NCBI RefSeq assembly: GCF_009911265.1
Contig: NZ_QXXA01000013.1
Location: 1-64,000, forward strand
Length of the DNA: 64,000 nt
Source: Senegalia massiliensis
GTDB taxonomy: Bacteria; Bacillota; Clostridia; Tissierellales; SIT17
Direction: 5' to 3'
Below are positions 1 to 64,000 of this stretch, piece by piece. The number at the start of each line of letters is the position of its first letter. The stretch's first letter is position 1. The notes under the pieces are model-generated. The model saw only the letters and a list, made by a program, of their open reading frames with translations. It was not told the origin of the DNA and made no database searches. A program made the position numbers and the translations under genes.

Positions 1-76
1 AAATAGCAATTTTTCAACTCTTTAGAGATATTTTTATATCTTTCAAAGGGTTTTTTTATTGCTAATTTATCAAATG
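1..76 (+). promoter_or_regulatory. Structured leader RNA, copy A (cut by window start)
   Basis: This is the third hairpin of a leader family that recurs at about 2.85, 5.04 and 18.98 kb. The outer arms TAGCAAT (4-10) and ATTGCTA (58-64) enclose a stem AACTCTTT/AAAGGGTT and an inner AGATAT/ATATCT stem, followed by a T run, so it resembles an intrinsic terminator inside a larger fold. The upstream promoter and first two hairpins lie outside the window. It ends in the recurring TATCAAATG motif (68-76), just before the ribosome binding site of the methyltransferase gene. Confidence 0.7.
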
Positions 77-113
77 ATATAACAATTTAAAAATTGAAAG
101 GGGAACTTTTAAA

Positions 114-1100
114 ATGAATCAAATTAAATTTGAAGATATTTTGGTAAACACCAAAGTATGTGAAATGATTAGCAGAAAAAAATCTAGGTCTTTAACTAAG
201 AAGATTTACGAAGTTGCAAATGCGAAAAGTGGTCCATTCAAAATGAGACATTTATACTCTGAACTTGAAGGAGAAAAGAAACACTCAATTAGAGCAAGAG
301 TTTATGAAAAACTTGGTATCTTATTTAAAAAAATCGCTAGAGATACATATGTAACTATTACTGAAAAAGGTAATGCTTGTATGGTTATTGAAGGTGATGG
401 ACTAGACTTATCTAATATCAAAGATAGCAGTATAGATACTGTATACTTTGACCCTCCTTGGAATGATAATAAATCTAATAAGGGTGGAAATCGTAATTTT
501 GCAACATATGAAACTGTTGATCTTAACATTTCTTTCTGGAAGGAAGTATCAAGAGTAGTTAAAGATAATCATTTTGTTATTGTAAATATGCCTTTTGAAA
601 ATGCGAATAACTATAAAATGATTTATAAATGGAAAATACAAGCGGAGGAATGTGGTTTACAGTATTACGCAAAAGTTCCTTGGGTGAAAGGAAACTTTAC
701 TGCGAATACAGGAAGAAATTCTAAAAATAAAGAAGAGCTAGTTTTCTTTACTAAAGGTAAAGCAAGAAAACTAAGGATAGACGCTAAAAAAAGTAAACTT
801 ACAGGTAAAGAACATTTTATGCGAGGTGCTGCAGGGATGTTACCAACTTGTTTTAATATTCAACCTCCAACCAGAAAGAATAGGATACATCCTTCTGAAA
901 AGCCTGTATCTTTACATGCAGAAGTTTTGAAGTATGTAATGAAGAAAGGCGAAGTAGTACTAGATATGTTCGCAGGAAGTGGCAATTTAGGCATTACTTG
1001 TTTAGAAGAAGGATATAACTGTATTCTGATAGAAAAGGCAAAAAAATATGTAGATTTAATGAAAGAAAATCTGCACTTAGAGTCCTTTGCTACTGTTTAA
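114..1100 (+). CDS. Class-beta DNA amino-methyltransferase (N6-adenine or N4-cytosine)
   Basis: The 328-residue protein probably transfers a methyl group from S-adenosylmethionine to an amino group of A or C in DNA. The catalytic motif DPPW (about residues 111-114) precedes the SAM-binding motif FAGSGN (about 284-289), with HPSEKPVSL just before the latter. This order (IV before X-I) is that of the beta class. The first 90 or so residues match nothing I recognise and may be a DNA-binding or target-recognition part. An AAAGGGGAA ribosome binding site supports the ATG at 114. No restriction endonuclease is adjacent, so it is probably a solitary enzyme protecting the element or regulating it. 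It shares the transcript of leader copy A with the antirestriction gene that follows. Base specificity cannot be told from sequence. Confidence 0.85.
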   Translation: MNQIKFEDILVNTKVCEMISRKKSRSLTKKIYEVANAKSGPFKMRHLYSELEGEKKHSIRARVYEKLGILFKKIARDTYVTITEKGNACMVIEGDGLDLSNIKDSSIDTVYFDPPWNDNKSNKGGNRNFATYETVDLNISFWKEVSRVVKDNHFVIVNMPFENANNYKMIYKWKIQAEECGLQYYAKVPWVKGNFTANTGRNSKNKEELVFFTKGKARKLRIDAKKSKLTGKEHFMRGAAGMLPTCFNIQPPTRKNRIHPSEKPVSLHAEVLKYVMKKGEVVLDMFAGSGNLGITCLEEGYNCILIEKAKKYVDLMKENLHLESFATV

Positions 1101-1118
1101 CAAATAGAAACAAAAAAA
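1101..1118 (+). repeat. Intergenic motif CAAATAGAAAC-A-tract, copy 1
   Basis: The sequence CAAATAGAAACAAAAAAA starts immediately after the stop codon. Related copies follow four other genes of the replication module, at 7084, 20619, 22447 and 23032. A TATCAAATG motif follows at 1124-1132, before the next ribosome binding site. Function unknown; a processing or protein-binding site in the mRNA is one possibility. Confidence 0.6.
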
Positions 1119-1169
1119 TAGTTTATCAAATGTAAAAAAGTAACTTTAAAAATGGAAGGTGTGTTTAAC

Positions 1170-2048
1170 TTGGCTAAGAAGAATGTATATGATTATGTAA
1201 CAGAAAGAATAATAAAACAATTAGAAGAAGGTACTATACCTTGGCAAAAACCTTGGAAGGGTGGTCTCCCAATTAATTATATTAGTAGAAAACCATATAG
1301 AGGTATTAATTTGACGTTATTGCCATATTCAGGAGAATACTTGACTTTTAAACAAGCTAAAAAGCTTGGTGCAACACTTAAAGAAGGAGAAAGCAAGAAT
1401 TGGCATATGGTAACTTTCTTTAAATTCAATGACTATAAGAAAGAAGTAGTTAATAAAAAAGGAGAAAAGGAAATCAAAATTAAAACCTACCCTATACTAA
1501 GATATTATAAGGTATATCATATTGATAGTTTTGATGGACTTGAAAGTAAATTGGATGTATCAGAACATGATCCGATAGAATCTGCTGAAGAAATATTAAA
1601 CAGATATTCGGAAGTACCTATTTATCATAAGGATAATAGAGCTTATTATCAACCCAAAAATGATGTTATTAATGTACCTAAAAAAGAATTATTTGAAACA
1701 ATAGAAGAATACTACAGTACTGCTTTTCATGAAATGGTACATAGTACAGGACATGAAGAAAGATTGGATAGATTTACTAACACAGACCAATTTCAATTTG
1801 GCTCCGAATCTTATTCATTTGAGGAACTAGTAGCTGAATTAGGTTCATCTATGCTATGTGGAATAGCAGGAATTGAAGATGTAACTATTGATAACTCTGC
1901 ATCATACATTAAAGGGTGGTTATCTAAGCTAAAAAATGATAAACATCTAATTGTTAAAGCATCATCACAGGCACAAAAAGCTTGTGATTATATACAGAAT
2001 TTATCTAGTCAACAAAATATAAAAGAAGTTAATGAAAATGTAGCATAG
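1170..2048 (+). CDS. ArdC-like antirestriction protein / zincin metallopeptidase
   Basis: The protein has the two-part layout of the plasmid ArdC family. An N-terminal ssDNA-binding domain of about 130 residues contains IPWQKPWKGG and YRGINLTLL. A C-terminal zinc-metallopeptidase-like domain carries HExxH (AFHEMVHSTGH) followed by the helix EELVAEL, which supplies the third ligand. Family members protect incoming plasmid DNA from restriction during establishment. I place the start at TTG 1170, because GGAAGGTGTG is six bases upstream. The ATG at 1152 overlaps that ribosome binding site and has none of its own, but it is in frame and would add six residues. The gene follows the methyltransferase by about 70 bases, so two anti-restriction functions appear to share one operon. 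Confidence 0.85.
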   Translation: MAKKNVYDYVTERIIKQLEEGTIPWQKPWKGGLPINYISRKPYRGINLTLLPYSGEYLTFKQAKKLGATLKEGESKNWHMVTFFKFNDYKKEVVNKKGEKEIKIKTYPILRYYKVYHIDSFDGLESKLDVSEHDPIESAEEILNRYSEVPIYHKDNRAYYQPKNDVINVPKKELFETIEEYYSTAFHEMVHSTGHEERLDRFTNTDQFQFGSESYSFEELVAELGSSMLCGIAGIEDVTIDNSASYIKGWLSKLKNDKHLIVKASSQAQKACDYIQNLSSQQNIKEVNENVA

Positions 2049-2128
2049 ATACAGTTGGTTACTGTTTTACTAATAATAATATGATATGAACGGATAAATA
2101 TTAGTATTATTAAAGGATATGCTTAAAA

Positions 2129-2167
2129 CAACTCTTATACCTTTAAAGGTATAAGAGTTGTTTTTTT
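2129..2167 (+). terminator. Intrinsic terminator
   Basis: A perfect 16-bp stem (CAACTCTTATACCTTT and its complement) is followed by seven T. It closes the methyltransferase-ArdC operon. Confidence 0.9.
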
Positions 2168-2255
2168 ATGCTCTGTATATATTGTTTGCAATATCTAGAT
2201 TAATTGTTAGTAATATGAAATATATGATATAATATATATAGAGAGAGGTGATATT

Positions 2256-2810
2256 ATGGATAAAGAAAAAATAGATATAATACAAGAAAAATTACAAATT
2301 AGTAATATAGATAATATAAAAAAGACTAAGCAATACAATAAAATGAAGAAAATTATGGTTAATGAATTTATATTATTTATACCTATTATTTTTATTTTAC
2401 TTTTCTATTTTAAAATAGAACCTTTATTAGTAGGTTGGATATTAATAATTAATATTGCAGTATTTAATTTTATAGAATTAAAAGAGAGATACTACTCAGT
2501 GGGAAATATGTTGAATAAGAATTTTAGTTATAATAATATACAAAGCAAATTATTATCTACCAATAAAAAAGATATAAATTTAGAAAAGAAAGTTAAACGA
2601 CTTAAAATAGAAAAGAGTATATTTATAATATTCTATATTTTATTTTCTCTACTTTCTATATCAATATTTATTGCTGCTATAACAAATGAAGTTAATATAT
2701 ATATGATTAGTTTTAGTATATGGTTAATAGCACTGAATGTTTTCCACTATAAAAATGTGAGAAGAAGATTAAAACACTATGAAGTTTTAACTATTTTAAA
2801 AAATAAATAA
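2256..2810 (+). CDS. Four-helix membrane protein, function unknown
   Basis: This 184-residue protein has a charged N-terminus of about 35 residues and two pairs of hydrophobic segments (about 36-72 and 119-163) separated by a lysine-rich loop that is probably cytoplasmic. The start has a clear site, GAGAGAGGTGA, six bases before ATG. A promoter-like TATAAT lies about 30 bases upstream, directly behind the preceding terminator, so it is a separate unit. The next leader promoter begins just after its stop. I do not recognise a family. Confidence 0.6.
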   Translation: MDKEKIDIIQEKLQISNIDNIKKTKQYNKMKKIMVNEFILFIPIIFILLFYFKIEPLLVGWILIINIAVFNFIELKERYYSVGNMLNKNFSYNNIQSKLLSTNKKDINLEKKVKRLKIEKSIFIIFYILFSLLSISIFIAAITNEVNIYMISFSIWLIALNVFHYKNVRRRLKHYEVLTILKNK

Positions 2811-2817
2811 ATTATAC

Positions 2818-2847
2818 TTGCAAGAGTTAATACTAAACTGATATAAT
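2818..2847 (+). promoter_or_regulatory. Promoter of leader copy B
   Basis: TTGCAA (2818-2823), an 18-bp spacer and TATAAT (2842-2847). The -10 and following bases (ATATAATTAA, then an A-rich ACAAATAAATAC stretch) are nearly identical in copies C and D. Confidence 0.75.
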
Positions 2848-2849
2848 TA

Positions 2850-3033
2850 ATATATACAACAAATAAATACAAAAAAACCGAGCATATATTTGTATCGGTG
2901 GCATTTATCAAATTTAATAATAGGTTAGATTATCTATTATTACACGTTTTAAAAATGAAATAGCAATTTTTCAACTCTTTAGAGATATTTTTATATCTTT
3001 CAAAGGGTTTTTTTATTGCTAATTTATCAAATG
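2850..3033 (+). promoter_or_regulatory. Structured leader RNA, copy B
   Basis: Three hairpins occur in order. The first is ACCGA/TCGGT (2877-2899), followed by GGCATTTATCAAAT. The second is AATAATAG/CTATTATT (2917-2941). The third is the long TAGCAAT/ATTGCTA structure (2961-3021), whose inner AACTCTTT/AAAGGGTT stem runs into seven T. The element ends in TATCAAATG (3025-3033). A tiny frame with its own GAGGGAGGG site (ATG at 3046, four codons) follows before the 3109 gene. Confidence 0.75.
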
Positions 3034-3108
3034 AGGGAGGGCAGTATGAAAAAGTTTTAAGGGTTTATTAATTGAACGATTTGTTTTTTAAAAAGGAGGA
3101 TTTGACAA

Positions 3109-3336
3109 ATGGACAAGAAAAAAAGGGATAGTTTAGATGACACTATTGAAAAATTAGAGAGGATCAAGATTTTATATAGTGTTGTAAGAGTACCAATTTA
3201 TATACTAGTAGTAGTATTATTACTTTCTAGTATATTCACTAATAACAGGCTACATTTATTTATGTTATTAACTATTGTTGGTTTGGATTTTGTGATTAAA
3301 AACAGAATCAAAATATTTAAAACCCTTACATACTAA
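3109..3336 (+). CDS. Small membrane protein, unknown
   Basis: A 75-residue protein with a strongly charged N-terminus (MDKKKRDSLDD) and two hydrophobic segments (about 27-44 and 49-60). It has a good ribosome binding site, AAAGGAGG. It is the first gene after leader copy B and lies in the transcript that ends with the clamp gene. I do not recognise it. Confidence 0.6.
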   Translation: MDKKKRDSLDDTIEKLERIKILYSVVRVPIYILVVVLLLSSIFTNNRLHLFMLLTIVGLDFVIKNRIKIFKTLTY

Positions 3337-3345
3337 TTTACCCTG

Positions 3346-3395
3346 CTTGGGAGGAAATATTATAAACTCCCAAGTGATGAGTTTATATATTCCTC
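3346..3395 (+). promoter_or_regulatory. Two mutually exclusive hairpins between genes
   Basis: CTTGGGAG (3346-3353) can pair with CTCCCAAG (3367-3374). Alternatively, bases 3351-3369 (GAGGAAATATTATAAACTC) can pair, with two small bulges, with 3379-3395. Both folds use 3367-3369, so they exclude each other. This resembles a switch or a differential-expression element, but no ligand domain is recognised. Confidence 0.4.
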
Positions 3396-3446
3396 TATTA
3401 GTAGTGGTTAGATTAGAATACACCACCATTCAAAGGGGGAATTTAT

Positions 3447-3707
3447 ATGGCTCAAATTATCCAATTATTTGATATTATTTCAAAATGGTTTGTAAGTCAT
3501 GGAGCTACTATAACAATATGGGGCAGTATTGGTATTTTATTTTTATCAATGATTGCATATATGGCTTGGCATTTTCTTAGTGAAATTTTCAAAGCTTTAG
3601 GAAATGTTTCAAAACATTATGGTAGAAAAAGTAGCAATTTTATTTATCGGGTTTTTAAAGTGGATAATCCAGATTATAATGACGATGAAGATAATGGCCA
3701 AACCTAG
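3447..3707 (+). CDS. Small single-pass membrane protein, unknown
   Basis: An 86-residue protein with one long hydrophobic stretch (about 20-45), then a basic region and an acidic tail (DNPDYNDDEDNGQT). The ribosome binding site is AAAGGGGGAA. It lies between the 75-residue membrane protein and dnaN in the copy B transcript. No family recognised. Confidence 0.55.
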   Translation: MAQIIQLFDIISKWFVSHGATITIWGSIGILFLSMIAYMAWHFLSEIFKALGNVSKHYGRKSSNFIYRVFKVDNPDYNDDEDNGQT

Positions 3708-3719
3708 TTTTTCAAATTT

Positions 3720-3745
3720 AGAAGGAGAATATTGTTTCTCCTTCT
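3720..3745 (+). promoter_or_regulatory. Intergenic hairpin AGAAGGAGA/TCTCCTTCT
   Basis: A 9-bp stem directly after the 3447 gene, followed by TTTTTCAAATG and then the dnaN ribosome binding site. There is no long T run. Comparable hairpins followed by CAAAT sit at 5620 and 21582. Confidence 0.45.
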
Positions 3746-3797
3746 ATTAATTTTTCAAATGTAAGAATAAAATTTAAAAATGAAAGGTGTGTTTTAC

Positions 3798-4907
3798 ATG
3801 AAAATCATAGTAAGTCAAAAGGAATTAGCAAAAGGAATAAAATCAGTAGCAAGAGGGGTAAGTGCTAAAACATCTCTACCAATATTACAAGGGATAAAGA
3901 TTGTTGCTAAGTCAGATTATTTGTTTTTGACAGGAACAAATTTAGATTTAACAATAGAAACTAAAATTTCTTGTGAAATTATTAAAGAAGGTGGTTGTGT
4001 TTTAGATGCAAAAATGCTATCAAGTATTATATCAAAATTACCTTCTGATGATATTACTATTTCAGTAGAAGATGGAAATGCTATAATAACAAACTCAACT
4101 TCAAAGTTTGAGTTATTAACAGAAAATGTTATGGAATTTCCAGAGCCTAACATAGCAACTGATGGTAATGAAATAGAGATAGAAACTGACATCTTACTGG
4201 AATGCATAAGGAAAGTTTTCTCTGCTATTTCTGATGATAATACTAGACCAATTCTTACAGGGGCAAAAGTAGAAATTGAAAATAATACTTTAACTTTTGT
4301 TGCATTAGATGGGTATAGACTTGCATATAAATCTGCTATAGTTAATTATGATGGCACTTTAGATGCAGTAATACCTAAAGCAGTACTAAATGAAATCAAT
4401 AGAATATTAACTACTTCTAAAGATATAGAAGATACTCATGTTACAATATCTAGTAATCTAGCAACTTTCAGATTAGAGAACACAAGAATATCAACTAGAC
4501 TTTTAGAAGGACAATTTATTGATTATAAACAGTTATTAAAAGATACTGCAAAGACAGTTGTTACTGTTAATGTTAACGAATTAAAAAATTCTATTGAAAG
4601 AGCAACAATATTAGGTAAGAACACTGCAAACAATTTAGTTAAATTAAGTTTCGCAGATGGAAAAGTTACTATTAAATCTAATTCTGAGATTGGAAAATCA
4701 GTTGAAGAGTTAGAAACTGAAAAATTTGTAGGTGAAGATACAATTATAGCTTTTAATTCTATGTATTTATTAGATGGAATTAAAGGTATAAATTCCAATG
4801 AAGTTAAACTATATATAGATTCAAGCGTTCAACCTATGATAATGAGAGAGAGTGAAGATGAAAAATCTTCTATTTACCTAGTATTACCTGTAAGATTAAA
4901 TAATTAA
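3798..4907 (+). CDS. dnaN: DNA polymerase III sliding clamp (beta subunit)
   Basis: This 369-residue protein has the usual clamp length. Its ends are typical: MKIIVSQKELAKGI...SLPILQGI at the start and the C-terminal YLVLPVRLN. The clamp encircles DNA as a dimer and tethers polymerases and other clients. I use ATG 3798, because GAAAGGTGTG is six bases upstream. The ATG at 3780 overlaps that site and would only add MKGVFY. Few plasmids carry their own clamp; here several neighbouring proteins end in clamp-binding peptides, so it probably serves a plasmid-specific replisome. A strong terminator follows. Confidence 0.95.
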   Translation: MKIIVSQKELAKGIKSVARGVSAKTSLPILQGIKIVAKSDYLFLTGTNLDLTIETKISCEIIKEGGCVLDAKMLSSIISKLPSDDITISVEDGNAIITNSTSKFELLTENVMEFPEPNIATDGNEIEIETDILLECIRKVFSAISDDNTRPILTGAKVEIENNTLTFVALDGYRLAYKSAIVNYDGTLDAVIPKAVLNEINRILTTSKDIEDTHVTISSNLATFRLENTRISTRLLEGQFIDYKQLLKDTAKTVVTVNVNELKNSIERATILGKNTANNLVKLSFADGKVTIKSNSEIGKSVEELETEKFVGEDTIIAFNSMYLLDGIKGINSNEVKLYIDSSVQPMIMRESEDEKSSIYLVLPVRLNN

Positions 4908-4948
4908 AAAAAGACTTACTTCTATCTCAATAGAAGTAAGTCTTTTTA
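4906..4948 (+). terminator. Intrinsic terminator after dnaN
   Basis: A stem of about 17 bp, AAAAGACTTACTTCTAT with its complement, 5-base loop, then T5. It can function on either strand. Confidence 0.9.
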
Positions 4949-5001
4949 ACTAATTAACATTATAAAATTCACCAATTTATTATGTATTAATATTATATCT
5001 A

Positions 5002-5030
5002 TTGTGTCATAGCTTATATAATGTTATAAT
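5002..5030 (+). promoter_or_regulatory. Promoter of leader copy C
   Basis: TTGTGT (5002-5007), 17-bp spacer, TATAAT (5025-5030), followed by the conserved ACAAATAAATAC start region. Confidence 0.75.
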
Positions 5031-5034
5031 TAAT

Positions 5035-5212
5035 GTATACAACAAATAAATACAAAAAAACCGATCATATATTTGGTCGGTGGCATTTATCAAATTTAAT
5101 AATAGGTTAGATTATCTATTATTACCGTTTTAAAAATGAAATAGCAATTTTTCAACTCTTTAGAGATATTTTTATATCTTTCAAGGAGTTTTTTTATTGC
5201 TAAATTTATCAA
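5035..5212 (+). promoter_or_regulatory. Structured leader RNA, copy C
   Basis: It has the same three hairpins as copy B. The first stem differs and is longer here (ACCGATC with GGTCGGT, including one G-T pair). The second is AATAATAG (5098-5105) with CTATTATT (5116-5123). The third spans TAGCAAT (5142-5148) to ATTGCTA (5196-5202), with AACTCTTT facing AAGGAGTT. Sequence changes that keep pairing argue for a selected RNA structure. The ATG in TATCAAATGAAAGGTGTG that follows opens a five-codon frame ending before the real start at 5233. Confidence 0.75.
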
Positions 5213-5232
5213 ATGAAAGGTGTGTTTTAAAA

Positions 5233-5607
5233 ATGACAACTATATTAAAGGGAACTAGTAGAAAGAGAAAGGTAAAAGGCAATTTTAGATTCAGAACTTT
5301 TATTACTATAAGTGTTTTATTTATAGGATTATTAATAGTTAATAAAGGTACTTTCACATTATTTCAACAGAAAGATTATGAAGAAACTGCTGAAATAATG
5401 GCTAATTTTATGGTTGCTGAATATGAAAGACAATCAGAAAATGGAAAAGTAGACATGAATAAAATTGTTTCAATGGCTGAAAAGCTAGATGATACAAATT
5501 CTCTTTCTGTAAACTATTCAGATAGCTCATATATGGATAGAGTTACTATAACTTTTTCTCTTGATGGTGGAAAAACTATCAAGTATAAAGATTTAAAACT
5601 AAACTAG
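5233..5607 (+). CDS. Membrane-anchored small protein, unknown
   Basis: A 124-residue protein starting at ATG 5233 behind AAAGGTGTG. A very basic N-terminus (GTSRKRKVKGNFRFR) precedes one membrane segment (about 24-42). The remainder, about 80 residues, is probably outside the cell. It is first in the copy C operon, ahead of the methyltransferase-like protein and helicase. I do not recognise a family. Confidence 0.6.
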   Translation: MTTILKGTSRKRKVKGNFRFRTFITISVLFIGLLIVNKGTFTLFQQKDYEETAEIMANFMVAEYERQSENGKVDMNKIVSMAEKLDDTNSLSVNYSDSSYMDRVTITFSLDGGKTIKYKDLKLN

Positions 5608-5619
5608 TTTCTAATTAAT

Positions 5620-5645
5620 AGAGAGAATAAATATTTATTCTCTCT
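5620..5645 (+). promoter_or_regulatory. Intergenic perfect hairpin
   Basis: AGAGAGAATAAAT and its exact complement form a 26-base palindrome. TTTTTCAAAT and AAGGAGG follow. It lacks a long T tract, so it is more likely an RNA-stability or translational element than a terminator. Confidence 0.5.
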
Positions 5646-5675
5646 TAGTTTTTCAAATTTAAGGAGGTTTTAAAA

Positions 5676-5837
5676 ATGGCAAAAATATTTGGATGTATAC
5701 CTTATTCCAATTTTAAAGAAAAGGTACAAATAACAAAAAATATGAATGAAAAGCATAATAATAAAGTTAAGTTTCAATTTGAAGATAATTTTATTTACTA
5801 TGAGTTTTTCTTAAAAAGTGCTTTAGAAATAATTTAG
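5676..5837 (+). CDS. Small hypothetical protein (53 aa)
   Basis: A 53-codon frame starts with ATG nine bases after a strong AAGGAGG site and ends before the next gene's leader. The product begins MAKIFGCIPYSNFK and has mixed, soluble-looking composition. The ribosome binding site and spacing are the main support. Function unknown. Confidence 0.55.
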   Translation: MAKIFGCIPYSNFKEKVQITKNMNEKHNNKVKFQFEDNFIYYEFFLKSALEII

Positions 5838-5900
5838 ACACAAATTTATTAGTTTATTAAATGATTAGAGAATTTTTCAAATGTGAGAGGGGATTTTAAA

Positions 5901-7052
5901 ATGACAATAGGAAATATTACTAACAAATTTCATAGGACAAAGTATAATGATGCAAAGTATGGTTTTTATCCAACACCATCTGAGATAGTTGAAAAGGAAA
6001 TGCAACTAATTTCATTTATAGGGGTATCCAAAGATACACCGATACCTATGTGCGATTTCTCTGGAGGTATAGGAGAACAATTATATACAATGCATAATTA
6101 CTTATCAGAAAAAGAAGGTTTAACTCCTGTATCTTATTTTAATGAGTTACATAGTGAAAGATACCAACAAGCTAGAATTAATTATAGTGGAGTTGATAAT
6201 TTCCATATGTGTAGCTCTGATCTATTTAGGCTTAAATGTAGACATAAGAGTGGTAAAAGATATGACTCTAGCGTTATGAGTATTATTAGAAACAATAGTC
6301 CATATGGGGAAACTGTCCAATATGGTCAAAAGGTTAGATTAGAAGAAATCTTCTTTGTAGAGAATGATAGATACTTAGTACCTAATGGAATACACATTAT
6401 TGAATTCCCAACTACAACACTTATTAATAATATTAATCTTTTAAGAAGAATCACTTATAGATATAAAGATATTAATATCTTTAGACTACCAAGACACATT
6501 ATGAAGAAAAAACATAATGCACAAGTTCAACAAATAGTCTTATTTGGGGTTAAGAAGAAGAAAAACTCTAATGATAAAGAACTAGCACAACAGTTACATG
6601 AACAATTAAAGCTAGGGAAGATCAAAGATATTACAGAGATTAATGAGCCGATATATTTCTTATCTGATGAAATAGTTAAGAAGGCTAAAGAGGTAACTGT
6701 ATATAGAGATGGGACAGTAAACGATATTACACTCACCAATGGTCTTAATAATGAATTAGATAGTCTTTTAAAGAAAGATAAAGACACAGATTTATTAAAT
6801 AAGAATATACAAGCTGATAAGGAAAGTATTGGGATAATAGAAAAGAAGATAGGTCATAGAGCATTAGACTTAGCTTCTGGAAAATTTAATGATGTGCAAG
6901 GAAATGTACTGATCTATGGTTATTCTGGAAAAAGAATAGATACAAAAGTTGAAATGGATGAAGATACTGAAATTACAACTGAAACTGAGGTTATTGTATC
7001 TGGAATAGAAATAACTAATAAGAATGGAACAATCCTTAGAAAAGAAAGTTAA
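5901..7052 (+). CDS. Methyltransferase-like protein with degenerate NPPY motif
   Basis: The 383-residue protein resembles plasmid and phage proteins with a class I methyltransferase fold. It has YGFYPTPSEIVEK near the start, a SAM-site-like DFSGGIGEQL (about 46-55), and IRNNSPYGE (about 131-139), where catalytic NPPY would be expected. Replacement of the first proline by serine makes activity uncertain. I place the start at ATG 5901 after GAGAGGGGA. It is followed by the giant helicase gene in the same transcript; methyltransferase-like plus helicase pairs are known from phage antirestriction systems, but that role is only an inference here. Confidence 0.6.
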   Translation: MTIGNITNKFHRTKYNDAKYGFYPTPSEIVEKEMQLISFIGVSKDTPIPMCDFSGGIGEQLYTMHNYLSEKEGLTPVSYFNELHSERYQQARINYSGVDNFHMCSSDLFRLKCRHKSGKRYDSSVMSIIRNNSPYGETVQYGQKVRLEEIFFVENDRYLVPNGIHIIEFPTTTLINNINLLRRITYRYKDINIFRLPRHIMKKKHNAQVQQIVLFGVKKKKNSNDKELAQQLHEQLKLGKIKDITEINEPIYFLSDEIVKKAKEVTVYRDGTVNDITLTNGLNNELDSLLKKDKDTDLLNKNIQADKESIGIIEKKIGHRALDLASGKFNDVQGNVLIYGYSGKRIDTKVEMDEDTEITTETEVIVSGIEITNKNGTILRKES

Positions 7053-7083
7053 TGAACAGTTTTTAATAGCTTATCAAATTAAA

Positions 7084-7101
7084 CAAATAGAAATGAAAAA
7101 A
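7084..7101 (+). repeat. Intergenic motif CAAATAGAAAC-A-tract, copy 2
   Basis: CAAATAGAAATGAAAAAA, about 30 bases after the 5901 gene, flanked by TTATCAAAT motifs on both sides (about 7071 and 7105). Confidence 0.5.
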
Positions 7102-7176
7102 TTAGCTTATCAAATGTTTTATTAATATTGATTAATCAATTTAGGAAATTTCTCAAATGAAAGGTGTGTTTATTAC

Positions 7177-10100
7177 ATGAAAATTAAAAGAGTTATAAAG
7201 TGCATTGAAGGGTTAGTGGAGAGTGCTAAAGAAATACTTAGTCTAGAAAGCTATAATAGATACGAGAAATATAATCTAAGTATCATGAAAACTTGGCTAG
7301 AAGGACTTAGCAAACAAGGTTTCGAGCCTAAAGAAAGGTTTGAAGAATTACACAACACTATTGATGCATTATACAATAGTTCTAATAGTGCTATTTATGT
7401 ATATGTCAAAGAGTTATATAATCCTGCAAGAGAGTTATTATCACTTCTTGAAGGGAAGGCAGAGGAATTAGAGCCTTATAAATTTCAAGAAATAAATGTA
7501 GATCATAATTACTATAAAGCTAAGACAGTACTATATGATGAAGATTCAGAAACAAATACAAAGACTATTAGATATATAATTGCTACATTCCTATCTGAAC
7601 AACAAATGAAAGCTATGTTGTCTAATCTTCAAAAAGGCATGAAGAGAATTAAAATTGGAGACAATTGGAATGAAGTAGCACAAGCAGTTTCAAATGGATA
7701 TCGTTGTCTATATCAACGTACCACTAGTGAGAATGTAGGTGATGGAGTCCATGCAATTATCTATAATGAAGATGAGAGAGTTATAAAAGTACACCAAGAA
7801 GATAATCCAGTAGATAGAGTGTATCAATTTATCGCAGCTAATTGTAAAACAGGGATTATTCCAAATTGGAAATCTTATTTTTATAACAAACTTACTGATG
7901 AAGGTTTACTAAGAGAGTGTAAGGGGTTTGATTATACAGGAAAAGCACCTAGTATTATTGTTTTATCAGAAGAAATTAATACTGAACTGATAATGCAATA
8001 TAAAGAAGAAGGTCTTAGAAAAGGTTTAATCAAACTTGATGTAGAAGAAAATGTAGAATTAAGTGAAGATGCTACATTTTTTGAACTTGTTAATGATTAT
8101 GTAATTCCTTATATTAAAGAGGAAAAAGTACATTATCAAGTAGGTGATCCTATTTCACCAATAATTTCTTCACCGATAGACTTTGGTAAAGGTAAGATAG
8201 GTAAACTATATCCTAAACAACAAATAACAGCTCAAGGTGGACTAAAGGCTATGAAAGATGGTAAACCTTTTATAATTCTTAGCGGGTCCATGGGTGTAGG
8301 AAAAACGTTGATTTCATCGAAGTTAGCCCTAGCACAGATATATGAAATGTATGGTAAATTTAATGGTAGGATAGCATTATTCTGTCAAGGAATTTTAATA
8401 AACAAATGGCAAAGAGAATTTTTACAAGCGTGTAAACCATTAAGAATTAAACCTAGATTCATTAGACTAGATAGCTTAGAAAATGTGAAAAAACTTGATA
8501 AAGAGCCTAAAGGTTTAGAAGTTTTATTAATATCAAGAGATAAGTCAAAAAGAAGTTATTTAGAGGAAATGGCAACTAATGAAAGGTTTAATAAAAATAG
8601 CCTTATGAAAATTACTAATTTCAAAGAAAAAGTAGTTGCTAAACATGAAGATAATAAAGTAGTATTTGTTAATAGCAATGAATTACCGATACATTTAATG
8701 AAAATTGCAGGGAGAAGAATAGAAAAGGAAACACAAAAGCCTACTATCCTTTATAAAAAGCAATTAGACAATGAAGGTAATATTATAAGTTATAAGATAG
8801 TTACACCTTCTAAAACCCTTAAAAATACTTTTACAACTAATAACTATAAGTCTTATGATTTCGAATTGAACTCTGTTGAGTTTACTAATTTCAATAATCA
8901 TATTACTGAGAATTTAGAAGTATTGATTGATGAAAGTGAGTATAAAATTCATAGACAAACTTCATTTGATAATGGTCTTGTATGTCCTAGTTGTGGTGGA
9001 TATATATATCAGAATCCTCAAAACTTATTCCATGAAGAAAAATATACTAAGCACATAAGAAGAAAGAAAAAGGATAAATCATCATCTTTCCTAAAGTGTA
9101 ATCACTATGTTAAAGCTGATGGAACAACTCTTATGGACTTTGAGATAAAAGGCATTAGAGAAGGTGAAATATCAGTTGCATTTGTGGATGATACTGAAAC
9201 TATCACATACTTAGATGCTGAAAATAATCCAATAGAGGGTAGTGAGTTATTGGATGTTAAAGCAAACAAATATACAGGAATATATATAATCAATGTTAAA
9301 AAGTGTAATCAAAAATTATGGTCAGCTGTTGATAAAAAAGGTTATAGAACAGTAAATACCTTAGCAATGACTAAAAGAAAATTCAAGTCAAAGTTTATAG
9401 ATTTTGCAATAGTTGATGAATTTCATCAGTTTTCAGCACAAAGTAATCAAGGTTATACTTATGGCTTATTAGCAAATCAGAGCAAGTATATGATTAATTT
9501 ATCTGGTACTATTAGTTCTGGTACTGCATCAAGTCTATTTTATCTACTTTATAGATTGTATCCTCAAAAAATGAAGAAACTTGGATATGAATATTCAGAA
9601 GTAGGTAAGTTCATTGATCATTATGGGAGACGTGAGAAGAAAACAAAAATTAGAACAGAACACCAATACAATAAAAGTGGAAAAGGTTATAAATCGTCAC
9701 CTTCGGTTAAAGAGAAGGCAGGTATTTCACCACTTTTATATACTAATTTACTTAGTGATGTAATGATAGCAAGAACAATAGAAGATATGCAATTACCAAT
9801 GCCAAAACTAAAGTATTACAAACATGAAATTGAAATGAGTAGCGAAATCAAAAATGGTTATGATAATCTAAAGCAACAATTAATTGACTTTATGAAAGAG
9901 AATAAGCATTTGCCACTTGGAGGAAGTTACTTACACAGTTTACTAAGCTACCCAGATTTACCTCAACAATCTCCTATATATTGGAACAAAACTGATATGC
10001 TAGTAGCAACCCCAGAGCATATTGACTTAAAGGATAAAATTTTACCAAAAGAGCAGAAACTTATTGATACAATAAATCGTGAAATAAGTGAAGGTAGAAA

Positions 10101-10848
10101 GGTACTAGTATATATGGAATATACAGGAGAGAAGGGAATTAGTAAAAGAGTTATTAATATACTTAGAGACCAAGGGATAAAAGCAATTGAAATGAAGTCT
10201 AACGGAAAAGGAAAAGTTAAAACTGAAGAAAGAGAAGAATGGATTGAGCAAAAATCTAGAGAAGGATACCAATGTATTCTAACTAATCCAAAACTAGTTG
10301 AAGTAGGATTAAATATAATTGACTACCCAAGTATTTACTATTATGAGTGTCCTCTTGGAAATGTTAAACTGCTGAGACAAAGTGAACGTAGAGCGTGGAG
10401 AACCAACCAAAAGCAAGAATGTCGCATTTACTACTCTTACTATTCAGAGACATTACAAGAAGATTTACTTAAATTAATAGGGGGTAAGAAGAAAGCATCA
10501 CTTGCACTTGAAGGAGTATTCTCAGAAGATTTACTCTCAAATATGGGTGATGTTGATGATGGAGGAAGTGAAGCTTTGTTTAAAGTCCTTAAAGGTAAAA
10601 TAACAATGAAAGAAGATGATTTAGAAGGCTTTGGTTTTTCTGATGAATCTGACCTTGAAAACATTATTAAATCAACTCAAACTATTAACGATAATGCAAA
10701 TAACTTTAATACAAATATTCATTCTAATGATAGTCGTACACAAATAGATCTGTTTACAATAACAGAAGAAGAATTAACTACTATCAATAAGAAAGAAAAA
10801 AAGAAGAAAAATATTGGAGAAGGTCAATTAAGACTTTTTGCAATGTAA
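7177..10848 (+). CDS. Large SF2 helicase (SNF2/DEAD-like) with zinc finger and clamp-binding tails
   Basis: The 1223-residue protein is an ATP-dependent DNA translocase or helicase. Walker A is GSMGVGKT (about 371-378), the Walker B/DExH box is VDEFHQF (about 744-750), motif III-like NLSGTISSG follows, and motif VI is QSERRAWRTNQ (about 1067-1077). A CPSCGGY...CNHY zinc finger is inserted between the two RecA-like halves (about 610-650). The first 360 residues are unassigned. The C-terminus has two beta-clamp-binding peptides, QIDLF (1189-1193) and QLRLF (1217-1221), matching the dnaN gene of the same element. It may act in replication fork progress or as an antirestriction helicase with the methyltransferase-like protein upstream. 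The ATG is supported by AAAGGTGTG. Confidence 0.85.
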   Translation: MKIKRVIKCIEGLVESAKEILSLESYNRYEKYNLSIMKTWLEGLSKQGFEPKERFEELHNTIDALYNSSNSAIYVYVKELYNPARELLSLLEGKAEELEPYKFQEINVDHNYYKAKTVLYDEDSETNTKTIRYIIATFLSEQQMKAMLSNLQKGMKRIKIGDNWNEVAQAVSNGYRCLYQRTTSENVGDGVHAIIYNEDERVIKVHQEDNPVDRVYQFIAANCKTGIIPNWKSYFYNKLTDEGLLRECKGFDYTGKAPSIIVLSEEINTELIMQYKEEGLRKGLIKLDVEENVELSEDATFFELVNDYVIPYIKEEKVHYQVGDPISPIISSPIDFGKGKIGKLYPKQQITAQGGLKAMKDGKPFIILSGSMGVGKTLISSKLALAQIYEMYGKFNGRIALFCQGILINKWQREFLQACKPLRIKPRFIRLDSLENVKKLDKEPKGLEVLLISRDKSKRSYLEEMATNERFNKNSLMKITNFKEKVVAKHEDNKVVFVNSNELPIHLMKIAGRRIEKETQKPTILYKKQLDNEGNIISYKIVTPSKTLKNTFTTNNYKSYDFELNSVEFTNFNNHITENLEVLIDESEYKIHRQTSFDNGLVCPSCGGYIYQNPQNLFHEEKYTKHIRRKKKDKSSSFLKCNHYVKADGTTLMDFEIKGIREGEISVAFVDDTETITYLDAENNPIEGSELLDVKANKYTGIYIINVKKCNQKLWSAVDKKGYRTVNTLAMTKRKFKSKFIDFAIVDEFHQFSAQSNQGYTYGLLANQSKYMINLSGTISSGTASSLFYLLYRLYPQKMKKLGYEYSEVGKFIDHYGRREKKTKIRTEHQYNKSGKGYKSSPSVKEKAGISPLLYTNLLSDVMIARTIEDMQLPMPKLKYYKHEIEMSSEIKNGYDNLKQQLIDFMKENKHLPLGGSYLHSLLSYPDLPQQSPIYWNKTDMLVATPEHIDLKDKILPKEQKLIDTINREISEGRKVLVYMEYTGEKGISKRVINILRDQGIKAIEMKSNGKGKVKTEEREEWIEQKSREGYQCILTNPKLVEVGLNIIDYPSIYYYECPLGNVKLLRQSERRAWRTNQKQECRIYYSYYSETLQEDLLKLIGGKKKASLALEGVFSEDLLSNMGDVDDGGSEALFKVLKGKITMKEDDLEGFGFSDESDLENIIKSTQTINDNANNFNTNIHSNDSRTQIDLFTITEEELTTINKKEKKKKNIGEGQLRLFAM

Positions 10849-10854
10849 TCTTCT

Positions 10855-10897
10855 CTATTGTAGATAACCTTAAAATCGGTTATCTACAATAGTTTTT
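10855..10897 (+). terminator. Intrinsic terminator after the helicase
   Basis: A perfect 15-bp stem, CTATTGTAGATAACC with its complement, followed by T5. Confidence 0.9.
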
Positions 10898-10941
10898 ACA
10901 TATTATAAAAAAATATTCATTAATTTTAAGGAAGGTGTAAG

Positions 10942-11025
10942 ATGAAAACAATTGCATTAGGTTTTCTTGCTATTAGTATTTTAGTGTTTTTAAGTATGAA
11001 TATAGAAGTTAAAAATAAAGAATAA
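10942..11025 (+). CDS. 27-residue membrane peptide
   Basis: A 27-codon frame follows an AAGGAAGGTG site. The product MKTIALGFLAISILVFL... is one hydrophobic helix with a short charged tail (EVKNKE). Size and layout suit a small membrane regulator or toxin-like peptide, but no partner is evident. Only the ribosome binding site and helix support it. Confidence 0.4.
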   Translation: MKTIALGFLAISILVFLSMNIEVKNKE

Positions 11026-11081
11026 AATAATAACTAATTATGAATAATTAATATTTTCTTTATTTTTGTAGAAATATGCTA

Positions 11082-11303
11082 TATAATTTTATTAAGAAAA
11101 GCAAATAAAAAAGGAAAAGTTGTCACCGACCAAAGTTCAACTTCTCCCTCTAGGATAATAGCAAAATACTATTTTCTATTTTATATGATTTTATAATATA
11201 TATATTACCATATAAATATATATATATTCAACTATTTTTAAATATATAATCATTAATTTAGTTATTATCCTACTTGCTTAACAAATGAGTAAAGGGGATT
11301 TTT
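11082..11303 (+). promoter_or_regulatory. rep promoter and long structured leader
   Basis: TATAAT at 11082-11087 predicts a transcript start near 11094, leaving an untranslated leader of about 210 bases before the initiator ATG. In the leader, 11151-11162 (TAGGATAATAGC) can pair over 12 bp, with one G-T, to 11261-11272 (GTTATTATCCTA), which lies just before the ribosome binding site AAAGGGGA. Pairing of this sort next to the start region, together with the antisense RNA candidate, suggests control of initiator synthesis. Confidence 0.5.
11105..11190 (-). ncRNA. Candidate counter-transcribed antisense RNA to the rep leader
   Basis: Read on the - strand, 11147-11113 forms a 10-bp stem (GGAGAAGTTG with CAACTTTTCC, one G-T) with a 15-base loop, followed by T6. 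This is a textbook intrinsic terminator pointing away from rep. No gene on the - strand would need it, so a short RNA from the AT-rich region near 11190 is likely. The loop contains UUGG, matching the YUNR form common in antisense RNA loops. The 5' end is a guess. Confidence 0.5.
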
Positions 11304-13067
11304 ATGTATAAAGAATTAACAATAGATGATGATAGAATTAATGAATATATAGAACATCAACTAAGATTTCTAAAAAAAGTATATACTTTTTTAGATAATA
11401 ATAACTTTAATGAGAGTTGTTTAGAACTACGACCTATATCTAGATTAAAAAATAAGTACTTTAGGTCATTAAATCTTTGGAGATTTGACGATAAAGCAAT
11501 AAATAAGTACAGAGATTATATTAAAACAATAAATGGTACTCCTACATGTATATATTACTCTGGTTATTCACTTAATTATGAAAAAGTAGTATTAAAAGAA
11601 AATGGAAAAGCATATGAAAAAGGAAAAATAAATAAAGAGAACAGCATGATAACTCAAATTTTACCAATGGATTTTGATGATTTATCTTTAGAAGAATTCG
11701 AAAAAGAAATTAGCAGATTGACTAATCTAGGCATTGAAACAATTAATATTTTTTCTGGTAATGGTTTTCAATCTATAGTATTACTTAATAGACCTTCTAA
11801 TGATAAAGATTTATATAGAAAGTTTACTCACTTATTATTAGATAAAGGCTTTAATGTAGATCCTAAAATTACAGATTGCTCAAGAATTTTGCGTATGCCC
11901 TATACCTTCAACTGTAAAGAATATGATTATAAAAAATACAGCATAGAAAATCCAACAGGAAAAGCTACTACAATTTATCAAGATACTGATAAAAGATATA
12001 ACGTAAAAGATATATTTGAAAAAATAGCTTCATTGCCGAATAGTAATACATATAAAGATGCTTTAGGAACAAATAACAGTCACAATAAGCCAATAGAAAT
12101 GATAAATAAATCTAATACACCTAGTACAAGTTCTAAGCCTATTAAAACTAAAAATAATGATTTTATAGAATTTAAAAATATAAATGAGATGTACCCTATA
12201 ATAGATTATTATAGTTTACCAAATGCTATCCAAAATGTATTAATTGAGACACCTAAGAATTACAGAAACTCTGTTTTGTTATTTATAGTACCATTTTTTA
12301 GAAATAAAATTGGTTTAGATTTAGATTCTATAGTAGAGATAATGAAAGTTTGGAATTTAAATTGTAAACCTAGTCAAGATGAAAATTTTGTCATAAGTGA
12401 AGTAAAAAGAGTATTTAGCTATGGATATAAAGGTGTAGGAAAATGGAGTACTGAATTAGCAACTAAATTTGGTTATATCGAATTTGAAGAATATAAACTT
12501 GCTGATCATATTATAATACCAAATGTATTATTCGAAAACTATAATAATTTACATCAAACTGCAATTAAAATATTCTTTATGATGAAATTATTTGAGGACA
12601 GGGAAGATATTAAAGAGTGGGATATAGAATTAATAGCTAAAGTATCAAAAGTTAGTGAGTGGACAGTTAGAAGATATATTAAACAATTAATTGATTTTAA
12701 ATTAGTAGATAAAAAAAGAGGTAATAAAAAGCTTAAGTTGAAAAATAAATATTATATATCAATATTTTGGGACAAAAAGCTAGGTTTTACTACTATCAAT
12801 CCTTATACAATTCAATCAATGATATACAGTGAATTAGATAAATTAAATGATAATGAAATAAAAGTGTATACATATATTTATTATAAATTAAGAGGTAATA
12901 ATAATAATAAATATTTTGCAAGTCAGAAAGTAATAGGCGATATGATAAATATGGATAGGTCAACAGTTTCAGACATAACAAAAAGACTCCACAAAAAAAG
13001 AAGGATAATAAAAAAAACATATAAAAATAATAATATTCCACACACAAATTACTTTTTAAGAGGATAG
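11304..13067 (+). CDS. Plasmid replication initiator / primase with winged-helix C-terminus
   Basis: The 587-residue protein has features of archaeo-eukaryotic-type primases of plasmids: an acidic MDFDD motif (about 131-135), SGNGFQ (about 152-157), and KITDCSRILRMPYTFN (about 189-204). A linker rich in N, S, K and T follows. The C-terminal part has two helix-turn-helix stretches, around KVSEWTVRRYIKQL and MINMDRSTVSDITKRL. Iterons lie immediately downstream and a controlled leader upstream, so I infer it is the replication initiator, combining origin binding with priming. The ribosome binding site is AAAGGGGA. It could instead be only a primase acting with another initiator, but none is visible nearby. 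Confidence 0.7.
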   Translation: MYKELTIDDDRINEYIEHQLRFLKKVYTFLDNNNFNESCLELRPISRLKNKYFRSLNLWRFDDKAINKYRDYIKTINGTPTCIYYSGYSLNYEKVVLKENGKAYEKGKINKENSMITQILPMDFDDLSLEEFEKEISRLTNLGIETINIFSGNGFQSIVLLNRPSNDKDLYRKFTHLLLDKGFNVDPKITDCSRILRMPYTFNCKEYDYKKYSIENPTGKATTIYQDTDKRYNVKDIFEKIASLPNSNTYKDALGTNNSHNKPIEMINKSNTPSTSSKPIKTKNNDFIEFKNINEMYPIIDYYSLPNAIQNVLIETPKNYRNSVLLFIVPFFRNKIGLDLDSIVEIMKVWNLNCKPSQDENFVISEVKRVFSYGYKGVGKWSTELATKFGYIEFEEYKLADHIIIPNVLFENYNNLHQTAIKIFFMMKLFEDREDIKEWDIELIAKVSKVSEWTVRRYIKQLIDFKLVDKKRGNKKLKLKNKYYISIFWDKKLGFTTINPYTIQSMIYSELDKLNDNEIKVYTYIYYKLRGNNNNKYFASQKVIGDMINMDRSTVSDITKRLHKKRRIIKKTYKNNNIPHTNYFLRG

Positions 13068-13091
13068 CAATATAACTTTGCTATCTTTTTT
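13062..13091 (+). terminator. Weak terminator after rep
   Basis: GATAGCAA and TTTGCTATC pair across the stop codon and are followed by T6. Confidence 0.6.
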
Positions 13092-13103
13092 GTAGTTTTA
13101 TTA

Positions 13104-13245
13104 TTGGCAATCCTCAAATACCCAACAAACGTTCTCTAATTACATATTTTGTTAAATTGGCAATTCTCAAATACCCTTTTTCTATTATTGGCAATCCTCA
13201 AATACCCCCTGAATGGTATTTATTTCAAATTGGCAATCCTCAACA
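13104..13245 (+). repeat. Iterons: candidate origin of replication
   Basis: Four direct repeats of TTGGCAATCCTCAAATACCC start at 13104, 13157, 13188 and 13230. The second has one change (ATTCTC) and the fourth is truncated after CTCAACA. Start-to-start distances are 53, 31 and 42 bp, close to 5, 3 and 4 turns of B-DNA, so all copies face the same side. With the initiator gene upstream this looks like an iteron-type origin. A near-LexA sequence (CAACAAACGTTCT, about 13123-13135) touches the first copy. Confidence 0.8.
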
Positions 13246-13308
13246 CTATATATATAACAGAGTGAGAGAGAGGGGAGGGATATATTTGTATAATATTTAT
13301 GAAGATTA

Positions 13309-13337
13309 TCGACACAACATTTATATTGTGTTATAAT
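13309..13337 (+). promoter_or_regulatory. Promoter with 20-bp palindromic operator, site 1
   Basis: TCGACA, 17-bp spacer, TATAAT. The spacer and its edge form ACACAACATTTATATTGTGT, a palindrome with 6-bp arms. Similar palindromes occupy the same place in seven other promoters of the window. It drives the 13403 gene. Confidence 0.75.
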
Positions 13338-13402
13338 TTGTTTGAGATATAATATTACACAAGTAAAAAAAGTAATTATAAAGTAAGTATAGGGGGATAA
13401 AT

Positions 13403-13987
13403 ATTGAGGTGCCTTGGAAAAAGAAAGAAATATTTTTAGAGTATAACAAAACAATAGATGAATTAAATAATATGAGTAATGAACAATTATATAAAAGAAT
13501 GAGAAACATAAAAAAATATAATTCAGATTATAGTTTTATGAATACAATTATAATAGGGATAATCTTAGCTGCTTATCCTATATGGTTGGAAATAATTGAT
13601 GAAGTATTAAGGTCTGAGAGTGATGGAAAAATACATATTAATTTATTTAACATAGTGTGTTTTATTATAATGATAGTTATTTTTGCAATTTTTACTTATG
13701 CAATAAAATCCTTAATACTTGATTTCGTTAGAAATAGAAACTTGGAAAATAATATAAAAAGAGAGATCGAATACGAAATAATTAAAGAAAAATTAAAAAC
13801 TGATAGCAAGGATATGATGAACAATAAAAATGATAAAGTAGATAATAATTATAAACGATTTTATAAAAAAAATAAAATTGTATATGTCAAGAGAAAAAAG
13901 TCACCTAAAAAAAGAAGGTCAAAAAAATATCATAGAGAAAATTATATGACTAGAACTAAAAGAAGAGAAAACAGTCATCCAAACTAA
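13403..13987 (+). CDS. Two-helix membrane protein, unknown; possible AUU start
   Basis: The protein (about 194 residues) has two hydrophobic segments (about 46-66 and 81-107) and a very basic, low-complexity C-terminal tail (KRKKSPKKRRSKKYHREN and similar). A GTG at 13409 gives the conventional start, but the AGGGGG site at 13391-13396 lies six bases before ATT 13403, the in-frame codon two before the GTG. The start may therefore be AUU. Driven by operator-type promoter site 1. No family recognised. Confidence 0.55.
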   Translation: MEVPWKKKEIFLEYNKTIDELNNMSNEQLYKRMRNIKKYNSDYSFMNTIIIGIILAAYPIWLEIIDEVLRSESDGKIHINLFNIVCFIIMIVIFAIFTYAIKSLILDFVRNRNLENNIKREIEYEIIKEKLKTDSKDMMNNKNDKVDNNYKRFYKKNKIVYVKRKKSPKKRRSKKYHRENYMTRTKRRENSHPN

Positions 13988-14036
13988 ATCAAAATAAACC
14001 ATATATTAAAATAAAAGAAAAGAGGTTAATTAGAAA

Positions 14037-14410
14037 ATGAAAATATCATTAAGAGGTTTAATTGTTAACATAATTCTATTTGGAATTTTAATTTTTTCAG
14101 CGTATTATTTATTGAATGATTACTCAACTAAAAATAAAGAAATAGTAGAAAATGCACATAATGAAATTCTTAATACAATATATGAATCTGATGATATAAA
14201 AATTATTAATTATAAATTATATATTGAGAAAAAAGATGAAATAATTAAAAAAGGACAAAGTAATACTAATGATTTTATAGATTTATTGATTCCGATGAAG
14301 GTGAAAGTAGAATAATATATGAAATAGTTGATATGGGGATATTTTCAAAAAAGGAGAAATTAATATTGAGAGAAATATTAATCAGAAGAGATTATTTTGG
14401 AATTAAATAA
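14037..14410 (+). pseudogene. Membrane-anchored protein gene with probable frameshift
   Basis: The intact frame from ATG 14037 gives 92 residues: one membrane segment, then a charged domain ending ...NDFIDLLIPMKVKVE at 14315. The -1 frame is open from 14273 and reads FIDSDEGESRIIYEIV, then DMGIFSKKEKLILRE and so on to a stop at 14410, right before a strong terminator. The second part reads like real protein and its end fits the terminator. A one-base indel or a -1 frameshift around 14280-14290 would join both into about 124 residues. I see no canonical slippery heptamer. Confidence 0.5.
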
Positions 14411-14415
14411 AGCAA

Positions 14416-14468
14416 TATATAAAGGATTTACTTTATGTAATTTTACATAAAGTAAATCCTTTATATAT
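14416..14468 (+). terminator. Strong terminator
   Basis: A stem of more than 20 bp, centred near 14441, including AAAGGATTTACTTTATGTAA and its complement. Confidence 0.8.
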
Positions 14469-14545
14469 AAATTAAATGATAATACTCCAAATTCAAAGTG
14501 TTTTTGTAATATCATTTAAATTTATTTAAAGTGGAGGATAAAATT

Positions 14546-15010
14546 TTGAAAAGAACTGTAGTTTACATAGTAATATTTTTTATAATTTGCATATTTATAT
14601 TAAACATTTCAGAAATGACAGATATAGTAATAATTAAGTGGTATATTGAAGATTTGAAAGTTGAATTAAATAATAAGCTGAATAATAATAAAAAAATTAA
14701 ATTAAAAGGTACAACCCTTTCCATATATTTATATGAAACAAAAATAGCTTTTGAATATGATGAAATATATTTTAATGAAATTTTAGAGAAATCTCAATCT
14801 AATTTATTTAAAAATAATAATTATATAATAAAAAAAGTAAATAATACATTAAAAATAGAAAAAAACAATCAAAATAATAAATTAACTACTATAGATACAA
14901 TTAATAAAATAGAACAAATTTTATTAAAAAGAAAGATAATAACAAATATAATTACTATAATAATAGCTACTTTATTGTATATAGCATATAAAAAACAGTA
15001 TAAAATATAA
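14546..15010 (+). CDS. Membrane protein with two terminal helices, unknown
   Basis: The frame is open from 14531, but GTGGAGG there is the ribosome binding site, so I start at TTG 14546. The 154-residue product has a helix at each end (about 5-24 and 131-146) with a lysine- and asparagine-rich region of about 100 residues between, probably outside the membrane. It sits among other small membrane proteins. Function unknown. Confidence 0.5.
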   Translation: MKRTVVYIVIFFIICIFILNISEMTDIVIIKWYIEDLKVELNNKLNNNKKIKLKGTTLSIYLYETKIAFEYDEIYFNEILEKSQSNLFKNNNYIIKKVNNTLKIEKNNQNNKLTTIDTINKIEQILLKRKIITNIITIIIATLLYIAYKKQYKI

Positions 15011-15038
15011 AACTTAAAGCAAGAACTATCAACAGATA

Positions 15039-15067
15039 TTAACACAACATATATTATGTGCTATAAT
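15039..15067 (+). promoter_or_regulatory. Promoter with palindromic operator, site 2
   Basis: TTAACA, 17-bp spacer, TATAAT. The operator ACACAACATATATTATGTGC is an imperfect member of the 20-bp family. It drives the 15122 gene. Confidence 0.65.
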
Positions 15068-15121
15068 ATAAATAGAATTTAAATATTAAATAAAGGAGGA
15101 AGGCCGAATAAGCCATATAAA

Positions 15122-15709
15122 ATGACTACTATTAGAGCAGTAAATAAAAAAAATAAAAGTGATAATACTAATATTGAAGAATCTAAATACCAACAAAAGA
15201 AAAATGAAATCAATATAAGTGAACTTAAAAATAAAGTTAAAACTATTAATGACTATGTAGATAAAATAGATGAAATTATTAAACCAATTTATGATAAGGA
15301 AATATATAAATTAGATAAAATTATTAATGAAGTAAAAACAATGAAGGAATCAGCTAGAAAGAATAATATTAGAATGGATCAGAATAAACTAGAAATAATA
15401 TTATTAGACTTAATATATGAGATAGGTGAGGTAAATGAAAGAATAGAAAGAAGAGCTTTAGATGTTGATATTGCAAATTCTTTTTATAATAGTAATCTTG
15501 ATAGGGCGTTATTATATACAAATGAAAATAAAGAAAAAGAGAATTTAACAAATGCTAGTTTACAAAAAGCTTTTGCTAATAGAATTGTAGAAATAGACGA
15601 ATATACTAAAATAGTAAAAAATAGAATATATAAAAAAATAGAAAGTAAACTCAGCTCTTCAGAAAAAATTTTTTATGGTATTAAGGCCATTTTAGGAAAT
15701 AGGTATTAA
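15122..15709 (+). CDS. Coiled-coil-rich soluble protein, unknown
   Basis: A 195-residue protein, highly charged and probably mostly helical, with a likely coiled coil around residues 25-110. No membrane segment. The best ribosome binding site (AAAGGAGGAAGG, about 15093-15103) is 19 bases before the ATG, unusually far; no standard start codon lies closer in frame. Transcribed from operator site 2. No family recognised. Confidence 0.5.
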   Translation: MTTIRAVNKKNKSDNTNIEESKYQQKKNEINISELKNKVKTINDYVDKIDEIIKPIYDKEIYKLDKIINEVKTMKESARKNNIRMDQNKLEIILLDLIYEIGEVNERIERRALDVDIANSFYNSNLDRALLYTNENKEKENLTNASLQKAFANRIVEIDEYTKIVKNRIYKKIESKLSSSEKIFYGIKAILGNRY

Positions 15710-15760
15710 ATAGTAAAAAATGATTCAAAGTTTATCTTATATTGAAAAATAAAAAACAAG

Positions 15761-15858
15761 CATAAAATTCATTGGAGAAATAGAGTCAATGAATTTTATG
15801 AAAATACGTAGAAAATCATAACCCATGGTTAAAAAATATTTTTTAACCATGGGTTATA
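15761..15858. terminator. Two tandem perfect inverted repeats
   Basis: First, CATAAAATTCATTG with its complement (15761-15800). Second, a 40-base perfect palindrome centred at 15837/15838 with ATAACCCATGG outer arms. Either could stop transcription in both directions. A nine-codon frame (ATG 15890) with a GGAG site follows; I see nothing else coding up to 16004. A further GAGC/GCTC hairpin flanked by AAAGGAT/ATCCTTTTT lies at about 15949-15979. Confidence 0.6.
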
Positions 15859-16004
15859 TTATATATTAAATTAATTTGGAGTTATTTTATGGAAACTAAA
15901 GATAATTTAGCTAAATAGACTGTTAGCCTTATAAATCAAAAAAAATAAAGGATTATGAGCGTTGATGCTCTATCCTTTTTCATGATATAATATAATTTGG
16001 TAGA

Positions 16005-16223
16005 ATGTCTATATTTGCCGAGAGGTATCTTTACAATATCATAACTGTTACCGCAGTCATAGTATTGTTCTCGACTATTACAATTCTTATAATTGTCATC
16101 TTTACTACATTTTATGCACGAAATTATAAAATAGTACCCAAAGAACGACTTATTTGCACTAGTAATATTGTATCACCAAAAGAAAGGCTTGTCCATACTT
16201 TAAGTGATATAATATTACTTTAA
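16005..16223 (+). CDS. Small membrane peptide, possibly leaderless
   Basis: A 72-residue frame with a membrane helix (about 12-37) followed by two PKERL(I/V) repeats. TTGATG (15962), 18-bp spacer and TATAAT (15986) put the transcript start only a few bases before the ATG, and no ribosome binding site fits, so it may be leaderless. Codons such as GTC, ACC and TCG are richer in GC than in neighbouring genes, suggesting a separate origin. A toxin-like peptide is possible, but nothing proves it. Confidence 0.35.
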   Translation: MSIFAERYLYNIITVTAVIVLFSTITILIIVIFTTFYARNYKIVPKERLICTSNIVSPKERLVHTLSDIILL

Positions 16224-16316
16224 AAGTATAATTGAGTCTTAAGTCTTATTTTGAGTTAGTAATAGCTAGAACAATGTTAAAGATACCTTCCAAAAATTTA
16301 AGGAGGTATATGCAAA

Positions 16317-17357
16317 ATGAAATTAAATGATTATTTTAAAGCATTTCATGGAAAAATTTCACTAAACTCTGGGAGAACACAGAGAATTAAAAATGCACAC
16401 AAGATTTGGAAAGATTTACTAAAAAATGATGAAGAACTTAAGGATTATTATGAAAAGTTTTATTTACAAGGTTCATATGCAACTTCAACTGCAATAAAAC
16501 CTATTAATGGTGGAGAATTTGATGTAGATACAATTCTAGTTCTTGATATTGATGAAAAAGAAGTGGGGATGAAACCTAAAGATGCACTTAAGTTTTTAGC
16601 AGACAGAATGAAAACTAATAAAAAATATAAGGATAAGATTAAAGTCAAAGACAGATGTGTTACAGTTGATTATAAAGATGATTTTCATATTGACATTGTA
16701 CTTTCTAAGCCAACAGATAGTGAAGTTATTCTAATTCCTTGTAAGTCAGATAATGATTGGAAAGAAACAAATCCATATGGATTTAAAGAATGGTGTAAAA
16801 CTATTAATTATAATACTAATGGTGAATTTTGTAGAATAGCTAAAATGATAAAATATTGGAGAGATACCAAGGTTGGTAAAGATACTGCGCCTAAATCAAT
16901 TTTATTAACTACTATAATAGGGGAAAATATGGTAGGGAAGAACTCAGACGCAGAAAGTCTCGTAGAAACACTTGAGAATATAGTTGAAAATATTGATAAT
17001 ATTATCAATGAAGAAACAGATCAACCATACGTAGAAAATCCATCATTAGAGGGAGAAAATCTCGCTAGAGATTGGAATAGAGAAAAATTTGATATATTTA
17101 AGATAAAATTAGAAAAGTTTACAAAAGATTCTAGAGATGCTTTAGAAGAAAATGATGAAGATAAATCCATAGAAAAATGGCAAGACATCTTTGGTACTAC
17201 ATTTCCTTCTCAATTATCTGAAGGAGCTAGTATGGCAAAATCAATATCCGAAGGTACAGCCTACATTGATCATAGCGGTCACATTAATAGAAATATAGGT
17301 ACAAAAATCCCTGAGCATAGGTTTTATGGAGAAGTTATTCATGAGACAAAAAGATAA
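16317..17357 (+). CDS. CD-NTase cyclic oligonucleotide synthase (CBASS)
   Basis: The 346-residue protein has the nucleotidyltransferase core of cGAS/DncV-like enzymes: GSYAT (52-56), catalytic acids in EFDVDT (Asp69 and Asp71) and a third in HIDIV (Asp126). CD-NTases sense phage infection and make cyclic di- or trinucleotides that activate an effector. The ribosome binding site is AAGGAGG. Its end overlaps the E2-like gene, and the next gene is a patatin phospholipase, so this is a complete CBASS operon. The C-terminus (EHRFYGEVIHETKR) would be the substrate if the E2-like partner conjugates or processes it, as reported for related systems. Confidence 0.93.
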   Translation: MKLNDYFKAFHGKISLNSGRTQRIKNAHKIWKDLLKNDEELKDYYEKFYLQGSYATSTAIKPINGGEFDVDTILVLDIDEKEVGMKPKDALKFLADRMKTNKKYKDKIKVKDRCVTVDYKDDFHIDIVLSKPTDSEVILIPCKSDNDWKETNPYGFKEWCKTINYNTNGEFCRIAKMIKYWRDTKVGKDTAPKSILLTTIIGENMVGKNSDAESLVETLENIVENIDNIINEETDQPYVENPSLEGENLARDWNREKFDIFKIKLEKFTKDSRDALEENDEDKSIEKWQDIFGTTFPSQLSEGASMAKSISEGTAYIDHSGHINRNIGTKIPEHRFYGEVIHETKR

Positions 17358-17787
17358 GGAAAGGATATTTAAGAAACTAGACAAGTTATCAAAAAAAGTG
17401 CCATGGAGTAAACAGTTATTTTCCATGAAAAATAGGTTTCCTAATTTCGAGTTCCATAGTGTTAATACAACAAATAAACATTTCATAGGGGAGTTACAAC
17501 CTACTAAGGACTCCCCTAAATATAGAGTTAAAATATTGTATCGAACTAATAAAAAACCTAAAGTATACGTTCTAGAGCCTGAAATATTAGATTCAGCTCC
17601 CCATAGATATTCGGATAATTCATTATGTCTTTATTATCCAGACGATTTATCCTTTGATCAATATAGTGTTATAGCTGATACTATTATCCCTTGGACTATA
17701 GAATGGTTATATTTCTATGAGATATGGTTAGAGGATAATGTTTGGTGGGGTAAAGAAGCTCCTCATTATATATATGAAGATAAGTAG
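17341..17787 (+). CDS. Stand-alone E2-like protein of CBASS (short type II)
   Basis: A 148-residue protein with the bacterial E2-like signature HRYSDNSLCLYYP; Cys96 is the predicted catalytic residue. It is followed by a Trp-rich segment (IIPWTIEWLYFYEIWL) and WWGKEAPH near the end. Full type II CBASS has a fused E1-E2 (Cap2) plus a JAB peptidase; here neither E1 nor JAB is present, matching the short type II form. Its inferred role is to prime or regulate the CD-NTase. I choose ATG 17341, because GGAGAAG is seven bases upstream; this overlaps the CD-NTase end by 17 bp. ATG 17326 is in frame but has no site. Confidence 0.88.
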   Translation: MRQKDKERIFKKLDKLSKKVPWSKQLFSMKNRFPNFEFHSVNTTNKHFIGELQPTKDSPKYRVKILYRTNKKPKVYVLEPEILDSAPHRYSDNSLCLYYPDDLSFDQYSVIADTIIPWTIEWLYFYEIWLEDNVWWGKEAPHYIYEDK

Positions 17788-17816
17788 AAAAGTAAATGAG
17801 TATAGGAGGAATTTAT

Positions 17817-18809
17817 ATGGCTTTAGTTTGGAAGGATATTAACAGTGCAGATGATATACTTACATGGAAACCAGAGAATAAAAAAAAATTTAAAGTATTA
17901 GCTATAGATGGCGGGGGAATTAAAGGTGTTTTTCCAGCCAAGTATTTACAAATGATAGAAAATAAAATAGGTGGGAATATATATGAACACTTTGATTTAA
18001 TAGTAGGGACATCAACAGGTGGAATAATTGCATTAGCTCTGTCTATAGGAGTTTCTACATCGGAGATAGTTAAGTTATATAAGGACTTAGGTAAGAATAT
18101 TTTTAAGTCAAGATTGGTAAATAGAGTAGCTCATCCAATAACTCATGCATTGTTAAAGAGTAAGTATGACAATAAAAATTTAACTGTAGCACTTAAAGAT
18201 GTGTTTGGAGATAAAAAAATTAAGGATGCTAAGACCTTATTATGTATACCATCTATTGATTTTTATAGGGCTAAGCCAAAGGTATATAAAACACCTCATA
18301 GCCATTATCACTTAGATAGGAATTTAAAGATGTGGCAAGTTGCTCTAGCAACTTCTGCTGCTCCTACTTATTTTCCAGCTGCTATTGTCGATAAAGCAGC
18401 TGGTACTCCTGACTATATGATAGATGGTGGATTATGGGCGAATAATCCTAGTGTTATAGGTATTTGTGAAGCACTACACTTTGGTTGTAATCTAAAAGAT
18501 ATACAACTTTTGTCCATAGGTACAGGACACTGTGTTTATAAAGGAAAGAAAGAAAAAGCACTAAAAAGTGGATTTTTAAGTTGGGGTACAGGACTTGTAG
18601 ATTTTACTATGAATGCTCAAAACTATGGAAACAATGCTATGGCAATGTATCTATTACCAGAAGAAAACTTCGACCGAATAGATTTTGAAACAGGTGATAA
18701 AATAAATTTAGATTCTGTAGATGATAAATCTATTGAAATTCTTATGAAAGAAGCAGAGAGAGCATATGGAAAAACTTGTCCCGACATAGAAAATAAATTT
18801 TTCATCTAA
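17817..18809 (+). CDS. capV: Patatin-like phospholipase effector (CapV family)
   Basis: A 330-residue patatin. It has the oxyanion hole DGGGIKG (31-37), nucleophile Ser66 in GTSTG (64-68) and catalytic Asp203 in DGGLW. In CBASS, CapV is switched on by the cyclic nucleotide and degrades membrane phospholipids, killing the infected cell before phage release. The start is ATG 17817, behind AGGAGGAA. It follows the E2-like gene by 29 bases and is followed by a very strong terminator, which marks the operon end. Confidence 0.93.
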   Translation: MALVWKDINSADDILTWKPENKKKFKVLAIDGGGIKGVFPAKYLQMIENKIGGNIYEHFDLIVGTSTGGIIALALSIGVSTSEIVKLYKDLGKNIFKSRLVNRVAHPITHALLKSKYDNKNLTVALKDVFGDKKIKDAKTLLCIPSIDFYRAKPKVYKTPHSHYHLDRNLKMWQVALATSAAPTYFPAAIVDKAAGTPDYMIDGGLWANNPSVIGICEALHFGCNLKDIQLLSIGTGHCVYKGKKEKALKSGFLSWGTGLVDFTMNAQNYGNNAMAMYLLPEENFDRIDFETGDKINLDSVDDKSIEILMKEAERAYGKTCPDIENKFFI

Positions 18810-18814
18810 TTTAA

Positions 18815-18864
18815 ATATAGTAATATACCTCTCTTATATAAGAGAGGTATATTACTATATTTTT
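18815..18864. terminator. Terminator closing the CBASS operon
   Basis: Perfect arms of about 24 bp (ATATAGTAATATACCTCTC and on), followed by T-rich DNA. Confidence 0.9.
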
Positions 18865-18948
18865 ATATATGATATATTACTACTTTTAGTTATTGATAAA
18901 AGAACATAATAAATATTAAGAATAGTTCAAATAAAAGTAGTATATGTA

Positions 18949-18977
18949 TTGTTTTTGAATTACTGAAATGATATAAT
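18949..18977 (+). promoter_or_regulatory. Promoter of leader copy D
   Basis: TTGTTT (18949-18954), 17-bp spacer, TATAAT (18972-18977) with upstream TGA as in copy B. Confidence 0.75.
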
Positions 18978-18981
18978 TAAC

Positions 18982-19160
18982 ATATACAAAACAAATAAAT
19001 ACAAAAAACCGAGCATGTATTTGTATCGGTGGCATTTATCAAATTTAATAATAGATTAAATTATCTATTATAATAGCTTTTAAAAATGAAATAGCAATTT
19101 TTCAACTCTTTAGAGATATTTTTATATCTTTCAAAGAGTTTTTTTATTGCTAAATTTATC
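18982..19160 (+). promoter_or_regulatory. Structured leader RNA, copy D
   Basis: Same order of hairpins as copies B and C: ACCGA/TCGGT, AATAATAG (19047-19054) with CTATTATA, and TAGCAAT (19092-19098) to ATTGCTA (19146-19152). The inner stem is AACTCTTT/AAAGAGTT, fully Watson-Crick here where copies A and B have G-T pairs. About 100 further bases, with a possible TTTAAGAA/TTCTTAAA pairing, separate it from the primase-like gene. Confidence 0.75.
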
Positions 19161-19257
19161 AAATGGTATAACAATTTTAAAAATAATAGGAGTTTAAGAA
19201 CAGAGGAAAATATATTTTACAAATATATTCTTAAATTCTAATAGGAGGTTATCAAAT

Positions 19258-20613
19258 ATGGGAGTAACAAAATGTGCAGATGGAAGTGTATTCATACCAA
19301 TTCGTTCTGGTGAATCTTGTCCTATATGTGGAAGTAGAAAAGGTAGATGTTCTAAATTTTATAATGATGAGGGAATATTAGTGTTTTATCGTTGCAAAAA
19401 TCAACCAAGTGATAAACCTAATAATGGTTGGTACATACACACTATAAAAGACTTAGAAGGTATTAATCCTAATGACAGGAAAATAAACTCTATACCAAAT
19501 ATTACAGTAGGAGAAGAAATGTCTGAAGAACGATTAAATATAACTGATAGTGCATATCGTTACTTTAGAAGTTTATTAAAAAAATATGAAGGAAAATACC
19601 TAAATCAAAGAGATTTATCTGACCTTCATAAAAGAGGAGTTTCTGATGAGATAGTTGAAAGAATGAAACTATTTTCAATGCCTACATTAGTAATTAATTC
19701 TCAAAAAGAATTAGATAATTTTAAGTTAATGAAATCAAAAAAACTGTATACAAAACAAAAAAGATATACAGGAAAACCAATTAGGGTATTTGTAAGAAAT
19801 TACTCTGATGGTGAAAATACTTATGATTGTCAGTATCAAACTGCAATAGCAAAAGACATGGAAAGGAAATTTGGAAATGAACTTTTGAAAGTTGCAGGAT
19901 TCGCTAAAAGAAGTGGTGCAAATGGTGATTATATTACGTTTCAAAGTGCTAGATATAATGGCTTATTTAATCTAATAACTAAAATATTAACTGTTGCACT
20001 ACTAACAAAGGATAGTAACTTGTTAAGACTTGCTTATTCAAACTTCTGGAGAGTAGAACAATTTAAACCTATAAAGGGGTATTTCATACCTTATATTAAT
20101 CAAGAGGGGAAAATACAAGCAGTACAATATAGACTAACTATACCTATTCTTGATGATAAGTATAAACCAATGAGATACTTCTGGTATTCTTCTAAAAATG
20201 CAAGAAGTGGTAGTCCAATAGACTATTACATACCTTCAAAAATATTTACTAGATCTGATGGTAAAAAAAGAGAAGATATATTACTTGTTACAGAAGGTGC
20301 TTTAAAAGGGAAAATTGCTGCTGAAAGGCTAGGGTTTAAGACAGTTACAGAGGCAGGAGTTAGTAACTATCGAAATCTAATTGAAGATATTATTGAAATA
20401 TCTAAATATGAAAAAATAAGGCATAAGATAATCTTAGCTTTAGATATGGATAAGTTTGAGAATGAAGAGGTAATGAAAGCAGAACAAAAAACTATGACAT
20501 TACTTCATCAAGCAGGATATGAGGTTGCTATTGCTTTTTGGGATGGTAGAGTAGCAAAAGGCATTGATGATGCTCTTAAATTAAAGTTAAAAATTCAATT
20601 TAAGGCAGTTTAA
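19258..20613 (+). CDS. Primase-like protein: zinc finger plus Toprim domain
   Basis: The 451-residue protein begins with a DnaG-type zinc finger (CPICGSRKGRC...YRCKN, about 21-45). It ends with a Toprim-like domain: LLVTEGALKGK (about 342-352) supplies the conserved Glu, and ILALDMDKF (about 392-400) the DxD. This layout is typical of phage and plasmid primases of the DUF3854/Toprim type. The ribosome binding site is AGGAGG. It is first behind leader copy D. With the AEP-like initiator, the element may carry two priming enzymes; the division of labour is unclear. Confidence 0.75.
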   Translation: MGVTKCADGSVFIPIRSGESCPICGSRKGRCSKFYNDEGILVFYRCKNQPSDKPNNGWYIHTIKDLEGINPNDRKINSIPNITVGEEMSEERLNITDSAYRYFRSLLKKYEGKYLNQRDLSDLHKRGVSDEIVERMKLFSMPTLVINSQKELDNFKLMKSKKLYTKQKRYTGKPIRVFVRNYSDGENTYDCQYQTAIAKDMERKFGNELLKVAGFAKRSGANGDYITFQSARYNGLFNLITKILTVALLTKDSNLLRLAYSNFWRVEQFKPIKGYFIPYINQEGKIQAVQYRLTIPILDDKYKPMRYFWYSSKNARSGSPIDYYIPSKIFTRSDGKKREDILLVTEGALKGKIAAERLGFKTVTEAGVSNYRNLIEDIIEISKYEKIRHKIILALDMDKFENEEVMKAEQKTMTLLHQAGYEVAIAFWDGRVAKGIDDALKLKLKIQFKAV

Positions 20614-20618
20614 TTTGA

Positions 20619-20636
20619 CAAATAGAAATAAAAAAA
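20619..20636 (+). repeat. Intergenic motif CAAATAGAAAC-A-tract, copy 3
   Basis: CAAATAGAAATAAAAAAA, six bases after the primase-like stop codon. Confidence 0.5.
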
Positions 20637-20683
20637 TTTTTAAATGAATCAATAAAATTTAATAAATGAAAGGTGTGTTAATT

Positions 20684-21040
20684 ATGTTGGAAATGGTAAA
20701 AAGTCAGTACCTAGAAGGTAGTTCAGTTACAGAAGATATTGATGTTGAATCTATTAATTTACAAAACAGTAAAAGAGACATTACAATAGATTTGCTAAAA
20801 GAAAAATTACTAAATAAAATTGCTGATGTAATTATCAATAGTGATATTGAAATAATAAGTAGTTTAGGTAATACAAAAATAGCAATTTTAGAATTATTAG
20901 ATCTATATTCACTGGAAGAATTATTCTATTTTAAAAGAGGACTAGAGGAATATGAAACATTAGGTGAGTATATATCTGAAGATAATCTATTTTCTGTTAA
21001 TGAAGTAAGTGGACAATTATCATTATTAATTAATTTATAA
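20684..21040 (+). CDS. Small acidic protein with clamp-binding-like C-terminus
   Basis: A 118-residue acidic, soluble protein with no recognised domain. It ends GQLSLLINL, close to the beta-clamp pentapeptide QLSLF, at the extreme C-terminus where such peptides usually sit. Start ATG 20684 follows AAAGGTGTG; an in-frame ATG at 20666 overlaps that site. Its place directly after the primase-like gene suggests a replication accessory role. Confidence 0.55.
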   Translation: MLEMVKSQYLEGSSVTEDIDVESINLQNSKRDITIDLLKEKLLNKIADVIINSDIEIISSLGNTKIAILELLDLYSLEELFYFKRGLEEYETLGEYISEDNLFSVNEVSGQLSLLINL

Positions 21041-21061
21041 AATGAAAGGGGAATTTGAAAA

Positions 21062-21535
21062 ATGAAAAATACACCTGCTAGATTTATTATGTTAGCTATT
21101 GAACAGTATATAAGAGCTTCTGATTATACATTAAAAGAAGTCTTATCATCAGAATTATTAAGAAAAGAAAGAGCATTAGCTAGTGCATTTGCTCTTAAAG
21201 AGTATTCAGTGATAGCTTTAAAAGAAAGTAATCTTTCTTATGAATATAAGGATGGAGATTTATCATTTTATCTACATGGAATGAAAGTATGCGATATAGA
21301 TAGTGATAGCTTTAAGGCTATTGAAGTAAACTTCTCCAATGGCAAAAATAATGTTTATCAAGATAAAGAATTATCTATGAGAATTGAAAAATATTCAAAT
21401 GATGACTTCATAAGTGAACAAAGAATTTATGCTTTTAATCTATTATGTGAATTACATAAAATAGAGAAAGGTATAGATAATTTAGGATTATCTGATAAGG
21501 ATAGAACTGAAATAGAACAAATAAAAATAGCTTAA
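21062..21535 (+). CDS. Hypothetical protein in the primase operon
   Basis: A 157-residue soluble protein, rich in charged residues and probably helical at both ends. The ribosome binding site is GAAAGGGGAA. The gene follows its neighbour by 21 bases, so it is in the same operon. No family recognised. Confidence 0.5.
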   Translation: MKNTPARFIMLAIEQYIRASDYTLKEVLSSELLRKERALASAFALKEYSVIALKESNLSYEYKDGDLSFYLHGMKVCDIDSDSFKAIEVNFSNGKNNVYQDKELSMRIEKYSNDDFISEQRIYAFNLLCELHKIEKGIDNLGLSDKDRTEIEQIKIA

Positions 21536-21581
21536 TTTATATAATAAAAAGGAATTTTAAAAATGTATCATTATTTTTAAA

Positions 21582-21610
21582 ATAAGGAGAATATAATATA
21601 TTCTCCTTAT
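21582..21610 (+). promoter_or_regulatory. Intergenic hairpin
   Basis: ATAAGGAGAATATA and its complement, centred at 21596, followed by AACAAATT and AAGGAG. Similar in placement to the hairpins at 3720 and 5620. Confidence 0.45.
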
Positions 21611-21640
21611 TACTTTAACAAATTCAAGGAGTGGATATAT

Positions 21641-22432
21641 ATGATAGGGTGTTGTAATTCTTTTAAGGATTGCTCTGATGCAGGAGAATGTATTAAATTA
21701 AATAATCCATTATATGAAGAAGTTTATAAAGGTTGTCTTTATAAAAGTAATTTAGATATGGGTAAAAACTTTTATACAGACTATAATGAAAACAATAGAA
21801 TTAAAGCAGAAGAATATCAAAAAAAACAATGCAGCAGAAAGGTTAAAAAGCCTTCTGAAACTCTACCAAAGATTAAAAAAGAGGTAGAGATAGTAGAAGA
21901 TATTAAAAAGGAAGAAAATGCATTGGAGAAGTCTTTTAGAGATAAGTATAAGAGAGCATACTTAGTTATAAATGAAAGACAATTTTATATAGGAACAAGA
22001 GGTAGCTACAATGGTGCAACTTATGCTTTAGGTACTGAAGGTATAGAGAGGTTAATTCAAAACATTGGAGATCTACCAATTCATATAGATACAGAATATT
22101 TAGATGAAATGTATCAAGATGAAAATGGAACATTTGATGATAGAGCAGATTGGACACCTTATTTTAAAATAGGTCAACAACAATATAATCTCATGAATTC
22201 CAACTTATTAGGATTAAAAGAGTCTACTTGTAATATGATAGCTAATTATTTTGCAGATTTAGGTATAGAAGTTAATTCTGAATGTCCTAAAAATGGTAGG
22301 AATAATAGAGTTTTCAAACCTTCAAAACCAAAAAAGAGTAAGGATAAACAAAAACCTATTGTTGATACTATTAAACTTAGTGAAGATAAAAAGACTAAGA
22401 AAGCAAAAGTAGAACAACTATCATTATTTTAG
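21641..22432 (+). CDS. Cys-rich protein ending in a clamp-binding motif
   Basis: A 263-residue protein. The N-terminus has six cysteines in the first 35 residues (IGCCNSFKDCSDAGEC...YKGCLYK), probably a metal site, then a lysine/glutamate-rich linker. A C-terminal domain of about 100 residues (from YLVINERQFYIG) is followed by a basic tail ending in QLSLF, an exact beta-clamp-binding pentapeptide at the last five residues. With dnaN on the same element it is a probable clamp client, perhaps a repair or replication factor. The ribosome binding site is AAGGAG. Confidence 0.6.
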   Translation: MIGCCNSFKDCSDAGECIKLNNPLYEEVYKGCLYKSNLDMGKNFYTDYNENNRIKAEEYQKKQCSRKVKKPSETLPKIKKEVEIVEDIKKEENALEKSFRDKYKRAYLVINERQFYIGTRGSYNGATYALGTEGIERLIQNIGDLPIHIDTEYLDEMYQDENGTFDDRADWTPYFKIGQQQYNLMNSNLLGLKESTCNMIANYFADLGIEVNSECPKNGRNNRVFKPSKPKKSKDKQKPIVDTIKLSEDKKTKKAKVEQLSLF

Positions 22433-22446
22433 TACCTACAACTTAA

Positions 22447-22464
22447 CAAATAGAAACAAAAAAA
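22447..22464 (+). repeat. Intergenic motif CAAATAGAAAC-A-tract, copy 4
   Basis: CAAATAGAAACAAAAAAA, followed directly by TATCAAATG as in copy 1. Confidence 0.6.
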
Positions 22465-22568
22465 TATCAAATGAAAAATGTACTTTATAGCTTATAAAAT
22501 TATAAATAGGTAATATTATATCTACAACCTGTTTAAGTGCTTTTAAAATTGAAAGGAGAGTTTTTAAA

Positions 22569-23006
22569 ATGAAAAAATATGCTAATGATATTCAAGATAT
22601 GTTAGAGGATACTATAACTAATTATGATGGAGAGGCAGAAGTATTGATAAGTGGTATATATGAAATACTTAGAAATGATAATAAACTAGCTGAAAAATTA
22701 GGTGATAATGAGGATTTATTAATCACAACGTTAAATATCATTAATGCTGAGTTGTATTTCAATTATTATACCGACATAAGAACATACTTAGATTTATCTG
22801 GCGAAATAGGTTATGATGATTGTCTTTGGGAGATTGATGAAGAAGAAGGCAATGAAATAGCACTTGAAAAAAGAGATTGGTTGCAAAATGTGCAATCAGA
22901 AGAAAAGGCTAAAGAAGTATTAAATAACGATGGTTGGTATTTATCTACTAATGGACTTGCAATAGGAATGATGGATAAAGAAGATTATGACCAATTAATA
23001 GCCTAA
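22569..23006 (+). CDS. Acidic hypothetical protein
   Basis: A 145-residue acidic, soluble protein (about a quarter D and E), preceded by GAAAGGAGAG. It is the last gene of the primase operon before a terminator. No family recognised. Its acidity would allow DNA mimicry, but nothing specific supports that. Confidence 0.5.
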   Translation: MKKYANDIQDMLEDTITNYDGEAEVLISGIYEILRNDNKLAEKLGDNEDLLITTLNIINAELYFNYYTDIRTYLDLSGEIGYDDCLWEIDEEEGNEIALEKRDWLQNVQSEEKAKEVLNNDGWYLSTNGLAIGMMDKEDYDQLIA

Positions 23007-23031
23007 TAAATATGAATTAAATATAATTACC

Positions 23032-23048
23032 CAAATAGAAACAAAAAA
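23032..23048 (+). repeat. Intergenic motif CAAATAGAAAC-A-tract, copy 5
   Basis: CAAATAGAAACAAAAAA, 25 bases after the stop codon of the last gene of the operon. Confidence 0.55.
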
Positions 23049-23067
23049 TATAAATTTTATAAGTTGA

Positions 23068-23098
23068 GCCGATCTAATTAATTTTAGGTCGGCTTTTC
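23068..23098 (+). terminator. Terminator of the primase operon
   Basis: A 10-bp stem GCCGATCTAA/TTAGGTCGGC followed by T4. Confidence 0.85.
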
Positions 23099-23118
23099 CA
23101 TTAGAAAAAAGAATAATA

Positions 23119-23182
23119 AATAGAATATTATCTAGTATTTATAGATAATATTCTATTTATACTAGATAATTTGTGATATAAT
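23119..23182 (+). promoter_or_regulatory. Promoter and inverted repeat before the small regulator
   Basis: AATAGAATATTATCTA (23119-23134) is repeated in inverted form at 23142-23157. ACTAGATAATTTGTGA and TATAAT (23177-23182) follow. The CTAGAT...TGTGATATAAT arrangement matches the promoter at 23507, so one regulator may bind both. Confidence 0.5.
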
Positions 23183-23214
23183 TGATATAAAACTTATAGA
23201 AAGGAATATGAAAA

Positions 23215-23451
23215 ATGAACGTTGCTAAAAAAGTACAAATAATACTAAAAGAACAGGGAAGAACTCAAAAATGGTTATATGAACAAATTATTAGTTTAGT
23301 AAAAATAGAAGAAGGAGAAAATCTACAGGTAACAGGTTATAAGAATTTTAATCGTAAAATGATAAAAGATAAATTAACTGCCCAAGAAATTATTTATATT
23401 ATGAAAGTATTAGAGATAAATGTTATGTCATTTTTTAATTTAGAAGAATAG
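23215..23451 (+). CDS. Small HTH-like regulator
   Basis: A 78-residue protein with the layout of a Cro/XRE-type domain: an early helix (VAKKVQIILKEQGRTQKWLYEQI) and later helices ending in VLEINVMSFFNLEE. The putative recognition part is atypical and longer than usual. It has its own promoter with an inverted repeat, and the same elements precede the next gene, so autoregulation and control of the 23647 gene are likely. Confidence 0.55.
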   Translation: MNVAKKVQIILKEQGRTQKWLYEQIISLVKIEEGENLQVTGYKNFNRKMIKDKLTAQEIIYIMKVLEINVMSFFNLEE

Positions 23452-23506
23452 CAATATACATAAAAACAAGTATTAAAACTCTAAAAATCCATATATAATA
23501 GATAAA

Positions 23507-23539
23507 AATCTAGTATTACTAGATTTTCTGTGATATAAT
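23507..23539 (+). promoter_or_regulatory. Palindromic operator and promoter
   Basis: AATCTAGTATTACTAGATT is a perfect 19-bp palindrome (23507-23525) covering the expected -35. TGTGATATAAT (-10 at 23534-23539) follows. Confidence 0.6.
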
Positions 23540-23646
23540 ATACTTAAGTTAAAAAATGATTTTATGGAGGGTATATAATGAAGGATTAGTTATAACAGGT
23601 GCAATTATATATTCTTTACATAATTATAGATGAGAGGTGGATTAAA

Positions 23647-25548
23647 ATGAATACTATAGATATATTGAACAAATGGGCTAAGTTTAGCAAATATGAGCCT
23701 AATAAGAATACTTGGAAAGCAGGAAGTAAACAATATGAGTTAGACAAAGATAATGAAGTTATTGCTACTATTATGAAATATGATAGTTCTAGTGTTTCAA
23801 CTTGTTTATATGCCAAACATATTTTTAAAAAACATGTAAGTGATAAGAAATTTTCTATACTTGATATATTGAATAATAATTATAATATATCTGAAAACGT
23901 TAAAGAAATGTGGGAACTATTTAATTCAATAGAGATAATAGACTTTGAGAAAAATCTCTTAGAAGATATAAATACAAACATAGATAATATATCTAAGAAT
24001 AGGGAAATAGGGGATATTAAATCTGAGATTGATATTGAAGATATAATGGATATATATGGTACTGTTATTGAAGATATAGATAGTTGTAACTATGAAGTCT
24101 ATAATAAAGGTAAAAATGGAGAAGGCAATTTCGTTACCAATGATTTAATTTATATATTTAATAGTTTAAAGGAGTGTATCTTAACAATAGAAAATTCTAA
24201 GGATGGAATATATCTATGTTTTATTAATAATCATGAAACATTTAATTACTTTGCTTTAGTGGTTAAGGATGGAGAAAATATATACTCATTTAATGATAGA
24301 CTAGATGAAAAATATCCTAATCAATATATGAAAAAGAGACTTCCAGGAAGAGATGCAAGTAGGGGCAAGATATTTTCATTATTCCCTTATGATAATGAAG
24401 AACTTTTCGAACTTGGTGGTGTTGATTATAAAGGATATTCTACTAACTATAAAATAAATAACAAGAATACAATGTCAATATTTCAATTAGGAAGAAATTA
24501 TTATCTACCTATAGTAATATCTATGAGTATTATTAAGAATGCTTTTGTTGGTAAAGAGATAGAGGGGAATATAACGTATTTATTCAACTTAGCTATAAAA
24601 AGTTCTAATAATATGCTGATGGAAGCAACTAAAAACCAAATGGCAAAGAGCAGCGTATTAAATAATTATAAAGATGAGATATTTGAGGATTTTAATACAA
24701 AGGGCTTTTTAAAGGGTAATTATGGTTATATACTTAAAGATTATGGAAGAGAATCACAAAATACAAATCAGATATTAATTGACTTATATAGTGGAAATTA
24801 TCAAGAAGATAAGATTAATTTTCATAACAAATTATCTAAAAATGAAATATTAAAAGTTACAGAAGGGGAATTGGTTGGAGATCAAGGAAAAATTAAGAGT
24901 ATTCAATATTGGTTGGCTAGAAGAAATCTAGCTGAACATATAGAAAAGGAAATGGAGAATGAACTGAAAAAGTTCGGAGGAACAGAAGGATTAAATAGAT
25001 GGTATCGTAAAAAAATAAAAGATAATATAGATAATTTATATAAAGCTATTGCTGAAGGAAAATGGATTGGTGAAGTATCAAAGATGCATGATATATGGGA
25101 TATGAAATGGGAAAAATCAAATATTATGCAATTGATAGACCTATCTGCAGATAGTATTGATTTGCATGAAATGTGGCATTTAAGAACAGTAATAGGAGAT
25201 AGTGATGAAAGAAATAATAGATATTGTCCAATAACAGGTTCAAAAGCAAGTATAGTTGCCATTCTCAGACCTCAGACTTGGGAAGATGTTGCTAAACTTA
25301 TTGGAGTAGATAAAGATGAATTACCTAAACTTGTTAAGGGATGGAAGTATCATCAAGAATATATAGGTAATTCTATATTAGATATGATAGACCCAGTAGA
25401 AGAAATAAAGCATATACTAATGCCTAGATGTGAAAATAGTTTTAGCTTTAAAATAGCTATTTACTTATCTAAGAGAGGTTATGCTCAGATATGTAAGAAA
25501 TATAATGAAGATGGTAATGTAAATAAATTTTGGATTAATGAGAATTAG
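23647..25548 (+). CDS. Large soluble protein, unknown
   Basis: A 633-residue protein. I start at ATG 23647 after GAGAGGTGG; an upstream in-frame codon at 23599 has no such site. It is acidic to neutral and without clear membrane segments or catalytic motifs I can name. A late segment includes LHEMWHLRTVIGD and NRYCPITGSKA. Residues about 330-400 reappear, diverged, as a fragment at 26137. It is probably controlled by the 78-residue regulator. A toxin, effector or defence role is possible but not shown. Confidence 0.5.
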   Translation: MNTIDILNKWAKFSKYEPNKNTWKAGSKQYELDKDNEVIATIMKYDSSSVSTCLYAKHIFKKHVSDKKFSILDILNNNYNISENVKEMWELFNSIEIIDFEKNLLEDINTNIDNISKNREIGDIKSEIDIEDIMDIYGTVIEDIDSCNYEVYNKGKNGEGNFVTNDLIYIFNSLKECILTIENSKDGIYLCFINNHETFNYFALVVKDGENIYSFNDRLDEKYPNQYMKKRLPGRDASRGKIFSLFPYDNEELFELGGVDYKGYSTNYKINNKNTMSIFQLGRNYYLPIVISMSIIKNAFVGKEIEGNITYLFNLAIKSSNNMLMEATKNQMAKSSVLNNYKDEIFEDFNTKGFLKGNYGYILKDYGRESQNTNQILIDLYSGNYQEDKINFHNKLSKNEILKVTEGELVGDQGKIKSIQYWLARRNLAEHIEKEMENELKKFGGTEGLNRWYRKKIKDNIDNLYKAIAEGKWIGEVSKMHDIWDMKWEKSNIMQLIDLSADSIDLHEMWHLRTVIGDSDERNNRYCPITGSKASIVAILRPQTWEDVAKLIGVDKDELPKLVKGWKYHQEYIGNSILDMIDPVEEIKHILMPRCENSFSFKIAIYLSKRGYAQICKKYNEDGNVNKFWINEN

Positions 25549-25599
25549 AAGATAAGTTTAAAGGATATAAGTATAAATACACTTAAAGGAGTGATTAGT

Positions 25600-26136
25600 G
25601 TGAAAGATACGTTTAGAAAAGGTAGTTTAATTATTTGTTTTATTTTATTCATATTAATGTTGAATGGTTGTAGTCTAGAAAGAGATGTTACATCGAATGC
25701 TGTAGAAGGTATGTTAAGAAGTAATGCAAATACATTAGATTTTATAAGTACCAATGGTTATAATGGAGAGGATATTAGTAATGTTGAATATACTAAAGAT
25801 GAAAATATCTATAAGGTAAGTTTCAATTTAAAGGATAATATTATGACTTCTAATTATGTTGATTTAAGTGAAACAAATAAAGAAGTAGGAGCAAGTGTTA
25901 TTGCTCAACCAGATGCTGACATTAAAGATGTTATTAACTGTGCGGTATATAGTCACATGACAAGTTCACGAAAAGCAGAAGATCTACATAGTATTTTTGA
26001 AAGTTCAATTAAACAAGCTTTCAAAAATAAAGGACAAAAAATAGAAGTGCCTATAGAAATAGATTCAGAGCAAACAGAAATTTTCGTACAAGTTCTAGAT
26101 GATAAAATTTATATAAAATCAAAGGTTGTAATATAG
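25600..26136 (+). CDS. Lipoprotein, unknown
   Basis: A 178-residue protein with a lipoprotein signal: basic VKDTFRKGS, a hydrophobic core and the lipobox LNGC, giving a mature Cys at about residue 23. The mature part is mixed, with no recognised domain. I start at GTG 25600; AAAGGAG lies just upstream and the earlier GTG at 25591 is inside that site. The export suggests it acts outside the membrane, perhaps with the 23647 product. Confidence 0.65.
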   Translation: MKDTFRKGSLIICFILFILMLNGCSLERDVTSNAVEGMLRSNANTLDFISTNGYNGEDISNVEYTKDENIYKVSFNLKDNIMTSNYVDLSETNKEVGASVIAQPDADIKDVINCAVYSHMTSSRKAEDLHSIFESSIKQAFKNKGQKIEVPIEIDSEQTEIFVQVLDDKIYIKSKVVI

Positions 26137-26340
26137 ATGGAAAAAAGTAAAGTATTTAATAATTATAAAAATAATCAATTTGAGGATTTAAATGCAAAAG
26201 ATTTTCCAAATTATAGCTATGGATATATATTTAAAGATTATGGAATAGAATTACAAAATAACAATCCGATATTATTTACATTATATAGTAGAGATTATGA
26301 AGAAAAAAAGATTAATCTTAACAAGCAATTGTCTAAAAAC
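26137..26340 (+). pseudogene. Fragment duplicated from the 23647 gene
   Basis: The translation MEKSKVFNNYKNNQFEDLNA... parallels SSVLNNYKDEIFEDFNT... of the 23647 protein for about 65 residues, through YGYI(L/F)KDYG, LYS and KINxxxKLSKN. It has no ribosome binding site and joins in frame to a separate membrane protein start. It looks like a remnant of a partial duplication. Confidence 0.65.
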
Positions 26341-26367
26341 AAAAAAGATAGTAGGGGAGGTAAAGTT

Positions 26368-26637
26368 ATGAAAAAAATAAAAAGTATTTTAAATTATACT
26401 TTTTATGAAAATGAAAAAATCTTTCCAGTTACTATAGGTAATATTTTAGGTTTAGGTATATTCTATATTATATTTGCTTTCTTCTGTGCTTATATTTTAA
26501 AGACAGGCGAATATCTTAAAGTATTTTCAATTGAAAATACTAAGTTAGTCGCTTTTATATTGATATTTTTAACTTTAACTATTTTAACTATTTTAAAAAC
26601 TATACTTGTTGTTATTGAAGATGATCCAGATAAATAG
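26368..26637 (+). CDS. Two-helix membrane protein, unknown
   Basis: An 89-residue protein starting at ATG 26368 after AGGGGAGG. It has hydrophobic segments at about 22-45 and 59-80 and an acidic C-terminus (EDDPDK). The frame continues upstream into the duplicated fragment, but the strong site marks the real start. Function unknown. Confidence 0.55.
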   Translation: MKKIKSILNYTFYENEKIFPVTIGNILGLGIFYIIFAFFCAYILKTGEYLKVFSIENTKLVAFILIFLTLTILTILKTILVVIEDDPDK

Positions 26638-26683
26638 TATTAATAGAATAAGAATAATAATGAATTATAATATATAGTGTTAC

Positions 26684-26729
26684 AATAAGTAAAGAATAAA
26701 GTATTTAAATACTTTATTCTTTACTTATT
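26684..26729. terminator. Bidirectional terminator between convergent genes
   Basis: Perfect 23-bp arms (AATAAGTAAAGAATAAAGTA and on), no loop, reaching the stop codon of the - strand gene. Confidence 0.85.
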
Positions 26730-27163
26730 TAAATAATATTTACTCCGAAGATTAATAATGATATAGATATTATTAGTATAAGACCATCAATATAATTAAT
26801 TTTGATAAAGCTAAAGGGGAATAGAGGACATAATAATATATTGATTTTTTGTTGTTCCTGTATTTTATAACCTATTTTAGTACAAAAATTACCTATTAAT
26901 TCACATTTACATAAACTATCTATCTCTAAATTTTCAATTTTATTAATTTCTTGTCTGGAAATATCACTTCTATATTCATTAGATAATAATAGTAATTCCT
27001 CTTTTATTTCTGAGCAAATATTTATCAGTTCCTCTTTTTCATTTTTTGAAGAATTTATATTCTTTCTATTGTTTATGAAGTTACCTACATCAATAATTGT
27101 ACTTATACGAAATGCTCTATCTCTTTCACTAAGATATCTGTTAATTAAAGCTTTAAATTTCAT
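26729..27163 (-). CDS. Helical protein with C-terminal membrane segment, unknown
   Basis: A 144-residue protein: a charged helical region of about 95 residues, then a hydrophobic C-terminus (from about 107) that could cross the membrane once or twice. The ribosome binding site is AAAGGAG. No recognised family. Confidence 0.45.
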   Translation of the reverse strand: MKFKALINRYLSERDRAFRISTIIDVGNFINNRKNINSSKNEKEELINICSEIKEELLLLSNEYRSDISRQEINKIENLEIDSLCKCELIGNFCTKIGYKIQEQQKINILLCPLFPFSFIKINYIDGLILIISISLLIFGVNII

Positions 27164-27298
27164 TAAAATACTCCTTTATGCTATTTTAAATATATTTATA
27201 TACTCTAAAAAGTAAAAGTCCAAATAGGCTAGAATTCAATTATATTATAAGACCATTTAAAGTTCTATTAAGTAATAAAAATTAGTAATACAATCCTA

Positions 27299-27350
27299 TA
27301 ATAATAAAAGATAATAGAAAGTGATCACTTTCTATTATCTTTTATTATTA
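27299..27350. terminator. 52-base perfect palindrome
   Basis: 26-bp arms centred on GTGATCAC. It could terminate transcription on both strands. I see no convincing gene in 27351-27560. Confidence 0.7.
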
Positions 27351-27561
27351 ATTGCTCTTATTTTTAAAAGTATGTAAATTATCTACTCGAATGTGCCACA
27401 TTTTTTTGTTCTTTTGTATAGTTTGGAATGTTATTTTTAAGAGTTTTAATAAGTAGTTTAATATTCTATTCAATATTCCTATAACATTACCCTCACTTTT
27501 AGCAATTATTTTACTCAAGTCATTATCCATATTTTCAATAAAAATAGTATATTAATATTAT

Positions 27562-27907
27562 ATATCATAAATATAAAAAAGATATGCGATATATTATTAT
27601 ATAAAAATCAGTTAACTTATTTCACCATATTTTTTCAGATTATAATTTTAATTTTTTTGAAACTATGTAAAAAAACTTTGTTCATCATTTTTTTGAAATT
27701 CCAAAAGTTATTTGTTCTCGAAAAGAAAGTATAAAAAATATTTTTTTCTTTTTTTCTTCTTTTTATTTATTTTTTTATTTTCTTTTTTCTTTTTTTTGAT
27801 TAATATTAATTTTAATTTATTTTGAAAAAAAGATGGAAGGGGAGAAGAAAATAAATATGATTTTTAATTATATTATACATCGCATATCTTTTTTATATTT
27901 ATGATAT
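27562..27907. repeat. 346-bp gene-free element with perfect 29-bp inverted repeats
   Basis: The sequence at 27562-27590 (ATATCATAAATATAAAAAAG, then ATATGCGAT) recurs exactly in inverted form at 27879-27907. Between them are about 290 bases with no reading frame of note, a pyrimidine tract of about 60 bases (about 27741-27800) and a purine block (about 27823-27851). It could be a miniature inverted-repeat element, a single-strand origin or a replication-associated structure. Target-site duplications are not clear because the flanks are all A and T. Confidence 0.6.
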
Positions 27908-28120
27908 TACTTATACATGTTTTTTTGTTTTTATCTGTGATTAAAATTCTTAACTTATTGATATATCATACTTTAATTAAATAAAAGACTGGCTTTTAAA
28001 GGGGTGGGGATAGCTGTGTTATTTACCTTTATTATAGTTCATAACTATTTAATAGTATCATAGCTCTAATTCTATTTATTATTGCTTTATATGTTAATTT
28101 AATCGTTTTTAAGCATAAAA
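27908..28120. other. Intergenic DNA without recognised features
   Basis: AT-rich DNA with no supported gene; GGGGTGGGG at about 28001-28009 is its only G-rich patch. Confidence 0.4.
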
Positions 28121-28170
28121 AAATAGAGTAATCCCTTTATTTTAAAAATTGATTTAAGAATACTCTATTT
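28121..28170 (-). terminator. Terminator of the 28254 gene
   Basis: AAATAGAGTA (28121-28130) pairs with TACTCTATTT (28161-28170). On the - strand it runs into T7. Confidence 0.6.
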
Positions 28171-28253
28171 ATAAAATTATATACTTTTTGCATTTGATAA
28201 ATTAAATTAATTTTTGAAACTTAATATATTTATTATAACATACATTAAAATTA

Positions 28254-29069
28254 TTATATATATTCTACTTTATCATAAGTACTTACTAATGTGCTATCAT
28301 AAAATATACTTGCTAATTCTTCAGCTTTATTACTATCATTTATATATTCTTTTGATTCTAACTTTTCATATAGTTTTATATCATTTTTTTCTATATATGA
28401 AAATATTTTAGAAAAGTTTTCTCTATAGCAATGTCTTACATGATCTTCTGAGTTATCATAAGGTACCTTATGATCTGTTACTTCTAATATCTTATTTCTT
28501 ATCTCTACTAATTGTTTTTTTCTTTCTTTTATATCATCAGTATTTTCTAGCATTAGTCCATACATCTCATAATGTTTGTTATTATTATCTATAATAGGTT
28601 GCTTATATTTAACTTTAAATATATTAATTCTTTTATTATAATTTATAGCCTTTGAACACTTAGAATAAATATATAATGGACTTATTATATATTTATTATC
28701 TTCATTTATTAACCTATCTGATAATTCAAATTCAATAGTTTCTCCTTCAGATGTTTTTAATATTATTTTTTTCTTATCTCTATCTATAGTAAAACTATTT
28801 AATTCTTTATAGTTCTCTACAAATTGAACAGGTGTCTTTATTATTGTTCTATTATCTATATTTTTATCTAAGTTAATGCTGTGTTCTAATCCTAAGCTAT
28901 TAAGTTTACATATTAAGTCTTTTATTTTCTTATCAGCTTGTTCATAACTTAGCTTCATATTACTTTCTATATCAATTTGATAAGTTGTTTTAATATTTTT
29001 ATTATAGTTATGTAAGTATCTTTTTAGTTGTTCTATATATATTAATTGCTTTCTCTTAGCTTTCTTCAT
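28254..29069 (-). CDS. Soluble hypothetical protein
   Basis: A 271-residue charged protein with a basic N-terminus (MKKAKRKQ), no membrane segment and no motif I recognise. The ribosome binding site is AAGGAG. It is transcribed from an operator-type promoter that faces away from the 29272 gene's own operator promoter, so the two genes are probably co-regulated. Confidence 0.5.
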   Translation of the reverse strand: MKKAKRKQLIYIEQLKRYLHNYNKNIKTTYQIDIESNMKLSYEQADKKIKDLICKLNSLGLEHSINLDKNIDNRTIIKTPVQFVENYKELNSFTIDRDKKKIILKTSEGETIEFELSDRLINEDNKYIISPLYIYSKCSKAINYNKRINIFKVKYKQPIIDNNNKHYEMYGLMLENTDDIKERKKQLVEIRNKILEVTDHKVPYDNSEDHVRHCYRENFSKIFSYIEKNDIKLYEKLESKEYINDSNKAEELASIFYDSTLVSTYDKVEYI

Positions 29070-29123
29070 TAAATTACTCCTTCCTGATGTTTTAATATTA
29101 TCCTTAAAGTTTATTCTATCATT

Positions 29124-29152
29124 ATTTTATCACAATATATATATTGTGTCTA
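29124..29152 (-). promoter_or_regulatory. Promoter with palindromic operator, site 3
   Basis: On the - strand: TAGACA, 17-bp spacer, TAAAAT. The palindrome, read on the + strand, is TCACAATATATATATTGTGT. Confidence 0.7.
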
Positions 29153-29193
29153 CATTGTTAGGATATGATAAATCAAATTAACCCGCAATAGGT

Positions 29194-29222
29194 TTGACCA
29201 CACAATATAAGTGTTGTATAAT
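29194..29222 (+). promoter_or_regulatory. Promoter with palindromic operator, site 4
   Basis: TTGACC, 17-bp spacer, TATAAT, with ACACAATATAAGTGTTGTAT across the spacer. It is about 40 bp from site 3 and points the other way. Confidence 0.75.
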
Positions 29223-29271
29223 ATATAATATAAGATTGTAAAATAACTTTAAAATAACAGGAGGGAAAATC

Positions 29272-29637
29272 ATGAATAGAAACTATAAAACTAGAGAAGA
29301 TAATAGAGTTTTCATCACAACTCAAAATGTTATACATACTAAACATAGTTTGAAAAGGTGGAATGAATCAGGAAGATTAGACAATTATCCTAATTTTAAT
29401 AGTATCACTGATGCAAATAATTATATAAAAAATATTTTTAGGAGTAAGAAAATAAGACATCTATATAAAAATTTTTACTTATTAGATAATGATATAGTAG
29501 CAGTTTTAGATGTAAAAAAAGACAAAGTAACTGTAATTACCTATTATGGAAGTCGTACTAAAACTCCTTCTTTATATAATCTGAGGTATTACATTAAAAA
29601 TAAACATAAATATGGAAATATATTATTAAGTGCATAA
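29272..29637 (+). CDS. Small basic hypothetical protein
   Basis: A 121-residue very basic protein (many K and R), no membrane segment, so nucleic-acid binding is plausible. The ribosome binding site is AGGAGGG. First gene from operator promoter site 4, followed by the 29659 gene. No family recognised. Confidence 0.5.
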   Translation: MNRNYKTREDNRVFITTQNVIHTKHSLKRWNESGRLDNYPNFNSITDANNYIKNIFRSKKIRHLYKNFYLLDNDIVAVLDVKKDKVTVITYYGSRTKTPSLYNLRYYIKNKHKYGNILLSA

Positions 29638-29658
29638 ATTAGTGAAAGGAGTTATTTA

Positions 29659-29925
29659 ATGCAATACAATACAAATGAAGAAGTACATAGGTTAAATGAA
29701 CGTGAAATAGTTCTATTAAAAACATATAAAAGTCATTTCACTAATAACTATAATCTTTTACATCCAAATAGTAAAAGAGGATTAAAAAACTATTTCACTA
29801 AGAATATAAACTATATGAATGAGGTTATTAATAGAGGGATTTCAAGAGTTCCTTTCAGAACTTATTTACAAGGAGTTAAAGCTGGAGTTGATTATTTGAA
29901 AATATTCGATAAAATACAGATTTAA
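29659..29925 (+). CDS. Small basic hypothetical protein
   Basis: An 88-residue soluble basic protein with a helical look. The ribosome binding site is AAAGGAG. It is 21 bases after its neighbour, so in one operon. No family recognised. Confidence 0.5.
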   Translation: MQYNTNEEVHRLNEREIVLLKTYKSHFTNNYNLLHPNSKRGLKNYFTKNINYMNEVINRGISRVPFRTYLQGVKAGVDYLKIFDKIQI

Positions 29926-29927
29926 AT

Positions 29928-30000
29928 AATTATAAATGATTCATATTACGATAAAGTAATCAGATTTAATTAGTTATTGTAGTATGAATCATTTATAATT
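29928..30000 (+). promoter_or_regulatory. Long hairpin abutting the topoisomerase ribosome binding site
   Basis: AATTATAAATGATTCATA (29928-29945) pairs perfectly with 29983-30000, and four more pairs extend the stem to 22 bp around a loop of about 29 bases. The stem ends one base before TAGGAGG. There is no T run, so a translational or RNase III-type control element is more likely than a terminator. Confidence 0.5.
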
Positions 30001-30014
30001 TAGGAGGAGATAAA

Positions 30015-32435
30015 ATGAGATTATTTATAGCAGAAAAGTCAAGTGTTGCATTAAACTTGGCAAGAACATTAAATTGTGAGAAAAAAAATGGATATTATGA
30101 AGGTAATGGCAATGTTATTACTTATGCTAGAGGTCATTTACTAGAATTAAAAGATAGTGTAGACTATGATCCATCTATGGAGGTATGGTCTTTAGATAAA
30201 TTTCCTTTTATACCAGAAAAATATATGTATAAAATCAAAACTGATAGAAAGAGTAAAAAAGTTGACTTGTGGTGTAAAAAGCAAATAGGTATAATAAAAA
30301 AACTAATTAATAGAGATGATGTTATAGAAGTAGTTAATGCATTTGATTATGATAGGGAAGGATCACTTATATTTTTCCTTTTAAATGCTTTCTTAGGCAA
30401 CAAAAAGAAAACATATAGAATGACTCTTAACGAGTGGACCCCAGATGCAATTAGATCTAATATAAGTACTATGAAACTTAATTCTAATTATAGAAATCAA
30501 GAAATAGCAGGTTTATGTAGACAACAAGCTGATTGGACTCTAGGTATTAATTTTACTTCAGTATCTACTTTGAAATATACAAAAGGTAGAGGTAAATATC
30601 CACTAAGTATTGGTAGAGTAATACTTCCTACTTTAAAATTAATCCATGATAGAGATATGGAGATAAATAATTTTGTATCAAAAGATTATTATGAATTGAA
30701 ATCTACTTTTACTACAGATAAAGGTAACTATGATGGAACATTATTTATTGATAATAATACTAAATTTAACGATAAGAGAATTTTAGAAAATATTAAAAAT
30801 AAAATTACAGGTAAAAGTGCTTTTATTAAAGATAAAAAGATAGAAACTTCTAATAAAAATTCTCCTTCATTATTTAACTTAAATGACCTTCAAGGTTATA
30901 TTACATCTAAATATAATGGTTGGACAGCAGATAAGGTTGCACGTATTGCTCAATCACTTTATGAGGGAAATGGTAAGGGAGGATATATTTCTTATACCAG
31001 AACTAAATCTAGACATCTAGAAAGCAATCCGGAGTTTATAAATAAAACCGAAAAGGTATTAGAAATATTAAAAGGAAATTCTCCATATAAAAATGATATT
31101 AAGTTTCATAATAAAAAAACAGTATTTGATAGTTCGAAAGTTGATGGTCATGGTGCTATTATACCTACTTATATAATACCTAAAGAGTTAAATAGTGATG
31201 AAATGCTTATTTATAATGAAATAAAAAATAGATTTTTATCACAATTTATGCCACCCGCTAAATATGAAAATACTAAGATAATAACACAAATTAAAGATAC
31301 TGATGTATTATTTAAAACAACAGGCAGAATTTTAATCTCTGAAGGTTGGCTCAAATTATTTGATAAAGATGTTCAAGAAGATATGTTACCACAAATAGAT
31401 AATGGAGAGAATGTAAATGTAGACAAGCTTAATATTCTAACTAAGCAAACAAAACCTCCAAGACACTATACTACAAAGACTCTATTTGAAACTATGGAGA
31501 ATTGCGGTAAAAAGGTTGATTCAAACGCAGAAAATGATAGTATGTTATCTAATGTATTAAGTGGTTATGAGATAGGTACACAGCCTACAAGAGCATCAAC
31601 ATTGTCTAAAATGAATGATATAGGATATGTAAAAATGAAGGGTAAAAATATACTTATTACTGATATAGGGATAAATTTAATTAATCTTTTCCCTGTGAAA
31701 GAATTAATGGATGTAGATTTTACAGGAAAGTTAGAAAAAACATTATCTGATATTGAAAAAGGTAAATTTACCAAAAAACAATTTATGGGAATAATAAAGA
31801 ATTTAACTATAAAAGGAGTTAATCAAATAAAACAATCAGAAGGTGTAGTAATTGATTTTGCTAATGAAATGACTAAAAATAGTGTAGGTAGTTGTCCTGC
31901 TTGTTCAAAGCCTATTGTAGAAAGTAAAAAAGGTTATGGGTGCAGTGGGTGGAAAGAAGGTTGTACCTTTGTTATATGGAAGAAAAATGCCTTTCTATCT
32001 AAATTTGGTATAACTACTATAACTAAAAAGAATGCTGCAGCTCTTATTGAAAATAAAGATGGTGTCATATTTGGTATTAAAGGTATTAATATAAAAACAA
32101 AAGTTATTAAAAAAAATGATAAGTATGAGCTTGAGTTTGATGTAGAAAAAAAGCAAATTCAAAGTTTAGGTAAATGTCCAGAATGTAATAAAAATGTTGT
32201 TGAAAATACAAAAGCTTATACTTGTGAAGATAGAAATTGCAATTTTGTTATCTTTAAAAATGACAAATTTTTAGCTAAATTTAGTAAAAAACCAACTAAA
32301 ACTATGGTTAAAAGTTTATTAAATAAAAATGAATTTCACATGAAAAATTTAAAAGGGGAAAAAGGAGATTTTGAGTGTGTTCTTAAACTTAAAAAGAACG
32401 GAAAATATTGGGGGTATGAAATGAATTATAAATAA
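30015..32435 (+). CDS. Type IA DNA topoisomerase (topoisomerase III-like)
   Basis: The 806-residue enzyme relaxes or decatenates DNA by single-strand passage. The Toprim domain has LFIAEKSSVA (Glu7) and FDYDREG (about 114-120). The active-site tyrosine lies in GYISYTRTKS (about 322-331). Two C-terminal zinc-ribbon repeats (CPACSKP...GC and CPECNKN...NC) resemble the TopB tails of Gram-positive plasmids. It probably helps resolve or transfer plasmid molecules. The ribosome binding site is AGGAGGAG. Two small unknown genes follow in the same direction. Confidence 0.93.
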   Translation: MRLFIAEKSSVALNLARTLNCEKKNGYYEGNGNVITYARGHLLELKDSVDYDPSMEVWSLDKFPFIPEKYMYKIKTDRKSKKVDLWCKKQIGIIKKLINRDDVIEVVNAFDYDREGSLIFFLLNAFLGNKKKTYRMTLNEWTPDAIRSNISTMKLNSNYRNQEIAGLCRQQADWTLGINFTSVSTLKYTKGRGKYPLSIGRVILPTLKLIHDRDMEINNFVSKDYYELKSTFTTDKGNYDGTLFIDNNTKFNDKRILENIKNKITGKSAFIKDKKIETSNKNSPSLFNLNDLQGYITSKYNGWTADKVARIAQSLYEGNGKGGYISYTRTKSRHLESNPEFINKTEKVLEILKGNSPYKNDIKFHNKKTVFDSSKVDGHGAIIPTYIIPKELNSDEMLIYNEIKNRFLSQFMPPAKYENTKIITQIKDTDVLFKTTGRILISEGWLKLFDKDVQEDMLPQIDNGENVNVDKLNILTKQTKPPRHYTTKTLFETMENCGKKVDSNAENDSMLSNVLSGYEIGTQPTRASTLSKMNDIGYVKMKGKNILITDIGINLINLFPVKELMDVDFTGKLEKTLSDIEKGKFTKKQFMGIIKNLTIKGVNQIKQSEGVVIDFANEMTKNSVGSCPACSKPIVESKKGYGCSGWKEGCTFVIWKKNAFLSKFGITTITKKNAAALIENKDGVIFGIKGINIKTKVIKKNDKYELEFDVEKKQIQSLGKCPECNKNVVENTKAYTCEDRNCNFVIFKNDKFLAKFSKKPTKTMVKSLLNKNEFHMKNLKGEKGDFECVLKLKKNGKYWGYEMNYK

Positions 32436-32456
32436 TGCAACAAAAGAGGTGATTAA

Positions 32457-32756
32457 ATGAATGATCTTATACTATTTCACGATAAATTTGGTATATGTTA
32501 TTTTATTGGCTTTGTAACAAACAAACTAATTGTAAAGTTTGATGACAAAAGTCAAAAAATATTACCAATTGATGAGTTTTCTGCATACTCAATAGAAAGA
32601 GAAATAATAGTTCATTATTCAGAGTACGCAAGTAAAAATTATAAGCAAAAAAATATATTGAAAAATAAAGTTATAAATATAAACAAAAAAATTAATAAAG
32701 TAAAAAAGGCAGATACAGATAGGGGAAACTATTATGTCATTAAAAAGAAAAATTAA
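32457..32756 (+). CDS. Small hypothetical protein
   Basis: A 99-residue protein with a compact first half (FHDKFGICYFIGFVTNKL...) and a lysine-rich tail. The ribosome binding site is AGAGGTGA. Its end overlaps the next gene by 23 bp, indicating coupling. No family recognised. Confidence 0.5.
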   Translation: MNDLILFHDKFGICYFIGFVTNKLIVKFDDKSQKILPIDEFSAYSIEREIIVHYSEYASKNYKQKNILKNKVININKKINKVKKADTDRGNYYVIKKKN

Positions 32757-33066
32757 AGATATTTCTAATATTATATTAGGAAGAGATGCATATATAAAAC
32801 CAAAATATATACTTGATTTCACAAGTGAAGATAATAAAATGAAAAGGGTATTATATTCATTTTCTATTCATATTAAATATCCTTACAAAGTTAGTTCTAT
32901 GCTTGATATTCCAATTGAAAATTCTCAACTCTTATATAGTAATTTATTGAAATCAAAAGGAAATGTAGAATTTCAACTAGGTGATAATGTTTGCTATAAA
33001 ACTATTCTAATTCCTAAATGGGCAACTAATCTTATATTAAGAGAAATTCATGGATATCTATTATAA
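32734..33066 (+). CDS. Small hypothetical protein
   Basis: A 110-residue basic soluble protein, preceded by AGGGGAAA inside the end of the previous gene. It is the last gene of the topoisomerase operon, which a strong terminator closes. No family recognised. Confidence 0.5.
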   Translation: MSLKRKIKDISNIILGRDAYIKPKYILDFTSEDNKMKRVLYSFSIHIKYPYKVSSMLDIPIENSQLLYSNLLKSKGNVEFQLGDNVCYKTILIPKWATNLILREIHGYLL

Positions 33067-33116
33067 AAAATAAGCTACAAGTTATTATTTATTTAATAAC
33101 TTGTAGCTTATTTTTT
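33065..33116. terminator. Bidirectional terminator
   Basis: Perfect 22-bp arms (AAAAAATAAGCTACAAGTTA and on), 8-base loop, T6. It serves the + strand operon and overlaps the end of the - strand 33089 gene. Confidence 0.9.
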
Positions 33117-33331
33117 GTGCCTAAACTTATTATTTCATCTACTCTTTTATTTGTTAGAGTAATGCTATATACATTCTCTCTGCCATAGTTTCTGTACATC
33201 ATTAAGATATTATAAACTAACTTTTCTTCGATATTAAAATAAAAGGCAATTTCTTTATAGTCTAATACCTCATTTTTTGCTATTTTTCTTATAATGTTTG
33301 TTCTTTTATTTGGGTATTTACTATTAAACAT
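33089..33331 (-). CDS. Small HTH protein
   Basis: An 80-residue protein with a helix-turn-helix-like stretch (LDYKEIAFYFNIEEKLVYNILMMYR, in two parts around residues 23-47). Likely a DNA-binding regulator. The ribosome binding site is AAGGATGA, rather weak. It lies next to the recombinase gene. Its last codons are inside the terminator hairpin. Confidence 0.5.
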   Translation of the reverse strand: MFNSKYPNKRTNIIRKIAKNEVLDYKEIAFYFNIEEKLVYNILMMYRNYGRENVYSITLTNKRVDEIISLGTKNKLQVIK

Positions 33332-33382
33332 CTAATCATCCTTACTAAAGTTCAAATTGCTAATTTTTTTCTGCATATTTTT

Positions 33383-34462
33383 CTATATATTTTTATTATA
33401 TGTGAAATTTTTTGTTGCTTTCTTTATTGTTTCTTCATTAAGGTCCGCATAAAATCTTCTTGCAGTTTCTATACTAGAATGTCCTAATTGCTGTGCTACT
33501 AATTCTATACTTCCATTTTCTATGTTTAATAAATGAGTAGCGAATGTTCTTCTTAGTGTATGAGGAGTTATATCAATTTGAATATTAGCACGTGTTTTAT
33601 ACTTCTTTAATAAGTTTCTAATTGACTCTTGATTAATTCTTTTTTTATGAAGTGATAAAAATAAAGCATTTTTATATTCTTCTGACACTCCTTTTATATT
33701 GTTTCTAAAGTCAATATACTCTTTTAAAAAGGGGAGGGCAGCATCTGGAATGAATAACATATCTTGATTTCCACTTTTTCTTATTACTATCATTTTTTCA
33801 TCGTGTATACTAATATCAGATATATCTAATTGAATTAATTCACTTACTCTTATTCCTGTTAAACCTAATAATAAAACTATACATAGATCTCTTAATTTAA
33901 CTTTTTTATGGTACTTTAATAAAGTATCATTTTTTATATTTTTATCAAATTGTATTGTATTTATTAATAAGTTAATTTCTTTATTGTTTAGCCTATCTCT
34001 TATTTCTTTTTTTTGTTTTATTTGTATTTCTATATGTTTAGTAATATCATCAATGTCATATCTTCTTGACAAGTATTTATATAACTTATGTATACTTGCA
34101 AGTTTTCTAGCTTTTCCTACTCTAGTATTAGAGAAATGCTTTTCTATTTTTTTACCTGTTTTAGTTATATATATCTTTTTATAGCCATTAAGATAGTCTA
34201 AAAATCCCCATATATCATTTTCATTTAGGTATCTACTTCCTAAATCATCAGGCCTGAACTCATTTATTTCTTTATATTTATAAAATTGAGGAAGTGTTAA
34301 TAAATACTCTAAATAAATATTATAATCAATTAAATATGCAATTTGAGTATTTATCCCATACTTTTCTTGCATTATCATAATATAATTCACAATAAATTCT
34401 GGCATTATTTTTAATTTTTTTGTTCGCTTTTTATGCAGCTTAATTTCAATATCTTTTTTCAT
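33383..34462 (-). CDS. Tyrosine recombinase / integrase
   Basis: A 359-residue phage-integrase-family recombinase. The catalytic set is present: Arg in TGIRVSEL, HxxR in TPHTLRR, His in LGHSS and nucleophile Tyr in ARRFYADL. The N-terminal half is a core-binding (SAM-like) domain. It could resolve multimers or integrate the element. The ribosome binding site is GAAAGGA. Two small membrane protein genes precede it in the same direction, and a 42-bp perfect palindrome at 35046 is a candidate site. Confidence 0.9.
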   Translation of the reverse strand: MKKDIEIKLHKKRTKKLKIMPEFIVNYIMIMQEKYGINTQIAYLIDYNIYLEYLLTLPQFYKYKEINEFRPDDLGSRYLNENDIWGFLDYLNGYKKIYITKTGKKIEKHFSNTRVGKARKLASIHKLYKYLSRRYDIDDITKHIEIQIKQKKEIRDRLNNKEINLLINTIQFDKNIKNDTLLKYHKKVKLRDLCIVLLLGLTGIRVSELIQLDISDISIHDEKMIVIRKSGNQDMLFIPDAALPFLKEYIDFRNNIKGVSEEYKNALFLSLHKKRINQESIRNLLKKYKTRANIQIDITPHTLRRTFATHLLNIENGSIELVAQQLGHSSIETARRFYADLNEETIKKATKNFTYNKNI

Positions 34463-34489
34463 AATAATAATCCTTTCGATTAATATATG

Positions 34490-34666
34490 CTATATATAGT
34501 TAATACTAATTATTATAACAGATATTAATAAGGGGATAAATAATACACTCGAAAAAATAATAAGGCTTTGTTTCTCAATAGGAGAGAGTATATCAGCTGA
34601 TTCATATAATCCATTTATCTTCTTTCTATTTTTTATTTTCTTTATACCTTTTAAAAAATCATTCAT
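34490..34666 (-). CDS. Small single-pass membrane protein (58 aa)
   Basis: A 58-residue frame with a basic N-terminus (NDFLKGIKKIKNRKK) and a C-terminal membrane helix (about 35-57). The site AGGAGT lies before the ATG. It is located 27 bases upstream of the recombinase. Function unknown. Confidence 0.45.
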   Translation of the reverse strand: MNDFLKGIKKIKNRKKINGLYESADILSPIEKQSLIIFSSVLFIPLLISVIIISINYI

Positions 34667-34762
34667 ATTATAACTCCTAACATTTTTTGTTATCTAACTT
34701 CTTACATAAATTAAACTTTTTGGGTAAATATGGTTTTAATAAATAAGTTTATCATCTTAAAT

Positions 34763-34930
34763 CTATTTATTGTACATATAAAGCTTATAAGGTAGCATAT
34801 GGCTTGTATTAGATTGTTCAGCTAAACTAGTGACATATACTAATAAACCTATAAGTATAACTGCTAATATTATTACTAAATAATTTTCATGCTTTTTTGA
34901 TAACTTAAAATTGCTGATCAACTTATTCAT
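34763..34930 (-). CDS. Small single-pass membrane protein (55 aa)
   Basis: A 55-residue frame after AAAGGAGAA. A basic N-terminus is followed by one membrane helix (about 18-37) and a short outer tail. A possible promoter (AAAACA, 16-bp spacer, TATATT) lies about 40-70 bases upstream. Function unknown. Confidence 0.5.
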   Translation of the reverse strand: MNKLISNFKLSKKHENYLVIILAVILIGLLVYVTSLAEQSNTSHMLPYKLYMYNK

Positions 34931-35045
34931 ATATATTCTCCTTTAAAATAGTATATTTAATACCTTTAATAACAATATATAACGTGTTATATTTGTGTTT
35001 TATGATTGTATATAATTATTATATCATATAAATATCTTCAATTCT

Positions 35046-35087
35046 ACAAACTTATTTGGTAAACTTACGTTTACCAAATAAGTTTGT
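35046..35087. repeat. 42-bp perfect palindrome (possible recombination or operator site)
   Basis: 19-bp arms, ACAAACTTATTTGGTAAAC and its complement, around TTAC. There is no T run, so it is a poor terminator. It could be read as two inverted binding sites of a tyrosine recombinase around a short crossover region. Confidence 0.5.
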
Positions 35088-35134
35088 ACTAGTTAATTTA
35101 CTTTTTTAAATCACTTCCCTATATAATTTTTGGC

Positions 35135-35192
35135 TAAGTAATAAATAAAGCTAAATCTTATAATTATAAGATTTAGCTTTATTTATTACTTA
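35135..35192. terminator. 58-bp perfect palindrome
   Basis: 29-bp arms centred at 35163/35164, beginning TAAGTAATAAATAAAGC. Probably a bidirectional terminator downstream of the 35287 gene. Confidence 0.7.
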
Positions 35193-35286
35193 AATGATTC
35201 TCTAGTATGTTTTCAATATCATTAATCTGGAATTAGAAATATAAAAGAAAAATTTAAAAATAAGAGCATATAATATCAATATATAA

Positions 35287-35706
35287 TTATTTGTCTTTCA
35301 TTTCTTCTAAATTTTTTTCCAATACATCTGATTGTTTTTTTTTCAGTTGTTCAAGTTCATTTAAACTTTTGTCTAATCCTTCATCACCTTTTTCCTGCAT
35401 CTCATCAAGCATATTATCAATTTGTTCCCCCTGTTCTTCATCTATTTCTAAAGTTGTTCTCTCAGGAGAATAATTGCTAGTTACTTGATAGATACCTATT
35501 ATTATAAATATTCCTATTGCAGTTACTAAAAAACTAATTAACATGATAGTAAATAATTTCTGAAGAGGTGTCTTTCCTTTTAATATATTTTTGAAGAATT
35601 TAAATATCCCTTTAAAAGCAACGAAAAATATAAATCCACCAATAGCTCCTTCGTTATTATAGCTATCAATAATGATAATTTCTTTTTCTTTTTTATTAGT
35701 ACCTAT
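35287..35706 (-). CDS. Membrane protein with acidic/coiled tail; likely AUA start
   Basis: The frame is open from a GTG at 35736 (149 residues), but that codon has no ribosome binding site. A strong GGGGAGGG (35713-35720) lies six bases before ATA 35706-35704, which would give a 139-residue protein starting GTNKKEKEIIIIDSY after the initiator. The protein has hydrophobic segments (about 15-30 and 53-75) and a C-terminal coiled-coil region rich in E, K and L. Function unknown. Confidence 0.5.
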   Translation of the reverse strand: MGTNKKEKEIIIIDSYNNEGAIGGFIFFVAFKGIFKFFKNILKGKTPLQKLFTIMLISFLVTAIGIFIIIGIYQVTSNYSPERTTLEIDEEQGEQIDNMLDEMQEKGDEGLDKSLNELEQLKKKQSDVLEKNLEEMKDK

Positions 35707-35758
35707 ATTACTCCCTCCCCAATAATTAATTTTCACTAAATATATATATTGTTATTGT

Positions 35759-35812
35759 AAAATAAAGAAAAATAATAATCTTACATATGATGTAAAAATT
35801 ATTATTTTTCTT
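35759..35812. terminator. Inverted repeat between small genes
   Basis: AAATAAAGAAAAATAATAAT and its near-complement, overlapping the end of the 35802 frame. Confidence 0.6.
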
Positions 35813-35942
35813 TATTTATATTAACTTTTAAACTCATAAATTTATATGATTTTTCAAAATTTTTACCTCTAATACAACATAAAGCAACAAACCAGATACA
35901 TATATTAAGTAAAATCAAAAATATAGTTAAGATTTTTTTCAT
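35802..35942 (-). CDS. Possible 46-residue membrane peptide
   Basis: A frame with one hydrophobic helix (MKKILTIFLILLNICIWFV) and a basic tail. AGGGAG touches the ATG, so spacing is poor and expression doubtful. It lies downstream of the toxin gene on the same strand. Confidence 0.3.
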   Translation of the reverse strand: MKKILTIFLILLNICIWFVALCCIRGKNFEKSYKFMSLKVNINKEK

Positions 35943-35972
35943 CTCCCTGTTTATTTTTTTGTGTTTATAGGG

Positions 35973-36061
35973 TATAATATTAATACAGAAGTCGTTGGAC
36001 TTAAAAGTTAATATTTCTTGTGGAACAAAAGTGAGTAGCCGTCAACTACTTACTTTTTTTT
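35973..36061 (+). ncRNA. Candidate antisense RNA antitoxin
   Basis: TATAAT at 35973-35978 predicts a start near 35985. The transcript ends at a stem GTGAGTAG/CTACTTAC (36031-36053) with T8. The RNA of about 77 bases converges on the 3' end of the toxin mRNA from the other strand. Its 5' part repeats, in sense, the 13-base CAGAAGTCGTTGG found near the 5' end of the toxin mRNA. The -35 is weak. Confidence 0.6.
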
Positions 36062-36189
36062 GTGTCTATTTCTATTTCTATAGATTTTATTGTAATTTTA
36101 ATGGTTATAGGATTCTTAGCATTAGAAACTATATACAATCCTATCAATCCAGAGATAACTAGGAAAACATTAAATATACTACTTTCCAC
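36046..36189 (-). CDS. Type I toxin-like membrane peptide (47 aa)
   Basis: A GTG-started frame after GAGGTGAG. The product has one membrane helix (SSIFNVFLVISGLIGLYIV) followed by a charged, beta-like tail (KITIKSIEIEIDTKKSK). This layout fits small membrane toxins of clostridial type I systems. Its ribosome binding site lies in an 11-bp perfect inverted repeat with the upstream leader, and an antisense RNA candidate overlaps its end. Toxicity is inferred from architecture only. Confidence 0.6.
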   Translation of the reverse strand: MESSIFNVFLVISGLIGLYIVSNAKNPITIKITIKSIEIEIDTKKSK

Positions 36190-36320
36190 TTACTCACCTC
36201 TTTTCATTAGTTTATTCAAATAACCCAACGACTTCTGATGATTGAGGTGAGTAATATTAACTTAACAAACTAATGTTCTTGCTATATTAATTATATCATT
36301 TTTTGGTAAATGTATCTAGC
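36190..36320 (-). promoter_or_regulatory. Toxin promoter and self-sequestering leader
   Basis: On the - strand, TAGATA, 17-bp spacer and TGATATAAT lie at about 36288-36318. In the leader, TTACTCACCTC (complement of 36244-36254) pairs perfectly with the ribosome binding site region GAGGTGAGTAA (complement of 36190-36200). CAGAAGTCGTTGG (complement of 36225-36237) pairs with CCAACGACTTCTG at the mRNA's 3' side (complement of 35986-35998), a long-range 5'-3' contact. Confidence 0.6.
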
Positions 36321-36429
36321 ATATTTACAAAAATCAATAATTTATTTTATATATTCTCAGATATATTTTATAGTTACCTCGCTATAACTTCCATTTTTTT
36401 AATGCCTCCTTTATTAGTTTTATAGGTTA

Positions 36430-36849
36430 TTAATTTTCTAAAGTATAACTTAAACCTTTAGCTATCAATTCATTTAAAATATCATTCTGAGTTTTATCTG
36501 GATATTTTATTCTTAGATTTTCTAATAAATGAGTGTTTTTTAAATTTAAAGTTATTAATACTTTCTTACCTTCTTTTTCTTTTATAATACAAAATTCATC
36601 ATTATAGGTCATATCTATTATATAATCTAAGTTATCAGTATTATTTACTTCTTTTATCCCTACTTTTAATTCATTTATAAAATTATTATTTATGTTTAAA
36701 TATGTTTCCTTTTTAATTTTTAACTCCTTGAAATCTATATCTATTATTTGATTTTCCATATCTACATATAATTCTATTTTTTTATTAGTCTTTTTTATAC
36801 TTTGAATTATTTTTACATTTTCTTTTGTCAGCTTTAATACACTTTTCAT
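36430..36849 (-). CDS. Soluble hypothetical protein
   Basis: A 139-residue protein, rich in K, N and I, with a two-part look: a beta-rich first half and a C-terminal helical end (NLRIKYPDKTQNDILNELIAKGL) that could be a ribbon-helix-helix or other DNA-binding fold. The ribosome binding site AAGGTTGA is modest. It may be a regulator, but I cannot assign a family. Confidence 0.45.
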   Translation of the reverse strand: MKSVLKLTKENVKIIQSIKKTNKKIELYVDMENQIIDIDFKELKIKKETYLNINNNFINELKVGIKEVNNTDNLDYIIDMTYNDEFCIIKEKEGKKVLITLNLKNTHLLENLRIKYPDKTQNDILNELIAKGLSYTLEN

Positions 36850-36887
36850 ATAATCAACCTTTATCTATTAATTTAATTCTTCTTATA

Positions 36888-37172
36888 TTAAATTGGTTTT
36901 CTTTTAAAACATTTATCTATATTACTAACTATCTGCTCTATGTAGTTTCTATCAATTTGCATATTCAAGTCTACACTATTATTATTGTAACTGCTATTGA
37001 AAGGTAAGTAGCTACTTAAACATTTGCTGCAAGTTTTAACTATTTTTATGTTTCTATTTGTATCTTTTATAATAACCTCATTTCCACAACTACATATAAC
37101 TTCATTTTCTTTATTTCCTTTATTTAGTCTTACTACTTCATTTGTATTAACTAATACCACTCTTCTTTTCAT
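36888..37172 (-). CDS. Small zinc-ribbon protein
   Basis: A 94-residue protein with two metal-binding pairs, CSCG (about 28-31) and CSKC (about 48-51), typical of a zinc ribbon. The ribosome binding site is AGGAGG. The C-terminal third is polar and not conserved in any way I recognise. Possibly a nucleic-acid-binding factor. Confidence 0.5.
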   Translation of the reverse strand: MKRRVVLVNTNEVVRLNKGNKENEVICSCGNEVIIKDTNRNIKIVKTCSKCLSSYLPFNSSYNNNSVDLNMQIDRNYIEQIVSNIDKCFKRKPI

Positions 37173-37201
37173 TTATAATACCTCCTATTCAACTTGATAT
37201 A

Positions 37202-38026
37202 TTACTCTAATCCCCAAAGTCCTTTATTTAATGTTCTGGCCTGTGTTTCAAGTCCTTTAAATACTAAAGAATACTTGCTATTCGGTTGTATAGTCATAAC
37301 ATTAGCAAAACCTTCCTTAACTAATATCGCATTGACCATTGTTTCTTTCATATTTAAGTTATTTGGCTTATCTAACCAAATATATCTAAGTAATCTATCA
37401 TATTTATCTCTGTTTTCTATATCTTTAGTCATGTATATTGTTTTACCTGCAGGTAACAATTCTTTAGTAAAATTACTAGACTCTATCCCATAAGGCTCTG
37501 GATCATTAATATTTGCACCTACACTCTCAGGTGTGTTCATTCCAACCATTCTTACCCTTTCTTCAGTTCCATTCTTATCAACTATTAAAGTATCTCCATC
37601 AATTACTCTTATTACCTTTACTGTTTCATAATTATTAGATACTGTTATTTTTTTTATTTCATTTGTAATATTTTTAGAGTTATCAACTAACTTTTCTTTA
37701 GTTTCTTCAGATAAAGAGTTTATTCCTTCTTCTATACCATCTTTTACTTTATCAGAAGTTTCGCTTATACCTTCCTTAATTCCATCTTTAAGACTATCAG
37801 AAGTATCTTTTATTCCTTCTTCTATATTATCTTTTATAGTATCTAAACTATTAGTTTTATCATTACTTACATTTTCTTCTTTTATTTCTGATGTTTTTTC
37901 TCCACTTTCACTAAATACATTTTTAAAATCCTCTAGTTGACTATTTTCAGTAGTTTCTGTATCGCAACCTATAGCAGTAATTCCTATAATTAAAATCAAT
38001 AGTAAAATTATTATTTTTATCTTCAT
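37202..38026 (-). CDS. Thermonuclease-like (SNase) lipoprotein
   Basis: A 274-residue secreted lipoprotein: lipobox ITAIGC with mature Cys at about 20. A spacer of about 90 residues follows with repeated amphipathic DGI(K/E)EGI-type units. A staphylococcal-nuclease domain comes last (VKVIRVIDGDTL, ERVRMVGMNTPES and DRLLRYIWL carrying the Asp, two Arg and Glu of the active site). It would cut extracellular DNA or RNA at the cell surface, perhaps during DNA entry. The ribosome binding site is AAGGGGG. Confidence 0.88.
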   Translation of the reverse strand: MKIKIIILLLILIIGITAIGCDTETTENSQLEDFKNVFSESGEKTSEIKEENVSNDKTNSLDTIKDNIEEGIKDTSDSLKDGIKEGISETSDKVKDGIEEGINSLSEETKEKLVDNSKNITNEIKKITVSNNYETVKVIRVIDGDTLIVDKNGTEERVRMVGMNTPESVGANINDPEPYGIESSNFTKELLPAGKTIYMTKDIENRDKYDRLLRYIWLDKPNNLNMKETMVNAILVKEGFANVMTIQPNSKYSLVFKGLETQARTLNKGLWGLE

Positions 38027-38074
38027 ACGTTTACCCCCTTAATCTTCTCTAACCATTTAGTTTTTTTCTAATTA

Positions 38075-38500
38075 TTACTCAAAACCTATTCCTAAAGTTT
38101 CTTCATACCATATTTTACGTAACAAACCTTCTCCTTCTTTTAGGCTAAAAACAAAAAAGTATCTATATTCTTTATCTTTAAGGATTTTTTCTATTTTATT
38201 TATAGTTGGCACTTTCCTTATTATGCTAAGAAGGTCTATTTCTACTCCACTATCTAAATTTATAACTTTATTATTTAATGTAATCTTATAATTATGTTTT
38301 TTAAGTATACCAATTAACTCTTTCCTATCTAAATACTCTAAGTATCCGTTAATAAGAGTTTCTTCTGAGTTAAATTTTGTGTGTATATCTTTAGAGGTCA
38401 AATGTCTTTCTATTTCATTGATTATCACTTGGAAATTTTCTTGAAACTTTTTATCCTTTTTTTGGTTTAAAAGTTCTTCCCTTTCTTTTTTGCTCAACAT
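38075..38500 (-). CDS. Hypothetical protein, coupled to the HTH gene
   Basis: A 141-residue charged soluble protein. Its start overlaps the stop of the preceding gene by 7 bp and it has a GAGGGGA site. No family recognised. Confidence 0.45.
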   Translation of the reverse strand: MLSKKEREELLNQKKDKKFQENFQVIINEIERHLTSKDIHTKFNSEETLINGYLEYLDRKELIGILKKHNYKITLNNKVINLDSGVEIDLLSIIRKVPTINKIEKILKDKEYRYFFVFSLKEGEGLLRKIWYEETLGIGFE

Positions 38501-39156
38501 ATTATCCCCTCTTTTCCTGTTTCTAAATCTTCATATACATATCCTAGTTTATTATCATCAGTAATGATATAAGTCATTATAGTACCTTCCTTTACATCTT
38601 CTAATATGTCATATTTAGGTTTCAATTTATTTTCTTTAATAAGAAATTCTATCGCTTTCTTTTTTTCAAAATATAATGTTCTATGAGAAGTATAGCTATT
38701 AGGACACAATTCTTTTTCAGAATAACTTTCTCCTAAATAACCTTTTTTCTGCCAGTTAGTTATTGTATTATAATGTAAACTATCACCATTTACATGATAA
38801 ATAAGTTCTTTTATTCCTTCTAAACTGATATATTTATTTATAGTTTCTTGTTCCTGAATTATAGAGTATGCCTTTTTATACTTTTGTTCAAATAATTTCT
38901 CTAATTTGATAAGTTCAGACCTAATTTTAATCATATCAATAAAGATCTGTGTTCCTTTTTCAGTATCTAAGAATGATTTGATTTGTCCTACAATACTATG
39001 TACTTCCTCTTCTTTAGCATTTTCCCACTTGATTAGTTCTGTATTATATTTATATAGAAACATTATATCTTGTTCTATTTCAGAAGGATCTTCACTAATA
39101 GAAGGTAATTCTTTAAGTAATTTTTTTAATAAATTGATTTTAACTTCTTCTTTCAA
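38494..39156 (-). CDS. Protein with MerR-like helix-turn-helix
   Basis: A 220-residue protein starting at TTG 39156 after GGAGG. The first 110 residues are charged and helical. A segment around residues 120-150 (YHVNGDSLHYNTITNWQKKGYLG) resembles the winged HTH of MerR-like or terminase-small-subunit-like proteins. Probably a DNA-binding protein. Coupled to the 38075 gene by overlap. Confidence 0.5.
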   Translation of the reverse strand: MKEEVKINLLKKLLKELPSISEDPSEIEQDIMFLYKYNTELIKWENAKEEEVHSIVGQIKSFLDTEKGTQIFIDMIKIRSELIKLEKLFEQKYKKAYSIIQEQETINKYISLEGIKELIYHVNGDSLHYNTITNWQKKGYLGESYSEKELCPNSYTSHRTLYFEKKKAIEFLIKENKLKPKYDILEDVKEGTIMTYIITDDNKLGYVYEDLETGKEGIIC

Positions 39157-39177
39157 AATTTAACCTCCATATAATTA

Positions 39178-39405
39178 TTAATCTATTTTATTGTATTTTT
39201 TATTAATAAATATAAAAGTAATCATTATAATCAATGCACCTATAAATCTCCTATCACTACTAATAATGGCCAACAATAATATATAAATAGTTCCAGTAAC
39301 CATCAAATAATATTGTGATTTATATTTCTTTTTAATTAATGCTAATATCATAGCTGAAAGTATTAATAATCCAATTAAAACTATCAAATATCCAATTATA
39401 ATCAT
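39178..39405 (-). CDS. Small membrane protein
   Basis: A 75-residue protein with three hydrophobic segments (about 2-24, 33-48 and 53-67) and a basic end. The site GGAGTGATT supports the ATG. Function unknown. Confidence 0.5.
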   Translation of the reverse strand: MIIIGYLIVLIGLLILSAMILALIKKKYKSQYYLMVTGTIYILLLAIISSDRRFIGALIIMITFIFINKKYNKID

Positions 39406-40047
39406 TTATATAAATCACTCCATAGAAAATATAAATTTTCAACTTCTATAATTAAGGTATTGACTAATCCATAAAAATTGACCTTCTAAATTCCATTCTA
39501 AGACACTTAAATAACATACACTATGCAATAGTACCTCTTAATAGAATAAAAAAATACTTTTGGTAGATTTTATTTACTAATAAAACTCTTATTTAAATTT
39601 TACATTTCTTTTTAAACACTAATAATATAATAATGTGTTTAGTTAGTCTCTTATATATATTATATCATATACATAACAATATATCCATTGTGTTTTACGA
39701 ATATAGTGCTTATTTATTATTATACAATATTATTCCTATATATAATATTGTATAATAATCATATATAACAAGAGTAAAGTACATATTATTATATATTAAT
39801 ATATTATTTATATTTCTAGTATAAACCATTTATATCACACCAAAACATATATTTTTACTTTTTCGATAATATAGTGATAATTTCCGTTATCACTATATTA
39901 CTATATAACTTTTCTTTTTTTATATGTTTTTATCATTTAAGTTCACCATATTAGGCTTATGTAAACTACTAACCCAAAAAAATAAAAGTTATAGTATGAT
40001 TTCACAACTATAACTTTTATTGGTCTATTTAACGAAATATTAAATGA
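39406..40047. other. Gene-free region with several inverted repeats
   Basis: I find no supported gene. TTATACAATATTAT with its complement lies at about 39721-39755, AATATAGTGATAA/TTATCACTATATT at about 39870-39900, and AATAAAAGTTATAG/CTATAACTTTTATT at about 39979-40021, the last being the terminator of the 40048 gene. An operator-like ACACAATGGATATATTGTTA lies on the - strand near 39675-39694, with a poor -10. Confidence 0.5.
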
Positions 40048-40794
40048 TTATACTTTATTACTGTAATCAACAATATTTTTGTAACATATATTTTTTTCTA
40101 TCATTATTCTCCCTATTTCAAATATAGCTGCAAATTCAACATTTTGCACTTTACTAATTATTTCATTATCTTCAATTCTTATAAAGTATTTTCCATCACA
40201 TTTAACGTATTTATAAATATCAGAAATATCACTTATTTTTTTAGGAATTATTTTCCCTTCCCCTTGAATTATTCCAGTAAGTATTGAATGATTACCACCC
40301 TCTACCCAAAATATTCCCATAGGTAACCACAGATGTAATCTATGATTCTTATCTTCTTTCCAAAAATCAAATAATCTATTTTCACCTATTCTTGATAAAG
40401 ATTGTAAGAGTCTATCCCTATTCCAAACCCAAGGCAATATTAGATCACTATTTAAATTAGCATTTATATCAGCTGTAGTTTTTATCTCATTTAATAAATT
40501 ATAGGCAATTTCACCTTTTTTATTTACTTCTGATACAATAGAAAATAGAAATTCTTCTGTATCAATTCTAGGCAAACTTTTAGGATTATTTTTTATAATA
40601 TATGCCCCATAATCAATAGGTATATTTGCACCTAATAGTTTTATTAGATTAAATATAGGATGAACTTGTGGCCCTGTTCCATTATGGTCATAATTTTCTA
40701 CTTCATTTTTTGATATTAATTCTTTTGCAAATTCTATGATATTATTAAATTGTTTTTTCTTTATTTTTCCCTGACTTAAATTATTAGTAAACAT
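40048..40794 (-). CDS. Hypothetical protein with HNGTGPQVHP motif
   Basis: A 248-residue soluble protein starting at ATG 40794 behind GGTGAGG. Notable segments are YDHNGTGPQVHPIFN, PWVWNRDRL and LWLPMGIFWVEGGNHS. The runs of H, N, D and W look like an enzyme active site, but I cannot name a family. Located between small membrane proteins and followed by a terminator. A defence role is conceivable but not supported by neighbours. Confidence 0.45.
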   Translation of the reverse strand: MFTNNLSQGKIKKKQFNNIIEFAKELISKNEVENYDHNGTGPQVHPIFNLIKLLGANIPIDYGAYIIKNNPKSLPRIDTEEFLFSIVSEVNKKGEIAYNLLNEIKTTADINANLNSDLILPWVWNRDRLLQSLSRIGENRLFDFWKEDKNHRLHLWLPMGIFWVEGGNHSILTGIIQGEGKIIPKKISDISDIYKYVKCDGKYFIRIEDNEIISKVQNVEFAAIFEIGRIMIEKNICYKNIVDYSNKV

Positions 40795-40921
40795 GTTCCT
40801 CACCACTTTCTATATATTCTTTTCTGAATTTTTTATTATTTATGTTAACTTGTGGAGATTTATTTTATTATTAGTATAATTAATTCCTTTGCCAACTTCA
40901 CATATATATTATCTAAACCCA

Positions 40922-41158
40922 TTATTCTTGATTGTATAGAGAGTTTTCTGGACCATTATTTATTCTTTCTATTTTGTTACTTCCTTTTTGGAAGAATTTA
41001 TGCGATAAAGAAACTTTCGGAGTGGAAATGTATTGTTTGAATGTACCTTTATAACCATTATCAACCATATATTTGTATTCTTTTTTAGCTTTAATAATTC
41101 CCCATAATAACAATACTAGAAACAATATTATAGGAGACAGCACTAATAGAGTATCCAT
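40922..41158 (-). CDS. Single-pass membrane protein
   Basis: A 78-residue protein with one N-terminal helix (LLVLSPIILFLVLLLWGII) and a soluble tail. The ribosome binding site is GAGGAGGA. Function unknown. Confidence 0.5.
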   Translation of the reverse strand: MDTLLVLSPIILFLVLLLWGIIKAKKEYKYMVDNGYKGTFKQYISTPKVSLSHKFFQKGSNKIERINNGPENSLYNQE

Positions 41159-41185
41159 GTATTTTTCCTCCTCTTAATTATATAT

Positions 41186-41362
41186 TTACTTTTGCAAAGT
41201 AACTATCCCTACCCCTATATGTCCAATATATTTACATTTAAAACAAATATTAAATTTAGGACTATCTTCTCTTTCTTCATCAGATAATTTATATGTTCTA
41301 TTACCACAATTAGGACAGTGTGATTTTTCTTGTTTTGCAGCTTTAAAATATGATTTATTCAT
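41186..41362 (-). CDS. 58-residue zinc-ribbon protein
   Basis: The product has CPNCG (about 15-19) and CFKC (about 42-45), giving a four-cysteine zinc site. GGGAGTCAC lies before the ATG. Small zinc ribbons recur on this element (36888, 44451). Possible nucleic-acid or ribosome-associated factor. Confidence 0.55.
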   Translation of the reverse strand: MNKSYFKAAKQEKSHCPNCGNRTYKLSDEEREDSPKFNICFKCKYIGHIGVGIVTLQK

Positions 41363-41412
41363 TATTTAAGTGACTCCCTTCTACTAATTTTAAATCTTTA
41401 CAGTTGTTACAA

Positions 41413-41778
41413 TTAAAAATTCCACAATACTTTATATTTTAATTTTGTTTCTATAATAGTTACTAACTTTAATTCTTCATTATTACCAAAGATTATTTGC
41501 TCGTCATTCTCTAATAACATTTTATAATAATTAATTTCATCTTTATATAGTTCTTTTAATATTGGTATCTTTTTATATTTTTGTACATTCTTTTGTAATT
41601 CATATTCTATTTTTTCTATTTCTTTTGTTAAATAACTTTTTGTATTCAAACCTATTTCTTTATTAAGTAGTTCACTCATTATATTTGCATATTCCTTTAT
41701 TTTTGCTCTTTCATAGAAAACCTTTGCTATCATTAAGAGAACAGTTGCTACTAGTATAGTTAAAACTATAGATTTCAT
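41413..41778 (-). CDS. Membrane-anchored helical protein
   Basis: A 121-residue protein with an N-terminal membrane helix (IVLTILVATVLLMIA) and a long charged, probably coiled-coil region. The ribosome binding site is AAGGAG. Function unknown. Confidence 0.5.
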   Translation of the reverse strand: MKSIVLTILVATVLLMIAKVFYERAKIKEYANIMSELLNKEIGLNTKSYLTKEIEKIEYELQKNVQKYKKIPILKELYKDEINYYKMLLENDEQIIFGNNEELKLVTIIETKLKYKVLWNF

Positions 41779-41810
41779 ATAAACAACTCCTTATATTAAC
41801 TTTTTCAATT

Positions 41811-42467
41811 TTATCTTCTACTAAAATTTCCATTAAGGTAATCTGGTGATACATCAAAATATATAGCAATTTTCTTTAGTATATTATAGGTAGGTGCTTT
41901 TCTCTCATTCTCATATAGTATTAAATTTAATACTGATATATCTAATTCTGTAGACAACTCCTTATGGGTTAAACAGTTTCCCTCTCTTAATAACTTTAAT
42001 CTATTACCTATTGTTTTAACTTTTTTAGAACGAAATTTGATATTATAATATGTAACACTTATTATAGATAAAATTATAACCATAGGTGCAAAAAATGATA
42101 GTGGATTATCAAAGTTACCTACCTTAGTTTGTTTCAAATAAGCTATTTTCAAATAGGTAAAACCTATCAAATACATTAAGAATAATTTAAAACGTATGTC
42201 TTTACTTAATAGTGTAAGATCTAAAGATAAAAATGTTAATCCTAACAAAGTTATTCCATAGATAAGTTCTTTTTCAATAGTGTTAAACATTGGTAGTAGA
42301 ATATATACAATAGATAGTAAAGATATTAATATAAATGGAACTAACTTAATTTCATAACCATATATTACTGTAGTCAGATTAAATTGTTTATATAGTATTT
42401 TGATTATTACCAATGGTATTATTCCACTTAATATAGTTATTACTGAACTAAATATTAAATCTTCCAT
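41811..42467 (-). CDS. Membrane protein with C-terminal XRE-type HTH (copy 1)
   Basis: A 218-residue protein starting at ATG 42467 behind AAAGGGGG. Some five or six hydrophobic segments fill the first 140 residues. A basic linker (RSKKVKTIGNRLK) leads to a complete XRE/Cro helix-turn-helix (LREGNCLTHKELSTELDISV...LYENERKAPTYNILKKIA), ending VSPDYLNGNFSRR. The DNA-binding domain is thus tethered to the membrane. The 42610 gene encodes a relative with the same layout. Likely a membrane-bound transcription regulator. Confidence 0.7.
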   Translation of the reverse strand: MEDLIFSSVITILSGIIPLVIIKILYKQFNLTTVIYGYEIKLVPFILISLLSIVYILLPMFNTIEKELIYGITLLGLTFLSLDLTLLSKDIRFKLFLMYLIGFTYLKIAYLKQTKVGNFDNPLSFFAPMVIILSIISVTYYNIKFRSKKVKTIGNRLKLLREGNCLTHKELSTELDISVLNLILYENERKAPTYNILKKIAIYFDVSPDYLNGNFSRR

Positions 42468-42609
42468 TTTATTTCCCCCTTTATTCTTTCTATCTCTAAG
42501 CATCTTTATTTCTAATCTATAATTTCACATCTAAAGCATAAATTTCATAATAAAAGTCTAATCATTCCTTTTAGTGGTAAATTTAATAGCACTCCTTTAT
42601 GCATATTTA

Positions 42610-43200
42610 TTATCTTCTATCAAAATTACCTACTAAATAATCTGGAGTAACTTGAAAATATTTTGAAATAGAAACTAAAGTTTTATAATCTGCTTTTTTA
42701 CAGTTCTTTTCATATAACCTTAATTCTGAACAAGCAATTTTTAACTCTTTAGCCAACTCATCTAATGTCATTTGTTTTTCTAACCTTAACTCTCTTAATC
42801 TACCTATAATCTCAGGATTATTTTCTCTAGTTTGTTCCTCAATTCTATACGCTAGATTAGAAATTACATTTATTACTATTACAATATAACTTAAAATATC
42901 AAGTATAGAATATATAAAATTAGGATGTATTTCCCAACTTAAAAATATAGTATCTATAGTAAAAAAGAACATAAATATTAAGATATTAAAAAGATGTGTG
43001 AACTCAAATAAATCATAAAAACTTAAACTTTTAATATCTTTATATAAATATAATATTGCAAACATAAACAATGGATATTTAAAACCTTCATACTTAATCG
43101 TAAAACTAGGTATAGTAATAAATCCAAGTATCATAACTAATGTTAATATCATAAATGGTGTTTTATTAATTTTATCGATTTCATTTTCTTTAATGTTCAT
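42610..43200 (-). CDS. Membrane protein with C-terminal XRE-type HTH (copy 2)
   Basis: A 196-residue relative of the 41811 protein: four to five hydrophobic segments in the first 120 residues, then an XRE domain (LRLEKQMTLDELAKELKI...LRLYEKNCKKADYKTLVSI) ending VTPDYLVGNFDRR. The C-terminal sevenfold match with copy 1 (PDYL-GNF-RR) suggests duplication with divergence of the membrane part, so the two may sense different signals. The ribosome binding site is GAGGAGA. Confidence 0.7.
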   Translation of the reverse strand: MNIKENEIDKINKTPFMILTLVMILGFITIPSFTIKYEGFKYPLFMFAILYLYKDIKSLSFYDLFEFTHLFNILIFMFFFTIDTIFLSWEIHPNFIYSILDILSYIVIVINVISNLAYRIEEQTRENNPEIIGRLRELRLEKQMTLDELAKELKIACSELRLYEKNCKKADYKTLVSISKYFQVTPDYLVGNFDRR

Positions 43201-43266
43201 AATATATTCTCCTCACTATTAGGCTATTGTTTATCATTTATCCTTTCAGTTTAATAAGTAATGTTA

Positions 43267-43662
43267 TTATTTATTTTTTTCAAATAACCTTCCTATATGA
43301 ATATTTTTAACGCCCATATAAGTACTTAACAATAGTATTGCTATAGTAATTATTGGCGAAATATTAAAGAAAAACATATCTGCTCTTTTAAATCTAATTA
43401 TACTCTCTACTATTAAATTAGAAAAAGGTACTCCCATAGTAAATATACAAGCTATAATTAAATATTTTTTATTACAGCTATGTCTAACTAGTATATAGCT
43501 ACTAATTATCAAACTTACTACATACAATACTATAAATAAAATACTTAATTCCCTATTTTGATTATATTTTGTTACATATATACCGATTAAATTTATTATC
43601 GAATGTAAAAATCCTATAAAAATGTATATAATTATTATTGCCTTTAATTTATTGTTTTTCAT
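43267..43662 (-). CDS. Four-helix membrane protein
   Basis: A 131-residue protein with four hydrophobic segments. Its start overlaps the end of the AbrB-like gene by 14 bp, so the two are coupled, and AAAAAGGAG precedes the ATG. Being next to the two membrane-HTH genes, it may be part of the same signalling unit. Function unknown. Confidence 0.5.
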   Translation of the reverse strand: MKNNKLKAIIIIYIFIGFLHSIINLIGIYVTKYNQNRELSILFIVLYVVSLIISSYILVRHSCNKKYLIIACIFTMGVPFSNLIVESIIRFKRADMFFFNISPIITIAILLLSTYMGVKNIHIGRLFEKNK

Positions 43663-44251
43663 AATATTGAACTCCTTTTCTATTTTTTTTAGAATGTATT
43701 GAAAGAAGATAATTAATTATATAACTTCTTATTTCATTTGTCTTAAATTTTTTACTTATAATAAATATATTTTTATATGTTAAATCACCATCAAATTTGC
43801 TATTTTGCTTTATAAGTTCTTTTCTTATTTGGTCTTCAATTCTATCTAATACATTTCTATCATAAATAGTGCTATATATTTGTATATTACTAATTCGTAA
43901 ATTTTCATTGTTATGTATTTCAACTATTTCTGTACTTAAATTAATATCTAATTCATATTCCTTAGATTGAAACATTAACTTCTTAATTAGCTGATATATA
44001 TCATCAAACAAATCTTTATCAATTCTTTTATCACCATTACATACAAAGCACTCCCTGTTTTCTTTTTTAAATATACCTTCGCCTTCACAAGCAAAACATT
44101 TATATGTAGATATGTGTTTTTCTATTATCAAGATCTTTTTTTCATTATCATAATCAATTATTACATTATCGTATGGGTTTATATTTAGTCTGTTTCTTAT
44201 TAGTTTAGGTATAGTAAAACTTCTATTAGATACTTTTATTACTTTATACAT
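43649..44251 (-). CDS. AbrB/SpoVT-type regulator with zinc finger
   Basis: A 200-residue protein. The N-terminus is an AbrB-like swapped-hairpin DNA-binding domain (YKVIKVSNRSFTIPKLIRNR, then LNINPYDNVIIDYD). A DnaJ-like zinc finger follows (CFACEGEG...ECFVCNGD, about 53-76), then about 120 residues without recognised features. Such a fusion suggests a transition-state type regulator. It is transcribed from an operator-type promoter (site 5), so it is a candidate for the regulator that binds the shared palindrome. The ribosome binding site is AAGAGAG. Confidence 0.7.
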   Translation of the reverse strand: MYKVIKVSNRSFTIPKLIRNRLNINPYDNVIIDYDNEKKILIIEKHISTYKCFACEGEGIFKKENRECFVCNGDKRIDKDLFDDIYQLIKKLMFQSKEYELDINLSTEIVEIHNNENLRISNIQIYSTIYDRNVLDRIEDQIRKELIKQNSKFDGDLTYKNIFIISKKFKTNEIRSYIINYLLSIHSKKNRKGVQYYEKQ

Positions 44252-44370
44252 TATATCACTCTCTTTTCTGCTAATATGTAATTATCGCCCCCTTTATTAT
44301 AACAGATGTTATCAGTAAAATTGTTGAATTATAAGATTTACTATGGTAAACTATAGTTAACTTTATAATT

Positions 44371-44399
44371 ATTATATCACAACGTATATATTGTGTAAA
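44371..44399 (-). promoter_or_regulatory. Promoter with palindromic operator, site 5
   Basis: On the - strand: TTTACA, 17-bp spacer, TATAAT. The palindrome on the + strand is TCACAACGTATATATTGTGT. It drives the AbrB-like regulator and perhaps the genes behind it. Confidence 0.75.
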
Positions 44400-44450
44400 T
44401 AACAATTATAAAGTTGTTTATACTTTGTAAAATAGGAGGAAGGTGATTCT

Positions 44451-44684
44451 ATCAATAGTAATTCTTCTCAAATGAATTTATTTGGTATTTCTAAAGAGAA
44501 CGCTAAAAAAGTAAAAAATAAAGTATTACCAAAAAATATAAGATTAAAAGATAAGCAACTTTGGTGTCCTTACTGTTCTTGTCCAGTAATATTTCAGAAA
44601 GATAAAAATTTAGGTACAAAAAGATGCCCCCTCTGTTCTATATCTATTAGGGATTATTGGGTAAAAAAAGTTAATAAACTATAA
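44451..44684 (+). CDS. Zinc-ribbon protein with clamp-like motif; possible AUC start
   Basis: From ATG 44472 the frame gives 70 residues, but no ribosome binding site fits that codon. A near-perfect AGGAGGAAGGTGATT (44434-44448) ends just before an in-frame ATC at 44451, which would add NSNSSQ before the Met. The longer product has QMNLF (residues 7-11), a weak clamp-binding look, and a zinc ribbon CPYC...CPLC at the end. Role unknown, perhaps linked to DNA metabolism. Confidence 0.5.
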   Translation: MNSNSSQMNLFGISKENAKKVKNKVLPKNIRLKDKQLWCPYCSCPVIFQKDKNLGTKRCPLCSISIRDYWVKKVNKL

Positions 44685-44702
44685 TGAAAGGAAGTAATAT
44701 TA

Positions 44703-44876
44703 ATGCCATTAGTTAATGCTGCTTTTAAAGTAGATAGCAGAATTAAATCTAATTTAAAAGATATAGCTTATGAAAAAAAAATGAGTTATGCTGAGTTATG
44801 CAGATTCATTTTAAGAGAATATGAAAATAAACATAGCTCTAAAAAAAATATTAATAGTAATTATGAAAAAGAGTAA
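44703..44876 (+). CDS. Small ribbon-helix-helix-like protein (57 aa)
   Basis: A 57-residue frame after GAAAGGAAG. VNAAFKVDSRIKSNLKDIAY, then EKKMSYAELCRFILREY has the strand-helix-helix pattern of CopG/MetJ-type repressors. A basic polar tail follows. A candidate regulator of nearby promoters or copy number. Confidence 0.55.
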   Translation: MPLVNAAFKVDSRIKSNLKDIAYEKKMSYAELCRFILREYENKHSSKKNINSNYEKE

Positions 44877-44932
44877 TTTAAATATTACTTTTTAAATTTA
44901 ATTATTCTACTTTAAAAAATGGAGGTCCTATA

Positions 44933-45313
44933 ATGAAGGAGAACGATATATTAAAAAAGGATTATTTATATGCATATCTATATAATAACGATGGACATCA
45001 CACACCGAAACTAAAGATTAAAAACGATATACCTACAATATCAAGTCTTATAGTAAAAACAAGTAACTGTCCAAAGATAGTTATTACTGATAGTAACGAT
45101 AACTTCATATTAGATACTATTAACGGATATATAGATATGTGTCCAAATATAGATTATTTAGAAAGTTATCTATTACCTACACTTATACCACTTCAATTAG
45201 GTGAAAAAGATATAGAAAATATTAATATATTAGATTGGGGTGTAGATGAGTATAGAAACATAGATTCTATTATGAAACCTTATATATATGAGAATTTTGA
45301 TGTTAGTTTTTGA
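44933..45313 (+). CDS. Hypothetical protein before the recombinase
   Basis: A 126-residue acidic soluble protein behind AATGGAGG. It lies 18 bases before the recombinase gene and is probably co-transcribed. No family recognised. Confidence 0.5.
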   Translation: MKENDILKKDYLYAYLYNNDGHHTPKLKIKNDIPTISSLIVKTSNCPKIVITDSNDNFILDTINGYIDMCPNIDYLESYLLPTLIPLQLGEKDIENINILDWGVDEYRNIDSIMKPYIYENFDVSF

Positions 45314-45331
45314 TAGTTAGGAGGTCAACAT

Positions 45332-46267
45332 ATGAGTATAATTAAATATAATAATAATAGTTCTATTCAAGAGTATCTAACAGGGGATAAATCAATTACG
45401 AATGATACTGTACTTATTAAAATGTTTCTAAGAAACCAGAGGTCTAAGAATACAGTTAGATCATATGCTAAATCTATTAAACTATTTATAGATTATATTA
45501 ATAAACCACTTTCTAATGTTACAGTAAAAGATATAATGGACTTTATGGATAAACTTGAAAAGAAAGAAAAATCTACTCAGAATAATCGAATAAGTGGATT
45601 AAGTTCCTTATATAACTTTGGTTGTAAATTAGGTTACTTAAAGTATAATCCCTTTACTGTTATTAATAAGCCTACTGTAAATAAGAATAAGTCTACTAAT
45701 AAATTCCTTGCTAAAGAGGAACTAAATAGACTTTGGGAAGTATTAAGGGAAAAGAAAAGAAATGCAGTTATAGGTAGTATTTTTATTACTACTGGAGTAA
45801 GAGTAAGTGAATTATGTAATATTAAATGTAAACACTTTTATAAAGATATGGATAGTAATGTTGGTATTCATATTATAGATGGCAAAGGTAACAAAGACAG
45901 GGATATTAAAGTTAGACAAGATGTATTAGCATACATTAAGGATTATAGAGATAGTATTAATAAGGATTTTAACATACCAAATGATGATGAAAGTTATTTA
46001 ATTACTACTAGAAATGGAAATAGAGTAAATGAAAACTACATCAGATGGATAATAGATAATGCAAGTAAAAAAGCAGGAATTGAGAAGAAAATCAGTCCTC
46101 ATTGGTTAAGACATACTTCTGCATCAATGAGTTTGAATAATAACTGTGATATTGTTAAGGTTACAGAAAATTTTGGGTGGAGTTCCCTAAAAGTAGCTAA
46201 AGGCTATTTGCATAACTTAGATAAATTAAAAGATTCTTCAGTAGATTATGTTGATATAGATTTATAA
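45332..46267 (+). CDS. XerC/D-like tyrosine recombinase
   Basis: A 311-residue recombinase with an N-terminal core-binding domain and the catalytic residues Arg (TTGVRVSEL), Lys region (IDGKGNKDR), HxxR (SPHWLRHT), Trp in place of His (NFGWSS) and Tyr (AKGYLHNL). Size and motifs fit a Xer-type enzyme, so dimer resolution is likely. It is distinct from the 33383 recombinase. The ribosome binding site is AGGAGG. A strong bidirectional terminator follows. Confidence 0.9.
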   Translation: MSIIKYNNNSSIQEYLTGDKSITNDTVLIKMFLRNQRSKNTVRSYAKSIKLFIDYINKPLSNVTVKDIMDFMDKLEKKEKSTQNNRISGLSSLYNFGCKLGYLKYNPFTVINKPTVNKNKSTNKFLAKEELNRLWEVLREKKRNAVIGSIFITTGVRVSELCNIKCKHFYKDMDSNVGIHIIDGKGNKDRDIKVRQDVLAYIKDYRDSINKDFNIPNDDESYLITTRNGNRVNENYIRWIIDNASKKAGIEKKISPHWLRHTSASMSLNNNCDIVKVTENFGWSSLKVAKGYLHNLDKLKDSSVDYVDIDL

Positions 46268-46318
46268 TAATAAGATACCTACATTAAAAATATATTTTTA
46301 ATGTAGGTATCTTATTAT
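46267..46318. terminator. Bidirectional terminator
   Basis: Near-perfect palindrome with arms of about 25 bp (AATAAGATACCTACATTAAAA), between convergent genes. Confidence 0.9.
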
Positions 46319-46319
46319 A

Positions 46320-46583
46320 TCACTTCTTAAATAAAAGCCATTTACAAGTTTCAACCTCATATTTTAACTCAAATAGAGTCAGTGTATTATTAATTATAGA
46401 TTGACAAGTGAATATTATCATTTTATTTCCTGCTAATTTTTCTAGCTTTCTATTTATTATTTTATCTACCTTTATGACTATATGATTTTGTTCTTCACCT
46501 TCTATTCTAAGTCTTAAAGGTTGTGGTATGCCTTTAGAGGTAAAGTAACATATGACTTCTATATTCTTATTAATAACCTTCAT
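46320..46583 (-). CDS. Small protein paired with the Y-family polymerase
   Basis: An 87-residue beta-rich protein (CYFTSKGIPQPLRLRIEGEE). It starts right behind the polymerase gene with only a weak site, so translation is probably coupled. Position implies a role in the SOS-type operon, but the function is unknown. Confidence 0.5.
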   Translation of the reverse strand: MKVINKNIEVICYFTSKGIPQPLRLRIEGEEQNHIVIKVDKIINRKLEKLAGNKMIIFTCQSIINNTLTLFELKYEVETCKWLLFKK

Positions 46584-46592
46584 AATACTAAC

Positions 46593-47840
46593 CTACAATA
46601 TACTACTCATAACAGGATAATCCCCATCGTGAGTACCACCTGTTAGTGGTTTTATATCACTACCTATAAAACAACCTCTAACAATAGCATTACTATCATA
46701 TTTAGTACGAATACTATCTATAACTTTATCTAGTTTTTTCATTTTTTCATTGTTTCTATGTATCATATTTAATTGGATTATATCATTATCACTAAACTCT
46801 GAAACTCTTACCCCAATATGCCTTATGTTTTCGCCTTTCCACATTTCATTAAAAAGTTTCTTTGCATATTCATAGATTATATTTGTAGAATCAGTTGGAG
46901 TAAATATTTTTTGTTGATGAGAATATTTCACAAATTCACTTGTTTTTATACTAACACTTATAAGACTTGTTATGTATTTAGCATCTCTAAGTCTCATTCC
47001 TACAGTTTCACAAAGACTTAACAATACCATAAGAGCCTCATTTTTATTATCTATATCAAATGAAGTAGTAGTAGAGTTACCTATACCCTTTATATCTAAT
47101 CTATTACTTTTTCTGACTTCTGAATCTTCAATGCCATTTGCATATCTATAGATCATCTCTCCATGACTTTTAAGTTTATACCTTAATACTTCTAAATCAA
47201 AATTTGCTAAATCACCTATAGTTTCTATCCCTAGATTATGTAGTTTATTTAATGTCCTTCTTCCAACCATAAACAATTCACCTACATCTAAATGCCACAT
47301 TTTAGTTTTTATATCTTTTTTAAATATAGTAGTTACACCATCAGGTTTTTTCATGTCACTTGCCATCTTTGCTAGAAGCTTATTCTCTGATATCCCAACA
47401 CTTACAGTAAAACCTAACTCTTTCTTTATCCTTTCTTTTATAATATAAGCTAGTTTAATAGGATTACCCCAAATATTTTCTGTTCCTGTAACGTCTAAAA
47501 AGGACTCATCAACACTATATCTTTGTACTTTCGGTGTGTATTCTCTAAATATAGTATTCATAGCATCACTACACTTAACATATAAACTATAATTTGGTGG
47601 TACTACTACTAAGTCTTTACATTTTTCAAATGCAGAATAAAGAGTTTCCCCTGTTTTAACACCACGTTCTTTAGCAGGAATAGATTTTGCTAATATAATG
47701 CCACTTCTATTTTTGGGATCACCACCAACTACTGATGGAATATTTCTTAAGTCAATGGTAGCTCCATGTTGTATTCTCCATACTGATTCCCATGACAAAT
47801 ATGCAGAATTTACATCTATATGAAAAATAATTCTCTTCAT
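46593..47840 (-). CDS. Y-family (DinB/UmuC-type) DNA polymerase
   Basis: A 415-residue translesion polymerase. The first acidic motif is IIFHIDVNSAYLSWE (Asp9); the second is YSVDESFLDVTG with the catalytic Asp-Glu pair. The helix-hairpin-helix part follows (LHNLGIETIGDLANFD), then the little-finger domain. IIQLNMI near the end resembles a clamp-binding peptide. A LexA-type box lies just upstream, so induction by DNA damage is expected. The ribosome binding site is TGGAGGA. Confidence 0.92.
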   Translation of the reverse strand: MKRIIFHIDVNSAYLSWESVWRIQHGATIDLRNIPSVVGGDPKNRSGIILAKSIPAKERGVKTGETLYSAFEKCKDLVVVPPNYSLYVKCSDAMNTIFREYTPKVQRYSVDESFLDVTGTENIWGNPIKLAYIIKERIKKELGFTVSVGISENKLLAKMASDMKKPDGVTTIFKKDIKTKMWHLDVGELFMVGRRTLNKLHNLGIETIGDLANFDLEVLRYKLKSHGEMIYRYANGIEDSEVRKSNRLDIKGIGNSTTTSFDIDNKNEALMVLLSLCETVGMRLRDAKYITSLISVSIKTSEFVKYSHQQKIFTPTDSTNIIYEYAKKLFNEMWKGENIRHIGVRVSEFSDNDIIQLNMIHRNNEKMKKLDKVIDSIRTKYDSNAIVRGCFIGSDIKPLTGGTHDGDYPVMSSIL

Positions 47841-47886
47841 TACTATTCCTCCAATAAATATAATATATTATTTCAATACATTATAT

Positions 47887-47900
47887 CGAACAAACGTTCT
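47887..47900. promoter_or_regulatory. LexA (SOS) box
   Basis: CGAACAAACGTTCT fits the Gram-positive LexA consensus CGAAC-N4-GTTC. It sits about 50 bases upstream of the polymerase start. Confidence 0.85.
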
Positions 47901-47966
47901 TTTGTAAAGAGATATTTTAGTTTTATCACTTATATATACAAAAAAATAAATCTTTTAAATAAAGAT

Positions 47967-49763
47967 TTATTTTAAATAATTTATAATTTTATTTTTAAAT
48001 GTTTTTAATCTAGGATTTATAATCTTATCTATAATCCCTTTTAATTTGTATAAACTTCTATTAGACTTTGTTTTTTTATCTTTTTGTTTGTTCTTTTGAT
48101 TTATAAATATAATTACTATAATTAGAAAAGTACTTAACCAAATTAATATAGTTGTCCTTAAAGGATGTTCATTGAAATATTTAAACTTACCATTAAAGGT
48201 TACGTGCCTTAATACATTATATACTATGCTTTGTATTCCAGAAAAACTTAGTAAAACAGATAATATAGTTGAAAATAATAAAATTGTATTTTTGTAAGAA
48301 CGTTCTTTTACTTCTTCTTCATTTTTCATATCTAATGCTAAATTAGAGCTGATAACTTTACATTTATCAACTAACCTTTTAGCCCCACAAAGAGAATAAC
48401 TTCTTGTATAAAGATCTTTGGGACTCCCATCGTACCTAAATAATATTTCTTCATCAAATTGTAGAAGAATAAAATCTAATTCCTTCATAAATCTTGATAA
48501 TTTTTCATGAGATAAATCTTTCATTTTACTCATATCATTTAATAATTTTTTAGCATAAAATTTTCTGATTAAATTTATTTCATAAAATAATAATATTTCA
48601 TGATATGATTCATAAATATAGTCTTTTTTATCTGCAAAGATTTCATCTTTATCTATTTCTTTTAGTTCTTTACCTATTTCTTTATAATTATCAATTATCC
48701 TTTTATGTAAAATATAATCATTAAATAAGTGAACGGAAAGACTATTATTAACAATGAATAACTGACTTTTATTATTAAATGCTGCTTTTTCAAATAACTT
48801 ATTTTTTATTTGTTTTTTTACTTTAAAATCTAAAATATCTTTATCTGAGTTTGTAAGATACTGATAAACTTTTTCAATATTTTGTTCCAAAAATTTATCA
48901 ATACCATTGCCTTGAGTATCTCCATTTAAAATCCCTATGATATTTGATGTTTGAGTAAAATCTTCTTCATCTTGAATTTTGACTTGAGACACCTGTTCAA
49001 TTAAATCTTTATAATATTTTTTCACTTCTTTGATACCAAGGTCTTTATTCTTTGATGATTTTAAAATTTCATATTTAAAATAATCTTCGAGTTTATATTT
49101 TGAAAGCTTTTTATAGAATTTTAATTCATAAAAATCAACATGTGTATCATTATCATCTATTTTAGTTAGTTTTTTTTCATTGTGGCCTATCATTACTTCA
49201 AGTGTCAATATTCCTACGTCATATATGGTTAGTATAACTATAGGCTCAATTATTTCAGACTTTATTTTCCCTAAAAAAGGAATTAGAAAAAATCTTTGTC
49301 TCTTGCTACTTAAAAAGTTATCTCTTATTTCTCTTCTCTCTTGATTCTCTATGTATTGGCTTATATATTCTGCTCTATCAAATAACAAATTTTCTGTAAC
49401 GTAAACTTCTTTTATTATTTGTTTTATGTTAGAATCTGAAATTTGAACTTCTCTATATAAAGAATAATAGTCATCTAATTCAAAATTTTTTTCTATACTC
49501 TCAATTCTTTTTTCTTCTCTTTCACTAAAATTGCTAATAGTAAGATATAAATTCAAATCTGATTCTCTAGGAATTTTCTTTGTATATATATAATTTTTGT
49601 ATGATAAATATTTAGAATATGCATTGTTTATAGAACCTTTATCATTTTTAGTATCAATAAAATGAGTGTAGATACGAGAGTTTTTTATACTATCTTTTAA
49701 TTTATCATACTTTCTAGAATCAAAAGTAAATACAGAGTAGTATGTTGTTATTCTATGTATTAT
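47967..49763 (-). CDS. Unknown two-helix membrane protein; apparent AUA start
   Basis: From the first conventional codon (TTG 49556) the frame gives 529 residues, but there is no site there and the frame stays open 69 codons further up. That part reads as real protein (HRITTYYSVFTFDSRKYD, NSRIYTHFIDTKNDKGS). AGGAGGGG (49769-49776) lies five bases before ATA 49763, which starts a 598-residue protein. Most of the chain is charged and soluble; two membrane helices lie near the C-terminus (about 485-508 and 533-551), then a basic tail. No family recognised. It lies between the polymerase and the prepilin peptidase. Confidence 0.55.
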   Translation of the reverse strand: MIHRITTYYSVFTFDSRKYDKLKDSIKNSRIYTHFIDTKNDKGSINNAYSKYLSYKNYIYTKKIPRESDLNLYLTISNFSEREEKRIESIEKNFELDDYYSLYREVQISDSNIKQIIKEVYVTENLLFDRAEYISQYIENQERREIRDNFLSSKRQRFFLIPFLGKIKSEIIEPIVILTIYDVGILTLEVMIGHNEKKLTKIDDNDTHVDFYELKFYKKLSKYKLEDYFKYEILKSSKNKDLGIKEVKKYYKDLIEQVSQVKIQDEEDFTQTSNIIGILNGDTQGNGIDKFLEQNIEKVYQYLTNSDKDILDFKVKKQIKNKLFEKAAFNNKSQLFIVNNSLSVHLFNDYILHKRIIDNYKEIGKELKEIDKDEIFADKKDYIYESYHEILLFYEINLIRKFYAKKLLNDMSKMKDLSHEKLSRFMKELDFILLQFDEEILFRYDGSPKDLYTRSYSLCGAKRLVDKCKVISSNLALDMKNEEEVKERSYKNTILLFSTILSVLLSFSGIQSIVYNVLRHVTFNGKFKYFNEHPLRTTILIWLSTFLIIVIIFINQKNKQKDKKTKSNRSLYKLKGIIDKIINPRLKTFKNKIINYLK

Positions 49764-49803
49764 TCTAACCCCTCCTAATTAGTTAAATATATTTAGCTCT
49801 TTA

Positions 49804-50403
49804 CTACATATAATAAATGATTAATGATATTGTCGCAAGACTAATATATGGTGCTAATGCTATACTTGACTTTAATCCTTTTATTCTTAGTATAATAAGC
49901 ACTATACCAATTACAGATGCAAATATAAAGCTTAACATTATAATGTATAATATAGGATATATTCCAAATATTAAACCTAATGGTGCTATAAGTTTTATAT
50001 CGCCACCACCTATGCCCCCATTAGATATAATAGCCAAAATAAAAAATAATCCTCCTGCAGTAAAAAAAGCTAGTATTCCATTATAGAAATCTTTAGTTAT
50101 AATAATATTAAACAATCCTATTATAGCAACTGATATATTTAACCTATTTAATATAATTTCATATTGAAAATCTAATAAAGTAATTACTATCAGAACTTCT
50201 ATTAACAAACTATACAATAAAAAATTATATCCAAAGCTATACTTGTAAAATAAATAGCAGTTTATTAAACCCACTATAATAGCAAATATAATTTTTAATA
50301 CTTGATTAAATTTATAACCTATATTAGAAATATATTTTTGCATTAGTAATTGAACTATTCCACTTATCAAAAATATAATTGTGTATTCTTTTATATTATC
50401 CAT
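49804..50403 (-). CDS. Prepilin peptidase (A24 family, TadV-like)
   Basis: A 199-residue polytopic membrane protease. The two catalytic aspartates are in TLLDFQYEIILNR and GGGDIKL. It lacks the N-terminal methyltransferase part of PilD, as is usual for TadV/FlaK-like enzymes. It would cut the short leaders of the Flp-like pilins and TadE/F-like proteins encoded at 56-58 kb. The ribosome binding site is AAAGGAG. Confidence 0.88.
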   Translation of the reverse strand: MDNIKEYTIIFLISGIVQLLMQKYISNIGYKFNQVLKIIFAIIVGLINCYLFYKYSFGYNFLLYSLLIEVLIVITLLDFQYEIILNRLNISVAIIGLFNIIITKDFYNGILAFFTAGGLFFILAIISNGGIGGGDIKLIAPLGLIFGIYPILYIIMLSFIFASVIGIVLIILRIKGLKSSIALAPYISLATISLIIYYM

Positions 50404-50436
50404 AAGTTCACTCCTTTCTACTTATATCTCTTTAAC

Positions 50437-50586
50437 TTACTCAACTTCCTTTATCAAAATACTATCTTTACCATACTTTTTAACCAATTTTTCATATTCC
50501 TTCTTTGCTTTTTCTTCATCAGATTTAGGAAACCAGTTAATTTTCATTTCACCAAACATATCTTTTCTCCATATCTCATAGATCAC
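50437..50586 (-). CDS. Small soluble protein (49 aa)
   Basis: A GTG-started frame after AAGGTGAT. The product (MFGEMKINWFPKSDEEKAKK in its middle) is highly charged and helical. The ribosome binding site and codon pattern support it; function unknown. Confidence 0.5.
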   Translation of the reverse strand: MIYEIWRKDMFGEMKINWFPKSDEEKAKKEYEKLVKKYGKDSILIKEVE

Positions 50587-50624
50587 TATATATCACCTTC
50601 TTTTTTTATTTTTATTTGTGACAA

Positions 50625-51263
50625 TCATTTTATAAAGTTGATAACACTTTCTATTAGATGTGGATTAGTAAATGCTATTGCCACGCCAATAAAACTTACT
50701 ACTACAAATTTTTCAGCTATATTATTCCTGCTGCTAAAATATATTGGCATTCTAATACACCTTTTTAGAGGGAATAATGGTAAGCCATACGTGGTAAAAC
50801 TATCCATTAGATAATGTCCTATGTATATTCCTACTATAAAAGCTATTCTATAGTTATATGAAACATCTAACATATATAGAGGGAGTATAAGTATAAGCCC
50901 ACCTATTATTGGATTATGAAATATAGTCCTATGGTATTCTCTTTTTTGAAATCCACCAAATAAGCTAAATTGATATACTACCTTACTAGATATGGCAGAT
51001 AATGTTATTATTGCTCCTAAGTACTTACAAAGGGTATTAGGCACTAATAACATTATCAAACCTATTAATATTTTTAAATAATTCCTATACTTTACACCTA
51101 CAGGAAATAGCAGTTTGTTTATTGTTGAATGTTCTTCATCTATATCCACTATTATACTTCCAATTGTAGTAATTCCTATAGTTGTGATTAAATCACTACC
51201 TATTATTCCAGACAAAACATATCCTGTAGTAGCACCTATAATTGCATGACTAGTTCCTTTCAT
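50625..51263 (-). CDS. YdjM-like membrane-bound metal-dependent hydrolase
   Basis: A 212-residue membrane protein of the DUF457/YdjM type: it begins MKGTSHAIIGATTGY and has the metal-site motifs SIIVDIDEEHS, YHRTIFHN and GHYLMDSFT. Start ATG 51263 follows AAGGTGGAGA; the in-frame ATG at 51317 lacks a site. Family members are often LexA-regulated in other bacteria, but here an operator-type promoter (site 6) drives it. The substrate is unknown. Confidence 0.8.
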   Translation of the reverse strand: MKGTSHAIIGATTGYVLSGIIGSDLITTIGITTIGSIIVDIDEEHSTINKLLFPVGVKYRNYLKILIGLIMLLVPNTLCKYLGAIITLSAISSKVVYQFSLFGGFQKREYHRTIFHNPIIGGLILILPLYMLDVSYNYRIAFIVGIYIGHYLMDSFTTYGLPLFPLKRCIRMPIYFSSRNNIAEKFVVVSFIGVAIAFTNPHLIESVINFIK

Positions 51264-51339
51264 TTTTATCTCCACCTTATCTAAACTATTTTTCATACTC
51301 TCAAATAATATATTCAATGTTTAAATTAACCTTAAATAT

Positions 51340-51368
51340 ATTATAACACAACGTTTATATTGTGTAAA
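51340..51368 (-). promoter_or_regulatory. Promoter with palindromic operator, site 6
   Basis: On the - strand: TTTACA, 17-bp spacer, TATAAT. The palindrome is ACACAACGTTTATATTGTGT on the + strand, the cleanest match. Confidence 0.8.
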
Positions 51369-51412
51369 ACAAGATATGGTAATATCAATAATTTGAAATA
51401 AAATAGTTAGTA

Positions 51413-51447
51413 AAAAAACTACTCTAAAATTAATTAGAGTAGTTTTA
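51413..51447 (-). terminator. Terminator of the large secreted protein gene
   Basis: AAAACTACTCTAATTAATTT stem (10-12 bp), followed on the - strand by T7. Confidence 0.85.
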
Positions 51448-54400
51448 ATTTGTTCTATTTATCTTTGTATCTTTTATTGCATTACCTTTAATCTTTAAGA
51501 TTTCACCATCCCATAATTCATGAGAATTGTAGTTATATATTATACTATCTTTATAAGCAGTTATATCAGTTGATATCATAGAGCCTTCAGAAGTGTTTAC
51601 ATCAGAATAGTATTCTCCTTCCCATGTGGTCCATACTCCATCATCTTCTACAATTTTCATTTTAATATTTCCATCTGGAATAGAATTAATATCCATTTCT
51701 GCTATAACTTCTTGCGGATCTCCTATTGCATCTATTCTAAATGTTACATAATAACCTGCTTTATAATAAACAAATAAATCGTCTTTAGGTATAGGATAAA
51801 TATATCCATAATCTTGATGATTAACCATATCAGTAATTCTATAGTTTTTTAGATATATCTCATAATTATTATACTCTCCATAAACATTATATCTACTTAT
51901 ACCGACATTATCGGTTGCTATAACATGAAGGTAATATCCCTCTCCATGTGAAGGCTTATTTATATTATTCCCTCCACTATGAGTAGTAAAATCTGTAAAA
52001 TCAGTTTGCTTTGAACTTGTTTTTAGCCATTTATACTGTATTTTTTTTACTCCACTTCTATTATCACTAGCATTTAACTGTATTTCATCAGTTGGGAGTA
52101 AAATCCCTTCTGTCTGGCTTATGTGAATATCTGGTTTTGTGTTATCTATTCTTAAATTCATTCCTGTACTACCATACCCTAAATGATTATCTGCATAGTC
52201 TATATAGTAGTACTGCATATCATAGTCTTTTTCATTGTCAGTAGAATTTTCTTTAGTTTTAATTGTCCATTCTACCTCTCGATAACCACTAGACTCATAT
52301 GTTTCTATTGCACTATCAAAATCTATATATAGACTTGTTTTAAAATAGTCATTATGAGTTGATGTATTAGACCAATTATGTTTACTTCTAGCATCTACAC
52401 CATCAGCATATAATCTAGCATAAGATATCCATATACCACTATCCTTATCGTAACCTCTCAGTTTATATTTAATAGTATCATTAGGCTGTACCCAATAGTC
52501 ATTACTATTTTTATATCTATGACCTGTAATAGAGTGTGATATATGTTCAGGTAGAGATTGATCTATTTCGTAAGTACCACTAGTTACAATATTACTAAGA
52601 CCTACATTATCAATAACCTCTGCTTGTATTTTCCAAGTACCTTCTGATTCTAAAGAAATATTTGAAGTAGTATCTCCTATTATCCATGAACTCCAACTAC
52701 CATAATTATTACCATCATCACTAGATAGTCTATATCTCCATTTCTGTACACCACTTCTACTATCCGATGGATTAAATGATATAGTCTGATTACTGTTTGT
52801 CCAATTCAAACTAGTAGGTGAATATGTTCCACTAGGTTTAGTGTTATCTACTTTTATAATTTTATTAGTATTTTCCCACTTATTATTATTTGCATAATCA
52901 TAAGTGTAATAATCTACATTATCTTTATATAAGTATTTAACATTAGAATCTATATCTTGTGACGTATTAACATTAACATCAAATTCATATTCTTTTGCAG
53001 CTCCATTACCATCAATTACTCTACCACTTGGAATTGAAAAATCAGATGAATCTTTTACATATTCTGAGTAATTCCCCTCCCAATAAGTGTAAGCTCTATT
53101 TTTATGATTATTTAATGATAAATATGTTAATTTAAGTCCAGAACGGTCATCTTGACCTTTTACCCTTATTTTCAATTTATCAGATTGCCTTACCCAATAA
53201 TTATTTTCATCTATGTATCGAGCACCTATTATTTCATCTGATAAATGATATGGTCTACTACCATCTACTCTTAAATTCATTCCTGTATCAGTATATCCAA
53301 CATTATTACCTGCATTGTCTCTGTAATAATATTGGGCATCGTAATCTTTTTCATAATTAGAAGAGTAGTTTTTAGGTTTTATTGTCCACTCAATTTCTTT
53401 ATGACTTCCACTCTCATATGTTTCATTTGCAGAAACAAACTCTAAATAATTACTTTTCATAAAGTGATTATTATGAGTGGAAGAATTATTCCAATCATGT
53501 TGACTTCGAGAGTCTACTCCCGATGAAGTAAATCTACCATAGCTATATCTTATTCCACTTAGACTATCATAACCTCTCATTTTATACTTAACTGATTCAT
53601 TTGGTCTTATCCAATAGTCATTACCTTTTCTATACCTCTCTCCTGTAATACTATGACTATAATGTTCTGGAGAAGTTTTATCAATATAGTAATGACCACT
53701 ATATAAACCTTTTGAGTTTCCTGCATTATCATAAACTGCAACGTAAATTCTATTTTTCCCTTCAGTAGATAATGTTATATTTTTACTAGTATCACCATTT
53801 ATATAGCTACTATAGTTACCCCATGAGCCATTTTTATATACTTTATATCTCCATCTATAAACTCCACTACCTCCACTATCACTAGGGTTGAAATTTACAG
53901 TAAGATTACTATTTCTCCAACTAGAACTATTCGGTGAAAAAGTACCACCAGGATCAGTTTTATCTATTTTATAGTAACCACTTGTTTTAGAAGTAGAATG
54001 TCCAGAATAATCCTTTGCAGTACCTGTTATTCTCCAAATCCCTTCAGAATAGAATGTAACTTTTGTTCCATTGTTACCTCTTTTATAACCAGAATTATAT
54101 CCAGATTTATAGTATCTATAACTTACATTATCAACACCATAATCATCACTTGCTCTAATAGTTACTGTAACATCCTGATTAGTCCAACCTTTACTGTTAG
54201 GTGAATACCATAAGTTAGGAGGATTATTATCGGTGCTATCAGTAACAACAGATATATCCATTCTATCAGCCATAGATTTTTTTGAATTGCTACTCCAAGG
54301 TGCTGACCCTCTCATTCCAGTATATCCATTTGAGCCTTGTTTTTTATCGACTGAAGTTAAACGAGGAACAGCATTATTGAACTTAATTGCATTACTATCA

Positions 54401-55005
54401 TAAACATATGGAGGAGATTTATATCTACCATCAGTAAGATATAAATTACCGCTTATTGTTCCATTTGACCTTAAATAACCTTGATCTCTACCATCTAATT
54501 TAAGAACAAATACAGCATCAAATCTTATATCACCTAGTCCAACAGTATTTAATTCTGATTGTGTTATTTTTCCTGTGTCTACAAACTCTTTTTTTAATGT
54601 ACTCATTAAACTATTTGAACCAGATTTCCACTTTAACCTCTTTAAAGTATAGATATATTTACCACTTATTTCTTCTTTCTCTATAAAGCCTTTATGTCCA
54701 AAAGGTATTATAGTCCATAATACCTTTCCATTATCTAATCTAACTCTTACTTGATATCCTTCTGTTCCCCATCTATAATATGCACTACTATCCATTATTC
54801 CTCTTGATACAAATTTTATTTCATCAGTAGATTTTACATAATAGGCTTTATCAGTACCAAGATAAGAGTTTGCCCAACTATAAAAATTTGTTGGATCATT
54901 ATCTGATGACGAGTAACCATAAGAAGTATTCATGTATTGATGAGGTGATATAGTGGTAATTAACATCATAATAATAAATGTAATTATTATCTTTCTAAAT
55001 TTCAA
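51445..55005 (-). CDS. Large secreted repeat protein, probable surface adhesin
   Basis: A 1186-residue exported protein starting at TTG 55005 after GGGGGTGA. It has a signal peptide (KFRKIIITFIIMMLITTIS). Then comes a unique domain of about 230 residues, and alternating repeats. One repeat type is an Ig-like unit of about 85 residues (FSPNSSSWRNSNLTVNFNPS and its partner YSPTSLNWTNSNQTISFNPS). Another of about 140 residues occurs twice in close form (PEHYSHSITGERY and PEHISHSITGHRY) plus a more distant third copy. There is no LPxTG or membrane anchor. Its location between the prepilin peptidase and the pilus operon suggests a pilus-associated or cell-surface adhesin. Confidence 0.75.
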   Translation of the reverse strand: MKFRKIIITFIIMMLITTISPHQYMNTSYGYSSSDNDPTNFYSWANSYLGTDKAYYVKSTDEIKFVSRGIMDSSAYYRWGTEGYQVRVRLDNGKVLWTIIPFGHKGFIEKEEISGKYIYTLKRLKWKSGSNSLMSTLKKEFVDTGKITQSELNTVGLGDIRFDAVFVLKLDGRDQGYLRSNGTISGNLYLTDGRYKSPPYVYDSNAIKFNNAVPRLTSVDKKQGSNGYTGMRGSAPWSSNSKKSMADRMDISVVTDSTDNNPPNLWYSPNSKGWTNQDVTVTIRASDDYGVDNVSYRYYKSGYNSGYKRGNNGTKVTFYSEGIWRITGTAKDYSGHSTSKTSGYYKIDKTDPGGTFSPNSSSWRNSNLTVNFNPSDSGGSGVYRWRYKVYKNGSWGNYSSYINGDTSKNITLSTEGKNRIYVAVYDNAGNSKGLYSGHYYIDKTSPEHYSHSITGERYRKGNDYWIRPNESVKYKMRGYDSLSGIRYSYGRFTSSGVDSRSQHDWNNSSTHNNHFMKSNYLEFVSANETYESGSHKEIEWTIKPKNYSSNYEKDYDAQYYYRDNAGNNVGYTDTGMNLRVDGSRPYHLSDEIIGARYIDENNYWVRQSDKLKIRVKGQDDRSGLKLTYLSLNNHKNRAYTYWEGNYSEYVKDSSDFSIPSGRVIDGNGAAKEYEFDVNVNTSQDIDSNVKYLYKDNVDYYTYDYANNNKWENTNKIIKVDNTKPSGTYSPTSLNWTNSNQTISFNPSDSRSGVQKWRYRLSSDDGNNYGSWSSWIIGDTTSNISLESEGTWKIQAEVIDNVGLSNIVTSGTYEIDQSLPEHISHSITGHRYKNSNDYWVQPNDTIKYKLRGYDKDSGIWISYARLYADGVDARSKHNWSNTSTHNDYFKTSLYIDFDSAIETYESSGYREVEWTIKTKENSTDNEKDYDMQYYYIDYADNHLGYGSTGMNLRIDNTKPDIHISQTEGILLPTDEIQLNASDNRSGVKKIQYKWLKTSSKQTDFTDFTTHSGGNNINKPSHGEGYYLHVIATDNVGISRYNVYGEYNNYEIYLKNYRITDMVNHQDYGYIYPIPKDDLFVYYKAGYYVTFRIDAIGDPQEVIAEMDINSIPDGNIKMKIVEDDGVWTTWEGEYYSDVNTSEGSMISTDITAYKDSIIYNYNSHELWDGEILKIKGNAIKDTKINRTN

Positions 55006-55035
55006 TTAGTCACCCCCTTTCTATATTGTAGAGGT

Positions 55036-55083
55036 AAATTTAACTATAACATCACTCATTATCGTGATGTTATAGTTAAATTT
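55036..55083. terminator. Terminator overlapping the lipoprotein stop
   Basis: Perfect 20-bp arms (AAATTTAACTATAACATCAC). The last codons of the 55059 gene lie in the stem. Confidence 0.8.
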
Positions 55084-56135
55084 AATCCACTAACTGTATA
55101 TTTTTTAGTGTTATTATTCCAATACACTTGTATATTAGAATAATCTTTGCAATAATATAATCCTTTACTTCTTAATTGTTTCAAGATACTTGAGCGATTA
55201 GTTTGTGATGTAACTAATTTAACAGCACTCACATCAATTATGCTATAATCTTGAATTTCATTATCTATAAACAAGTGTGACTCTTTCCATTTCATACTAT
55301 ATAAATTATTTCTAACTGTACTAGTACTCATAGATCCATTTGATAACTTACTTAGGTAACTATTGAATGTAGGCACTTTTTCTTTGTTTAGTGTTTGATA
55401 TTTCCCTTTCCCTACTGCGTATTGACTTTTTAAATAACTTTCCATTTGATAATCTCTACCACTAGGCTTATTTAACCCTGCTACTTTTGTACCTACACTT
55501 ATAATTTTGTTTGCTGGATTTTTTGTTATCTCACTACTTATTCTACTTCTACTCGTTTCTTTTCCATCCTTATATGTAACTTTATATGTAATTGTTCTTA
55601 GTCCATTTCTTCCACTTTGTTTAATTACTTCTTTTCCTTTTTCAAGCGTTGAATCATTTTGTCTTATAGTTTTATAATAAATAGTTTCTGTCTTCGTAAT
55701 TCTTTTAGTGGTTGTCTTAGGTGTTGAGTCACTTTTATCGGAGCTTTTCTTACTACTGTTTGTACCTTTACCACCACTTACTTTATTATTGTCATTTTTG
55801 CTATTAGCCACTTTCTTTTTATCTTTTTTATTATCGTCTATTTTATTAGTTTTATCTTTACTATCTTTACTATCTTTACTATCTTTACTATCTTTATCAG
55901 AATTCTTTTTATCAAAGTTATCATCTTTTCCTTTGGCATCTTCATCTTTTTCAGACTCTGTCTCATTCTTCTCACTTGCTTTTTCTTTTCCTATTTCCTT
56001 TTCAATAGCACTATCTTCACTTTTTTTTGTAGTTTCATCTTTCTTTTTCTTTTCTCCACATCCTGTTAACATAAATATTAATGTTATAAGCATAATACTT
56101 ATAATAATTACTTTTTTATTTTTCAAGTTTTTCAC
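55059..56135 (-). CDS. Lipoprotein with low-complexity Lys/Asp/Ser spacer
   Basis: A 358-residue lipoprotein: signal with lipobox MLTGC, then about 130 residues of K, D, E, S and N including four KDS repeats. Next is a region (TKRITKTETIYYKTIRQNDS) like G5/YabE-type surface repeats, and then a C-terminal domain of about 130 residues. The start is GTG 56135 behind GGGGAG; the frame extends to 56171, but that lies over the promoter. Driven by operator site 7. Probably anchored outside the membrane and tied to the pilus or adhesin. Confidence 0.7.
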   Translation of the reverse strand: MKNLKNKKVIIISIMLITLIFMLTGCGEKKKKDETTKKSEDSAIEKEIGKEKASEKNETESEKDEDAKGKDDNFDKKNSDKDSKDSKDSKDSKDKTNKIDDNKKDKKKVANSKNDNNKVSGGKGTNSSKKSSDKSDSTPKTTTKRITKTETIYYKTIRQNDSTLEKGKEVIKQSGRNGLRTITYKVTYKDGKETSRSRISSEITKNPANKIISVGTKVAGLNKPSGRDYQMESYLKSQYAVGKGKYQTLNKEKVPTFNSYLSKLSNGSMSTSTVRNNLYSMKWKESHLFIDNEIQDYSIIDVSAVKLVTSQTNRSSILKQLRSKGLYYCKDYSNIQVYWNNNTKKYTVSGLNLTITSR

Positions 56136-56159
56136 TCCCCTTATTTTTTCTATACTTAT

Positions 56160-56206
56160 ATTATAACACAATATAAGTGTTGTGTCGACACTAATATTGT
56201 GTTATT
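56160..56206 (-). promoter_or_regulatory. Promoter with two adjacent palindromic operators, site 7
   Basis: On the - strand: TCGACA, 17-bp spacer, TATAAT. ACACAATATAAGTGTTGTGT (56167-56186, + strand) fills the spacer, and a second similar palindrome (ACACTAATATTGTGTT, about 56188-56203) abuts it upstream. Confidence 0.8.
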
Positions 56207-56240
56207 TATAAACATATTATATCATATTTTAAATAATTAA

Positions 56241-56276
56241 AAACCTCTAATACAAGCATAAGTGTATTAGAGGTTT
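56241..56276 (-). terminator. Terminator of the Tad operon
   Basis: 14-bp stem AAACCTCTAATACA/TGTATTAGAGGTTT followed by T-rich DNA on the - strand. It overlaps the last codons of the 56267 gene. Confidence 0.85.
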
Positions 56277-56794
56277 GACTTTAATTGACTGGAAGATAAT
56301 TTATAAATTTTTAAAGTTTTTTTTCGAAACATTCCTTTAACTTTAAATTCTAATATAGCTACTGTTGTTGGATTTTGAATTTCTATTGTTCTATTCAATG
56401 TTGGTGAATAATAATCACTTTCTGTATTGTTTATTATTTCAAACTCTACTATATTAGGTTTTTCATAAATTATATTCTTTCTGATAGGTTCTAAAGTATC
56501 TTTATCTAAATTTAAATTATTAGCCAATATAGTTATAAAATTTTCTTCTCCCTTTACAGGATCTATCAAAAAATTCCCTCTTGCTAATTCTTCACCTTCT
56601 AAAACTGCTAATGAACTAGCTTTCACAGAATTATTAACTGCATTCTTGACTTTTTTTTCTTTTAATTTTAAATTAGCAGAATCAAATATAAAAGCAGTTA
56701 ATCCTGTAAATATTACAATGAAAATAATAAGCCATAGATAAGCATTTCCTTTTTTCCCAGATAACATTTTTTTGTTTATATTTGTAATCACCAC
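56267..56794 (-). CDS. TadE/TadF-like pseudopilin
   Basis: A 175-residue protein with a short basic leader (NKKMLSGKKGNA) and one N-terminal hydrophobic helix (YLWLIIFIVIFTGLTAFIF), the mark of pilin-like proteins, then an outer domain. Its GTG start overlaps the stop of the preceding gene. It is probably cut by the A24 peptidase and incorporated at the pilus base or tip. Last gene of the operon. Confidence 0.7.
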   Translation of the reverse strand: MVITNINKKMLSGKKGNAYLWLIIFIVIFTGLTAFIFDSANLKLKEKKVKNAVNNSVKASSLAVLEGEELARGNFLIDPVKGEENFITILANNLNLDKDTLEPIRKNIIYEKPNIVEFEIINNTESDYYSPTLNRTIEIQNPTTVAILEFKVKGMFRKKTLKIYKLSSSQLKSNL

Positions 56795-57240
56795 TTCTCA
56801 CTCATTCCACTAGCTTTTTCACCTATCCAAAATTTACTTTCTGGTACAGCCATATTTAGAAGATAAAACTTATGTGGTTTCTTATAAATAACCTTTAATT
56901 CAATTTCATCTCCTCTACTTACATATGTACTATCATAGGAATCTCCTGCATATGTAGGAGTTATTATTATTTCTAAGTCACTAGAATTAAATCCTTGACT
57001 TTCTAATTCATCAACTAATTCTTGTTGTAGCGAATTATCAAATTGTCCCTGTACTAATGCTCTATCTAGTTTCTTATATGCTACATTTTCCATATCGTTT
57101 CTTTTCATAAAGTAACTTGCTCCGAAAATTAAATAGAGGATAAAATAAGTTATAAATGTTGAAATTAGAATAAATCCTAGTAATGTATATCCTTTTTTAT
57201 TTTTAATTGTATTTTTAATTCTTTTTTTAAATTCACCCAT
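56788..57240 (-). CDS. TadE-like pseudopilin
   Basis: A 150-residue protein: basic leader (RIKNTIKNKKG), then YTLLGFILISTFITYFILYL and an outer domain of about 100 residues. KKG before the helix is a plausible prepilin cleavage site. The ribosome binding site is AAGGAGAGG. Acts with the next gene as minor pilins. Confidence 0.7.
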   Translation of the reverse strand: MGEFKKRIKNTIKNKKGYTLLGFILISTFITYFILYLIFGASYFMKRNDMENVAYKKLDRALVQGQFDNSLQQELVDELESQGFNSSDLEIIITPTYAGDSYDSTYVSRGDEIELKVIYKKPHKFYLLNMAVPESKFWIGEKASGMSEKW

Positions 57241-57256
57241 TTTATCCTCTCCTTAT

Positions 57257-57430
57257 TTATGGTGCTACATCTAAATTTTCTATAGTTGTACTTGCTTCTG
57301 TTCCTTTTTGTGTAATAGTATCTGCTAATGGTGGTAGTACGTTATAGCCAATTATTGCGACTACTGCCAAAATCATTAAAAATACTACATATCCATTACC
57401 TCTTTTTTCTTTCAATACCTTTTTTAACAT
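57257..57430 (-). CDS. flp: Flp-type pilin (57 aa)
   Basis: A 57-residue frame: MLKKVLKEKRGNGYVVFLMI then LAVVAIIGYNVLPPLADTIT. It resembles the neighbouring 57450 pilin closely (KKVLKEKRGNG, VVAIIGY, PP). The short basic leader, helix and small tail are those of Flp pilins. The ribosome binding site is AAAAGGAG. Likely a major or alternate pilin subunit. Confidence 0.8.
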   Translation of the reverse strand: MLKKVLKEKRGNGYVVFLMILAVVAIIGYNVLPPLADTITQKGTEASTTIENLDVAP

Positions 57431-57449
57431 TATTTTAATCTCCTTTTTA

Positions 57450-57665
57450 TTAAGGTGTTACTTTTTTACCTTCTATTGCATCCATTGTATCTCCGACATT
57501 AGTATTTGCAGATTCTCCTTCTGCAGTAATTTTATCCATTGTAGGAGGCATTACTAAATAGCCAATTATTGCGACTACCGCTAAAATTATTAAAAATGCT
57601 ACAAATCCATTACCCCTTTTTTCTTTCAATACCTTTTTTAACTTATCAACTAAATACTCTTTCAT
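57450..57665 (-). CDS. flp: Flp-type pilin
   Basis: A 71-residue pilin with basic leader (VDKLKKVLKEKRG), helix (FVAFLIILAVVAIIGYLV) and an acidic tail. Tandem duplicate of the 57257 gene. The ribosome binding site is AAGGAGTT. Probably processed after the leader by the 49804 peptidase. Confidence 0.82.
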   Translation of the reverse strand: MKEYLVDKLKKVLKEKRGNGFVAFLIILAVVAIIGYLVMPPTMDKITAEGESANTNVGDTMDAIEGKKVTP

Positions 57666-57718
57666 TTTACCAACTCCTTTTTTATTTTTTTATTTATTTA
57701 TAACAATTAAAAATAAAC

Positions 57719-57937
57719 TTATTTAACTTCTTGAATTAATGTATCATCAGAATTGTAGTAATCTGTTTCAATCATTTTTTTTCCTCTATTATCTAAAGCG
57801 TTTTTTACTGTTGGCAATAAATTATAACCAATAACTGCTATCACAGCTATTATTAAAATTAAGCATATTAATCCATTTGCTTTTTTACTTTTTAAAATGG
57901 AACTGAATCTATTGCTTGAAATGTTGAAATTAACCAA
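57719..57937 (-). CDS. Flp-like pilin overlapping tadC
   Basis: A 72-residue pilin-like protein: SSILKSKKANG leader, helix LICLILIIAVIAVIGYNLLP, acidic tail. The TTG start follows AGGTGG and lies inside the end of tadC (46-bp overlap), so its translation is probably coupled. More diverged than the other two. Confidence 0.7.
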   Translation of the reverse strand: MVNFNISSNRFSSILKSKKANGLICLILIIAVIAVIGYNLLPTVKNALDNRGKKMIETDYYNSDDTLIQEVK

Positions 57938-58824
57938 GGATAACCACCTACCAATACAAATGCCATAAGAGGTATGACTAATAATATAAACATAAATATA
58001 GTTTTTTTAGCATCTCTTTTTTTCCTTGCAATTTTAGTTAATTGCTTTCCATATTTTCTATTATTTTTTATATATCTCAAACTTGTTGACCTACTACTTG
58101 TTAACATCTGTTCAAGAGAAATTACAATACTTCTAAAGTCATCATTTGCAGTTCTTTCTCTTAAATCAATTAATGCCTTCTTAGGATTTTCACTAAAGTT
58201 TGTTGCAGCTCTTTCCAAATCACTTTTAAAGTGATTTGATCTGTTCATAAGACCTATTAATATTTGTTTTACAGGTTTTCCACCTCTAATCATCATAATA
58301 GTATATGTTTGTAACATTACTATTTCATTTTGTCCTAATGTTTTCCTGTAAACTACATACAGTCTTAATACGATTGAAGGTAGAAAATAAGATAATAAAC
58401 ACACTATAATAATAAATTCCCAACTGATTGCAAAATTTACTTTACTTAAGTTTTCCTCTCCAATTTTTTTTGCTATTTCTTGTAACCTATTATTATTTAT
58501 AATATTATTAATTTCAGTAGTAATCTTAATTAAAATCATAAATAGTATTGTTACAATTGGTGACATTATAGAAATTATTTCTAACATCCCAGTTGTTATA
58601 TTAAGTCCAGATGCTTTAACTAATTTACTTTTCCTTTTATAGCTTTTACTATTTTCTTTGCTTAAAGCCCATTTCATTTTTTTATTTTTTGCTAAATTTC
58701 TAATCTTGTTACCTATTGGTGAATCTCTAACCCTCTTTCTTTTTCTTTGAGGAATCAATTCAATTATTAGTAATAAAATTGAAATAGAGATTAGAACAGA
58801 ATATATATTTATATCTAATTCCAT
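57892..58824 (-). CDS. tadC: TadC-like pilus platform protein
   Basis: A 310-residue inner-membrane protein of the type II secretion F family. N-terminal helix (5-22), a basic region, a membrane pair in the middle, a soluble GSPF-like domain (about 175-260) and two C-terminal helices. With TadB it forms the membrane platform turned by TadA. The ribosome binding site is GGGGGGA. Confidence 0.82.
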   Translation of the reverse strand: MELDINIYSVLISISILLLIIELIPQRKRKRVRDSPIGNKIRNLAKNKKMKWALSKENSKSYKRKSKLVKASGLNITTGMLEIISIMSPIVTILFMILIKITTEINNIINNNRLQEIAKKIGEENLSKVNFAISWEFIIIVCLLSYFLPSIVLRLYVVYRKTLGQNEIVMLQTYTIMMIRGGKPVKQILIGLMNRSNHFKSDLERAATNFSENPKKALIDLRERTANDDFRSIVISLEQMLTSSRSTSLRYIKNNRKYGKQLTKIARKKRDAKKTIFMFILLVIPLMAFVLVGGYPWLISTFQAIDSVPF

Positions 58825-58846
58825 ATTTATATTAATCCCCCCTCTT

Positions 58847-59773
58847 TTAAATCTTTTCTATCAATGTACTTGTGAAAATTCCTATTGCTACAGATATTAC
58901 CCACATAGTTATTATTCCATTTCCTGCAGTAGTATATAAATATAGGAACTTAGCTATATCATTTATAAATATGTTAAATAAGAATACTCCTAATGTAGAC
59001 AAAGTAAGTATTAAAAATGTTAACTTAGTAGAGGTTAACTCTGATTTACTTTCTTCCATATCATGAATATCATCATTAATTAAGTCATTTAAGAACAGTA
59101 ATTCATCAGATATATCTCCAGAGCCTTCATAACTCATTACCAATAATTCTGCAAAAGCATATGCCCAAACATACTTTAAACTATCTGCAAATTCTCTAAA
59201 ATATTTTTTATATTCATACTCACTTGATAATCTTCTTGCTAATCTTTCAAATACATAACTAATTTCATTAGGCATATCAATATAACATTCATTTAAAGTT
59301 GCTTTGATATTTTTATTAGTTAAATATATATCAGTAAATTTTTGTACTGCTATAGGAAATTGTCTATGTATTTTTTTTAATCTCAGATTAAGATATAAAT
59401 TAAATGAATAATGAATAAAAAATATAAAAACCATACCTATTATTAATATAGATAACCACATATTCATTATTGTAAATAAAAATATAACTAATATAAGTGT
59501 TGCTAAAAATGAAATGGTAATAAAACCTTCGGCGATAATATTTACTTGGTCTCTTTTCATGTCACTAATAACTGATATTTTCATTGCATATTTTGATCTA
59601 AGATTATAAATATACTCATTTTTCTTGAATAATTTATCTGTTATAAAAGATATTCTTCTAAAATTAATTGTAAATTTCTTTTTTCTTGCTACTCTTAATT
59701 TTCTTTTTCTATGTCCCATTAATTCAATTATAAAAAGAATTATTGGGATAGATAGTGGTATTACATATAACAT
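58847..59773 (-). CDS. tadB: TadB-like pilus platform protein
   Basis: A 308-residue membrane protein with the same fold and helix pattern as TadC, including the soluble domain (FPIAVQKFTDIYLTNKNIK). It follows tadA by 14 bases. The ribosome binding site is GAAGGGAG. Confidence 0.82.
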   Translation of the reverse strand: MLYVIPLSIPIILFIIELMGHRKRKLRVARKKKFTINFRRISFITDKLFKKNEYIYNLRSKYAMKISVISDMKRDQVNIIAEGFITISFLATLILVIFLFTIMNMWLSILIIGMVFIFFIHYSFNLYLNLRLKKIHRQFPIAVQKFTDIYLTNKNIKATLNECYIDMPNEISYVFERLARRLSSEYEYKKYFREFADSLKYVWAYAFAELLVMSYEGSGDISDELLFLNDLINDDIHDMEESKSELTSTKLTFLILTLSTLGVFLFNIFINDIAKFLYLYTTAGNGIITMWVISVAIGIFTSTLIEKI

Positions 59774-59787
59774 TTTATAACTCCCTT

Positions 59788-61095
59788 CTATTCATATTTA
59801 GCAGGGAAAACTTCGTTTATTTTACTTCTCTTAACACCATAATGATTTAATTTATCTTTTAATTTCTGTGATATAGTATTTTTCATTACATGTTGTCCTT
59901 GACTTTCTGGATTTTCTTCATCTATTTCAAATTCAAATAGTGGAACTGCATCATATTTCATATTTTGACTATCAACTACTATTTCATAAATTCCTGCACA
60001 AACTCTTCGTTTATTAGGCAATTTTCTAAATTGTATAACTATATCTAATGCTCTAGCAATTCTATATTTAACTTCCTGTAAACTTACGAGTTTACCACTC
60101 TCTAGCACCATATCTGCCATATCATCAATGGCTTCTAAAGGACCTATACTATGTGCTGTTCCAATACTACCACTATGTCCTCTAGTCATTGCTTTAATTA
60201 ATTCATTTACCTCATAACTTCTTGTTTCTCCCACTAATATTACATCTACACTTTTTCTTAGCATTGTTGCAAAGAGTTCTCTTAATGGATAATTTTCTTG
60301 TTCTTCAAATTGCACCCAATGTCTATTTGGATATAATTTTTCTAAATGTAACTCAAATGTAGTCTCCAAAGTTCCTACAGTTAAATCTTTTTTCATAAAT
60401 CCAAGCAACCATTTAGTTGCAGTTGTTTTTCCAGAACTCATTTCTCCTATAATCATTGTATTTGCTCTACCTTTAATTAAAGTATCTAAGACTTGTACCA
60501 TTTCTTGTGTCACTGTTTCATTTTTAACCATATTTTCAGTAGTAGGTACAAAACTTTCAAATTTTCTTATATTTAAGTAAGGCATTTTTGCTACTGGAGG
60601 AATTTCTGCAGTAACTCTACTTCCATCAAGTCTTTTTGTTTCTACTTTACAATTCCCTTCACTTAAATCTTGTTTTTTATCAAATTCTAAACATCTTCTC
60701 ATTATAGTTATAACTTCTTCATAATTATTAAATTTTTCTGGTACTTCTTCATCAATACCTTTTCTTTCTATAAGGATTTTTGTTCCATGTACTTTTATTT
60801 CATCTACATCATCTACATCATATTTATCTAAATGACCAAGTCCCCAATTTTTAGAATATATTTTATCGGTTAATTCTTTTAGAAAATTAACATCATTAAA
60901 TCCTTCCTCTGTTAATTCTCTCCAAATATGTTGTTTTACGTATTCTTTAGCTTTTTTATCTCCTGCTGAACAATTTATTAACATTTGAGTATGTTTCTTT
61001 CGCATTTCTCTATTACTGTGTTGTAGAGTTATTCTTTCTTTAACTCTATTATTTAGCATAGCAAAATTTTCCTCTGTTAAGCTTTTCTTAAACAT
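59788..61095 (-). CDS. tadA: TadA/CpaF-type pilus assembly ATPase
   Basis: A 435-residue type II/IV secretion ATPase. Walker A GEMSSGKTTATK (about 217-228), a Walker B-like VILVGETR (about 284-291), and a His-box-like RGHSGSIGTAHS (about 302-313). It powers Flp pilus assembly as a hexamer on the cytoplasmic face. The ribosome binding site is AAGGGGGTG. It lies between the TadZ-like and TadB genes. Confidence 0.93.
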   Translation of the reverse strand: MFKKSLTEENFAMLNNRVKERITLQHSNREMRKKHTQMLINCSAGDKKAKEYVKQHIWRELTEEGFNDVNFLKELTDKIYSKNWGLGHLDKYDVDDVDEIKVHGTKILIERKGIDEEVPEKFNNYEEVITIMRRCLEFDKKQDLSEGNCKVETKRLDGSRVTAEIPPVAKMPYLNIRKFESFVPTTENMVKNETVTQEMVQVLDTLIKGRANTMIIGEMSSGKTTATKWLLGFMKKDLTVGTLETTFELHLEKLYPNRHWVQFEEQENYPLRELFATMLRKSVDVILVGETRSYEVNELIKAMTRGHSGSIGTAHSIGPLEAIDDMADMVLESGKLVSLQEVKYRIARALDIVIQFRKLPNKRRVCAGIYEIVVDSQNMKYDAVPLFEFEIDEENPESQGQHVMKNTISQKLKDKLNHYGVKRSKINEVFPAKYE

Positions 61096-61107
61096 ATTTA
61101 CACCCCC

Positions 61108-61896
61108 TTAACTACTTAAAATAGATTTTAATTTTTTACCTACAAGTTGTACTTTATTATAATCTGGCTCTTTGCCTGTAATTTGAATTAATAACTTATC
61201 TAGTATTTTACTTGTATTATTATTTATTTTTTTATTATAGCCATTTAGAAAATCAATAATTTTATTATCAAAATATATCTTATATATTTTTTTACTTCCT
61301 ATATCTTTCTTTACTTCTTTTATGTCTAAATTAGCATCTTCACTTAATCTGTTATAAATAAAAAAGCTTTTCTCCATTATTTCATTTATTTTCTTCTTAT
61401 TATCATTATCTAAAGATTTGTATTGTTTTAGATAATTAGCGTAATCATATTTATTTTGGTGAGATATAAATAACCCATGATCAATATAATTACTTAAATT
61501 TAAGACTTCTTCATGGTGTATACCTGCTTTGTTATCTACAACTATATAGTCATAATCATCTCTAACTATTTCAATTAACTTTATTAACTCATCAGAGGAT
61601 AAAGTATTATTTACTTTCATTTTACTTCCACAAAGAATATCTAAGTTATTTTCTATATTAGTAATAATAGATTTTGTTGTAGACTTATCTAAATTATCTC
61701 CTCTAAAAAAAGGCTTTAAGTCGTCTATATTGTATTGTGGCTCTATCATTAGATAATTTTCTAAATCATTAAACTTATAATTATTATCTATTACTAGCAC
61801 CTTACCATCATATGTTAATTCTAGTGATAATAAAGCAGCTATAGTTGACCTTCCTACACCATTTCTTAAACTTAAAACAGAAATAACTTTACTCAT
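61108..61896 (-). CDS. tadZ: TadZ/CpaE-like MinD-family ATPase
   Basis: A 262-residue ParA/MinD-like protein with an altered Walker A, SLRNGVGRSTIA (about 9-20), and DYIVVDNKAG as the Walker B region. TadZ proteins position the pilus machine. Start ATG 61896 behind GGAGG overlaps the cpaB stop by 8 bp; the open frame further upstream is not the start. Confidence 0.78.
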   Translation of the reverse strand: MSKVISVLSLRNGVGRSTIAALLSLELTYDGKVLVIDNNYKFNDLENYLMIEPQYNIDDLKPFFRGDNLDKSTTKSIITNIENNLDILCGSKMKVNNTLSSDELIKLIEIVRDDYDYIVVDNKAGIHHEEVLNLSNYIDHGLFISHQNKYDYANYLKQYKSLDNDNKKKINEIMEKSFFIYNRLSEDANLDIKEVKKDIGSKKIYKIYFDNKIIDFLNGYNKKINNNTSKILDKLLIQITGKEPDYNKVQLVGKKLKSILSS

Positions 61897-62737
61897 TACT
61901 TTCAACCTCCTTGTTTTTCTTATCTTCTTCAGTAACTTTTTCAATAGCATTTTCATCAGTGTTATCATTTTCATTAATCAATATTTCACTTGCTTTTTCT
62001 GTTATATTTTTATCAGCTTCTTCTGAACTTAGTCTTTTTTCAAGTATTTTATATTCTAAATTTTCACCATAAACGCTAATTTTAGAAATGTAACTTCCTT
62101 CTACTAAACTTAAATACTCTTTTATTTCTTCTTCACTTAATAAAACAGTAAGGTAAATTGCAACTCCATTTTCCTCACCAGTTGTTTTATCCCTATCACT
62201 ACTATTCGTATAGTTTTCTGTCTTAGATTCATACACCTTTAATTTTTCAAATAATTTTTCCACTTCTACACTATTTTTATCAGCTAATCCCTCTTTAGTA
62301 GGCTTTAGCCAAATATCTATGTAATCTCCTTCCTGAATATCTAATGCTTTATCTTCATCCATTACTGTTATCATAAATTTGTTCTTGTCTAAATCTATAT
62401 CGTTCATATAAGGCTCATTTTCTATTAATCTATCCCTATGAACTATCTCATTTCTATAAAGTGGAGTAATTGTTCTTCTTCCAATTATAAGGTCAATATC
62501 TCCTGTTACACCCTCAAACATTTTTTGCTTGTTAACATCTCCTCTAAATCTTTCTTCTACTTTAACCATATCTTTTTCTATAATAGTATTTTCTGGTATA
62601 TCTTCCACCGCTACAACAACGCTTTCTTTTTCAATATCTACTCTTTCATATGTTTTCATTTCTTGAAAGTAGTAAATAATTCCAACTATTATTATTATAA
62701 ATATAGCTACAACTACCTTGATACTAGGTTTTTTCAT
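61889..62737 (-). CDS. cpaB: CpaB/RcpC-like pilus protein (SAF domain)
   Basis: A 282-residue protein with one N-terminal membrane helix (IKVVVAIFIIIIVGIIYYF), then a SAF domain (VVVAVEDIPENTIIEKDMVK) and a RcpC-like second half. The tail is acidic. Start ATG 62737 follows TAGGAGG; the longer upstream frame has no site. It is required for pilus assembly outside the membrane in related systems. Confidence 0.85.
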   Translation of the reverse strand: MKKPSIKVVVAIFIIIIVGIIYYFQEMKTYERVDIEKESVVVAVEDIPENTIIEKDMVKVEERFRGDVNKQKMFEGVTGDIDLIIGRRTITPLYRNEIVHRDRLIENEPYMNDIDLDKNKFMITVMDEDKALDIQEGDYIDIWLKPTKEGLADKNSVEVEKLFEKLKVYESKTENYTNSSDRDKTTGEENGVAIYLTVLLSEEEIKEYLSLVEGSYISKISVYGENLEYKILEKRLSSEEADKNITEKASEILINENDNTDENAIEKVTEEDKKNKEVESNE

Positions 62738-62802
62738 TGAAAATCCTCCTATATGCAAATTAAAACACATCCGTTTTTGTTTTAATTTAAAATTATAATA
62801 TA

Positions 62803-62831
62803 ATATTAACACAATAGATATGTTTTGTAAA
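62803..62831 (-). promoter_or_regulatory. Promoter with palindromic operator, site 8
   Basis: On the - strand: TTTACA, 17-bp spacer, TAATAT. The palindrome is the imperfect ACACAATAGATATGTTTTGT. It lies inside the Tad gene cluster, before cpaB. Confidence 0.6.
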
Positions 62832-62858
62832 TCAAAAATAAAAAATTAATATAATTTG

Positions 62859-64000
62859 TTATTTTACAAATGGAATTAACTTTTTTATGTTGAATTTCTT
62901 CTTACTTTCGCTTATATGATGAATCTCATTACAAATAACTTTTATCTGTTCTACAATTTTAGAATCTATTTTTACTTCGTTATCCATGATTAGATAGCTG
63001 TTCAATAATTTAATATAATTATCAACTTCAAAATCCACTTTAAATATATTCGCATTTATAGATAGTTTGTTGTTACTATCATCATTTTCTAAATCTAATA
63101 TTGGATCAGTTAATGTTGCTAGAATATCTTTCTCATTAACTTTACTGTTTATATATTTGTTTACAATTAATTTGATTTTCTTTTCATTTACTCCACTTTT
63201 AACTAGGGTTTTTATATAATCTTTTGTTTCTATCATATTTATTACATTTAAATCATTAACTACATATAAGTCTGAAACTCCATATTTTAACCATTGATAG
63301 TTACTTTTAAAGTTTAAATCTATCAGTATAACATCATTATCATATCTTATAGTCTCAATTGCATTATAAAAGTCAAATTTATACTGCTCTTTTTTACTAT
63401 TTCCTACCATAGTATATAAATTATAATTTTCATCAATTTTTATACTATGGTTTTCTCCTTCTTCTAAAAATCTTAATGAGTTCTTTTGATAGTCAGTTAT
63501 ACTTTCATCTCCCCAACACTTTATATAAAATAAAGTTTGATTATTAGTTATATCTAATACAGATACCTTTTTTCCTTCTTTAGCTAATGTCTTAGCGATT
63601 AAATCTATTATAGTAGTTGTTCCTACTTTTCTATTTCCTACAAATCCCACTATCTTTTTATAGTCTTTTGGCAAATCACGTATATATTCTTTTTCTATTT
63701 TAGTTATTGTTTTTGTAACTGTATTAGTCTTAACTTTGTTTTTTTCACCATCTTTAGTTGAAAAGAAAGTTTTTATATTTCTATTTGTATTACTTTTTTT
63801 ATTTTCATCATCTTCTTTTTCATATTCACCATTCAGAATTTTGTATCTTTTATAGTGCATATGGAAATATTCATTGTCACTATTAAGTAACTTCTCCATT
63901 ATTTCTTTAGGTAACTTAGTAAGTAAATATAAATTTTGCTGATCATTATATTGGTCTTGTATTTCAACATAGGAATTTAAAAACACTTCTTCTGAAGTAT
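62859..64000 (-). CDS. TadZ/CpaE-like ATPase, start outside window
   Basis: At least 375 residues. The frame stays open to the window edge; the GTG at 63986 has no ribosome binding site in view, so the gene probably continues. The C-terminal part is a ParA/MinD-like ATPase (VGFVGNRKVGTTTIIDLIA as P-loop; DVILIDLNF as Walker B). A charged linker separates it from an N-terminal part. It would be the second TadZ-type protein of the cluster, upstream of cpaB. Confidence 0.75.
   Translation of the reverse strand, partial: TSEEVFLNSYVEIQDQYNDQQNLYLLTKLPKEIMEKLLNSDNEYFHMHYKRYKILNGEYEKEDDENKKSNTNRNIKTFFSTKDGEKNKVKTNTVTKTITKIEKEYIRDLPKDYKKIVGFVGNRKVGTTTIIDLIAKTLAKEGKKVSVLDITNNQTLFYIKCWGDESITDYQKNSLRFLEEGENHSIKIDENYNLYTMVGNSKKEQYKFDFYNAIETIRYDNDVILIDLNFKSNYQWLKYGVSDLYVVNDLNVINMIETKDYIKTLVKSGVNEKKIKLIVNKYINSKVNEKDILATLTDPILDLENDDSNNKLSINANIFKVDFEVDNYIKLLNSYLIMDNEVKIDSKIVEQIKVICNEIHHISESKKKFNIKKLIPFVK

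Follow-up and report, generated by a model that had tools for sequence, protein, structure and literature searches.

The early transcripts of HK022 begin with put, an RNA of ~70 nt with two stem-loops that lies before more than one operon of the same element, with terminators downstream (PMC9378689). In this proteobacterial phage, put needs no partner and works through the beta-prime zinc domain (PMC9378689). The dfn leader of the LoaP system, from Bacillota, contains a promoter, a small hairpin and an intrinsic terminator, and the hairpin is needed for the readthrough factor (PMC12691694). The RNAs conAn (pLS20) and canT (Tn916) belong to Gram-positive conjugative elements and modify RNA polymerase so that terminators are passed (PMC8955417, PMC11658703). 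The pLS20 family also has EGeRS1, a structured sequence present in multiple copies before ardC and other establishment operons, which blocks read-in transcription by an unknown mechanism (PMC8708921). In ANTAR systems (EutV, NasR), position 1 of each hexaloop is an A and position 4 a G, and hairpin 2 shares sequence with the stem of the terminator (PMC8934654).

The repeated plasmid leader described here is classed as a new family of antitermination/attenuator RNAs. With put it shares two stem-loops at the transcript start and a place before several operons of one element, whereas no sequence similarity was recognised and the leader carries its own terminator and a hexaloop conserved in both hairpins. 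It has a promoter, RNA hairpin and intrinsic terminator in common with the LoaP leader; dfn, however, relies on a single UNCG hairpin together with LoaP, a NusG paralogue, whereas the two plasmids studied here, C13 and C181, have two hexaloop hairpins. Because hexaloops replace the UNCG tetraloop and each of the two Clostridia host genomes (G000 and G008) has one NusG domain and no paralogue, membership of the LoaP group was rejected. conAn and canT serve transfer genes, in each case one long conjugation operon, whereas the present leader recurs many times ahead of operons for replication and establishment and was not found before the transfer operon; no leader found is thus located, like conAn, at the head of a conjugation operon. 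With this placement, a single factor could time plasmid establishment. The regulon logic, with repeats ahead of ardC and establishment operons, resembles that of EGeRS1, but EGeRS1 is 420-750 bp long, GC-rich and without a constitutive sigma-A promoter, whereas the leader is ~180 nt long, AU-rich and has a sigma-A promoter. How establishment genes are turned on is a question shared with the pLS20 EGeRS1 plasmids, and the leader system is small enough for a direct reporter test.

Leader copies on a circular plasmid of 122 kb

The window, meaning the whole stretch of DNA that was analysed, corresponds to the initial 64 kb of contig C13 (121,932 bp) in a 3.1 Mb genome. The two ends of the contig are joined by a 14 bp overlap and a leader copy cut at its end resumes at base 1, indicating that C13 is a circle of 122 kb. 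The contig encodes an N6-methylase and ArdC (Pfam), a DNA clamp, an SNF2-type helicase and a DnaD-like protein, as well as a DUF3854 primase, a topoisomerase, Rad52 and type II/IV secretion ATPase genes. By this gene content, C13 is a large plasmid that encodes secretion/transfer-type functions in addition to its own replication.

Five near-identical leaders (copies A to E) were located on the + strand of C13, beginning at 2850, 5033, 18982, 104785 and 121813, the last of which crosses the contig end to window base 76. The preliminary description had counted four copies; the repeat is indeed present at those sites, but positions 1-76 hold only the 3' half of a copy, a fifth near-identical copy lies beyond the window (C13:104785-104968, 98% identity), and a diverged sixth copy was found at C13:119163, ahead of the Rad52 gene. 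Identity within the window is 100% for 2850-3033, 96% for 5033-5215 and 94% for 18982-19165. No leader copy was identified on the other contigs of the host genome, where the remaining matches were short AT-rich pieces at chance level.

The genes that follow bear out the earlier assignment of the copies to methyltransferase-ArdC, clamp, helicase and primase operons. Copy A, whose 5' half is at C13:121813-121932 (+ strand), continues at 1-76 (+ strand) with its terminator stem at 16-23/45-52, U run at 51-57 and outer stem at 4-10/58-64, and is followed by the operon for the N6-methylase (114-1100) and ArdC (1152-2048). Copy B (2850-3033, + strand) heads small ORFs and the DNA clamp gene (3780-4907). 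The operon of copy C (5033-5215, + strand) comprises 5233-5607, a DUF6094-like methylase (5883-7052) and the SNF2-type helicase (7177-10848), and that of copy D (18982-19165, + strand) encodes the primase (DUF3854, 19258-20613). No copy was found ahead of the transfer-type gene block, as all copies found precede replication or establishment operons.

Every copy is preceded by a sigma-A-type promoter with a -35/-10 spacing of 17-18 nt. In the window these are TTGCAA, 18 nt and TATAAT for copy B (2818-2847), TTGTGT, 17 nt and TATAAT for copy C (5002-5030), and TTGTTT, 17 nt and TATAAT for copy D (18949-18977), each on the + strand and with a TG extension. The copies had been described as sharing a promoter, which does not hold: each has its own -35 and -10 boxes at a fixed place, and similarity among the C13 copies begins directly after the -10 box, with unrelated sequence upstream. 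The repeated unit is therefore the transcript and not the promoter. The distance from the -10 box to hairpin 1 is 26-34 nt in 11 of 11 leaders, with conservation starting past the -10 box.

Predicted fold of the leader RNA

The leader is built of two hairpins in tandem, which have a UA(G/U/A)AUU hexaloop and are joined by a GGCAUU-type linker, and of an intrinsic terminator behind them. Alignment-free minimum-energy folding of several copies gave this same fold, namely two hairpins with six-base loops, a terminator hairpin and a U run, and the fold energy of copy B (z = -6.6 against shuffles) is far beyond chance. In copy B, hairpin 1 spans 2877-2899 (hexaloop UAUAUU), hairpin 2 spans 2915-2942 (hexaloop UAGAUU) and the terminator spans 2961-3021, where AACTCTTT/AAAGGGTT and a U run lie within a TAGCAAT/ATTGCTA outer stem; the three-hairpin arrangement originally proposed, with the terminator stem and T run nested in this larger fold, was thereby reproduced. 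The corresponding elements are at 5060-5081, 5097-5124 and 5154-5195 in copy C, and at 19008-19030, 19045-19073 and 19104-19145 in copy D. Copy C hairpin 1 reads ACCGAUCA-UAUAUU-UGGUCGGU and its hairpin 2 reads AAUAAUAGGU-UAGAUU-AUCUAUUAUU; in copy D the two loops are UGUAUU and UAAAUU, against UAUAUU and UAGAUU in the other copies. The first stem had been given as ACCGA/TCGGT in copies B and D and as ACCGATC/GGTCGGT in copy C. The stems do differ (ACCGAUCA/UGGUCGGU in copy C, ACCGAGCA/UGU-A-UCGGU in copies B, D and E), but not in length: with G-U pairs and one bulge included, all copies have a first stem of 8 bp. Across C13 and C181 the hexaloops follow UA(G/U/A)AUU, with U at position 1 and A at position 4, and the variants UGUAUU and UACUUU. 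The terminator starts 12-30 nt after hairpin 2, and a terminator hairpin with a U run closes all 13 leaders inspected, ahead of the first gene. A search of Rfam gave no match at the gathering score, and with E below 1 there was only a chance microRNA match (E 0.69).

Two tandem hairpins with six-base loops ahead of an intrinsic terminator also occur in ANTAR control, and the host chromosome encodes three ANTAR domains (C13 encodes none), so that a chromosomal ANTAR protein could bind the dual hexaloop and cause antitermination. We give this very little credence: at loop positions 1 and 4 the leaders carry U and A, not A and G (PMC8934654), and hairpin 2 stands clear of the terminator with no overlap. 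Membership of the ANTAR family was rejected on both features.

Homologous leaders and covariation on a second plasmid

A protein search with the primase identified a relative at 57% identity in genome G008, from another family of the same order, on a 160.7 kb contig (C181). The sequence upstream of this primase has the same leader architecture with different stem sequences. In total, six leaders were found on C181, all on the minus strand (133789, 124118, 119437, 117282, 101760 and 99158). The two plasmids have dozens of genes in common, and four leader positions are orthologous (ahead of the primase, the clamp, the methylase-helicase operon and Rad52/ArdC), in line with the plasmid-wide regulon that had been suggested. 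A model trained on five C181 copies and on no C13 sequence detected every one of the five C13 copies (E 3e-6 to 0.011), as well as the sixth C181 copy.

In a joint alignment of ten distinct copies, 95.2% of cells are paired and double-sided changes occur in 15 of 17 pairs, with a covariation score of 0.886 compared with 0.307 for shuffled alignments (0/500) and 0.06-0.20 for slid partners. This alignment was fitted to the model and is hence biased towards it, and the covariation rests on ten distinct sequences from two plasmids. When the C181 copies were aligned alone with plain MAFFT, 10 of 17 pairs showed double-sided changes, with a score of 0.653 against 0.259 for shuffles (0/500). Within C181, almost no stem base of hairpin 2 is conserved, yet the hairpin is folded in every copy. 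An absence of homologues with compensatory changes had been named beforehand as the result that would refute a selected RNA structure; the C181 leaders, with wholesale compensatory change, are the opposite. Given these homologues and their orthologous operons, the comparison lends good support both to selection on the RNA structure and to a regulon that spans the plasmid, and the RNA family, which is covariation-backed and not in Rfam, delimits from its sequence alone the replication and anti-restriction regulon of a rare family of large bacterial plasmids.

A multi-copy repeat adjoining promoters in replication operons could also be a DNA-level element, such as an operator, a replication iteron or a mobile repeat, in which the hairpins are incidental. 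The leaders make this highly improbable, as their stem sequences are free to change from copy to copy within one plasmid but stay paired, with frequent G-U pairs as in RNA and unlike a DNA palindrome, and as the repeat begins at the transcript and not at the promoter. The promoter region is also without a single-stranded-DNA fold (z about 0); a single-stranded-DNA promoter of the Frpo type was rejected on the same measure, with z near 0 on both strands in three copies.

Distribution of the leader

Searches of 249 genomes of the order with model R2 identified one genome with the leader other than that of the source, namely the genome carrying C181, and nothing further; 391 genomes of the class yielded nothing more. 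A weak R2 match in the order scan (G054:C279), at the end of an ABC-transporter gene, was attributed to chance, as were two DNA matches in relatives from the order. blastn against phages and plasmids gave only chance AT-rich matches, and a 24-base pattern search of viral contigs gave none. A loose hexaloop pattern matched 120 stretches, and model R2 found nothing at the 80 loci checked. Most protein-level scans, in viral contigs as in genome contigs, gave nothing because few patterns were used, and primase profile searches of class and phylum samples revealed no additional plasmid.

One genome scan led to a third plasmid, a 101.5 kb contig (JACDNZ010000005.1) from a MAG labelled Thermosipho, which has the primase and the transfer-type gene block in common. 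Its two leaders contain a promoter, a hairpin, a linker (GUGGCA ahead of the primase), another hairpin and a terminator within a larger outer stem, with different loops. Plasmid pMU3262 of Thermoanaerobacterium saccharolyticum (NC_017998.1) is annotated with the same kinds of genes, and its helicase, clamp, Rad52 and ArdC operons open, judging from predicted folds and inspection, with promoter-like sequence, one or two hairpins and a terminator. The pMU3262 leaders gave no match to model R2, and no such repeats turned up within 1-24 kb and 74-111 kb, the parts of this plasmid that were searched. This makes the promoter-hairpin-terminator plan probably older than the multi-copy hexaloop form.

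Mode of action

The preliminary description had proposed attenuation or antitermination. This remains the best reading, though an inferred one in the absence of expression data, while the form that works by competing base pairing is unsupported. In riboswitch-like, RAT and ANTAR control, an alternative helix has to cover the 5' arm of the terminator. No such antiterminator helix was identified in any leader, and in 13 of 13 the upstream RNA shows less complementarity to the 5' arm of the terminator than shuffled sequence does (z +0.35 to +1.31), which argues for action on polymerase and not for mutually exclusive folds. The sign test on this count (p 0.0002) is only indicative, as copies within one plasmid are not independent. 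Ribosome-mediated attenuation by a leader peptide was rejected, since no conserved ORF with a Shine-Dalgarno sequence was found across the 13 leaders. What remains would be an RNA that acts on elongating polymerase, either alone (put-like) or with a factor (LoaP- or conAn-like), termination and readthrough being inferred in both cases.

We consider it probable, though well short of certain, that the leader is an attenuator opened by a hairpin-reading factor that changes RNA polymerase. Each copy would be a 5' leader RNA made from its own sigma-A promoter. The two hexaloop hairpins, joined by the GGCAUU-type linker, would fold first, and ~12-30 nt further on the intrinsic terminator would halt transcription before the first gene, so that the default state would be off, with a short attenuated RNA. 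A trans-acting factor would then recognise both hexaloop hairpins, and perhaps the linker, on the nascent RNA still attached to RNA polymerase, and would cause the polymerase to pass the terminator. Since this element stands before every replication and establishment operon, a single factor could switch the whole set, turning on the primase, clamp, methylase and helicase, and Rad52 and ArdC operons together, for example on entering a new host. The sequence itself shows the promoters, structure, covariation, terminators, regulon membership and lack of a competing antiterminator helix, whereas actual termination and readthrough, the factor and the signal are inferred.

If no factor is involved, the two hairpins could bind RNA polymerase in cis and confer constitutive terminator resistance, as put does, with the leader terminator serving only as insulation against outside transcripts, a role that has been proposed in conAn and canT. 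The two stem-loops directly past the promoter, as in HK022 putL (PMC9378689), are compatible with this possibility, as are the missing antiterminator helix and the precedents of conAn and canT, which are plasmid/ICE RNA antiterminators acting in Gram-positives against operon-insulating terminators (PMC8955417, PMC11658703). We nevertheless regard a factor-free RNA as unlikely, while not dismissing it. put and canT need no dedicated partner, whereas a hexaloop conserved in both hairpins while the stems vary freely looks more like a protein site and favours a factor. Nor are internal terminators clearly enriched: on C13, in-operon terminators occur at 0.09 per kb compared with 0.14 per kb in the transfer operon, which counts against processive antitermination, as this would expect them. 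An apparent enrichment on C181 (13 versus 4, p 0.008) was not used as evidence because the count is inflated by pre-Shine-Dalgarno hairpins before a T-rich start region, which make up many of the matches.

Candidate factors and gene-proximal motifs

For the attenuator with a hairpin-reading factor, two plasmid proteins are candidates. One (C13:115947-116801) has three S1 RNA-binding domains, and a PDB profile search (E 2e-43) relates it to ribosomal protein S1; C13, C181 and the third plasmid all have this conserved protein, and an S1 protein is annotated on pMU3262. Its role as the factor is plausible, though it is a candidate only and there are no binding data. The other, likewise only a candidate, is a small KOW-like protein (C13:113713-114054) common to C13 and C181 (34% identity).

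The leader RNA could instead act in translation or stability. The leader and gene-proximal boxes would then be sites for a plasmid RNA-binding protein, for example the S1-like one, and the terminator would only trim the RNA. An S1-like protein is encoded on the plasmid, and motifs near genes are confined to leader operons. On C181 these are 27 copies of an AAGACGN...N'CGTC hairpin, all on the leader strand and 1-5 nt ahead of most of the Shine-Dalgarno-like sites they precede, and this motif with a Shine-Dalgarno sequence behind it is found nowhere else in that 3.6 Mb genome; on C13 an analogous box, TTATCAAATG...TTTAAAAATG (also written TTATCAAAT...TTTAAAAATG), occurs in the same class of operons. 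Control of translation or stability as the main effect is nonetheless quite improbable in our estimate, as the terminator hairpin and U run, needless for translation control, are kept before the first gene in every leader.

Through these gene-proximal motifs, the operons behind the leaders stand out as a single post-transcriptional set. A speculative extension, which we hold to be improbable, is a private RNA-coded regulon with two tags, in which the double-hexaloop leader would gate transcription and the GACGN...N'CGUC hairpins or UUAUCAAAUG...UUUAAAAAUG boxes would gate translation, both being read by a plasmid RNA-binding protein, most simply the S1-like one. The mRNAs for plasmid replication and establishment would then be distinguishable from host mRNAs. 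The closing pair of the C181 motif is A-U, G-C or U-A and is complementary in 27 of 27 copies (p 3e-12), and the C13 leader itself carries the TTATCAAAT...TTTAAAAATG box, around hairpin 2.

Repeated elements within the leader-controlled operons

Within the operons headed by leader copies on C181, the related 160.7-kb plasmid contig of genome G008, a hairpin of the form AAGACGN...N'CGTC lies directly upstream of Shine-Dalgarno-like sites. The minus strand carries 27 copies between 132258 and 96736 (loci L033–L035), and the closing pair covaries in all 27. In this position the hairpin is confined to the leader-controlled operons of C181 and is absent from the rest of the 3.6-Mb genome. Another hairpin, GAAGAGG...CCTCTTC, is repeated at gene ends within the same operons (e.g., at 131320, 115680, 114872, and 98463). 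In the leader operons of the circular plasmid C13, genes are preceded by a box, TTATCAAAT...TTTAAAAATG, on the plus strand (window positions 1124, 3753, 5207, and 5653; C13 positions 106889, 119580, and 120543), which is often followed by AAAGG(T)GTG and often preceded by ACAAATARAAACAAAAAAA. Paired matches to the box number 13 on the plus strand, a count that includes leaders, versus none on the minus strand.

A sixth, diverged leader (C13:119163–119400) was located upstream of the Rad52 gene. It shares the stem of its first hairpin, ACUAUCU/AGAUAGU, with its C181 ortholog, the leader at 124118, and the ArdC operon of the Thermoanaerobacterium saccharolyticum plasmid pMU3262 is preceded by a similar stem.

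Plasmid-encoded proteins and neighboring features

C13 encodes a protein akin to ribosomal protein S1 (C13:115947–116801; L024:13948–14802), which contains three S1 domains and is kept in three plasmids of the family; pMU3262 likewise carries an annotated S1 protein. A small KOW-like protein, encoded near DUF6744, is common to C13 (113713–114054; L024:11714–12055) and C181 (134581–134946), with 34% identity.

Directly upstream of leader copy D, which heads the primase operon, is a CBASS-like pair (window 16317–18809) comprising a SMODS nucleotidyltransferase and a patatin-like phospholipase, closed by a strong terminator at 18814–18861. The window also contains a 208-bp direct repeat (24640–24847 and 26137–26344; copies 77% identical), which takes in the beginning of one ORF (at 26137) and a portion of another (at 23599).
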